Part shown: positions 1 to 34,119 of the stretch, one piece after another
Position numbering within the stretch: position 1 is the stretch's first letter
Layout of the letters: each line of letters begins with the position of its first letter
NCBI GenBank assembly: GCA_021813555.1
Contig: JAKAKG010000204.1
Span: 1-34,119, forward strand
Direction: 5' to 3'
Length of the DNA stretch: 34,119 bases
Source: Acidobacteriota bacterium
GTDB taxonomy: Bacteria > Acidobacteriota > UBA4820 > DSQY01
Program-made: the position numbers and the translations under genes
Notes under the pieces: model-generated
The model's database searches: none
The model's input: only the letters and a program-made list of their open reading frames with translations
What the model was told of the DNA's origin: nothing

Positions 1-59
1 AACCTACTCGTTCCCCCACACCCCCTTGTCGCGCCGCGGGCATCGGCGCAGTTCGCCGG

Positions 60-1109
60 TCAGAGGAGGTTCCGCGCCTTCATGAGTTCCGCGATGAGGA
101 TCGTGTTACCCGCAGCGCCCCTGAGGGTGTTGTGGACGAGGGCCACGAAGCGGAGCCCCAGAACGGGGCACGGCTTGAGCCGGCCCACGGTGGCCGACAT
201 CCCCCGGCAGGCGTCCCGGTCCAGGACGGGCTGGGGGCGGGCGGCACTCCGGTTCAAGAGGACGGGGCGCTCGGGCGCTGAAGGCAGGGCCAGCCCCTCC
301 AGGGGCGAGCGGTAGCCTTCAATCGCCTCGGCGGCCTCCTCGAGAGTGGCGCGCTTTTCCATCTCCACGGACACGGAAAGGAGATGCCCGTCCCTCACGG
401 CCACGCGGTTGCACTGGGCGCTCAGCGCGACGGGATGCGCCTCGACTTCCGAGCCGGACAGCGTTCCGAAGATCTTGGCGGGCTCGCGCTCCAGCTTGTC
501 CTCCTCCCCAGGGATGAGGGGAAGAACGTTGTCCACCACGTCCATGGACGGAACTCCGGGATATCCGGCGCCGGAGAGGGCCTGCATCGTGGTCACCTGC
601 ACGCGCCGCAGGCCGAAAGCCTTCCTCAGGGGTTCCAGCGCCAGGCAGAGGCCGATGGTGGAGCAGTTGGGGTTGGTGACGATGGCGCCGCCGCAGCGCG
701 CGCGCTGCCCGGAGATCATGGCGAGGTGGCCGGGGTTCACCTCGGGAACCACGAGGGGCACGTCGGGATGCATGCGGTAGGCGCTGGCGTTGCTGACCAC
801 CGTCTTGCCGGCGGCCCGGAACCGGCCCTCCACGCTCTCGGCGGCGGCCGGGTCCAGCGCCGAGAACACGAGGTCCGCGTCCACCGCCGCCGGCTCAGCC
901 GCCACGAGGGCCAAGGCCGCGGCTTCCTCGGGCACGCTCCCGGGCAGGAGCCACCGCACCACCTCTCCGTAGGCACGGCCCTCGGAACGGCCCGAAGCCG
1001 CCACCGCCGCAAGCTCGAACCAGGGGTGCCCCGCCAGGAGCTGCACGAAGCGCTGCCCCACGGCTCCCGTGGCCCCCAGGACGGCGACTCTCGTCTTCTC
1101 ACTGTCCAT
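60..1109 (-). CDS. asd: aspartate-semialdehyde dehydrogenase, archaeal/fungal type
   Basis: Reduces aspartyl phosphate to aspartate semialdehyde with NADPH, the second step of the pathway to lysine, threonine and methionine. The 349-residue protein starts with the dinucleotide-binding loop GATGAVG (residues 12-18). The catalytic cysteine is C149 in NPNCSTIGL, and the catalytic histidine is probably H242 in NRVAVRDGH. The segment ALSGAGYPGVPSMD (177-190) is typical of the archaeal/fungal subfamily rather than the E. coli type. The ATG is preceded by AAGGAG nine bases upstream. The start overlaps the end of lysC by 11 bases, so the two are probably translationally coupled. It is the last gene of the metY-metX-lysC-asd operon. 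A weak hairpin (31-49) follows the stop but lacks a U-tract. Identification is firm. Confidence 0.96.
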   Translation of the reverse strand: MDSEKTRVAVLGATGAVGQRFVQLLAGHPWFELAAVAASGRSEGRAYGEVVRWLLPGSVPEEAAALALVAAEPAAVDADLVFSALDPAAAESVEGRFRAAGKTVVSNASAYRMHPDVPLVVPEVNPGHLAMISGQRARCGGAIVTNPNCSTIGLCLALEPLRKAFGLRRVQVTTMQALSGAGYPGVPSMDVVDNVLPLIPGEEDKLEREPAKIFGTLSGSEVEAHPVALSAQCNRVAVRDGHLLSVSVEMEKRATLEEAAEAIEGYRSPLEGLALPSAPERPVLLNRSAARPQPVLDRDACRGMSATVGRLKPCPVLGLRFVALVHNTLRGAAGNTILIAELMKARNLL

Positions 1110-2466
1110 GATCGAGCTCCTTCTCGAAGAATCGCCGGTGCAGGCGCGAGACCACCCGCGAGAGGTCCTCCTCCGCCACCGCGAAGCTCAAGGCGATGTC
1201 CGACCCTCCCTGCGACACCATGGTCACACCCACGTCCCGCAGGTCCTGAAAGACCTGCCCCACGATGCCCGGCGTCTCCTTGAGCTTCTCGCCCACCACG
1301 GCCACGAGGGCTTGCGAGGAACGGACGCTCACGGCGCCCAGGCCGCGCAGGTCCTCCACCGCTTCGGAGAGGCCCGGGCCCGGGCTCACGGCAAGGGCCA
1401 CCGAAACTTCCGACGTGGCCACCAGGTCCGGGGCGATCCGCCGGTGCTCCAGCACTTCGAAGAGCCGCCGCAAAAAGCCCTGCGCCTTGAACATGCGCGC
1501 CGACACGAGGGTCACCACGGTCATCCCCTCCTTGTAGGCGATGCTCTTGACGGGACCTCCGTTGGGAGAAACTCGGGCGAGGATGAGCGTCCCCCGCGCC
1601 TCGGGGCGCGCCGTGTTGAGCACGCGCACGGGGATGCCGCGGTCCACGGCGGGAGCGAGGGTCTTGGGATGAAGGACCCGGGCGCCGAAGAAGGCCAGTT
1701 CCGCCGCCTCCTGGAAGCTCATGGCGGGGATGTTTCGGGCCTCGGGCACGAGGGAGGGATCGGCCGTCATGATGCCGTCCACGTCGGTCCAGATTTCAAT
1801 TTCCTCGGCGCCGAGCGCGGCGCCCAAGAGCGACGCGGTGAGGTCCGACCCGCCCCGCCCCAGGGTCGTGCTTGCACCGCCCGCGGACCGGCCGATGAAC
1901 CCCTGGGTCAGGGGGATGCGTCCTTGCTCCACCAGAGGCAGAAGGATCTGCTTGCAGCGAGCGGCCATGGCGTCGAAGTCCGGTTCGGCTTGCGTGTGCC
2001 GAGCGTCGGTCACCATGAACGTGCGGGCATCCATCCACGCCACGGGAAGCCCTTCCTGGAGGAAGACGTGGCGGAGCATGGCCGTGCAGAGCAACTCGCC
2101 CAAGCCCAGGAGCCGGTCCTGCACCGCCGGGGAAAAATCCCAGAGGACGGCAAGGCCGCGGGCCACGTCCTCCATCTCGGAGAAAAGGTGCTCGCACTGA
2201 GCCCAGGCCTCCTCGCCGTTCCCCGGCATCAGGTCTTCAAAAATGGCGCGGTGGTAGGCTTTCAACGCCGCCAGGGTGCCCAGGCTTGCCTCCAGCCTCC
2301 CCTCGGCGGCTTGCTCCCCCATCCGGTGGAGGATGTCGGTGGTATCGCCCATGGCCGAGAAGACGAGGACGGGACACTGCGAAACCCGGCCCTTCACCAC
2401 CGCCATAGTCTTGCGTATGTTGGCGGCGTCGCCCACGGAGGTGCCGCCGAATTTGAGGATCTTCAC
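1099..2466 (-). CDS. lysC: aspartate kinase (monofunctional, ACT-regulated)
   Basis: Phosphorylates aspartate, the committed step of the aspartate family of amino acids. The 455-residue length fits the long monofunctional class (E. coli LysC is about 450). The kinase motif KFGGTSV lies at residues 5-11. A glycine-rich GRGGSDLTA segment and a [10 protein letters not shown] segment follow in the catalytic domain. The C-terminal third (from about residue 310) looks like tandem ACT domains, the usual site of feedback inhibition, though the effector cannot be read from sequence. The start codon is GTG. It shares GTGA with the metX stop (4-base overlap) and has GGAGG five bases upstream. Lying in an operon behind a SAM riboswitch, this copy should be controlled by methionine status. 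A second kinase for lysine and threonine supply may exist elsewhere. Confidence 0.95.
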
Positions 2467-3593
2467 GGGAGCCTCCCGCCGAGAAACGCGGCGATCATGG
2501 GGTTGATTTGCCCGTACTCCACCAGGAAGGCGTCATGCCCGTAGGGCGAGGCCAGCTCCGCGTAGGCCGCCTCCTTGCCCAGGCGAGCGAGCAGCTCCGC
2601 GGCCTCCCTCATCTCCCACGCGGGAAAGAGGACGTCCGTGTCGATGCCCACGCTGAGGACTGCCGTCTGAACGCGCGAGAGCGCCGCCTCCAGCCCGCCG
2701 CGGTCCCTGGCCACGTCATGCAGGTCCATGGCGCCGGTGAGAGCGAGATAGGTCCTGGCGTCGAAGCGCCCCACGAGTTTTTCGCCCTGGTGGTGAAGGT
2801 ACCGCTCCACCTGAAAAGGATTGCGAGGATCAAGACCCCTGGCCGCATCCTGGTCCTCCCGGTCCCGGCCGAAGCGCTGGCCGAAGAGGCGGTCCGTGCG
2901 GTAGGTCGTCATGGCCAGTTGCCGGGCCAGAGAGAGGCCCCGCACGGGGCCCGGGCCCGCGTAACGCCCCCCGAGCCATGCGGGATCATTTACGATGGCC
3001 TGGCGCGCCACGGCGTTGAAGGCCACGGCCCAGGGCGAGGTCTGCGGCGCACCCGCCAGCGGCGCCGCGCGCCTGGCGAAGCCGGGATACTCGGCGATGA
3101 ACTCCCACACCACCATGGCTCCGAGGGAACCGCCGAGCATGAGGGCGAGGCCCCGGATGCCGAGGTGGTCCAGGAGGCATTTTTGAATTCGTGCCATGTC
3201 GCGCGTGGTGACTACGGGAAAGCCGCACGCCGAGGGCTGGCCCATGGCCGGGTCCTCGTCCGAGGGGCCGCTCGTGCCGTAGCATCCTCCCAGCAGGTTG
3301 GTGCAGAGGATGAAGTGCCTCTCGGGGTCGAGGGCCTGTCCCGGACCGATGAGGCCTTCCCACCAGCCCGGCCGCCCGTCACCCGAACTGCCCCCCGAGG
3401 CGGCGTGCGAGTCGCCCGTGAGGGCGTGCACCAAGAGGACGGCGTTGTCCCCTTGGCCGTTCAGTTCGCCCCAAGTCTCGTAGGCGACGCGGGGACGGTG
3501 GAGAACGGTCCCGCCTTCGAAGGTGAAGGGGCCTGGCAGTTCGACGACGCTGCCCCGCTCGCGTTGTTCCCTTTCCATGGGCGGAGTCCTCAC
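2463..3593 (-). CDS. metX: homoserine O-acetyltransferase
   Basis: Transfers acetyl from acetyl-CoA to homoserine, giving the substrate used by MetY. It is a 376-residue alpha/beta hydrolase of the MetX family. The nucleophile elbow is GGSLGAM with S156. The rest of the triad is probably D320 (in GIDTDVLFP) and H353 (in SPYGHDAF). The family segment NLLGGCYGTSGP is at 99-110. The GTG start shares GTGA with the metY stop and has GGAGG four bases upstream. An internal ATG five codons later is possible but has a poorer context. The family also contains succinyltransferases that cannot be excluded by eye, but the MetY partner fits the acetyl route. Confidence 0.95.
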   Translation of the reverse strand: MRTPPMEREQRERGSVVELPGPFTFEGGTVLHRPRVAYETWGELNGQGDNAVLLVHALTGDSHAASGGSSGDGRPGWWEGLIGPGQALDPERHFILCTNLLGGCYGTSGPSDEDPAMGQPSACGFPVVTTRDMARIQKCLLDHLGIRGLALMLGGSLGAMVVWEFIAEYPGFARRAAPLAGAPQTSPWAVAFNAVARQAIVNDPAWLGGRYAGPGPVRGLSLARQLAMTTYRTDRLFGQRFGRDREDQDAARGLDPRNPFQVERYLHHQGEKLVGRFDARTYLALTGAMDLHDVARDRGGLEAALSRVQTAVLSVGIDTDVLFPAWEMREAAELLARLGKEAAYAELASPYGHDAFLVEYGQINPMIAAFLGGRLP

Positions 3594-4870
3594 GTCGCCT
3601 CCAGGGCCTGGTTCAAGTCATCGAGGATATCGCCGATGTGCTCGATCCCGATGGAAAGCCTCACCAGGTCGGGCGTGATGCCCCCCGCCCGTTGCTCCTC
3701 GTCGCTGAGCTGGGCATGGGTTGTGGTGGCGGGATGGATGGCCAGGCTCTTGGCGTCCCCCACGTTGGCCAGGTGGGAGAAGAGCTTCAAGGTGTCGATG
3801 AAGGCCTGGCCGCCCTCTTTCCCGCTCTTGATCCCGAAGACCACCACCCCGCCGTAACCGCCGCCGAGCAAGCGCTTCGCCACGGGGTGCGCCGCGTCGT
3901 CCTCCAGCCCGGGATAGCGCACCCACGCGGCCTTGGGGTGGCCCTTGAGAAACCTCGCCACGGCGAGGGCGTTCTGGCAGTGGCGCTCCATGCGCAGGGG
4001 CAGGGTCTCCAGCCCTTGCAGGGCGAGCCACGCATTGTCAGGGTTGAGGCACGCACCCAGGTTGCGCAGGGGCACGAGGCGCGCGCGGAGGATGAAGGCC
4101 TGCGCGGACAGGGGCCCCAGATCATGGGCAAAGCGCAGTCCGTGATAGCTGGGCTCGGGCTCGTTGAAGAGGGCGAACTTGGGGTCGGTCCAGTCGAAGG
4201 TTCCCGAGTCCACGATGACGCCGCCGAGGAACGTCCCGTGGCCTCCGATCCACTTCGTGAGCGAATGCACCACGACGTGGGCCCCCTGCTCGATGGGGCG
4301 GCAGAGGCAGGGCGTGGCGAAGGTGTTGTCCACCATGAGGGGCACGTGGTGCCGCTCGGCCACGGCGGCTACGGCGGGGAGGTCCGCCACGTCCAGGGAG
4401 GGATTCCCCATGGTCTCCACGAAGAGGGCCCGCGTCTTGTCCGTGATGGCCGCCTCGAACGCCTGCGGGGATGAGGCATTCACGAAGCGCGTGCGGATGC
4501 CGAACTGGGGCAGGATGTCGTGGAACTGCGTCATGGTCCCGCCGTACAGGTTGTCCGCCGCCACGATCTCGTCCCCCGCCCGCGCCAAGTTGATGACGGC
4601 GTAGAAGACCGCCGCCGTCCCCGAGCTCACGGCCAGCGCCCCCGCGCCACCTTCCAGAGCGGCCATGCGCTTCTCCAGCACCTCGTGCGTGGGGTTCTGC
4701 AGGCGCGTGTAGATGTTGCCCGGCTCCTTGAGGGCGAAGAGGTCCGCCGCGTGCCGGGAGCTCTTGAACACGTAGCTCGACGTGCGGTGCACCGGCACCG
4801 CCCGCGCCCCCGTCTCATCGATCCCCTGCCCCGCGTGCAAGCAGAGCGTTTCAAGCCGCTGTGCCGCCAT
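3590..4870 (-). CDS. metY: O-acetylhomoserine sulfhydrylase (PLP-dependent)
   Basis: Makes homocysteine from O-acetylhomoserine and sulfide, so methionine can be built by direct sulfhydrylation. The 426-residue protein belongs to the Cys/Met metabolism PLP family. The PLP lysine is K206 in [11 protein letters not shown]. The phosphate-binding SSGTAA is at 82-87, and YTRLQNPT (54-61) is the usual active-site stretch. The ATG has a perfect AGGAGG five bases upstream. It is first in the operon. The 250-base leader carries the promoter, SAM-II riboswitch, terminator and heptad repeats annotated separately. A cystathionine gamma-synthase role is less likely given the length (about 425, against about 390 for MetB) and the metX neighbour. 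Confidence 0.95.
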
Positions 4871-4903
4871 GGAAACCTCCTGAAATGAACACGCCCCCCG
4901 CCC

Positions 4904-4987
4904 ATTGCCTATTGCCTATTGCCTATTGCCCATTGCCTATTGCCCATTGCCTATTGCCAATTGCCCATTGCCTTTTCCCCATTGCCC
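4904..4987. repeat. heptanucleotide tandem repeat in the metY leader (12 x 7 bp)
   Basis: Twelve back-to-back 7-base units with plus-strand consensus ATTGCCY. The array runs without an indel for 84 bases. Ten units are ATTGCCT or ATTGCCC, one is ATTGCCA (4953-4959) and one is degenerate (TTTCCCC, 4974-4980). In the metY transcript it reads as RGGCAAU units between the riboswitch terminator and the ribosome binding site. Copy-number slippage would lengthen or shorten the untranslated leader without touching the reading frame. No function is known. Confidence 0.95.
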
Positions 4988-4990
4988 AAA

Positions 4991-5023
4991 CAAAAAGACC
5001 GCCTCAGCATCAGCCGGACGGTC
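4991..5023 (-). terminator. intrinsic terminator of the SAM-II riboswitch
   Basis: Read on the minus strand, the left arm GACCG-U-CC (5023-5016, one bulged U) pairs with GGCGGUC (5003-4997). The inner loop can also pair GGC with GCU. UUUUUG follows directly (4996-4991). This is a standard rho-independent terminator before metY. Its left arm overlaps the competing GGACG/CGUCC hairpin (5030-5016). Confidence 0.8.
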
Positions 5024-5027
5024 CGCG

Positions 5028-5083
5028 TCCCGCTTTAGCTGCATTTATTAAGCGCCCGCAAGCTGAGGATCAAATCGGCGCTT
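5028..5083 (-). ncRNA. SAM-II (SAM-alpha) riboswitch aptamer
   Basis: Minus strand, in order: stem P1 left arm AAGCGCC (5083-5077), the conserved GAUUUG (5076-5071), a loop holding UCCU, GCUUGC, P1 right arm GGCGCUU (5056-5050), then AAUAAAUGCA and GCUAAAG ending in GGGA (5031-5028). This matches the SAM-II layout: GAUUUG after P1, a GCUUGC/GCAAGC-like segment before the closing arm, an A-rich linker and GCUAAA. Loop UCCU (5069-5066) can pair with GGGA to make the family's pseudoknot. Family knowledge: SAM-II binds S-adenosylmethionine and represses methionine genes, mostly in Alphaproteobacteria. The location before metY agrees. A covariance search was not possible here. Confidence 0.88.
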
Positions 5084-5098
5084 CGCCACCAGACCGGG

Positions 5099-5128
5099 AG
5101 ATTACTCCTCCTCCCGAGCCGCTGTCAA
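5099..5128 (-). promoter_or_regulatory. sigma70-type promoter of the metYX-lysC-asd operon
   Basis: Minus strand: TTGACA (-35, 5128-5123), an 18-base spacer, TAATCT (-10, 5104-5099). The predicted start near 5092 places the riboswitch about ten bases into the transcript. No better candidate was seen in the leader. Confidence 0.75.
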
Positions 5129-5164
5129 GCGGGACCTGGCGCGGTGGAGGCAGCGAGGGGAAAA

Positions 5165-5190
5165 GATCGCGCTCTGGAGAGCGCTCCTAC
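5165..5190 (-). repeat. REP-like element: GTAG plus hairpin
   Basis: On the minus strand it begins GTAGGA and folds as GCGCTC-TCCA-GAGCGC. GTAG followed by a short GC-rich hairpin is the layout of REP sequences mobilised by RAYT transposases. A second element lies at 5239-5263 in the same orientation, and a relative at 13005-13027. No RAYT gene is in this window. Confidence 0.55.
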
Positions 5191-5238
5191 AACGGCGAAG
5201 GGTGGCCGTAGGGGGCCTCTCGCGGCGGCGATGGCGTT

Positions 5239-5263
5239 CGGCCGATCGGCGATCGGCCGCTAC
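5239..5263 (-). repeat. second REP-like element with perfect palindrome
   Basis: On the minus strand GTAG is followed by a near-perfect inverted repeat with nine-base arms (GGCCGATCG and CGATCGGCC at 5240-5258) around a single central base. It sits between the metY promoter and the rho terminator. It may be a REP relative or simply a hairpin. Confidence 0.45.
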
Positions 5264-5306
5264 GAAAGATAGGCCGCCGGGGGATGGTGCGGACAGCGAG
5301 GGACAG

Positions 5307-5341
5307 AAGGCCCGGGGCGGAGATGAGCCGCCCCGGGCCTT
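5307..5341 (-). terminator. hairpin terminator downstream of rho
   Basis: Perfect 14-base-pair stem AAGGCCCGGGGCGG/CCGCCCCGGGCCTT with a 7-base loop, eight bases after the rho stop codon. It lacks a clear U-tract, so it may act as a 3'-end stabiliser as much as a terminator. Confidence 0.7.
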
Positions 5342-5348
5342 GCCGGGA

Positions 5349-6623
5349 TCAGCCTCCGGAGAGGCCCTTGAGGAAGGCCTCGTTGTTTTCAAAGTCGTTG
5401 AGCTTGCCGATGAGCAGCTCCATGGCTTCGACGGTGGAGAGGGGGTTGAGGATCTTGCGGAGGATCCACATGCGGTTGAGCTCGAAGGCCTCGGTGAGAA
5501 GCTCTTCCTTGCGGGTGCCGCTCTTGTTGATGTCGATGGCGGGGAAGGTGCGCTTGTCCACAAGCTTGCGGTCGAGGTGGATCTCCATGTTGCCCGTGCC
5601 CTTGAATTCCTCGAAGATCACGTCGTCCATGCGGGAGCCCGTGTCCACGAGGGCGGTGGCGATGATGGTGAGGGAGCCGCCCTCCTCGATGTTTCGAGCC
5701 GCGCCGAAGAAGCGCTTGGGCTTCTGGAGGGCGTTGGCGTCGAGGCCGCCGGAGAGGACGCGTCCCGAAGGCGGCGTCACGGTGTTGTAGGCGCGGGCCA
5801 TGCGGGTGATGGAGTCCAGGAGGATGACCACGTCGCGGCCGAGCTCCACGAGGCGCTTGGCCTTCTCCATGACCATTTCGGCCACCTGGACGTGCCGCGT
5901 GGGGGGCTCGTCGAAGGTGGAGGCCTGCACTTCGCCCTTAACGGACCGCTGCATGTCCGTGACCTCCTCGGGCCGCTCGTCGATGAGGAGGACGATCAAG
6001 TAGGCCTCGGGATGGTTGGCCGTGATGGCGTGGGCGATGGCCTGGAGGAGCATGGTTTTGCCCGTGCGGGGCTGGGCCACGATGAGGCCGCGCTGGCCGA
6101 AGCCGATGGGCGACACGAGGTCGAGGACGCGGCCCGACATCTCCCCCTTGCTCACTTCCATGCGGATGCGGCGGGTGGGATAGATGGGGGTCAGGGCATC
6201 GAACCACATGCGGTCCCGGGTCTTGACCGTGCTCTCGAAGTTGATGGCGTCCACCTTGATGAGGGCGAAGTATTTCTCCCCCTCCTTGGGCGGCCTCACC
6301 TGGCCCGAGATGGTGTCCCCCGTCCGCAGGCCGAACTTCTTGATCTGCGACGGGCTCACGTAGATGTCGTCGGGACCGGGCAGGTAGTTGTACTCGGGGG
6401 CCCGCAGGAAGCCGAAGCCGTCCTGGAGGATCTCGAGCACGCCCTCGGCGAAGATGAAGCCGTTGGCCTCCGCCTGGGACTTGAGGATCTGGAAGATCAG
6501 ATCCTGCCGTCTCAGGGTCGAGATGCCTTCGATCTCAAATTCCTTGCCGAGCTTGATGAGCTCCGTGGGGGGCATGTCGTGCAGTTTGGCCAGGTCCAGG
6601 TTTTCCGTCCGTTCTTTCGTCAT
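5349..6623 (-). CDS. rho: transcription termination factor Rho
   Basis: Hexameric RNA-dependent ATPase and helicase that ends transcription at C-rich untranslated RNA. The protein has 424 residues. It has an N-terminal helical part (1-50), an RNA-binding cold-shock-like domain with DGFGFLR (68-74), and a RecA-type motor with Walker A QPRTGKT (185-191). [13 protein letters not shown] is the Walker B/Q-loop region. The ATG at 6623 is chosen because GAGGAA lies just upstream and because the homologous start MTKERTENL begins there. An in-frame ATG nine codons earlier lies inside the end of engB. It follows engB by seven bases, so the two are probably cotranscribed. It lacks the large N-terminal insertions seen in some high-GC Rho proteins. 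Confidence 0.97.
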
Positions 6624-6630
6624 CGCTTCC

Positions 6631-7206
6631 TCACTCCATGGTCTCCTCAAACTTCCTAAGAACCGTTTTCGCCCCCTCGCGGCTCACCGCCGAGAAGGGG
6701 ATGGGCGTCTGTTCAGGGGCCAGGCCCAGCGCCTCGGACCAGGCCTTGGCCCGGGGCTTCCACTGGCCCCGGGACACTTTGTCGCACTTGGTCATGACCA
6801 CAAAAAAGGGCCGGCCGTAGTGGCGGAAGTACTCCACCATGGCCCGTTCCCCGTCGCCCGCCTCCCGGCGCACGTCCACGAGCAGGCACGCGGCGGCACA
6901 GGCGGGGCGCTTCAAATAGGCCTCCACGAGTTTGGCCCATGAGGCCTTCACGCTGAGGGGCACCTTGGCGTAGCCGAAGCCGGGAAGATCCACGACGTAG
7001 CCCCGGTCCTGAAGCCGGGCGAAGATGACCGCCTGCGTCCGTCCCGGGGTGTTGCTCACGCGCATGAGGCCCTTCCGCTTGAAAATCACGTTGATGAGGG
7101 ACGATTTCCCCACGTTGGAGCGCCCGATGACCGCCACCTCGGGGAGCGAGGGCGGGGGGAACTGCGACGGTGCCTGGCACACCCGCTCGACCTGCAACTC
7201 CGGCAT
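6631..7206 (-). CDS. engB: ribosome-biogenesis GTPase EngB (YsxC/YihA)
   Basis: Small TRAFAC-class GTPase needed for large-subunit ribosome assembly. With the ATG at 7206 it has 191 residues. G1 is GRSNVGKS (28-35), G2 lies in TPGRTQ, G3 is DLPGFGYA, G4 is TKCDK and G5 is the SAV segment near the end. The ATG has GGAG five bases upstream. An in-frame TTG at 7233 would add nine residues but has no better ribosome binding site. The gene before it, lon, ends upstream across a 150-base spacer with A/T-rich runs and no confident promoter. Confidence 0.94.
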
Positions 7207-7356
7207 CAGGACTCCAAAAGATCTCACCGCCAAGGCGTAAAGGCCGCTAAGGAAAGAAGGTGCCGAGTATTAGAAGAAGAGAGCGTTTTTTCTTGCCGGC
7301 TTTTTCTTTGGGTACGTCGCGCCCTTCGCGGTTAACGTGTTTTCTCTTCTTTACCC

Positions 7357-9768
7357 CTACCCGCGGGGAGGCTGGAGGGCGTCCGGCTCTACCTTCTCGG
7401 GGTAGATCGGCGCGGACCGCTTGAGGGGATCCTTGGCCAGGGCCAGGCGGATCGCCTCGGCGACGGTGTCCACGTAGCGAAACACCATGCCCTCCTTCAG
7501 GTTCTCGGGCACCTCCGCCAGATCCTTGCGGTTCTCTTCGGGCAGGAGGACCTCCTTGATGTCGTGTTGCTTGGCGGCCAGGATCTTCTCCTTCAAACCG
7601 CCGATGGGGAGGACCTTTCCGCGGAGGGTGGCCTCCCCGGTCATGGCCACGTCGTGCCGCACGGGAACGCCCGCGAAGGCGGAAATGAGGGCCACGGCCA
7701 TGGTGATGCCCGCCGAAGGTCCGTCCTTGGGGACCGACCCCTCGGGGATGTGGATGTGGACGTCTTTCTTCTCCATGAAGCCCGGGTCCAGCCCGTAGTC
7801 ACGCGCGTGGCCCCTGAGGTAGGACAGGGCGGCCCGCGCCGATTCCTGCATGACGTCGCCCATCTGGCCCGTGAGGATGAAGTCGCCCTTGCCGGGCATG
7901 AGGCTCGCTTCGATGAGGAGGATGTCTCCGCCGTTCTGCGTCCAGGCGAGGCCCACGCTGATGCCCACCTGGTCTTCGCTCAGGACCTTCCGCTCCTTGT
8001 AGCGCGGGACGCCCAGGAGCGCCTCCACCCGCTCGGGGGTGAGGAACGCGTGGTCGCGCCGCCGAGTCTTCACCACCTGGTGGGCGACCTTGCGGCACAG
8101 GGAGGCCACCTCGCGCTCCAGGTTGCGCACGCCCGCCTCGCGCGTGTAGCCGTCGATGACGAAGGCGAGGGCATCCTCCGTGAAGTCCACGTCCTTGGGA
8201 CGCAGGCCGTGGCTCTTGAGCTGCTTAGGCACCAGGTAGCCCTGGGCGATGGCGAGCTTCTCGGGCATGGTGTAGCCCGAGAAGGTGATGACCTCCATCC
8301 GGTCCAGGAGGGCCGGGGGAATGGTGTGGGTCACGTTGGCCGTGGTCACGAAGAAGACCTTGCTCAGATCGAAAGGCGCGTCGATGTAATGGTCCACGAA
8401 GGCGCTGTTCTGCTCCGGGTCGAGCACTTCCAGGAGGGCCGACGAGGGGTCGCCCCGGTAGTCGGCGCCGAGCTTGTCTACCTCGTCCAGGAGAAACACG
8501 GGGTTGATCGTCCCCGCGCGCTTCATGAGCTGGATGATCTGGCCGGGAAAGGCGCCGATGTAGGTGCGCCTGTGGCCCTTGATCTCGGCCTCATCGTGCA
8601 CGCCGCCCAGGCTGAGCCGCACGAAATCCCGGCCCATGCTCCTGGCGATGGACTTGGCCACGGAGGTCTTGCCCACGCCGGGCGGGCCCGCGAAGCAGAG
8701 GATGGAGCCCTTGTGCTCCTTGGCGAGCTGGCGCACGGAGAGGAATTCGAGGATGCGCTCCTTCACCTTCTCCAGGCCGTAGTGGTCCTCGTCGAGGATG
8801 CGCTGGGCCCGTTTGATGTCGTGCTTGTCCCTGCTCTCCTTGGACCAGGGAAGGGCCAGGAGCCAGTCGATGTAGGAGCGGGAGACGGTGGCCTCCGCCG
8901 AGACGGGGGGCATGAGTTCCAGGCGTTTGAGCTCGGAGAGGGCTTTCTCTTTGGCCGCGGGGGTCATGCCCGACTTCCCTACCCGCTCCCTGAGCTCCTC
9001 GATCTCGCTCTGGTTGTCCTCCCGGCCCAGCTCCTTCTTGATGAGCTTCATCTTCTCGTTGAGGTAGTACTCCTTCTGGGTCTTCTCGATCTGTTTCTCC
9101 ACCTCCTTGTTGAGGCGCTGGTCGAGATTGAGCTTCTCCACCTCCGAGGCCAGGAGGCTTTTCAGGCGGCGAAGGCGGTCCCAGACGGTGACCGCATCGA
9201 GAATGCGCTGCTTCTGGTCCGTGGCGAGGGGCAGGTAGGAGGCCACCTGGTCGGCGAAGCGGCCCGGCTCCTCCTGGCTGAGGGAGGCCGAGGTGATGGC
9301 TCCGGAGCCGCCGTGCTGGCGCCGGCTGAACTCATCGAAAAGGTGGGCCACCTGTGTGGCCAGCGCGTCCTGCTCCGCCTCCACGCCGAGCGGGTCCGCC
9401 ACGGCCTCGACGGAGACGTAAGGAGCGGAGCTGTCGGAGGCGAAATCCTTCACCAGCGCCCGGCCCATGCCTTCCACCAGGAGTTTCAGGTGGCCGTTGG
9501 GGAGGGCGAGGGACTGGACGATGCGCCCCACCACGCCCACGCCGTACAGGTCGCTGGACCCCGGCTCCTCCACCTGCGGGTTGCGCTGGAGGAGGAGGCA
9601 CACGCGGCGGTCCGACTCAAGGGCCGCCTCCACCGCGGCGAGCGAGGCGGGCCGCCCCACGATGAAAGGCTTGATGGAGTGCGGGAAGATCACCATGTCG
9701 CGCAGGGTGATGAGGGGCAACACGTCCGCGCGGGGACCTTGGGGGGGGAGACGCGTCGAGTCTTGCAT
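7357..9768 (-). CDS. lon: ATP-dependent protease Lon
   Basis: Cytoplasmic AAA+ serine protease that removes damaged and regulatory proteins. The 803-residue protein has the N-terminal LON substrate domain (about 15-215), a coiled region, and the AAA+ module with Walker A GPPGVGKT (K367). The C-terminal peptidase has catalytic S685 in KDGPSAGITM and a dyad lysine around K728 in the GGLKEKILAAK segment. Length and order are those of the classical bacterial LonA. The ATG has GAAGG upstream. It follows clpX by 23 bases in the same direction, forming the familiar tig-clpP-clpX-lon chain. A 30-residue tail after the peptidase is unremarkable. Confidence 0.97.
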   Translation of the reverse strand: MQDSTRLPPQGPRADVLPLITLRDMVIFPHSIKPFIVGRPASLAAVEAALESDRRVCLLLQRNPQVEEPGSSDLYGVGVVGRIVQSLALPNGHLKLLVEGMGRALVKDFASDSSAPYVSVEAVADPLGVEAEQDALATQVAHLFDEFSRRQHGGSGAITSASLSQEEPGRFADQVASYLPLATDQKQRILDAVTVWDRLRRLKSLLASEVEKLNLDQRLNKEVEKQIEKTQKEYYLNEKMKLIKKELGREDNQSEIEELRERVGKSGMTPAAKEKALSELKRLELMPPVSAEATVSRSYIDWLLALPWSKESRDKHDIKRAQRILDEDHYGLEKVKERILEFLSVRQLAKEHKGSILCFAGPPGVGKTSVAKSIARSMGRDFVRLSLGGVHDEAEIKGHRRTYIGAFPGQIIQLMKRAGTINPVFLLDEVDKLGADYRGDPSSALLEVLDPEQNSAFVDHYIDAPFDLSKVFFVTTANVTHTIPPALLDRMEVITFSGYTMPEKLAIAQGYLVPKQLKSHGLRPKDVDFTEDALAFVIDGYTREAGVRNLEREVASLCRKVAHQVVKTRRRDHAFLTPERVEALLGVPRYKERKVLSEDQVGISVGLAWTQNGGDILLIEASLMPGKGDFILTGQMGDVMQESARAALSYLRGHARDYGLDPGFMEKKDVHIHIPEGSVPKDGPSAGITMAVALISAFAGVPVRHDVAMTGEATLRGKVLPIGGLKEKILAAKQHDIKEVLLPEENRKDLAEVPENLKEGMVFRYVDTVAEAIRLALAKDPLKRSAPIYPEKVEPDALQPPRG

Positions 9769-9791
9769 CGGGCTGCCTTCGGTGGCCGGCT

Positions 9792-11024
9792 TCAGCCGGC
9801 GTTTTCCATCAGCGTGATGGGCTTGGCGCTGGCGCGCACCACGTCGCGGGTGATGACCACTTCTTTCACGTTGCTCTGGGAAGGAATGTCGTACATGAGA
9901 TCCAGCATGAGGTCTTCCATGATGATGCGCAAGCCCCGGGCGCCCACGCCGCGGAGGACCGCCTCCTTGGAGACTTCTTCCACGGCTTCGGCGGTGAAGG
10001 TGAGCTTCACGCCCTCCATGTCGAAGACCTTCTGGTACTGCTTGACCAGCGCGTTGCGCGGCTGCGTCAGGATGATCTTGAGCGCCTCCAGATCGAGCTC
10101 GCTGAGGCCCGCCACCACGGGGATGCGCCCCACGAACTCGGGAATCATCCCGAACTTCATCAGATCCTGCGGCTGGACCTTGGCCAGGAGGTCCCCCACC
10201 TTGCTCTCATCCTTGCCCGAAGGCGTGCCCCCGTAGCCGATGGAAGACTGGTGCAGGCGCCGCTCGATGACCTTGTCCAGGCCCACGAAGGCGCCGCCGC
10301 AGATGAAGAGGATGTTGGTCGTGTCGATCTGGATGAACTCCTGGTGGGGGTGCTTCCTGCCGCCTTGGGGAGGAACGTTGGCCACGGTCCCCTCGAGGAT
10401 CTTCAGGAGGGCCTGCTGGACGCCCTCGCCGGACACGTCCCGGGTGATGGACGGGTTCTCTCCCTTGCGGGCGATCTTGTCGATCTCGTCGATGTAGACG
10501 ATCCCCTTCTCAGCCCTCGCCTTGTCGCCGTCGGCGTTCTGCAGGAGCTTGAGGAGGATGTTCTCCACGTCCTCGCCCACGTACCCCGCCTCCGTGAGCG
10601 TGGTAGCGTCGGCGATGGCGAAGGGAACCCGCAGGAGGCGGGCGAGGGTCTGGGCCAGGAGGGTCTTGCCCGTGCCCGTGGGCCCGATGAGGAGGATGTT
10701 GGACTTCTGCACCTCCACGTCCGACCGCCGCCCGTTGAGCTGGTTCCGCTTGTAGTGGTTGTACACGGCCACGGCGATGCGCTTCTTCGCCATCTCCTGG
10801 CCGATCACGTATTCGTCGAGAAACCCTTTGATCTCTTTGGGTTTGGGGATCGGGTTCTTGCCCTTCTCGTCTTTTTCGATGTCCTCGACGAGGATCTCGT
10901 TGCACGTGTCCACGCACTCGTTGCAGATGTACACGTTGGGCCCCGCGATGAGCTTCTTGACTTCGCGCTGGGGTTTATTGCAGAAGCTGCACCGCAACTC
11001 GTTGTCTCCGTATCCCCGGCTCAT
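9792..11024 (-). CDS. clpX: ATP-dependent Clp protease unfoldase subunit ClpX
   Basis: AAA+ unfoldase that recognises substrates and feeds them to ClpP. The 410-residue protein has an N-terminal zinc-binding domain with C12, C15, C34 and C37 (RCSFC and ICNEC). Walker A is GPTGTGKT at about 113-120, followed by the GYVGEDVE pore-loop segment. Later comes the IGF-type loop region that docks ClpP; here it reads [11 protein letters not shown], so the usual IGF may be altered to IGY. The ATG at 11024 is chosen over an upstream ATG because it has GGAGGG at proper distance and matches the family N terminus. It is 50 bases after clpP. Confidence 0.97.
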
Positions 11025-11074
11025 GCCAGGCCCTCCGTCAGCCCTACATGCGGCCAATGCGCGGCTCGGCCCAT

Positions 11075-11671
11075 TTATTTCTCCGCCGCCTGATGGTGCG
11101 TGAGGATTTTGTCCACGATGCCGTACTCCAGGGCCTGCTCGGGAACCATGATGTGGTCCCTCTCGCAGTCCGCTTTGATGGTGTCTAGAGACTGGCCCGT
11201 GTGGCGCGACAGGATGCCGTACATGGTTTCCCGGACGCGGAGGATCTCCCGGGCCTGGATGTCGATGTCGGTGGCCTGCCCGGAGAAACCGCCCAGGGGC
11301 TGGTGGATGAGGACCCGCGAGTTGGGGAGGGCGAACCGCTTGCCCTTGGTCCCCGCGGCCAGAAGCACCGCCGCCATGGAGGCCGCCTGCCCCAGGCAGA
11401 TGGTGTTGATGTCGGGCTTCACGAACTGCATGGTGTCGTAGATGGCCAGACCCGCCGTGATGGAACCGCCGGGGCTGTTGACGTAGAGCCAGATGTCCCG
11501 CTGAGGGTCTTCCGCTTCGAGAAAGAGGAGCTGGGCGATGACGAGGTTGGCGAGGTGGTCCTCGATCTCCTCGCCGATGAAAATGATGTTGTCCTTGAGC
11601 AGCCGCGAGTAGATGTCGTAAGACCGCTCGCCGCGGTTCGTCTGCTCCACAACGATGGGAATGAGCGCCAT
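11075..11671 (-). CDS. clpP: ATP-dependent Clp protease proteolytic subunit ClpP
   Basis: Barrel-forming serine protease partnered with ClpX. The 198-residue protein has catalytic S98 in GQAASMAA, H123 in RVLIHQP and probably D172 in CERDHIM. SPGGS (66-70) forms the oxyanion loop. The N-terminal [11 protein letters not shown] is close to the usual processed start, so any propeptide would be very short. The ATG abuts the tig stop directly (no gap) and has GGAG nine bases upstream, suggesting translation coupled to trigger factor. Confidence 0.97.
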
Positions 11672-12979
11672 TTAGGTGGTCTCCTGTGACGCGGCTTTGC
11701 CCTCTGTGAATGTAACGGAAGCCTGGGACAGAAGCAAGTCCGCGGCCTTGCGGTGGATCAGGATGGAGCGAACCATGTCCAGCCGGTCGTCCTTTTTGGC
11801 CTGCGCCTTGAGCTGGTCTGGGCTGAGGCCCGTGCCGCGCGCCTGATGGACGAAATAGGCCTCCACTTCCTCGTCGGTTGCCTCGATGGCTTTCTGGCGG
11901 GCCACCGCGTCGAGCAGGTAGTAGGCTACCACTTTCTTTTGAGCCATGGGGCGGCGGGCCTCCGCCATCTTGGTCCAGTCGACGCCGGCCTTGCCCACGT
12001 CCATTCCTTGCCGGGACAGATTCTCGGCGAACTCCTCGAGGTCCCCGCGAAGCTGGCGCTCCACCTGGGTCGGAGGAACGGGGAAGGGGAACTTGGCCGC
12101 CAGGGCGTCGATGAGCCGCTCCTCCTGGATGTCCCTCATTTCAGATTGGATCCTGGCCTCGAGATCGAGCTTCACCCTGGCCTTGAGGTCGCCGAGGCTT
12201 TCGGCGCCCACGTCCTTGGCCAGGTCGTCTCCCAGCTCGGGAACCTCCCGGCGCGCGAGCTTGCTCACCTTGACCACGTAGTCACCGGGGGCGAGCTTCT
12301 GCTCGCCGTGGGCGTGCTCCTCGCCCTCCGCGTGGACGTGCTCCGCTTCCTCGCCCACGGTGACCTCAAACTCGTCACCGGCCTTCTTGCCCGCCAAAAC
12401 CCGCTCGACCGGATGCTCGCTCTTGGGAAGGGCTCCGAGGAAACGCTCCAGGCCCTTGGCCTGGCCCTTGCGGGTGATCACGGCCATGGCGAAGTCGCCT
12501 TCCAGGGCCTCGCCCTCCACGGGTTTCATCACGGCGGCCCGCTGGCGGATAGACTCGATGGCCCGGTCCACCTGCTCCTGTGTCACTTCGAACTTGGGGC
12601 AGTCGATGGCCACGCCGCTGGCGGAGATCTCGGGCACCTCGGGGGCCACCTCGATGGTGATGTCCACCGAAAAGGGCTGGCCGTCGTCCAGATGAAGATC
12701 GGCCGCGTAAGGCTCCAGCACCGGCTTGAGTTCGAATTTCTCCAGCACGGCCTTCGCGCTGTCCTCCAGGAGATGCTCCAGAACCTCCTCCCGGATGGCC
12801 TTGCGGAACTGGCCGCGGACCAGGCTCTCGGGGGCCTTTCCGGCGCGGAATCCCGGGATGCGAACCTGGGACTTAAGGGTCTTGGTCACCTGGTCGAACC
12901 TCGGGGCGATCTCCTCCCAGGACGCCTTGACCTCGTAAATCTTCTGGCAGCCGTCCTCGCTCTTGAGGGAAATGTCCAT
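11672..12979 (-). CDS. tig: trigger factor, with a histidine-rich insertion
   Basis: Ribosome-bound chaperone and peptidyl-prolyl isomerase that meets nascent chains at the exit tunnel. The 435-residue protein carries the ribosome-docking signature GFRAGKAP at 43-50. An FKBP-like domain lies at about 150-245 and a long helical C-terminal domain follows. Within the FKBP-like domain, residues 211-228 form an acidic, His-rich loop with H214, H216, H222 and H224. This resembles the metal-binding loops of other FKBP proteins such as SlyD. The ATG at 12979 has AAAGGA upstream. The open frame extends 55 codons further, but that part crosses a repeat region and lacks family similarity. It is the first protein gene after the tRNAs. 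Confidence 0.96.
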
Positions 12980-13004
12980 GGGCGGTAGGTCCTTTCTAAG
13001 AGAG

Positions 13005-13027
13005 GGCGCCTCGAAGGCGCTCCTGCG
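13005..13027 (-). repeat. REP-like hairpin upstream of tig
   Basis: On the minus strand GCAGGA is followed by the hairpin GCGCCT-TCG-AGGCGC. It shares the AGGAGCGC start and hairpin layout of 5165-5190. It lies within the untranslated stretch before tig, about 26 bases upstream of its start codon. Confidence 0.45.
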
Positions 13028-13108
13028 TACGATCACGGGGAGACGAGGTTGTTCTTGCTCCCGCCCCTGGCAACCAGAACGCTGCCGCGGATTGGGTGCG
13101 AAAGGGGG

Positions 13109-13171
13109 TCTCGTCCTCCCTTTCCTCCTTCGCAAAACCTTCAATCTGGTGCGAAAGGGGGGGCTCGAACC
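13109..13171. repeat. direct repeat copy 1: tRNA-Leu 3' end and flank, degenerate copy
   Basis: About 62 bases nearly identical to 13329-13392, differing by one indel and a base or two. The copy contains the last 20 or so bases of tRNA-Leu including the CCA and the T-loop motif TTCGA (minus strand). The rest of a tRNA cannot be folded beyond it. A third, shorter match (GGTGCGAAAGGGGG-like) begins near 13095. It is either the remnant of a second tRNA-Leu or the footprint of a lost integrative element. The remaining spacer (13172-13328) shows no gene. Confidence 0.7.
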
Positions 13172-13328
13172 TGCGCGGCCTAGAAGCCTCGGCGCCGTCA
13201 GAGTCAGGCGCCTTGCGTTTCAAGGCCGCCTACGGTTCCCGGGGCGGGTCCCTCGCCTCGTCCCGATGGCTGCGGCCGCTCGCTCCTCGCTCGCGCTCTC
13301 GCCTCGGGCCTACGGCGTCTCCCGCCCT

Positions 13329-13452
<124 letters not shown>

Positions 13453-13605
13453 GTGGTCACCATCCAAGTGCCGGCCAAGCGCCGGATCCGCACCGCCAGG
13501 CTCCGGCGCCAGTCTCACCGCCGCTTCGGGACACCCCTTACCTCCCTGTGGGTTTGGGCTTGTGGCTACCGCGGGAGGCGATGGCCGGATGGACCCGAAA
13601 GGTGG

Positions 13606-13682
<77 letters not shown>

Positions 13683-13710
13683 AGGGCGGAGCGCGTAACC
13701 CGGACGGCTT

Positions 13711-13740
13711 TGTATATCACAGAACGGCTCCGCGTGGCAA
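13711..13740 (-). promoter_or_regulatory. sigma70-type promoter of the tRNA genes
   Basis: Minus strand: TTGCCA (13740-13735), 18-base spacer, TATACA (13716-13711), about 29 bases before the mature 5' end of tRNA-Arg. The distance leaves room for a short leader trimmed by RNase P. Confidence 0.65.
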
Positions 13741-13844
13741 TGGGCCGAAAACGCCCGGCCCGAACTACAGCCGCGGCCGGCCACCGAGAGCGCGGCATCA
13801 CGGGGCGATGCTCGGCACCAGGCAACCCCCGCCCCGCCTTCGCC

Positions 13845-15491
13845 TTACACCAGAATTTCGTGGCGCTGGTTGCCGCAGGTTCCCACGAGCCGGGGCAGGC
13901 GCTGCATGCCCTCCCTGGGCGCGGGACACCTGTGGGTAACCACGGCATCCGACACCCCGATCTGCCGCAGCCGCTCTAAGATCTGAAACCGCTGCTCCCG
14001 CGATCCGTCGGTGATGGCCTCGAACACGGCCATGGGAGACAGGGCCACCAGGAGGGCCGATCCCGCCAGGCTCAAGGCTTCGAGATCGTCTCCAGGATCG
14101 TCCACGAGGGCTCCGAGGGCACCTCGCGCGCCGGCCGCCCAGCTTTCCTCTTCAAGCTGGGCCGAGGCCAGGAGGAGAAAGGCGGCGGCCTGGGCGTTGA
14201 GCGCACGGTCGGAGACGGGACGCTTCGGGACCCCCTCCGGCTGCGCCCCCGGAAGAAGGTCGAGGAACCCTTCGCCGGCCGGATTTTTAAAGTCTTTGGC
14301 CACCTTGGCGGCCATGAGGCGAACGTCATCCAGGTAGCGGGCGTCCAAGGTCGAGTGATACAGGGCCAGTCCGGCCCGGCCCATCTCCAGCGCGTCCCCG
14401 AGGTAGCCGATGCCCGAAGGAGCGCCGCTAAAGGCGTGGGCCACGTCCCCGCCGGGCAGGATCACGAAGGACGTGAGAAAGGCGTACGTCCTGAGCGCCT
14501 GATCCAGATAGGCGGGCTCGCCCAGGAGGCGCCACCCCTTGCACAGGGCCCTCACGGCCAGGGCATTGGGGGCCGTGTAGACGGTGGGGTCCACCTCGGG
14601 GGAAGGCACCCGGCGCCGCTCCTCGCCCGTGAGCCGGTAGTAGCCCGGATCGTCTTGCTGGGCGTGTCCGAAGGCCCCACCCGGCATGAGGAGGCGGTTT
14701 TGGAGGTAGTGAAGGATGCCGCGTGCCAGGGACGGCGCAAAGGCCGCTCCCGGATTCCGGGACAGGCGCAAGGCGAGGATGAGCCACTCGGCGTTCTGGC
14801 CCAGGAGCTTGAATGTCCTGGGACCGGAGGGCTCCATCTTGCCGAAGAACCCGCCTTCCACGGCGTCGTAGAGCGGCGAATGAGCTAGTTCGTGAAGGCG
14901 GTCCACGACCCAAGCGACCCCTTCTTCGTCCCCCGTCTGAGCGGCTCGGCCCAAGAGAAAGTGCAGGGCACTTGATCGGGCCTGAACGGGGAGGTACGGG
15001 GCGGTGCTCCGTCCCAGAGCCGCTTGGACGGCCTCCCGAAGAACCTCGAGGGTTTCGATCCCGCGCTCCAAGTTTCCTTCCCCCGGCGAGACCAGCGGAA
15101 CGGCACAGGTTCCAAGTCCGGCCCGCTCAGAGGTGAGACCCGCGGAGGCGGCGGCCACGCCCGCGAGGACGGTGCGAAGGCAAGACGGATCGAGGGCCGT
15201 GAGGCGCGCGAGGAGAGTCCCGTCCGCCGAAATCGCGAACGCCGAGGGTACCTGTCCCGGCGAGTACCGGAGGCGGAGGTCCGGGGCCCGGTCGGCGTCC
15301 GCCTCCACGAGCACGAAGCGGTCCGGCGCCAGCAGTCCGGCCAGGCCGTTCTCCAAGCGCGCCCGCAGAGATGCGCTCTCCCCGGCGGCCCAGAAGGCCG
15401 AGAGAAGGACCAACAGAGGGCGGCCCGAGGCCCGCGCGGCTTCGAAGGCGTCCGGACCCCACGGCATCCACCGCATATCAGCCTTGGGCAA
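13845..15491 (-). CDS. YyaL/DUF255-like protein with degenerate thioredoxin-like domain
   Basis: Resembles the YyaL family (also SSP411/SPATA20), which joins an N-terminal thioredoxin-like DUF255 domain to an alpha/alpha-toroid domain. The opening MRWMPWGPDAFEAARASGRP matches the family start. Where the family has a CHWC-type redox motif, this protein reads FWAAGESAS, with no cysteine. The middle and C-terminal parts (about 170-500) carry toroid features such as YHSTLDARYLDD. At 548 residues it is shorter than the usual 650-700. A TTG start is chosen because a perfect AGGAGG (15506-15501) lies nine bases upstream. The ATG five codons later is too far from it. Biochemical role unknown; the missing cysteines argue against redox activity. 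Confidence 0.75.
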   Translation of the reverse strand: MPKADMRWMPWGPDAFEAARASGRPLLVLLSAFWAAGESASLRARLENGLAGLLAPDRFVLVEADADRAPDLRLRYSPGQVPSAFAISADGTLLARLTALDPSCLRTVLAGVAAASAGLTSERAGLGTCAVPLVSPGEGNLERGIETLEVLREAVQAALGRSTAPYLPVQARSSALHFLLGRAAQTGDEEGVAWVVDRLHELAHSPLYDAVEGGFFGKMEPSGPRTFKLLGQNAEWLILALRLSRNPGAAFAPSLARGILHYLQNRLLMPGGAFGHAQQDDPGYYRLTGEERRRVPSPEVDPTVYTAPNALAVRALCKGWRLLGEPAYLDQALRTYAFLTSFVILPGGDVAHAFSGAPSGIGYLGDALEMGRAGLALYHSTLDARYLDDVRLMAAKVAKDFKNPAGEGFLDLLPGAQPEGVPKRPVSDRALNAQAAAFLLLASAQLEEESWAAGARGALGALVDDPGDDLEALSLAGSALLVALSPMAVFEAITDGSREQRFQILERLRQIGVSDAVVTHRCPAPREGMQRLPRLVGTCGNQRHEILV

Positions 15492-15701
15492 GGTTTGAAA
15501 CCTCCTAAAAAAATCTTAAGCAGAGCAAACCCGATGCCATTCCTTCATCTCTTGCCCATGGCTTCTTGAAAGGGCCGCCGCTGCGCGGGTTGCGCTGGGC
15601 CGCTGGCGGCGGCCGGCAGCGTCCCATGGGTCTCACGGATGAAACGGCGCCTAGTCCCTGTTACAGCGGGTGAAGGAGGGGCCGCGCACCGGCCCAGGAT
15701 C

Positions 15702-15730
15702 TTGCCGGAAGCCCGCTCAAATGTCATAAT
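15702..15730 (+). promoter_or_regulatory. putative sigma70-type promoter of the rhodanese operon
   Basis: TTGCCG (15702-15707), 17-base spacer, CATAAT (15725-15730). It lies about 33 bases ahead of the chosen ATG in the divergent spacer with the YyaL-like gene. The rest of this 270-base spacer holds GC-rich inverted repeats but no supported gene. Confidence 0.55.
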
Positions 15731-15762
15731 AATCAACCTTGCTTTCTAGGGAGATAAGAAAG

Positions 15763-16233
15763 ATGCGTCGAGCAATCCTTCAAATGTTGGCGTTGGTCTT
15801 CCTGGGTACCGCCGTGAGCTTTGCCTACAACGCGGCTTCACCCAAAAGCGTCCCCATATCGGGGGGCAAGCAGGCCATCCTGCAGCAGCAGGGGACGCGC
15901 ATGCTCACCACCGACGAGGTGAAGTTCTACGCCCAGCAGCCGGGCACCCTGCTGGTGGACGCCCGGTCCTTCGAGGAGTACGAGCTCGGACACATCAAAG
16001 GCGCCCTCAGCCTCCCCCTGGATTCCTTCGATAAGGACTTCGGGGCCGTCGCTCCCCAGCTTCGGCAGGCCAAGCTGATCATCGTCTACTGCAGCGGGGG
16101 CTCCTGCGGAACCTCTGAAGAACTGGCGAAGAAGCTCCAGGAGAGCGGCCTGCGTGGGCTCGCCGTCTACTCGGACGGCCTGCCCGGCTGGATGCGTGCC
16201 AAGCTCCCCATCGCAAGCGGCGCGGAGCGATAG
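15763..16233 (+). CDS. exported rhodanese-domain protein
   Basis: A single rhodanese domain behind an N-terminal signal or anchor segment (residues 1-22), so probably periplasmic or membrane-tethered. With the ATG at 15763 it has 156 residues. GGGAG lies nine bases upstream; an in-frame TTG at 15739 is less likely. VDARSFEEYELGHIKGA (65-81) is the conserved rhodanese entry, followed by the active-site loop YCSGGSCG with C110. A second cysteine, C115, sits in the same loop where classical sulfurtransferases keep an arginine at the sixth position. The MauE-like gene begins two bases after the stop. Together they could form a periplasmic thiol or sulfur relay; that role is inferred. Confidence 0.85.
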   Translation: MRRAILQMLALVFLGTAVSFAYNAASPKSVPISGGKQAILQQQGTRMLTTDEVKFYAQQPGTLLVDARSFEEYELGHIKGALSLPLDSFDKDFGAVAPQLRQAKLIIVYCSGGSCGTSEELAKKLQESGLRGLAVYSDGLPGWMRAKLPIASGAER

Positions 16234-16234
16234 G

Positions 16235-16672
16235 GTGGCAAGCCGGGGGGTCATCTGGCTCGAGCGCTTGGCGCGCTGGGCTCTCGGGCTCATTTTCTTG
16301 GCCGCCGCCGTTCCCAAGATTCTCGATCCTTCCGGGTTTGCCCTGGACATTTCCCATTACGCCCTTCTCCCGGACGCCCTGGTGAACGTGGCCGCCATTG
16401 TCCTTCCCTGGGTGGAAGCCGTGGGCGCCCTTGCCCTCTTGTCGGGCTTCGCCGCGGAGGGAGGACTGCTCCTCGTCAACGGCCTCATGGCGGTGTTCCT
16501 CGCGGCCTTGGCCTCGGCCTGGATTCGGGGCCTGGACATCGACTGCGGCTGCTTCGGCCATAGCGCGGCCCGGGGCCACGTGGGCCTGGCCTTCTTGCGG
16601 GATTTGGGATTTCTGGTCCTGGGCCTCCTCGCGGTATGGCTCCGCTTCAGGCGCCTTAAAGTCCGGCTTTAA
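16235..16672 (+). CDS. MauE/DoxX-family integral membrane protein
   Basis: A 145-residue protein with four predicted membrane segments (about 12-29, 48-70, 78-98, 117-136). The motif DCGCFG (103-108) places C104 and C106 at the end of the third segment. MauE-type proteins are linked to disulfide handling during maturation of exported enzymes. The GTG start lies two bases after the rhodanese stop, with GGAG seven bases upstream. A longer frame opens inside the rhodanese gene but adds residues unlike the family. The pairing with a rhodanese suggests a redox or sulfur-transfer couple at the membrane. No methylamine dehydrogenase genes are nearby. Confidence 0.82.
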   Translation: MASRGVIWLERLARWALGLIFLAAAVPKILDPSGFALDISHYALLPDALVNVAAIVLPWVEAVGALALLSGFAAEGGLLLVNGLMAVFLAALASAWIRGLDIDCGCFGHSAARGHVGLAFLRDLGFLVLGLLAVWLRFRRLKVRL

Positions 16673-16740
16673 TTGCATGGCGTGGGGGGGCGCCCGCACG
16701 GGCGAGACCCCGACGACCGGATCACAGGAGTCCTCGTCCC

Positions 16741-18486
16741 ATGAGACTTTGGACTGCCGTCCTGCTGGCCTTAGCCCTTGCGGCCGCGGCCCAGACGCCC
16801 CCCCCCGACGCGGCCCCGTTTCCCTTCGGTAACGTCCGGGCAGGTTTGGTGGGAACGGGCTACACCGTCCTTTCCGGAACCCGGCCCGTGCCCTTCGAGG
16901 CCCAGGTCATAGGGACAACGGACCAGGGTGCGGCGCAACCGCGGATGATCCTCTGCAAGCTCTCCGGAGCCGGCCTGGACCAGAGCGGTGTGCTGGCAGC
17001 CATGAGCGGGAGTCCCGTGTACGCCGAGGGGAAACTCCTGGGCGCCGTGGCCTACACCTGGTCCTTCTCGAAAGAATCCCTCTGCGGCGTCACGCCCGCC
17101 GAGGATCTCCTCGCCGTTCGAGCCCGTGCTCGAGAGGAGGAGCCGGCCTCCGAGGCGGCGCCCTTCACCCTCTCGCGGTTCTGGTCTTCTTCCGCCGCCA
17201 AGGGCCTTCCGGCGGAAGCGGCGGGCAACGTCCCGTCCTCGGAGTCCGATACCATGGAGACGCGGCTCGCCGCCCAGGGATTCGCCTGGTCAGGACCGGC
17301 AGAGCACGGCGCCCCCATGTCCGCCCCCTCCGAACCCCCGGCGGCGGTGCCAGGACCGGGCGGCATGATCGGTGTCCAGCTCGTCACGGGGGACGTCCAG
17401 TTCACCGCCTTCGGCACCGTGACCTGGGTGAAGGGCAAGGAATTCCTGGCCTTCGGCCATCCCTTTCTGGGCCTCGGGTCTACCGACCTGCCGGTGGTCA
17501 CGGCGCGCGTGGCGGGCATCGTGGCGAGCCTCGCCCAGGGCTTCAAGCTGTCCCAAGCGGGATCGCCCATCGGAACGGTGACCCAAGACCGGGCCACAGG
17601 CATCTATGGCATCTTCGGCAAGGAGGCCGACCTGCTGCCGGTGGACCTCCGGCTGGAGGAGGATGAAGGCGCTGGAAGACCGTTCACGTTCGCCTTGGCT
17701 CGCCAACGCCAGCTCACTCCCTTCCTCCTTACGGGAGCCATCACGACCCTTTTCTCAAGGCAGGTGGACCAGAGCGCCTCAAAAACCATCACCTTCAAGG
17801 GATTGACGCTGGCGCCCGCGGGGCACCCGCCCGTGGTGCTTCAGGATCAATCCTTCTCGGGACTCACGGCCCTGCCCAGCGCCGCCGACTATCTTGCCTC
17901 CACGGTGGCCCTCCTTTCAGACAATCCCTACGAGAAGGTCCGGCTGGACCACATTCAGACCACCCTTTCGTGGCGGCCTGGCACCGGCTCCTCTACCCTC
18001 GAATCGGCCTGGCTCGACCGGCGGATCGTGCGCCAGGGTGAGCCCCTCCGCCTGACGGTGCGCCTCAGACCCTACCAGGGGAAGGCCGTCACGCGCAGCC
18101 TGGAGATCCCCACGTCGGACCTGCCGCCGGGCCCCGTGACCCTCTGGGCCGGCAACGCCCTCAACGTGTACCAAAAGGCCGCCTCGTCCATGGACCAGCC
18201 CCAGACGGGCGAAGGAATCCTCCGCTTCCTGGCCTCCATCCCCAGCGACCGGAATTTGGAGATAGCGGCGGCCACGGCAACGGCGGGCGTCACCTTCGGG
18301 AACCGGCACGCGGCGCCTCCGCCGCCCTCCGTGGGTGCCATCCTCTCAACGCGGCCCGCCTCCAGCTCGGCCGAAGCATCCACCTCGCGGCTGGTGTGGA
18401 CCAGGAGCTTGGAAGGAACGGGCCTCGTGGACGGCCTTCTCGAACTCACCTTTTCCGTAAAGGAGCCGGACGATGAAGCGCCTTAG
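16741..18486 (+). CDS. secreted protein with SpoIVB-like (S55) peptidase motifs
   Basis: A 581-residue protein with a signal peptide (1-18, ending AAAAQT). It carries AMSGSPVYAEGKLLGAVAY (87-105), the serine motif of the S55 family whose founder is the sporulation protease SpoIVB. A histidine motif AFGHPF (237-242) follows. Nothing here suggests spore formation, so a role in envelope processing is more likely. In SpoIVB the catalytic histidine precedes the serine; here the order is reversed. The C-terminal half (about 300-560) is beta-rich and unassigned. The ATG has AGGAG ten bases upstream. The gene overlaps the next by 14 bases, pointing to a joint function or at least coupled translation. 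Peptidase activity is not proven by the motifs. Confidence 0.75.
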   Translation: MRLWTAVLLALALAAAAQTPPPDAAPFPFGNVRAGLVGTGYTVLSGTRPVPFEAQVIGTTDQGAAQPRMILCKLSGAGLDQSGVLAAMSGSPVYAEGKLLGAVAYTWSFSKESLCGVTPAEDLLAVRARAREEEPASEAAPFTLSRFWSSSAAKGLPAEAAGNVPSSESDTMETRLAAQGFAWSGPAEHGAPMSAPSEPPAAVPGPGGMIGVQLVTGDVQFTAFGTVTWVKGKEFLAFGHPFLGLGSTDLPVVTARVAGIVASLAQGFKLSQAGSPIGTVTQDRATGIYGIFGKEADLLPVDLRLEEDEGAGRPFTFALARQRQLTPFLLTGAITTLFSRQVDQSASKTITFKGLTLAPAGHPPVVLQDQSFSGLTALPSAADYLASTVALLSDNPYEKVRLDHIQTTLSWRPGTGSSTLESAWLDRRIVRQGEPLRLTVRLRPYQGKAVTRSLEIPTSDLPPGPVTLWAGNALNVYQKAASSMDQPQTGEGILRFLASIPSDRNLEIAAATATAGVTFGNRHAAPPPPSVGAILSTRPASSSAEASTSRLVWTRSLEGTGLVDGLLELTFSVKEPDDEAP

Positions 18487-20488
18487 ATTGGGGCAGGTTG
18501 TCCTCCTAACCTTCGTTGCCTCGGCTTGCTATGGGTCCCTGAGCGCCGCCGCGACTCAGACCCGCATTCTCCTCTCCTCCTCCCAGGATCTCTGGTCGGG
18601 GTATCCCGAGGGCGCCACTGTCACGTCCGACGGCGTCCTCACTCCCGGCCCCGCCTTCCGCAAGGCCCTGGACCTTCCTTCCCTGCCCCTCTGCGCCGCC
18701 TCCACCGCGGATGCACTCTGGGTGGGCACGGGAACGGGAGGGAACCTTCTCGAGGTGAAAGGCGGAAAGGTTCGGGTGGCCCACCATTTTGAGGAGCACC
18801 TCGTGACGGCGCTGGCGGTCCTTCCCGGAGGGGATTTTCTGGTGGGGACCTCGGGGCCGGCCAAGGTTTACCGCTACGATCCGGCGGCGGGGAAGGCGGC
18901 CCTCGTGGCCGACCTCAAGGCCGACTACTGCTGGGCGCTCCTATCCGATGCTTCCGGCATTCTTGCTGCCACGGGCGGCCCCGGACACCTGCTGCTCGTC
19001 AAGGCGGACGGAAGCACCGGCGTGATCCTCGATCCCAAGGCGGCCCACGTCCGGTGCCTCCTGAAGCAGGGCGGCACGGTTTGGGCGGGGACCAGCACCC
19101 CCGCGGCTCTTTTCCGGATCAAGGACGGCAAAGCGTTCCTGGAGGCCTCCTTCAAGCAGGACGAGGTGGCGGCGTTGGCCGTGGCCGACGAGGGAATCCT
19201 CATGGCTTTGAACGCGAAGGTCCAGACCTCCCCGTCCCCCGCTCCCGCCCAAGCGAGCAGCGTCTCGGGCGACTCGGTCCTGGCCCTCCTGGAACCGGGA
19301 CACCCACCCCGGCCACTGAAATCCTTCGCCACGCCGATCCTCGCCCTCGCGTCCCTTCCCGGAGCCTGCGCCGCGGGATTGGGCGACGGACGGCTGTTCT
19401 TGATCCGAGGAGAACGCATGGCCCTCGCCGCCCACTGGGAGGACGCCCCCGTGGCGGCCATCGCTCCCGGTGCCGAGGGGGGCAGCGTCCTCACGGCGGA
19501 GCCGCCGGCCCTGTATTTGCCGGCGAACGCCCCGGCCAAGGGTACCTATGTGTCGCCCGTGGCGGACTTCGGTTCGCCTTCCCTCCTGGGACGCGCGGAG
19601 GTGGAGGGACGCTCCGCCGCACTCTTCCTTCGGGCGGGGAACAGCACCAAACCTGGACCCTTCTGGAGCGGCTGGGTTCCGGCCGCCTCCGCCCCGTCCC
19701 TGCCGCTTGCCCAGTACGGGCAGTGGAAAGTGGAGCTGGAGACGGGCGGCGAATGCCGGGGGGTCAGCGTCGCCTACGGCCCTCAAAACCGGCCGCCGTT
19801 TTTCAAGGAAGCCTCTGTGCACGCTCCCGGTGAGGTGCTCGTGAAGATGCCCTCTCAACTGGGAGACCATCTCGTGCGGGAAGTCCACGAGAAAGATTCG
19901 GTCTTCCCCGCCCTCGCCGAATCCACCGCCTCCGACGCTTCGCCCCAGCTCTATTACCTCCAGGGGTTCAGGATGGTGGCGTGGAAGGTGGAGGACCCGG
20001 ACGGCGACGAGGTCCGCGTGAGCGTGCAGGTGCGGCCCGGCGGCTCGGCCTCGTGGCTTACCCTCGCCGAGCGGGTGAAAGATTCGTTCTACGATTTCGA
20101 CGCTCGCATCCTGCCGGACGGCGTCTACCGCGCGCGCCTCACGGCTGACGACGGGGCCTCCAATCCCGAAGGCGGCGCACAGAGGGCCGTCCTGGACCTT
20201 CCCGATTTCGTGGTAGACAACACGCCGCCCAAGGTGGTGATCTCGGCTCTGTCCCCCGCCAGCCTCCGGATCGTGGTGACGGACAACACGAGCGTTCAGG
20301 CGGTCCGCGTGAGCGTGGACGGCAACCCGTGGCAAGTCTTGGCCCCCGTCTCGGGCGCCCCCGGGTCGGCGTGCATGGAATTTCGTCTGGACCTTCACTC
20401 GGCATCACCGTGGGTGGCGGTCCAGGCGGTGGATTCCTACAGGAACGAAGCCAGCGCCGCGTGGGTGGGGCAAGGCGGCGGCAGATAA
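18473..20488 (+). CDS. secreted beta-propeller-like protein
   Basis: A 671-residue exported protein. A hydrophobic leader (about 5-25) ends near VASACYGS; the cysteine could be a lipid anchor but the lipobox is weak. From about 60 to 350 there are recurring short blades of the type LWVGTGTGGNLLEV, FLVGTSGPAKVYRYD and VWAGTSTPAALFRI, as in propellers. The C-terminal 200 residues contain a WKVEDPDGDEV segment and an Ig- or fibronectin-like region ending in NTPPKVVISAL. No catalytic motif was recognised. It overlaps the S55-like gene by 14 bases and precedes the M1 peptidase by 12. It may bind or present substrates for the S55-like protein, which is only an inference from position. Confidence 0.7.
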   Translation: MKRLRLGQVVLLTFVASACYGSLSAAATQTRILLSSSQDLWSGYPEGATVTSDGVLTPGPAFRKALDLPSLPLCAASTADALWVGTGTGGNLLEVKGGKVRVAHHFEEHLVTALAVLPGGDFLVGTSGPAKVYRYDPAAGKAALVADLKADYCWALLSDASGILAATGGPGHLLLVKADGSTGVILDPKAAHVRCLLKQGGTVWAGTSTPAALFRIKDGKAFLEASFKQDEVAALAVADEGILMALNAKVQTSPSPAPAQASSVSGDSVLALLEPGHPPRPLKSFATPILALASLPGACAAGLGDGRLFLIRGERMALAAHWEDAPVAAIAPGAEGGSVLTAEPPALYLPANAPAKGTYVSPVADFGSPSLLGRAEVEGRSAALFLRAGNSTKPGPFWSGWVPAASAPSLPLAQYGQWKVELETGGECRGVSVAYGPQNRPPFFKEASVHAPGEVLVKMPSQLGDHLVREVHEKDSVFPALAESTASDASPQLYYLQGFRMVAWKVEDPDGDEVRVSVQVRPGGSASWLTLAERVKDSFYDFDARILPDGVYRARLTADDGASNPEGGAQRAVLDLPDFVVDNTPPKVVISALSPASLRIVVTDNTSVQAVRVSVDGNPWQVLAPVSGAPGSACMEFRLDLHSASPWVAVQAVDSYRNEASAAWVGQGGGR

Positions 20489-20500
20489 GCGGGAGGTCCC

Positions 20501-23098
20501 ATGTCCATTGCGCGCAAGGGCGGTTGGTTCACGGGAGAGTACTTCGAGGAACACAGCTCCGAGCGGGCCTTCGCGTCGGCTACGGTCTCTCCCGAGGGAA
20601 AGCGCTACGCCCCCGACAAGCTCGTGGACGTCCTCCACGTCAAGCTGGATGTCACCTTCGACCTTGGGCAGCGGGAGATTCGTGGACGCGCCACCCACAC
20701 CGTGACTCCCATCATGGACGGGCTGAAGCGGTTGGTACTGGATTGCTGCGAGCTCACCGTGGAGAGCGTCCGCGAGGGCTCGGGCAGAGCGCTGCGCTTC
20801 GGCCACGACGGCGCCAAGCTCACGGTCTTTTTCCCCAAGGCCCTCCAGCGGGGCGATCGCCTCGACGTGGCGGTGGAGTACCACGGCCGGCCGCGCATGG
20901 GCCTCTACTTCACCGGCCCCTCCGGCGACTATCCGGACACGGCGGCCCAGGTGTGGAGCCAGGGGCAGGACGAGGACAGCCGCTACTGGTTTCCCTGCTT
21001 CGACTACCCGAACGAGAAGGCCACCTCCGAAACGGTGGTCACCGTGCCCGAGCGTTGGACCGTCGTGGGGAACGGCAAGCTCCTCTCGGTCAAGCACGAC
21101 AAGAAGGCTGGGACGCGCGTCTTTCACCATCGCGAATCGACGCCCCACGTTGCGTACCTCGTCTCCATCGCCTGCGGCGAGTTCAGCAAGATAGAGGAGG
21201 AGTGGCACGGCGTCCCCGTCCAGTACTTCGTCAAGCCCGGCGAGGAGGACAAGGCGCGGCGCAGCTTCGCCCTCACCCCCGACATGATGGAGCACTTCTC
21301 CCGCACCTTCGGCGTGGACTACCCCTACGAGAAATACAGCCAGGTGGTCGTGGAGGACTTCATCTTCGGCGGCATGGAAAACATCTCCGCCACGACCCTC
21401 ATCGACCGCTGCCTCATGGACGAACGCGCGGCCCTCGACTACGAGCCTCAGGATCTCATCAGCCACGAGCTCGCCCACCAATGGTTCGGCGATCTCCTCA
21501 CGTGCCGCGACTGGTCCCACGCCTGGCTCAACGAGGGGTTCGCCACCTACAGCGAGGTGATCTACCGGGAGCACTGGCGGGGGGCGGAGGACGCCCACCA
21601 GCACCGTCTCCAGCAGATGCAGTCCTACTTCGAGAGAGACCGGGCCGAGCGGCGGCCCATCGTGACCAAGGCCTACACCCAGCCCATCGAACTCTTCGAC
21701 GCGCACATCTACGAAAAGGGCGCCCTCGTCCTCCACATGCTCCGCTACATTCTGGGCGACGGCCCCTTCTGGGCCTGCGTGCGAACGTATCTCACGGCCT
21801 TCCGCGGACAGACGGTCCAGACGGAAGACCTCATGGGCGTCATTCCCGAAGTGACGGGAAAGAACCTGGAGTGGTTCTTCGACCAGTGGGTTTTCGGCGC
21901 GGGGTTCCCCGAATACGAGGTGGCCTTCGCCTGGGACGAGGACAGCCGGGTGGCCAGCCTCACGGTGGATCAGAAGCAGAAGCTCGAAGGCTCCACGGGG
22001 CTCTTCCGCATGCCCGTCGTGGTGCGGTTCCACGGCGCGACTCTCGTCGAACAGACCGTCGAGATCAAGGAGGCGCACCAAACCTTCACCTTCGTGCTGG
22101 ACGCCAAGCCCGCCTTCGTGGCCTTCGATCCGGGATGCCAGATCCTGAAGAAGCTGACCTTCAAACAACCGCTCCAGATGCTGAAGGCACGCCTGTCCAA
22201 GGACCCCGACTGGTTCGGCCGCGTGGAGGCGGCGCAAATGCTCTGCAGGGACGGAAGCGCGGAGGCCCTGGACGCCGTGGGCAGGTCGCTGCTGAAGGAC
22301 TCCTTCTGGGGGGCTCGGGCGGAGATGGCCGCGGCTCTGGGGGAGAACGGCTCCCTCCACGCCCGCGACCTTCTCATCGGTGCGCTCAAGATCAAGGACC
22401 CCAAGATTCGCCGCGCCGTGGTACGGGCCTTAGGGAAATTTCGAGATGGGGACGCCGCCGCGGCCCTCGCTCCCCTCGCCACGAAAGATCCCTCCTACTT
22501 CGTGGAAGGCGAGGCGTCCCTCGCCCTGGGCGCCACGAGAGAGGCGCGCGCCTTTGACGTGCTCAAGGACAACATGAAGAAGGCATCCCACCTGGACGTC
22601 ATCCGCGCCAACGCGTGCGCGGGCTTGGCGCGCCTGCGCGACGACCGGGCGTGGCCGCTGCTTCGAGCCTGCGCCGCGCCGGGAGGCAAGCCGCAGGGGC
22701 GCGTCGCCGCCCTGCGCGCCATGGCCCTCCTCGCCAAGGGACGCGATCCCTACCGCGCGGAGGTCCGAGAGGATCTGGAGCGCTATCTCACCGATCCCAA
22801 CTTCTTCGCCAAATTCGGCGCCATGATCGCCCTTGAAGCCCTGGACGAACCCGCCGCCGCCGTTGCCGTGGAAGCGGTGCGCTTTCGCGAGAGAGACGGC
22901 CGGCTCCGCGCCAACAGCCGCGACATCGCCCGCTCTCTGCGCGAAGGAAAATCCAAGGGTGAGGAGATGAACGCCCTCCGCGCCGACCTGGAAAAACTGC
23001 GCGAAGAAAAGCGCGCCACCGACGACCGCCTCTCCAAACTGGAAAGCATGGTCAAGACGGGGGACGGAAAGGGGAAACGCGGACGGCGAAAGCGGTAG
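20501..23098 (+). CDS. M1-family aminopeptidase with C-terminal HEAT repeats
   Basis: A zinc metallopeptidase removing N-terminal residues from peptides. Among the 865 residues, GGMEN (290-294) is the substrate-binding exopeptidase motif. HELAH (322-326) with E345 in NEGFATY gives the HEXXH-X18-E zinc site, and Y404 in IYEKGALV is the likely transition-state tyrosine. From about 560 to 790 the protein changes to helical HEAT-like repeats (GRSLLKDSFWGARAEMAAAL and similar). It ends in a heptad-patterned coiled coil (about 810-850) and a lysine/arginine tail. No signal peptide is seen, so it is probably cytoplasmic, unlike its exported neighbours. The ATG has GGGAGG four bases upstream. Confidence 0.93.
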   Translation: MSIARKGGWFTGEYFEEHSSERAFASATVSPEGKRYAPDKLVDVLHVKLDVTFDLGQREIRGRATHTVTPIMDGLKRLVLDCCELTVESVREGSGRALRFGHDGAKLTVFFPKALQRGDRLDVAVEYHGRPRMGLYFTGPSGDYPDTAAQVWSQGQDEDSRYWFPCFDYPNEKATSETVVTVPERWTVVGNGKLLSVKHDKKAGTRVFHHRESTPHVAYLVSIACGEFSKIEEEWHGVPVQYFVKPGEEDKARRSFALTPDMMEHFSRTFGVDYPYEKYSQVVVEDFIFGGMENISATTLIDRCLMDERAALDYEPQDLISHELAHQWFGDLLTCRDWSHAWLNEGFATYSEVIYREHWRGAEDAHQHRLQQMQSYFERDRAERRPIVTKAYTQPIELFDAHIYEKGALVLHMLRYILGDGPFWACVRTYLTAFRGQTVQTEDLMGVIPEVTGKNLEWFFDQWVFGAGFPEYEVAFAWDEDSRVASLTVDQKQKLEGSTGLFRMPVVVRFHGATLVEQTVEIKEAHQTFTFVLDAKPAFVAFDPGCQILKKLTFKQPLQMLKARLSKDPDWFGRVEAAQMLCRDGSAEALDAVGRSLLKDSFWGARAEMAAALGENGSLHARDLLIGALKIKDPKIRRAVVRALGKFRDGDAAAALAPLATKDPSYFVEGEASLALGATREARAFDVLKDNMKKASHLDVIRANACAGLARLRDDRAWPLLRACAAPGGKPQGRVAALRAMALLAKGRDPYRAEVREDLERYLTDPNFFAKFGAMIALEALDEPAAAVAVEAVRFRERDGRLRANSRDIARSLREGKSKGEEMNALRADLEKLREEKRATDDRLSKLESMVKTGDGKGKRGRRKR

Positions 23099-23102
23099 CA
23101 TT

Positions 23103-23120
23103 GGGAATTCGGAATTCGGC
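23103..23120. repeat. short GGAATTCGG direct repeat after the M1 gene
   Basis: Two adjoining copies of GGAATTC(G) in the convergent spacer. The same motif recurs at 24024-24056, on the other side of the methyltransferase gene. Confidence 0.6.
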
Positions 23121-23185
23121 GAGTAGGATGACAAGGCAAGTAGGCGGGCCGCCGCGAGTCCTCCGCCGCTTCCCCCTCCCGCCCT

Positions 23186-23247
23186 TCGCGCCTCGCTTCA
23201 TCGCGTCCAGCTTAATCGCGTTTCGCGTCTCGCTTAATCGCGTCTCG
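23186..23247. repeat. degenerate TCGCGTCTCGC-type repeat at the methyltransferase 3' end
   Basis: Imperfect copies of CGCGTCTCGC and CGCTTAATCGCG, related to the clean 7-base array at 27435-27525. The repeat supplies the last dozen codons and the stop of the methyltransferase (which ends GRDAIKRDAKRD), so the protein tail is repeat-derived. Confidence 0.6.
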
Positions 23248-23997
23248 CCCCTTACCCTCCGCTCCCGCGAAAAACGGCGTCTCGAACGAGCGCGCCTGAA
23301 GGACCTCGATGAACCGCCCTGCGCGGTCCGTCCTTCTGCATCGCATGAACAAGCTCACGGCGAACGAGGGCAAGCACCGCGCGAGGGGCTTGGCGAAGAT
23401 GGCCGGGAGCGGATAGAAGTTGGATCCGCCCCACTCCTCCACCTCGAAGAAACCTCCCTCCCGAAGGAAGGCCGAGAGCCCGTTTCGTGTGAAGCCCCGC
23501 ACGTGGGGCCCGAGCACGTCCACGGGCGAAGGCTGCATGCCGCAAAGGAGCATGACGCGGCTGTGCAGTGAAGCCAGGTTGGGCACGCCCAGTAGCAACG
23601 CTCCCCCTGGTTTGAGAACGCGGCCCACTTCCGACACGATCCAGTAAATCTCTTTCGTATGCTCCAGGATCTGGTTGGCGATCACCAAATCCATGGCGCC
23701 GTCCTCGTAGGGCAGCGCCTCCCGCTCGATGTTCAAGGAGGTCACGGCCACGCCTCGTTCCCGGGCCGCCAGCACGTTGGGCTCGTAGGTGTCTACTCCG
23801 AAGAGGTGCAGGGTTCGCGGGGCGAGGGCCGCGCGAACATTTTCCAAGTCCGCTCCGCTGCCGAGGCCGAGGTCCAACACTCGCAGAGGCCCGCCGGGAA
23901 GGGAGGACGCATGGCGTCGGGCCATGGCCGCGATCACGTCGCGGCCGTAATTCAGTTCCTCTGTTCCCGCTTTCAATTTGGCCAGAGCGGCGCGCAT
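23212..23997 (-). CDS. class I SAM-dependent methyltransferase
   Basis: A 261-residue protein with a Rossmann-type methyltransferase core. Motif I is VLDLGLGSGAD (40-50). An acidic GVDTYEPN segment for the ribose follows, then MDLVIANQILEH and VGRVLKPGGALLLGVPN. This is the Methyltransf_11/25-like architecture. The C-terminal third is basic with a FYPLPAIFAKPLARCLPSF stretch and could contact a membrane or lipid-linked substrate. The ATG has no strong ribosome binding site. It stands alone, convergent with the M1 gene, with short repeats on both sides. The substrate cannot be told; similar proteins often act in lipid or glycan modification. Confidence 0.8.
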   Translation of the reverse strand: MRAALAKLKAGTEELNYGRDVIAAMARRHASSLPGGPLRVLDLGLGSGADLENVRAALAPRTLHLFGVDTYEPNVLAARERGVAVTSLNIEREALPYEDGAMDLVIANQILEHTKEIYWIVSEVGRVLKPGGALLLGVPNLASLHSRVMLLCGMQPSPVDVLGPHVRGFTRNGLSAFLREGGFFEVEEWGGSNFYPLPAIFAKPLARCLPSFAVSLFMRCRRTDRAGRFIEVLQARSFETPFFAGAEGKGRDAIKRDAKRD

Positions 23998-24023
23998 GGG
24001 GATATGGTAGCAGAAAGGGAGGA

Positions 24024-24056
24024 GGAATTCGGCGTTCGGAATTCGGAGAGCGGAAT
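24024..24056. repeat. GGAATTCGG repeats upstream of the methyltransferase
   Basis: Three imperfect copies of GGAATTCGG within about 30 bases, matching 23103-23120. They begin 27 bases before the methyltransferase start codon. Confidence 0.6.
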
Positions 24057-24095
24057 TGAAAGGACACGGGGAGGTAGATCACGGAGGGGTTTTTT

Positions 24096-24116
24096 GCTCC
24101 CTGCTCCCTGCTCCCT
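24096..24116. repeat. three-unit heptad repeat after uvrC
   Basis: GCTCCCT repeated three times without gaps, followed by GCTT at the uvrC stop. It shares the 7-base period, but not the sequence, of the arrays at 4904 and 27435. Confidence 0.8.
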
Positions 24117-24118
24117 GC

Positions 24119-25924
24119 TTACCTCTCACCGCCGCCCACTTCCGGTTTTCCCGCGCTCTCCCCCCCCGCCCACGCCCTGATCCTCCGGGCGGCGGCCTTG
24201 CCGACCGCCTTAATGAGCTGCTCCTCGCCAGCGGCTTTCACGGCCTCGGTGGTGAGAAAGGCCCGGAGCAGTTTTCGCGCCGTCACGGGACCCACGCCGG
24301 GCACCAGGAGGAGCGGGGAGGCCGTGCGCGCCTTGGCCCGCCGGCTGCGGTGGCGGGTGATCGCGAAGCGGTGCGCTTCATCGCGGATTTCTTGGAGGAG
24401 GTGGAGCGCCGGAGATTCCTTCGGCAGGACGATGGGCGAAGCATCGTAGGGTTTGAAGAGCCACTCCTCCCGCTTGGCGATGCCCGCCACCGGCGGCGGA
24501 TCGGGCAGGAGCTGGGCGAGGACTCCGTGGGCCGAGTTGACTTGGCCGGGCCCTCCGTCGATGAGGATCAGATCGGGAAGTGGCCCCTCCTCCTCCACGA
24601 GGCGAATGTACCGTCGTCCCACGGCCTCGGCCATGGAAGCGAAGTCGTCCACACCCGCCACGGTCTTCACGTTGAAGGTCCTGTACTGGGCCTTCTGCAT
24701 GCGCCCGCCTTCCCAGACCACGCAGGAGGCCACGGTGGCCTCGCCGGCGCTGTGGGAGACGTCGAAGCACTCGATCCGGGCGGGAGCGGCGGGCAACCCC
24801 AGGGCAGCGGCGAGGGGCTTGAGCACCACGGCGGGGTCCGCGCGCGATTCAAATTCCAGGCGAGCGTTCTCCATGAGGGTCGTCACGAGGGCCGCCTTCT
24901 CACCTCGCAGCGGGTGGGTCACCGCCACCTTGCGTCCCTTTCGCTCCGAGAGGAACCGCTCCAAAAGGGGCATGTCCTCGAACTCCAGGGAGACGGCCAC
25001 GCCGTCGGGAACGACGGGAGCATTTCCGTAGAGGCGCATGAGCGCCGAAGCCATGAGGTCCTCCGCGCCCAGCTCCACTTCGCTGAAGCGCCAGCGCCGC
25101 CGGTCGACCACCTTCCCGTCCACCACGACGAAGCCGTGCAAGACGTAGGATTCACCCGCCCCGTAGAGGGCGAAGAAATCCCAGTGCCCCTCGCCGGGCC
25201 TGGCCACAGCCTGCCTGCCGCCGAGGAACTCGGCCGCCGTCACCAGATCCCTGTAGTGGGCCGCGAGCTCATACTCCATCTTGTCGGCCGCGGCTGTCAT
25301 TCGGCGCCGCAGCTCGTCGCGCAGCTCCGCCGTCCTCCCTTCGAGGAAGAGGCGCGCTTCCTCCACGACCTTGCGGTAGTCCTCCGGCTTCACCCTGCCC
25401 TTCATGCACGGGGCGTAGCATTGGCCCATCTCGTAGTAGAGGCAGGGGCGCGGACGGGAGCCGTCCAAGGGATCCCTGCACGTGACCACTCGAAAGTGTT
25501 CCTGGAGGATGCGCAGGTTTTTCTTGGCCTGCCACCCCGGGACGAAGGGGCCGAAATACAGAGCGCCGTCCTTCTCCGGCTTGCGCGTGAAGACCGCTTT
25601 CGGATAGGTGTCCTTCACGGTGAGCTTGAGATAGGGATAGGTCTTGTCGTCCTTGAGCAGGGTGTTGAACTGGGGCTTGAACTGTTTGATGAGGTTGTTC
25701 TCGAGGAGGAAGGCCTCCCACTCGGTCGCCGTGACGATGAACTCAAGCTCCTCGGATTGGCGTCGCAGGCGCTGGATCTTGAGGGGGGCGCGATCTTGAA
25801 AATAGTGGGCGACCCTCGCCCGGAGATTCTTCGCCTTGCCCACGTAGAGGGGCCGCTTCTTCCCGTCTCGAAAGATGTAGCAACCCGGCCTGCGGGGCAC
25901 GTGGTCCGGTGCGCGGTCCAGCAT
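24119..25924 (-). CDS. uvrC: UvrABC excinuclease subunit C
   Basis: Makes the two incisions in nucleotide excision repair. With the ATG at 25924 it has 601 residues. The GIY-YIG nuclease starts at GCYIFRDG and LYVGKAKNLRARV (about 14-36), for the 3' cut. The UVR UvrB-contact helix region lies at about 190-240. The RNase H-like nuclease for the 5' cut includes ECFDVSHSAGE and LILIDGGPGQVNSA. A helix-hairpin-helix pair ends the protein (VPGVGPVTARKLL and following). The start is chosen because GAGGAG lies a few bases upstream and the extra 14 codons of the longer frame lack similarity. It stands as a single gene here. Confidence 0.96.
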   Translation of the reverse strand: MLDRAPDHVPRRPGCYIFRDGKKRPLYVGKAKNLRARVAHYFQDRAPLKIQRLRRQSEELEFIVTATEWEAFLLENNLIKQFKPQFNTLLKDDKTYPYLKLTVKDTYPKAVFTRKPEKDGALYFGPFVPGWQAKKNLRILQEHFRVVTCRDPLDGSRPRPCLYYEMGQCYAPCMKGRVKPEDYRKVVEEARLFLEGRTAELRDELRRRMTAAADKMEYELAAHYRDLVTAAEFLGGRQAVARPGEGHWDFFALYGAGESYVLHGFVVVDGKVVDRRRWRFSEVELGAEDLMASALMRLYGNAPVVPDGVAVSLEFEDMPLLERFLSERKGRKVAVTHPLRGEKAALVTTLMENARLEFESRADPAVVLKPLAAALGLPAAPARIECFDVSHSAGEATVASCVVWEGGRMQKAQYRTFNVKTVAGVDDFASMAEAVGRRYIRLVEEEGPLPDLILIDGGPGQVNSAHGVLAQLLPDPPPVAGIAKREEWLFKPYDASPIVLPKESPALHLLQEIRDEAHRFAITRHRSRRAKARTASPLLLVPGVGPVTARKLLRAFLTTEAVKAAGEEQLIKAVGKAAARRIRAWAGGESAGKPEVGGGER

Positions 25925-25940
25925 GAGATCTCCTCGTCGC

Positions 25941-25961
25941 CGGACGCGTCTTGCGCGTCCG
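25941..25961. promoter_or_regulatory. hairpin in the uvrC 5' region
   Basis: Perfect 8-base-pair inverted repeat CGGACGCG/CGCGTCCG with a 5-base loop, 17 bases upstream of the uvrC start. It could sit in the untranslated leader or be an operator. It does not match the common LexA box (CTGT-N8-ACAG). Confidence 0.4.
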
Positions 25962-26020
25962 CCCACTACGGTATCACGTGGCGAGAACTGCGGGGGTGGT
26001 GGGAGGAGGTGACGAGTTGA

Positions 26021-26090
26021 GGGCGTGATGAGGTGAGGACGTGATGAGGTGATGCCGAGATGAAGGGATGAAGGGATGAAGAGATGAGGA
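26021..26090. repeat. tandem repeats: 2 x 16 bp then 5 x 8 bp
   Basis: Two 16-base units (GGGCGTGATGAGGTGA, then GGACGTGATGAGGTGA) run into five 8-base units of GATGAAGG type (26051-26090; some degenerate). The array lies between uvrC and the histone-like gene's terminator. No gene was seen in the rest of this 250-base spacer. Confidence 0.8.
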
Positions 26091-26104
26091 AAGGGCTGCG
26101 CCTA

Positions 26105-26136
26105 AAAAATTTGGAGAGGGGTTTGACCCCCTCTCC
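26105..26136 (-). terminator. rho-independent terminator of the histone-like gene
   Basis: Minus strand: GGAGAGGGG (26136-26128), 6-base loop, CCCCTCTCC (26121-26113), then AAATTTTTT. A perfect 9-base-pair stem with a run of six U makes this the best intrinsic terminator in the window. Confidence 0.9.
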
Positions 26137-26176
26137 ATCACAAGCTGAGGACCCTTGTAGGGGCCCCCAAGAGAAG

Positions 26177-26386
26177 TTACTTCGCCGCGGGCTTCTTGGC
26201 GGCCGGCTTCTTCGCGGCCGGCTTCTTAGCCACGGCCTTCTTGGCCGCAGGCTTCTTGGCGGCAGCCTTCGCCGTCTTCTTGGGGGCAGCCTTCTTGGGG
26301 GCAGCCTTCTTCGCCGCAACCTTCTTGGGGGCAGCCTTCTTCGCCGCCGGTTTCTTGGCCGCCGGTTTCTTCGGGGTCTCTGCCAT
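26177..26386 (-). CDS. histone H1-like Lys/Ala/Pro-rich basic protein
   Basis: A 69-residue protein made almost wholly of lysine, alanine and proline in repeats of KKPAAKK, KKAAPKK and KKVAAKK, with no acidic residue after E3. Such tails occur in eukaryotic linker histones and in bacterial H1-like and Lys-rich nucleoid proteins. They are expected to be unstructured and bind DNA or RNA. The ATG has AAGGAGG a few bases upstream. The gene has a near-consensus promoter and a strong terminator, so it looks like a well-expressed single-gene unit. The repetitive codons could change number by slippage. Bacterial PAKK-type tails also occur at the ends of larger proteins; here it is a stand-alone tail. 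Confidence 0.85.
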
Positions 26387-26464
26387 TACATCCTCCTTTG
26401 AGCACCTGCCACTACAACACCTAGACCCGACATCCCATGATGCTCAAGCCATGGTGTTGCACAT

Positions 26465-26493
26465 AATATAGAGGCAAAGTTATCAAGAGTCAA
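26465..26493 (-). promoter_or_regulatory. near-consensus sigma70-type promoter of the histone-like gene
   Basis: Minus strand: TTGACT (-35, 26493-26488), exactly 17 bases, TATATT (-10, 26470-26465). The predicted start near 26458 gives a leader of about 70 bases. This is the best-scoring promoter by eye in the window, set in unusually A/T-rich sequence. Confidence 0.8.
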
Positions 26494-26496
26494 GCG

Positions 26497-26524
26497 GTAG
26501 TGCACAGCAGTTGCCGTGCACTAC
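26497..26524. promoter_or_regulatory. 28-bp inverted repeat just upstream of the -35 box
   Basis: Perfect 9-base arms GTAGTGCAC and GTGCACTAC separated by ten bases, ending three bases upstream of the -35 box. The place and size fit the binding site of a dimeric regulator, for activation or for repression through looping. The cognate regulator is not known. Confidence 0.65.
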
Positions 26525-26706
26525 AAATTGTACCAACAAGAACTTACCGCCCCATCGGACCACTTCCATGGAACGTAGTTCCCATAAGGGTTTCAAAGCG
26601 GCCATCGGGAGCGTGAAACGAACAGCGAACTTGATGATGAGGATGGCGTAGGAGCGATCGAGGCGCAGGCGCGCGGTATGGACGCGATCGATTTTCAGGA
26701 CGGGCT

Positions 26707-26733
26707 CCCCTCCACGCGTCCCTTTCGGAGGGG
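26707..26733. terminator. hairpin downstream of plsY
   Basis: CCCCTCC/GGAGGGG with a 13-base loop, 13 bases after the plsY stop. There is no U-tract, so termination is only possible. The rest of 26525-26706 holds no supported gene. Confidence 0.4.
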
Positions 26734-26746
26734 GGTGATGGGGCGG

Positions 26747-27385
26747 TCAGTGCGAGGCTTTGCGCTGGCCCAGACGGTTCTCGGTTCCCCTCGCGATGCG
26801 CGCGATGTTGCTGGAATGTTTGAAGACGATGAGGGCGGCCAGGCCCGCGCTCACGGCAAGCGACACGGGGTGAGCCTTCATCCAAGAGCCGCCGCGCGTG
26901 AGCCAAAGGGCGGGCGGCAGGGCGAGGGCGGCGAGGACCGATCCCAGAGAAACCATGCGCGTGCCGAGCACCGAGACCAAGAAGACGGGAGCCGCCACGG
27001 CCACCGCCAGCGGCTGCGTGGCAAGATACATCCCCGCGCATGTCCCCACGCCCTTGCCTCCGCGGAAGCGCGCGAAGGCGGGGTAGACGTGGCCCATCAC
27101 CGCGCACGCTCCGCAGAGAGCCGCCGCGTCCGCCGCATCGAGGGGCAGGCGCGGGGCGGTCACCATGAGGGGAAGGCAGGCCGCGAGGGCGCCCTTGCCC
27201 ACGTCCACGATGACGACGATGAGGGCCGCCTTCCATCCCACCACGCGCAGCACGTTGGTTCCCCCCGCGTTGCCGCTCCCGTGCTCCCGGATGTCGATGC
27301 CCTTGAGCCTGCGGGCCACGAGCAGGCTCGTCGGGCAGGATCCCATGAGGTAGGAAACCAGCAGAAGGGCAATCAGAAGGAGCAT
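26747..27385 (-). CDS. plsY: acyl-phosphate:glycerol-3-phosphate acyltransferase PlsY
   Basis: Inner-membrane enzyme that puts the first acyl chain on glycerol-3-phosphate using acyl-phosphate. The 212-residue protein has about five membrane segments, starting at the N terminus (MLLLIALLLVSYLMG). The family motifs are GSCPTSLLVARRLKGIDIRE (15-34), then GSGNAGGTNVLR (36-47), and later FRGGKGVGTCAGM. The ATG lacks a good ribosome binding site, so start and expression are less certain, but the N-terminal membrane segment is typical. The DhaL/DegV gene upstream on the same strand acts in the same lipid precursor area, though a 13-unit repeat separates them. Confidence 0.94.
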   Translation of the reverse strand: MLLLIALLLVSYLMGSCPTSLLVARRLKGIDIREHGSGNAGGTNVLRVVGWKAALIVVIVDVGKGALAACLPLMVTAPRLPLDAADAAALCGACAVMGHVYPAFARFRGGKGVGTCAGMYLATQPLAVAVAAPVFLVSVLGTRMVSLGSVLAALALPPALWLTRGGSWMKAHPVSLAVSAGLAALIVFKHSSNIARIARGTENRLGQRKASH

Positions 27386-27434
27386 GGGGACGAGGGACAG
27401 GGGGCAGGAGACAAGAGGTGGCGCTTCGGGCTTC

Positions 27435-27525
27435 GCGTCTTGCGTCTCGCGTCTTGCGTCTCGCGTCTCGCGTTTCGCGTCTCGCGTCTCGCGTCTCGCA
27501 TCCTGTGTCTCGCGTCTCGCATCTT
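27435..27525. repeat. heptanucleotide tandem repeat (13 x 7 bp) at the DhaL/DegV 3' end
   Basis: Thirteen gapless units of GCGTCTC or GCGTCTT, with three degraded units (GCGTTTC, GCATCCT, GTGTCTC) and a final GCATCTT. The last two bases belong to the stop codon of the DhaL/DegV gene. The array fills most of the spacer to plsY. Confidence 0.95.
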
Positions 27526-29314
27526 AGTCCAGCCCCAGAACCGCGATGCCCGCGGCGCCTGGCCCGCCGTGCGCCGCGAGAACCGCCGAGACTTCCACCA
27601 CGGGCACGTCCTTCAGTCCCGTCAGCCGCTCAACCCGCTCCTTGTAGTACGCGGCCACGTCCGGCGCGGAGACGTGGGCGACGGCCACGCGGAAGCGTTT
27701 GTACTTGGACCACTCCCTCCGGGCCATGTCCGCCACCTTGGCCTGCACGCCGCGCGATCCGAAGGCTACTCCTCCCCGCACCACCTTGCCTTCCTGGTCG
27801 AAGGTGATGACGGGTTTCAGGTTGAGGAGCCGTGCCACGAGGCTCGTCGTGAGGCTGACGCGCCCTCCGCGCCGAGCGAAGTCCAGGTTGCGCAGGGAAA
27901 CGAAAAAGGTGAGCTGCCTCTTGAGTTCCTCCAGGCGCGCGGCGATGCGCTCGGGCGGCACCCCCTCGAGTGCCATCTCCCGCGCCTGGCCCACGAGCAG
28001 GCCCATAGCCGCGGACAGTTCGCAGCTGTCCACCACGTGCACCACCGCGCCCTTGAATTGGCTCGCGGCGGTTCGCGCGGCATTGACGGTTCCGCTCAGT
28101 CCTCCGGCAAGGGTTACCACCACGATGTCCTTCCCTGATGAGGATGCCTTCTCGAAGGCGCTCAGGTAATCGCCCACGGAGGGCTGGCTCGTCTTGGGAT
28201 GATGGGGCGAAAGGCGGCACTGCCGGATGAATCCCTCGGGGGTCAGCTCGGCTTTATCGAGAAACGCCTCGTCGCCGAAGATGACCTTGAGGGGCACCAC
28301 CTCGATGCGGCTCTCGGCCAGAAGCTCCTGCGGCAGATCGCAGGAGGAGTCCACGACGATGGCCGCCGTGGCCCGGTCCTTCATGGCCTCGTCGTGCTGC
28401 ATCTGCATGTCCTGCCGCTTCTGCTTGAGGATGGGCCCGAACCGGCGCATGGCCGCGAAGGCATCCTCCGGGTGGTCCGTGTGCAGGTGGACCTTGAGCA
28501 GACGGTCGCCGTGAACGATGACGAGGGAGTCACCCAAGGGCCCAAGCGCTTCTTCCACGGCCTCTCGGGGGACATCCGAGGCTTCCACGATGCACTCGGT
28601 GCAGTACCGAAGGGTGATCTCTTGCGGAGCGTGGGCGAACACGAAATGATCCATATCGGAAGGGCTCTCGGGAAAATCCAAGCTCCTCACGTTTCCCGTC
28701 TCCACGTATTCGGTGATCCCTTCCAGGAGGTGAATGAACCCCTGGGCGCCCGCGTCCACCACGCCGTGCTCCTTGAGAACGGCCAACTGGTCCGGCGTGC
28801 GGGCGAGGGACGCGCGGGCCTCGGTGAGGCCTTCCTTGAGGAGAATCACGAAATCGTCCGATACGTCTTGGCGGGCTACGATGACATCGCACCAGTCTTT
28901 AATCACTGTGAGGATAGTCCCTTCCCGTGGCTGGGACAGGGCTTCGTAGGCGGCCTTCTTGCCGCGCTGGGCCGCGGAGGCGAAGTCTCGCGTGGTGATG
29001 CGGAGCTTGCCGCGCAGGCCTTCGGCCAGCCCCTGAAAGAACTGGGCGAGGATGGCCCCCGAGTTGCCCTGGGAACCCATGATGGCCTGCTCGGCCAGCC
29101 CACGGCTCGCCAGGTCGATGCTCCGTCCCCGGGACTGGCGTAAGCCTTCGGCGGCGGAGGCCATGGTGAGGGACATGTTGGTGCCCGTGTCCGCGTCGGG
29201 AACGGGGTACACGTTGATCCGGTTGAGGTGCTCGCGCTTGGTGTGGAGCCAGTCGATGCCCGCGAGTACCGCCCGGCGAAACCGGCGGCCGTCCAGATAA
29301 CGAATCTTCACCAT
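27524..29314 (-). CDS. DhaL (FakA-type) / DegV (FakB-type) fusion, probable fatty-acid kinase
   Basis: Joins two parts that are usually separate proteins. Residues 1-205 form a DhaL-type ATP-binding domain with NVYPVPDADTGTNM (34-47), where D40 and D42 would hold magnesium, plus GSQGNSGAILAQFF and GVVDAGAQGF. A linker domain (about 230-310) resembles the FakA middle region. Residues 316-596 form a DegV fold with VVDSSCDLP, TSQPSVGDYLSAFE and TLAGGLSGTVNAAR, the fatty-acid binding half in FakB. The expected role is phosphorylation of exogenous fatty acids for PlsX/PlsY. The ATG at 29314 matches the family start MVKIRYLDG; the 13 codons upstream do not. It is divergent from the transporter and its stop overlaps the heptad repeat. 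Confidence 0.88.
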   Translation of the reverse strand: MVKIRYLDGRRFRRAVLAGIDWLHTKREHLNRINVYPVPDADTGTNMSLTMASAAEGLRQSRGRSIDLASRGLAEQAIMGSQGNSGAILAQFFQGLAEGLRGKLRITTRDFASAAQRGKKAAYEALSQPREGTILTVIKDWCDVIVARQDVSDDFVILLKEGLTEARASLARTPDQLAVLKEHGVVDAGAQGFIHLLEGITEYVETGNVRSLDFPESPSDMDHFVFAHAPQEITLRYCTECIVEASDVPREAVEEALGPLGDSLVIVHGDRLLKVHLHTDHPEDAFAAMRRFGPILKQKRQDMQMQHDEAMKDRATAAIVVDSSCDLPQELLAESRIEVVPLKVIFGDEAFLDKAELTPEGFIRQCRLSPHHPKTSQPSVGDYLSAFEKASSSGKDIVVVTLAGGLSGTVNAARTAASQFKGAVVHVVDSCELSAAMGLLVGQAREMALEGVPPERIAARLEELKRQLTFFVSLRNLDFARRGGRVSLTTSLVARLLNLKPVITFDQEGKVVRGGVAFGSRGVQAKVADMARREWSKYKRFRVAVAHVSAPDVAAYYKERVERLTGLKDVPVVEVSAVLAAHGGPGAAGIAVLGLD

Positions 29315-29383
29315 GCGTCTGGCTCCCCTCGGTACCCCAACCCCGCCGCCCACCCGGCGGACGGCACCCTCCCCCTATTCGCG

Positions 29384-29389
29384 ATTATA
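29384..29389 (-). promoter_or_regulatory. -10 element of the DhaL/DegV promoter
   Basis: Perfect TATAAT on the minus strand, about 70 bases before the gene's ATG. The best -35 at 18 bases is GTGCCG, so the match there is weak. It is the strongest -10 hexamer in the window. Confidence 0.55.
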
Positions 29390-29415
29390 GTACAGGAAGA
29401 GAACCGCCGGCACCC

Positions 29416-29444
29416 TTGCCAGTCCAGACGCTTTCCCGTATCCT
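29416..29444 (+). promoter_or_regulatory. promoter of the OPT transporter
   Basis: TTGCCA (29416-29421), 17-base spacer, TATCCT (29439-29444), 35 bases before the chosen ATG. It argues against a start at the TTG at 29416, which would put the start codon inside the -35 box. Confidence 0.6.
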
Positions 29445-29478
29445 GCCTCTTCGCATGTCCTTGGGAGAAGGGGGCCTC

Positions 29479-31539
29479 ATGAGTACGAACGGGCAAGAAA
29501 ACGACCGCAAAGGCTTGTTGCCGGAAAACGCCTACACCGAGCTGAAACCGGGTGAAGTGTACACGCCCATCATCTCCGCCGAGACGGGTGCACCCGAGGT
29601 GACGCGGCGGTCCGTCACCTTCGGGCTGCTCATGATCATCATCTTCTCCGCGGCGGCGTCCTACATCGCCCTCAAGCTCGGACAAGGGATCGAGACGGCC
29701 ATCCCCATCAGCATCCTGGCCGTGGGCTTCTCGGCCCTCGCCCGCCGCAAGAGCCTCCTCATCGAAAACGTGAACATCCTCGCCATCGGGGCCACCTCGG
29801 GCATCGTGGTGGGCGGCTCCGTCTTCGTCATGCCGGCCATCTTCATGCTGGGCCTCGACAAGGGGAGCACCCCCCTCCAAACCTTCCTTCAGATCTTCCT
29901 GGTGCCGTTCCTGGGCGCCGTCCTGGGCGTCCTCTTCCTCATCCCCTTCCGGCGCTACTTCACCATCGAGATGCACGGCAAACTCCCCTTCCCCGAAGGG
30001 ACCGCGACGACGGAGATCCTCGTGGCGGGCGAGAAGGGCGGGAGCCAGGCCAAGGTGCTCGTCTACGCGCTGGGCATCGGCATCGTCCTCGACTACCTGG
30101 CGCTGTCGCTCAAAACCTGGAGCGACACCTTCACCACGGCCCTGGTCTTCAAGGATTTCACGGCCAAGGTGAAGGGCGTCTTCGCCATGAACACGTCGGC
30201 CGCCGTCCTCGGGCTTGGGGTCATCATCGGCGTGAAATACGCCTCTATCATCATGGCCGGTTCCATGCTCTCCTACTTCGTCTTCATCCCGCTCTTCGCC
30301 TACGTGGCTCCTCTCACGTACGGGGCCCACACCTTCCGCGAGATTTTTTTCGGTTTCGCGGGTGATGGCGGAGCCGCCATCGCGGGCGTCAGAAACATCG
30401 GCATCGGCGGCATCTTCGCCGCGGGCGTCATCTCCATCCTGAAGATGTCCCCCGTGATCAAGCAGGCCCTCCAGCAAGTCCTCGCCCAGCTCTTTAAGAA
30501 GCACGAAGGCACGGCCAAGACCTCCCGCCTGGATCTGGACATCAAGATGACCACCGTCTTCGGTATGGCGGCGGCCCTCGCCGTGGCCATCCTCGTTTAC
30601 TTCTGGGCCGTGGTCGTGGCGGGCCAGCCCAACGCGTTCTTCCTGGCCTTCCTCTCCCTCGTCCTCACGTTTCTCATCGTGTTCCTCTTCTCGGCCGTCT
30701 CCGCCTGGGCCGTGGCCATGATTTCCGTGACCCCCATTTCGGGCATGACGCTCACCACCCTGATCATCGCCGCCGTGACCCTAGCGGCCCTGGGGCTCAA
30801 GGGACCTCCGGGCATGCTGGCCATCCTCCTCATCGGAGGCGTGGTGTGCACGGCCCTGTCCATGTCCGGCTCGCTCGTCACGCAGTTCAAGATTGGCCAC
30901 TGGCTGGGGTCCACCCCCAAGGCCATCCAATGGAGCAACATCCTGGGATCGGCGCTGGCCAGCCTCACGGTCACGGGCGTCATCATGCTCTTCGCGAAGG
31001 TGTACGGCTACGGTACGCCTACGGCCGAGCACCTGAACCCTCTCCCGGCCCCTCAGGCAGGCGCCATGGCCGCCGTGGCCAACGCCTTCATGGGCGGCCA
31101 GGACGTGCCCTGGATTCTCTACGGCCTGGGGGCCGTAGTGGCCGTCGTGGTTTCCATGCTGGGCATCTCCGCTCTCGCCTTCGCCTTGGGCATGTACCTT
31201 CCCATCGAGTTGAACAGCCCCATCCTTCTCGGCGCCGTGGTGGGCTGGCTCGTGCAGAAGTCATCCACCAGTGAAAAGCTCGCCAAGGCACGTTCCGACA
31301 AGGCCATCCTCATCGCCTCGGGCTTCATCGCGGGCGGCGCCCTCGCGGGGGTTTTCGACGGCATCACCAAGATGCTCTTGTCGGAAGTCTTCCACATGGA
31401 CGCCGACAAATTCGGCATGGGCGATTGGTTCCCCAACGTCTTCACGCCGGGCCTGCAGAACTGGCTGGGCCTTGTGGTGTTCATGGGCCTCGCCACGTTC
31501 CTTTACTGGGACGCCCGGAAGGCCAAGCTCGAAGATTAA
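29479..31539 (+). CDS. OPT-family transporter
   Basis: A 686-residue polytopic membrane protein of the oligopeptide transporter (OPT/YSL) family, predicted to import peptides or metal chelates by proton coupling. LKPGEVYTPIISAETGAPEVT lies near residues 22-42, before the first membrane segment. LKLGQGIETAIPISILA and the cytoplasmic LPFPEGTATTEIL segment follow. About 15 hydrophobic helices run to FLYWDARK near the C terminus. The ATG at 29479 has GGAGAAGGGGG upstream and lies just after the promoter. The substrate cannot be read from the sequence. The gene is divergent from the DhaL/DegV gene and convergent with the histidine kinase. Confidence 0.9.
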   Translation: MSTNGQENDRKGLLPENAYTELKPGEVYTPIISAETGAPEVTRRSVTFGLLMIIIFSAAASYIALKLGQGIETAIPISILAVGFSALARRKSLLIENVNILAIGATSGIVVGGSVFVMPAIFMLGLDKGSTPLQTFLQIFLVPFLGAVLGVLFLIPFRRYFTIEMHGKLPFPEGTATTEILVAGEKGGSQAKVLVYALGIGIVLDYLALSLKTWSDTFTTALVFKDFTAKVKGVFAMNTSAAVLGLGVIIGVKYASIIMAGSMLSYFVFIPLFAYVAPLTYGAHTFREIFFGFAGDGGAAIAGVRNIGIGGIFAAGVISILKMSPVIKQALQQVLAQLFKKHEGTAKTSRLDLDIKMTTVFGMAAALAVAILVYFWAVVVAGQPNAFFLAFLSLVLTFLIVFLFSAVSAWAVAMISVTPISGMTLTTLIIAAVTLAALGLKGPPGMLAILLIGGVVCTALSMSGSLVTQFKIGHWLGSTPKAIQWSNILGSALASLTVTGVIMLFAKVYGYGTPTAEHLNPLPAPQAGAMAAVANAFMGGQDVPWILYGLGAVVAVVVSMLGISALAFALGMYLPIELNSPILLGAVVGWLVQKSSTSEKLAKARSDKAILIASGFIAGGALAGVFDGITKMLLSEVFHMDADKFGMGDWFPNVFTPGLQNWLGLVVFMGLATFLYWDARKAKLED

Positions 31540-31567
31540 CGGCGGCATATAAAGCGAGTGAACTACC

Positions 31568-31595
31568 GAGCGCGGGAGGGAGACCTTCCGCGCTC
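31568..31595. terminator. shared hairpin between convergent genes
   Basis: A 12-base-pair stem from GAGCGCGGGAGG and CCTTCCGCGCTC (one G-T pair) with a GAGA tetraloop of GNRA type. It sits midway between the OPT stop and the kinase stop and could serve both strands. No U-tract is seen. Confidence 0.55.
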
Positions 31596-31620
31596 TCGCG
31601 TTGCGGCTTCGAGAAGGCCG

Positions 31621-34119
31621 CTAGCTGGCCTCGGCCCTGGGAAGGGAGAAGCTGAAGGTGCACCCAGGAGCCGGATCGTTGTTTTCGGCCCACACGTCGC
31701 CGCCGTGGTCCGTCACGATCCGCTCCACGACGGCCAGGCCCAGGCCGGTACCCTCCTGGCGGTTTGACACGAAAGGCTGGAAGAGAGACGGAAGGACCGT
31801 ATCGGCGATCCCGGGACCCTCGTCCCTCACGTGGGCCACGATGCTTTCTCCCGATACGACGAAGGAGACGCGGACGGGACGATCCTGAGGTCCGTAGGCG
31901 AGCGCATTTTCGAGAATGTTGACGAAGACTTCCACGATGCGGCTGCCCTCGACGTGAACCAAGAGGGGCTCCTTGGGGGGAAGGATCACCACCCGCTGCC
32001 GGAGTTCAGGGTTGTCCTCCGAAAGCACGTCCATGGCCTCGCGCGCCAGCGCGTCCAGCTCGCGCACTTCGCGCAGATCCGGGTCGTTGCTCCGGCCCAA
32101 ATCCAGCATGTCCCGGATGAGGTTGGCGAGCCGCCGCGTCTGGTCTTGCACCACCCGCATGTAGGGTTCCACCTCCACCTGCCCGGAGAGCTTCTTCTCC
32201 ATAGCCTGGAGCGTGGCACCGATAGCGTGGAGCGGATTACGAACTTCGTGGGCCAGACCCGCGGACAGATGCCCCATCATTTCCAGCTTGCGGTAACGGG
32301 CGAGGCGGTTTTCCATTTCCAGCCGGCCGCTGATATCGTGGAGGAGGCCCAGGACCATTACCACCTTGCCGTTTTTGAGGATGGGCCGCTCGTACGCCTC
32401 GAGCATGACGCGGCGGCCGTCCTTGTGGCGGATTTCGTACCGATAGGGGGGCGGACTGTACCCTTCGTTCAGAACGCGCCATGTCGTAGCCAGGGCATCC
32501 GGGTTGATGGGGTTGTCGGTGGTGATGGTCTCGTGGAGTCCCTTGAGGTAGTCGGTGGTGTACCCCGTGATGGCTTCCGCGTTGGGAGACATGTAGGTGT
32601 AGCTGCCGTCGGGGTTCTGAACGTAGAACATGGTCCCCGGCATGTGCTCCACGAGGAAGCGGAACCGCTCCTCGCTCTCCTTCAGGGCCGACTCCATCTT
32701 GATCCTGTCCGTCACGTCATGGGCCAGGCCCTGGAGGCCCACCACTTCACCGTTCTTGAAAAGCGGCCTCTCGTAGATCTCGAGGGTGGCAATCCGTCCG
32801 TCCTTGCGCCGGATTTCCCAGAGATAAGGCGGCGGCTGGATTCCCTCATCCAGAAGCTTGCGGGTCAATTCCATGGCCACCGTATTGACGGGGCTGTCCG
32901 TCACGATGGGCTGGTGCTCGCCCCGCATATACTCCACCGAGTATCCGGTCACGGCCTCGTAATTCTCCGGTGAGATATAGACGTATTTCAAGTCCCGGTC
33001 CAGGATGTAGTGGAAGAAGTCGTGGGTCCCTTCCACGAGGAGCCGCATGCGCTCTTCGCTCTGCTGGAGAATATCCTCGGCCTCGCGCCGCTGAAGGGCC
33101 CCGCCTACGCCCGCCGCGAAGGCTTCCAGGATGGATTCCTCGCTCTTGGCCCACTCCCGGTCCCCGTGACAGTCCGTAAAGCCCACGAACCCCCAGATCT
33201 TCCCGCCCGAGGACACGGGAACAAGGAGGAGCGAGCGAGCGCCTGTGGCGCCAAAGAGGGGACGGAGCTCCGCCGGAAGGTCTTTGGCCAACTGGCGCAC
33301 GCAGGCACCCTTTTGGAGGATGGGCGCCCATAGTTTGCCCAGCGGGTTATCGACGGGCACGTTCACGTCAGTCTCGGGATTAGGCCGGGCCGCCACGGCG
33401 GGTGACAGCCACTCGTACCTGCGGCTGACCACCTTTTCGCCGGTCTCGGGGTGGTCGTGAAGCTGGTAGACGTAGACTCGGTCCGCGCCTGAAGCGCGGC
33501 CGATGGTCGCCAGGGCCGCCGCCATGGCGCGGGAGAAGTCGGGGTTGGAAAGAAGCTCCTGAAAGGCTCCGGCGGCGCTTTCCAGCAGGGTGTCGCGCCT
33601 TTGCAGCTCCTCCTCGGAGCGCTTCCGCTCCGTGATGTCGCGGGCGATCCCGCAGATCCCGAAGATGGTTCCGTCCGTGTTGCGCATGGGCACTTTGACG
33701 GTGTGGAAGGCGTGGCGCTCTCCGCGGATCGCCTTGACCACCTCCTCGCCCACCGTCTCGCCCGCCAGGACCGCCCGGTCAGACAGGGTGCTCAGTGCCG
33801 CGCCTTCCGCATCGAACAGGTCGGCGTCGCGCCGCCCCTCAATGTCTTTGGCGGAGGATCCGAAGAGCCTGCACATGGCCGGGTTGGCCTGAATATATCG
33901 CCCCTCCACGTCCTTGATAAAGATGACGTCCTGGGCGCTCTCGATGATGGAGCGCAGCCGCACTTCCGACTGCTGGAGGGCCCGCTGAGATTCTATCCGC
34001 TCGGTGACGTCGGCCACCGCCACAAGCGCCGCGGGATGGCCCTCATACTCCGTGAGGGCACCGAGTGCCTCGATCCAGCGGGGTGTGCCATCGCTCCGCG
34101 TGATCTGGTACTGCCTTCG
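31621..34119 (-). CDS. multi-sensor histidine kinase (PAS-PAS-GAF-PAS-PAS-HisKA-HATPase), 5' end outside the window
   Basis: The frame is open to the window edge, so at least 832 residues are visible and the start is missing. Numbered from the edge: end of a PAS/PAC domain (1-45, ending ALVAVADVTERIESQRAL), PAS (about 52-165), GAF (170-340), PAS (350-465), PAS (470-590), HisKA with phospho-acceptor H624 in LAHEVRNPLHAI, then HATPase. The ATP-binding part includes NILENALAYGP, DEGPGIAD and the G2 box GTGLGLAVVE. No membrane segment is visible in this part. The last two PAS domains are clearly alike (GEHQPIVTDSPVN and GLHETITTDNPIN), an internal duplication. The partner response regulator is not in the window; the signal is unknown. 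Confidence 0.92.
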   Translation of the reverse strand, partial: RRQYQITRSDGTPRWIEALGALTEYEGHPAALVAVADVTERIESQRALQQSEVRLRSIIESAQDVIFIKDVEGRYIQANPAMCRLFGSSAKDIEGRRDADLFDAEGAALSTLSDRAVLAGETVGEEVVKAIRGERHAFHTVKVPMRNTDGTIFGICGIARDITERKRSEEELQRRDTLLESAAGAFQELLSNPDFSRAMAAALATIGRASGADRVYVYQLHDHPETGEKVVSRRYEWLSPAVAARPNPETDVNVPVDNPLGKLWAPILQKGACVRQLAKDLPAELRPLFGATGARSLLLVPVSSGGKIWGFVGFTDCHGDREWAKSEESILEAFAAGVGGALQRREAEDILQQSEERMRLLVEGTHDFFHYILDRDLKYVYISPENYEAVTGYSVEYMRGEHQPIVTDSPVNTVAMELTRKLLDEGIQPPPYLWEIRRKDGRIATLEIYERPLFKNGEVVGLQGLAHDVTDRIKMESALKESEERFRFLVEHMPGTMFYVQNPDGSYTYMSPNAEAITGYTTDYLKGLHETITTDNPINPDALATTWRVLNEGYSPPPYRYEIRHKDGRRVMLEAYERPILKNGKVVMVLGLLHDISGRLEMENRLARYRKLEMMGHLSAGLAHEVRNPLHAIGATLQAMEKKLSGQVEVEPYMRVVQDQTRRLANLIRDMLDLGRSNDPDLREVRELDALAREAMDVLSEDNPELRQRVVILPPKEPLLVHVEGSRIVEVFVNILENALAYGPQDRPVRVSFVVSGESIVAHVRDEGPGIADTVLPSLFQPFVSNRQEGTGLGLAVVERIVTDHGGDVWAENNDPAPGCTFSFSLPRAEAS

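Follow-up and report, generated by a model that had tools for sequence, protein, structure and literature searches.

A probable SAM-II riboswitch of a divergent subtype, predicted to terminate transcription ahead of a metY-metX-lysC-asd operon in an acidobacterial genome

The window analysed here, by which we mean the whole stretch of 34,119 nucleotides (contig JAKAKG010000204.1 of assembly GCA_021813555.1), comes from an acidobacterial genome and carries a four-gene operon, each product of which scored over the cut-off of its protein family model:

3590-4870, minus strand: metY, O-acetylhomoserine sulfhydrylase (TIGR01326)
2463-3593, minus strand: metX, homoserine O-acetyltransferase (NF001209)
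1099-2466, minus strand: lysC, aspartate kinase (TIGR00657)
60-1109, minus strand: asd, aspartate-semialdehyde dehydrogenase (TIGR00978)

This gene order is retained in three further genomes of the same family (G003, G005 and G006; 51-79% protein identity). A genome search found neither a second aspartokinase nor a second asd, an absence that is likely rather than certain at a genome completeness of 98.6%; the other weak matches were read as a UMP kinase, a saccharopine-dehydrogenase-like protein and an NmrA-like protein. An aptamer lies on the minus strand in the interval that separates rho (5349-6650) from metY, and the leader to which it belongs contains the following parts, given in the order of transcription:

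5123-5128, minus strand: probable -35 box, TTGACA, as read in the sequence
5104-5099, minus strand: putative weak -10 box, TAATCT, 18 bases after TTGACA
5083-5077, minus strand: P1 5' strand, AAGCGCC, pairing with 5056-5050
5058-5076, minus strand: loop L1, holding GAUUUG (5076-5071) and GCUUGC (5063-5058)
5067-5065, minus strand: P2 pseudoknot 5' strand, CUC, in the homologous register
5056-5050, minus strand: P1 3' strand, GGCGCUU, pairing with 5083-5077
5039-5033, minus strand: conserved core GCUAAAG, from the RF00521 alignment
5034-5026, minus strand: predicted antiterminator 5' side, AGC.GGACG, from transcript folding and relatives
5031-5029, minus strand: P2 pseudoknot 3' strand, GGG, partly common to the antiterminator
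5024-5013 / 5008-4996, minus strand: intrinsic terminator hairpin with loop UGAU and bulged A5004, from predicted folds
5020-5012, minus strand: predicted antiterminator 3' side, CGUCC.GCU, within the terminator 5' arm and loop
5002-5008, minus strand: terminator 3' arm GCUGAGG, fully complementary to L1 CCUCAGC (5068-5062)
4992-4996, minus strand: terminator U tract, as read in the sequence
4900-4988, minus strand: tandem repeat of GGCAATA type (7 bases, 12 copies), between terminator and ribosome-binding site
4876-4881, minus strand: metY Shine-Dalgarno (SD) sequence AGGAGG, ~110 bases beyond the terminator

The putative promoter has counterparts in three relatives (G006, G008 and G054), where TTGACA stands upstream of P1 and is followed after 17-18 bases by TACATT, TAGATT and TATAAA, respectively; a promoter consensus scan under a stricter rule gave no qualifying site in the leader. 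The 12-copy array lengthens the metY leader relative to that of a sister genome, which is without it; arrays of this type are present on several further contigs of the genome, and the window holds two other seven-base tandem repeats, at 27433-27524 (TCGCGTC) and 24095-24119 (TGCTCCC).

The leader element upstream of metY is very likely a SAM-II aptamer of a divergent subtype, with SAM the ligand to be expected from its sequence. A permissive scan of the window matched the Rfam SAM-II model (RF00521, also called SAM_alpha, the metA motif of Corbino et al., 2005; PMC1273637) at 5013-5091 on the minus strand (31.2 bits, E = 2.1e-5), and across the whole 3.3 Mb genome the same match reached E = 4.6e-5 vs. 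7.9 for the runner-up; the window copy is the genome's sole RF00521 match of such significance. Within the same permissive scan, neither RF01726 (SAM-II with long loops) nor SAM-V gave a match up to E = 10. With default settings, on the other hand, an Rfam scan reported two tRNAs in the window and no riboswitch, because 31.2 bits falls under the curated RF00521 cut-off of 36 bits. This value divides the relatives that share the subtype, some scoring below it (21.6 in G003, 25.8 in G002, 30.5 in G008, 30.8 in G001 and 31.9 in G302) and some above (36.5 in G005 and 39.4 in G054), and we therefore take the cut-off to reflect how the database is set rather than what defines a SAM-II. The divergent subtype shows why standard scans overlook such switches.

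The window shares the following with RF00521 SAM-II: P1, the P2 pseudoknot, the conserved motifs GAUUUG, GCUUGC and GCUAAAG, a position ahead of a met gene and a downstream terminator. It differs in that its subtype has GGCGCC-GAUUUG...CAGCUUGC-GGGCGC, with GCUAAAGC directly adjoining P2, and in its score, which compares with 85 bits for Sinorhizobium meliloti metZ. The genomic context, a metY-metX operon downstream, fits that of SAM-II leaders, which precede methionine and SAM genes. Two plasmids gave blastn hits to the region, one from Paracoccus (~52 bases at 90.6% identity) and one from Legionella (~53 bases at 87.3%), and both of these stretches also match SAM-II. In a comparison of 19 sequences that takes in Burkholderia, Legionella and Paracoccus, GAUUU and CUUGC of L1 are invariant, as is GCUAAA, and the final G of GAUUUG and the first G of GCUUGC are nearly so. 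The initial annotation had claimed a full SAM-II aptamer, naming a covariance scan as the check, and the claim has held: every sequence that it quoted lies where it was placed, the RF00521 match is significant yet under the curated cut-off, and related leaders keep the aptamer, including P1, GAUUUG and GCUAAAG, together with the terminator.

Covariation supports both P1 and P2 in the window's subtype, 14 sequences of which, picked by eye and by regular expression, were aligned (alignment A2). Three of the seven P1 pairs covary, and in P2, in the register 5068-5065 : 5031-5028, all four pairs show both-side changes, taking the forms CG, GC, UA, AU and UG. Over the two helices, both-side changes occur in 21 cells vs. 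6.3 in shuffles, and the covariation score is 0.406 vs. 0.024-0.089 for slid registers. In the window itself, this register gives three of the four P2 pairs, one of them a U.G (C5065:G5031, U5066.G5030 and C5067:G5029; C5068 faces A5028). The pseudoknot had previously been drawn as UCCU with GGGA, and of this the strands and the GGG stand; the register, however, was off by one, and the alignment speaks against the shift (87% of cells are paired in the homologous register vs. 42-49% in slid ones). A covariance model built from the subtype (R1) was run on 396 Acidobacteriota genomes; at E <= 0.001 it matched 14 of them, belonging to families f1, f4, f24 and f44, and one of these, found at E = 7e-14, had been left out of model building (G379). 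These results also bear on the idea of a decayed relic, or of an aptamer for another ligand such as SAH, in a leader that is conserved nonetheless. Such a view could draw on the sub-threshold score and on the weakness of P2 in the window, but it would have to accommodate core bases that are all kept, a P2 that covaries in the subtype and the same genes under control in several genomes, and we consider it very improbable.

The same aptamer occurs in six further genomes of the family (G001, G002, G003, G005, G006 and G008), of which G001 and G002 are genus-mates of the window's genome. It lies upstream of metY wherever the contig reaches that gene, that is, in all but G008, where it sits near a contig end and the portion examined contains no operon genes; terminators stand at the equivalent position in all six. 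The window has one copy, whereas G005, G008, G054 and G302 have two of its subtype in tandem, an arrangement with 44 known examples among SAM-II riboswitches (PMC9481103). The pair in G054 lies upstream of metK (locus L008). G004 has a different SAM-II, upstream of a homocysteine-methyltransferase-like gene.

SAM-II was described in alpha-proteobacteria, with a few cases elsewhere and with terminators after many copies (PMC1273637). An acidobacterial location had been flagged as unusual. This did not survive the survey: 65 of the 396 Acidobacteriota genomes, from many families, have an RF00521 match at E <= 0.01, and in 34 the match is over the curated cut-off, so that standard annotation would already reveal many acidobacterial SAM-II riboswitches. 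We found no report of SAM-II in Acidobacteriota in the literature searched (open-licence papers), and the window thus places in an acidobacterial lineage a form of control described in the literature for Proteobacteria and Bacteroidetes. Among MetY relatives outside Acidobacteriota (loci L035-L037 and L039-L113), no SAM-II of the window's subtype was found. The subtype also occurs before other genes: upstream of a MoxR-type AAA ATPase gene, an unexpected target, at three loci (L230 in G014, L231 in G302 and L232 in G110; three genomes, two families); upstream of an ABC-transporter ATPase gene resembling metN on a Legionella adelaidensis plasmid (L200); and upstream of a hypothetical gene on a Paracoccus seriniphilus plasmid (L199).

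An intrinsic terminator is present between aptamer and metY (-17.2 kcal/mol for 5024-4997 in the predicted fold), and an antiterminator that draws on bases of the aptamer, and cannot coexist with the terminator, is predicted. In folds of the growing transcript, the antiterminator AGC.GGACG:CGUCC.GCU is the best fold for ends from 5013 to 5002, and the terminator wins once 4997 is reached; for the 94-base RNA the two are only 0.4 kcal/mol apart (-32.7 for the free fold, which forms the terminator, vs. -32.3 for the antiterminator fold). To mimic bound SAM, L1, the core and the P2 3' strand were blocked in a constrained fold, which kept the terminator. The antiterminator segment is stabler than ~97% of shuffles in the window and than 94-99% in four other family copies, but for the first G005 copy the figure is only 74%; the whole leader, by minimum free energy, is no better than shuffles (z = -0.21). 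The same layout recurs in G001, G002, G006, G008 and the second copy of G005, and in each family copy the last two to four bases of the core are taken up in the antiterminator. GGACG:CGUCC itself hardly varies within the family and so speaks for conservation, not for covariation. This short helix is what the initial annotation had proposed as the antiterminator, and it is contained in the predicted best fold; the helix is longer than was proposed, adding A5034-G5033-C5032 : G5014-C5013-U5012 past a mismatch, and would therefore also take in the last bases of the conserved GCUAAAG(C).

In transcripts ending at 5002-5000, the predicted fold pairs the terminator 3' arm GCUGAGG (5008-5002) with CCUCAGC of L1 (5068-5062). 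We considered this pairing as the main antiterminator and rejected it; it is lost in G003 and G006, and we retain it as a side contact, conceivably a second antiterminator contact confined to the genus, which is speculation from the folds. An 11-base equivalent exists in G054, whose first terminator carries CGCAAGCUGAG, the complement of its own L1. Duplex energies of the core with its own and with other terminators were uninformative, because related leaders share sequence.

Taken together, we propose, with a probability of roughly 0.87, that the leader is a SAM-II riboswitch which, at high SAM levels, turns off metY-metX-lysC-asd through early termination of transcription. The aptamer with P1 and P2, the terminator and the operon are evident from the sequence and from comparison with relatives; that SAM is the ligand and that an antiterminator forms we infer, as we do the OFF direction, which follows from predicted folds and from the known behaviour of SAM-II. 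Without SAM, AGC.GGACG (5034-5026) would pair with CGUCC.GCU (5020-5012) in the terminator's 5' arm and tip, possibly with help from L1 or CAGC (5041-5038) touching the 3' arm, no terminator would form and the operon would be transcribed. With SAM bound, the P1/P2 pseudoknot would lock L1, the core and GGG (5031-5029) and so block the antiterminator, the terminator (5024-4996) would fold and RNA polymerase would halt at the U run. A SAM-OFF switch of this kind had been suggested before, and it remains the best reading of the predicted folds, of the conservation in the family and of the usual platform, terminators being the common arrangement for SAM-II in alpha- and beta-proteobacteria (PMC2258182). 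No aspartokinase or aspartate-semialdehyde dehydrogenase gene besides those of this operon was found in the genome; under the proposed control, SAM would thus throttle entry to the whole aspartate family (lysine, threonine and methionine), which raises the question of basal expression.

The aptamer might instead act on translation or on RNA stability, the terminator being a constitutive attenuator. There are precedents, in that the SD is hidden in P2 in the Sargasso metX-type SAM-II and in S. meliloti metA, whose leader also has a terminator for which SAM dependence was not predicted (PMC9373788). In the window, however, the metY SD (4881-4876) lies outside P2 and ~110 bases beyond the terminator, which makes occlusion of the ribosome site by P2 unlikely, and the overlap of the P2 3' strand and core with the antiterminator is kept in relatives; we regard this alternative as unlikely. 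Transcription termination, by comparison, has a parallel in S. meliloti metZ, where termination was predicted to depend on SAM and levels of the terminated sRNA go up in rich medium (PMC9373788). In its predicted fold (L204, which we took to be metZ, as the record's second strong copy besides metA), the P2 3' strand GGCCGG likewise pairs with the terminator 5' arm CCGGUC as an antiterminator; unlike the window, this leader differs in sequence and controls a sulfhydrylase gene rather than a four-gene operon.

One further family required attention, since RF02424 ('Burkholderia sRNA Bp2_287') matches the plus strand of the window at 4992-5117 with 25.5 bits, and the conserved RNA could accordingly be a plus-strand sRNA. 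That score is far under the cut-off of 70, and the terminator, its U run and the promoter-like boxes are all on the minus strand. Moreover, the loci in Burkholderia and Caballeronia that RF02424 matches strongly (L209, L210 and L211; 205, 204 and 96 bits) read on their opposite strand GCGUCGAUUUGAUAUCAGCUUGCGGACGC...CAGCUAAAGCG (the Burkholderia form), then a terminator and, where we read through it (L210 and L211), a MetZ-like reading frame. Model R1 finds these metZ leaders on the sense strand (38, 35 and 27 bits), and RF00521 does not match them. They read GCGUC-GAUUUG...CAGCUUGC-GGACGC...CAGCUAAAGCG and have a terminator, a layout like that of the window's subtype, from which they differ in a longer insert before GCUAAAG and a weak P2. 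This suggests that RF02424 is the antisense strand of a SAM-II-like metZ leader, that is, a catalogued 'sRNA' family that would be the wrong strand of a riboswitch, and the window's resemblance to it would then be the reverse complement of SAM-II. We have therefore set the plus-strand sRNA aside as the most improbable of the readings weighed here. The beta-proteobacterial metXZ element, a pseudoknot and terminator upstream of metX and metZ (PMC4239095), is probably the same SAM-II-like leader.

Capture of the core by a terminator recurs in another form. Hairpins containing UUURRY, complementary to GCUAAA, were present in 42 of 91 SAM-II leaders, these being the leaders with a hairpin by a simple rule and including a few proteobacterial ones, vs. 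8.6 in 200 shuffles (sd 2.8, maximum 18). In 33 of the 42, the base that follows GCUAAA pairs with its counterpart in the tip (C with G, G with C and U with A) vs. a mean of 22.8 and a maximum of 31 in 2000 permutations, a comparison that is not a strict probability because the leaders are related. Such tips occur in at least nine families, counted over loci assigned to genomes, and many of the core:tip complements are 9-10 bp long, for example GCUAAACAGC with GCUGUUUGGC. These patterns point to a likely antiterminator in which terminator tips complementary to GCUAAAN capture the SAM-binding core. By a modest margin over even odds, we favour a widespread and undescribed SAM-II platform in which tip and ligand would compete for the core, with the window a composite form and its subtype accounting for the metXZ element and RF02424. 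Acidobacteriota examples of core-complementary tips include L116, L033, L173 and L185. Finally, the second copy in G005 (L011) and L211 have an extra hairpin or a long insert between the P1 3' strand and GCUAAAG, similar to the long-loop forms of SAM-II.

Follow-up and report, generated by a model that had tools for sequence, protein, structure and literature searches.

Results

A histone H1-tail-like protein encoded between plsY and uvrC

The DNA analyzed here, referred to as the window, is a contig of 34,119 nucleotides from the metagenome-assembled genome (MAG) of an uncultured Acidobacteriota bacterium. On its minus strand, plsY (27385-26747) is followed by an ORF of 69 amino acids (Table 1) and then by uvrC (25966-24119). 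An imperfect tandem repeat with 8- and 16-bp units of the GAGGTGAT type (26003-26089) lies between the terminator of the small gene and uvrC, and further tandem arrays were found immediately beyond the DAK2/DegV gene on its 3' side (TCGCGTC x13, 27433-27524), at 23193-23248 (22-bp unit with TCGCGTCTCGCGTC), and at 4900-4988 (GCCTATT x12). The window also contains 2 tRNA genes on the minus strand (13371-13452 and 13609-13682).

The small ORF had been noticed in a first-pass annotation of the sequence as encoding a histone-like Lys/Ala/Pro protein, and its composition bears this out: 26 lysines, 27 alanines, and 10 prolines make up 91% of the protein, which contains a single glutamate, no aspartate, and no arginine, and has a pI of 11.1. 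With its K/A/P repeats, high pI, and near absence of acidic residues, it belongs to the descriptive group of histone H1-tail-like Lys/Ala/Pro proteins; at the DNA level, the gene contains repeats with units of 15 and 45 bp. Scores against the Pfam family HC2 (PF07382) were 28.7 bits and, in a genome scan, 38.1 bits, both below the cut-off of 40 bits, which is exceeded in 2 relatives, G004 (40.7 bits) and G009 (41.2 bits). Since HC2 also matches 2 of 14 control genomes at E 0.01, weak matches to this family are unspecific. The H1-like families NF038053 and NF038052 of NCBIfam likewise scored below their cut-offs (24.3 and 21.5 bits, against 80 and 135), and a comparison with solved chains gave no match at E 0.01. 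The protein is H1-tail-like and not a member of HC2. It is short, positively charged, and probably disordered, and would be expected to coat or compact DNA.

Table 1. Positions of the features of the H1-tail-like transcription unit in the window.
Feature	Position	Strand	Basis
Lys/Ala/Pro-rich H1-tail-like ORF, 69 aa	26177..26386	minus	ORF call, composition, Pfam HC2 28.7 bits
Shine-Dalgarno sequence AAAGGAGG	26392..26399	minus	AAGGAGG invariant in 10 aligned leaders
-10 hexamer TATATT	26465..26470	minus	Promoter scan; TANNNT at the same place in 10/10 aligned genomes
-35 hexamer TTGACT, N17 spacer	26488..26493	minus	Promoter scan; TTGAC[AT] in 10/10 aligned genomes
Candidate dyad operator GTAGTGCAC-N10-GTGCACTAC	26497..26524	none	Same axis and spacing ahead of the promoters of orthologs, although no dyad is evident in G007
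CAATTT adjoining the candidate operator	26525..26530	minus	Common to some relatives
Candidate everted half-site pair GCAACACCAT and CTTGAGCATC	26439..26460	none	Overlaps the inferred transcription start; weaker, noticed after looking
Predicted 5'-terminal mRNA hairpin	26415..26459	minus	z -3.3 for the window leader; relatives yield no consensus structure
Intrinsic terminator (stem of 10 bp followed by a T run)	26104..26137	minus	Terminator scan

A strongly built transcription unit

The gene had been described as a transcription unit of its own with a near-consensus promoter, a strong Shine-Dalgarno sequence, and the best terminator in the window, and all 3 elements were recovered. The promoter, TTGACT-N17-TATATT, agrees with the sigma-70-type consensus (TTGACA-N17-TATAAT) at 10 of 12 positions and is kept in the 10 aligned genomes; it is the only one of 5 promoter-like sites in the window to exceed 9/12, the score of the other 4. 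In the terminator, a hairpin of 10 pairs (26137-26112), 7 of them G-C, is followed by TTTTTT, and its stem has the most pairs among the 29 terminator-like rows returned by 2 window-wide scans (7 and 22). Because a near-consensus promoter, a Shine-Dalgarno sequence, and a terminator occur together, the gene would be expected to be highly expressed.

The 5' UTR in the window folds well by itself (z -3.3), with a hairpin located just after the start, which is inferred to lie near 26458. Among 8 other leaders, 2 folded worse than their own shuffles and 6 reached z values of -0.2 to -1.4, the consensus fold of 11 leaders contained no pairs, and a search of the whole window against Rfam at gathering thresholds returned only two tRNAs. 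Therefore, a structured mRNA leader or riboswitch was rejected for this gene. The leaders of one of the 2 families sampled below (f2) form a different stem, which ends beside the Shine-Dalgarno sequence.

Orthologous units in the class

The UvrC proteins of the nearest named relatives, all of them Acidobacteria MAGs, are 98%, 76%, 76%, and 70% identical to that of the window. We sampled 13 genomes of the class, which fall into 2 families, f1 and f2. A K/A-rich ORF behind the same type of promoter was identified in 12 of these 13 genomes, the thirteenth, G001, being 67% complete. Ten of the units could be aligned (the window, G003-G007, and G009-G012), with ORFs of 34-88 amino acids behind TTGAC[AT]-N17-TANNNT. 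The unit is also carried by G002, a near-identical genus mate of the window genome, and by G008, in which a K-rich reading frame behind the promoter is cut by the contig end. A terminator (a stem followed by at least 4 T in 8) was found after the stop codon in 9 of 10 genomes examined, G007 being the one without.

In f1, uvrC lies downstream of the unit wherever the contig extends far enough to show it; this leaves out G004, in which uvrC is found at the beginning of another contig. K-rich frames beside uvrC were found at 3 of 80 loci (L006, L007, and L009), which correspond to 3 of the 4 nearest relatives. On the other side, a gene for an OPT-type transporter is divergent from the unit in G005 and in the 4 f2 genomes. 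Unlike in f2 (L095, L100, L101, and L102), the DAK2/DegV and plsY genes of the window are located between the unit and the OPT-type transporter gene. Since the neighbors differ between genomes, the unit is probably transcribed on its own, as a monocistronic message.

Contigs of G008 (L091 and L114) break off within the histone-like gene, which is repetitive, and the uvrC-containing contig of G004 (L088) begins shortly upstream of uvrC. Thus, the histone-like gene and its surroundings tend to be a breakpoint in assemblies.

Of 247 Acidobacteriota genomes sampled across the phylum, 65 gave HC2-type matches at E 1e-4, and 24 of the 247 exceeded the cut-off, counts that refer to six-frame matches, some of which lie inside longer frames. 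Lysine-rich histone-tail proteins are therefore not unusual in Acidobacteriota. Among the papers listed in our literature search, none on such proteins in this phylum was found.

A conserved dyad in front of the promoter

A palindrome is present 3 bases upstream of the -35 hexamer, as the first-pass annotation had reported. It can be read as perfect 9-bp arms around N10 or as 12 of 13 pairs around 2 nucleotides. Perfect 9-bp arms with a loop of up to 14 occur in 13 rows of the window (nested ones counted), compared to 5.1 per shuffle and a maximum of 14 across 60 shuffles. For a 13-bp arm with 1 mismatch, the window has 1 row, and the same shuffles gave 0.37 each and never more than 3. Perfect 9-bp arms alone are thus not rare in the window, and the chance statistics of the palindrome provide modest evidence; its conservation is the stronger argument.

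When 10 promoters were aligned at the -35 hexamer, the alignment was free of gaps from the dyad to the -10 hexamer except for 1 extra base in G011 and G012. Mean pairwise identity among 9 sequences, determined in blocks of 8 bases over the 40 bp before the -35 hexamer, was 0.53, 0.68, 0.41, 0.50, and 0.81; in the same 9 sequences, it was 0.25-0.31 from -112 to -41 and 0.42 in the outermost block (-120 to -113). We then scored 690 overlapping axes of symmetry over 10 sequences (the window, G003, and G005-G012). The axis of the window palindrome (-31 to -4, N10) was the best of all 690, with 60 of 90 pairs (mean 24.5, sd 7.2), and it was still the best with the window left out, with 51 of 81 pairs (mean 22.5, sd 6.5), scores that overstate significance as the sequences share ancestry. 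Within f2 alone, the same axis was best by 1 pair, and within f1 without the window, it shared first place with nested axes that have an identical center.

Dyad pairs at this constant axis and spacing are kept to the extent of 5-9 of 9 in 9 of the 10 sequences: 9 in the window, 7 each in G003, G005, and G008, 6 each in G006 and G011, and 5 each in G009, G010, and G012. In G007, 3 pairs are kept. 

No dyad is evident in G007, whose 3 pairs are reached by 273 of the 690 axes. All 9 pairs are found only in the window among the 10 sequences compared; the palindrome of G002 is identical to it. G008, which was absent from the training of both of our models, was recovered by both (30.7 and 27.5 bits) and carries TTGCGCTG-N10-CAGCACAA before the -35 hexamer. 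Both arms of the window palindrome read TAGTGCAC, whereas the arms are TTGTGCTG-like in most of the f1 relatives, and such a paired change would be expected of a site that is read by a symmetric dimer. The conserved letters of the f1 dyad are GTG...CAC.

Search for further copies of the dyad

The palindrome is single-copy in its own genome. Allowing up to 3 mismatches, with both arms and 3 spacer bases fixed in the search pattern, it was found once each in the window genome and G002, i.e., in 2 of 9 family genomes. A model comprising the dyad and the -35 hexamer scored the 12 promoters of the histone-like gene in the 13 class genomes at 26.7-39.6 bits; the best other place reached 15.8 bits (E 0.03), the scoring having covered up to 150 candidates in each genome. 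A consensus dyad pattern independent of the -35 hexamer, with 1 mismatch, matched 3 places in the 13 genomes, all of them at the histone-like gene (reversed control, 11), and GTGCAC-N10-GTGCAC occurred once each in G000 and G002, as did its reversed control.

With a longer promoter model, many weak places were obtained in the class genomes at E 1, most of which cover the -35 and -10 hexamers only, and a few of which extend across the columns of the dyad. The strongest match of the latter kind (G009 C58, E 0.0019) corresponds to a strong promoter, TTGACA-N17-TATAAT, with a left-half-like TTGTAGTGCTC upstream and no matching right half (L156, 13147-13219). Eight weak places from the searches with these two models were examined, and even the best-scoring placement of each formed no more than 5 of the 9 dyad pairs; 2 of them scored 9.9 and 7.9, above the weakest ortholog, G007 (7.8), and the other operators scored 15.1-25.3. 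In the phylum, where the filters were stricter and 11 candidates were scored per listed genome, the promoter model matched 14 of 396 genomes at E 0.001. Of these, 12 are class members, and in the 2 genomes outside the class, the match is confined to the core promoter (model positions 49-84 in G044 and 49-82 in G071).

A second convincing copy of the dyad was thus not found in the 13 class genomes. The palindrome had been proposed to define an undescribed regulator, with a search for it at other promoters as the check. Its absence from other promoters, one half of the stated refutation, holds as far as our searches reach, and the dyad as the mark of a wider regulon is not supported. The operator looks private to the histone-like gene, while degenerate sites of a tolerant regulator could be missed. 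Control by LexA, an idea raised by the neighboring uvrC, is thought unlikely: a LexA operator is expected at other promoters too, and no second site was found in the class genomes. The idea is further weakened by the lack of a uvrC match in the f2 loci (about 2.5-3.2 kb), where the constant neighbor is the divergent OPT-type transporter gene. To our knowledge, the pattern TNGTGCTG-N10-CARCACNA differs from known operators such as those of the CIRCE, LexA, Rex, and CRP/FNR types. As in the general class of operators located just upstream of the -35 hexamer, it is an inverted repeat at a fixed distance from that hexamer.

A candidate second pair of half-sites at the transcription start

When the 68,166 places of the window were ranked with a matrix built without it, the palindrome came second, with a score of 6.5 (third place, 3.0). 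The top place (8.5) was located on the other strand at 26445-26481, over the -10 hexamer and the start. In a half-site scan from the -35 hexamer to the start codon, the top 2 offsets in f1 were 33 (minus) and 45 (plus); in f2, 44 (plus) ranked first, an unrelated 62 (minus) second, and 32 (minus) third, so that the pairs 33/45 and 32/44 have the same 12-bp step. Mean scores of this everted pair were 5.1 and 3.5 in f1, compared to 9.6 for the operator arms, and 8.7 and 2.3 in f2, compared to 9.7, with the matrix having been trained on the operators. Since the everted pair was recognized post hoc, and is the weaker of the two sites, we regard it as a lead. The start-site region could instead be conserved as mRNA.

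Discussion

We consider it probable that the dyad is the operator of a dimeric, sequence-specific factor that sets the timing or amount of the H1-tail-like protein made from its near-consensus promoter, with repression as the more likely mode. A housekeeping-type promoter would drive a monocistronic gene, and a dimeric transcription factor would bind the palindrome, whose center is separated from the -35 hexamer by about 17.5 bp on the upstream side and lies at about -53 from the inferred start, placing one half-site next to the -35 region. Repression is slightly favored over activation, since the core promoter needs no help and the possible second site overlaps the start; both sites may be occupied. 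The factor would determine when, or how much of, a DNA-coating protein is made. Of the interpretation given in the first-pass annotation, a strongly built unit for a histone-tail-like protein with a dyad, which proved to be conserved, is supported, and a role of the dyad as the mark of a regulon is not supported.

The main rival, which we judge unlikely, holds that the block before the -35 hexamer is an activator site or UP-type element, contacted by alpha-CTD or an activator dimer and needed for high output, without any repression. Its position at about -40 to -66 adjoining the -35 hexamer, the peak of identity right beside that hexamer, and the A/T-richness of the block in f2 members would fit such an element, but the core promoter, with its spacer of 17 bases, is close to consensus as it stands, and the conserved letters in f1 form GTG...CAC dyads, not A/T tracts. 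It is rather improbable that the regulator has many targets and that the private appearance of the site reflects a detection limit, the other sites being too degenerate to detect. Half-sites do vary between genera, so that a tolerant factor is conceivable, the number of candidates scored per genome was limited, and a left-half-like sequence precedes another strong promoter in G009. Against this stand the gap between the orthologous promoters and the next best match to the dyad model and the confinement of the one-mismatch pattern to this gene; moreover, the difference between the arms of the window and those of most f1 relatives would fit a single factor and few sites drifting together.

That the palindrome acts as RNA or as a cruciform, be it as a terminator or stabilizer of plsY or as a REP-like repeat, is very unlikely. 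The window copy can form a hairpin of 12 pairs, and GTAG-tagged REPs likewise begin with GTAG (PMC3733652). However, no T run follows the palindrome on either strand, it is single-copy, in contrast to the many genomic copies of REPs, and the upstream gene is divergent in the 4 f2 genomes and G005, so that its transcript would not cross the site; on these grounds, the plsY terminator and REP readings were rejected. Complete pairing in the window and its genus mate alone also speaks against a function as a hairpin. Finally, a chance palindrome beside an ordinary promoter is extremely improbable: while a shuffled window contains about 5 rows of perfect 9-bp arms with a short loop, a conserved block with a common axis and spacing in other genera and a second family largely refutes this explanation.

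Proteins of related composition are known from other bacteria. The C-terminal domain of AlgP (AlgR3) from Pseudomonas aeruginosa, peptides of which are cited as DNA-binding, shares KPAA-type repeats and a Lys/Ala/Pro composition of the H1-tail kind, but AlgP has a helical N-terminal domain of 124 amino acids and runs to residue 352, unlike the tail-only protein of the window (PMC9239181). Chlamydia Hc2 (HctB) and Bordetella BpH1 resemble it in their lysine/alanine repeats and length variation, whereas Hc2, at 165-237 amino acids and with pentamers of arginine and lysine, differs from a 69-residue protein devoid of arginine (PMC2848022). The same source reports expression of BpH1 during exponential growth and its repression once stationary phase is reached, and because of this precedent, growth-phase control would be a natural guess for the gene studied here. 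Our comparison with the C-terminal tail of eukaryotic histone H1, which extends to composition only, points to a shared Lys/Ala/Pro richness and low complexity; in contrast to histone H1, the window protein is without a globular domain.

The combination of a conserved symmetric site and a strong-looking promoter suggests specific cellular control over how much of this one protein is present. We know of few lysine-rich histone-tail proteins for which control of the amount has been worked out. A gene-private, conserved operator would offer a concrete bait of 28 bp for isolating the regulator, and thereby a way to learn at which times DNA is coated in the cell. Tentatively, and with more doubt than confidence, we further propose that a one-gene regulator and co-evolving operators that bracket the promoter (the dyad at about -66 to -39 and the everted pair at the start) dose a minimal histone-tail protein throughout the class. 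If true, a dedicated regulator with bracketing operators would constitute a private circuit for chromatin compaction in these Acidobacteriota.
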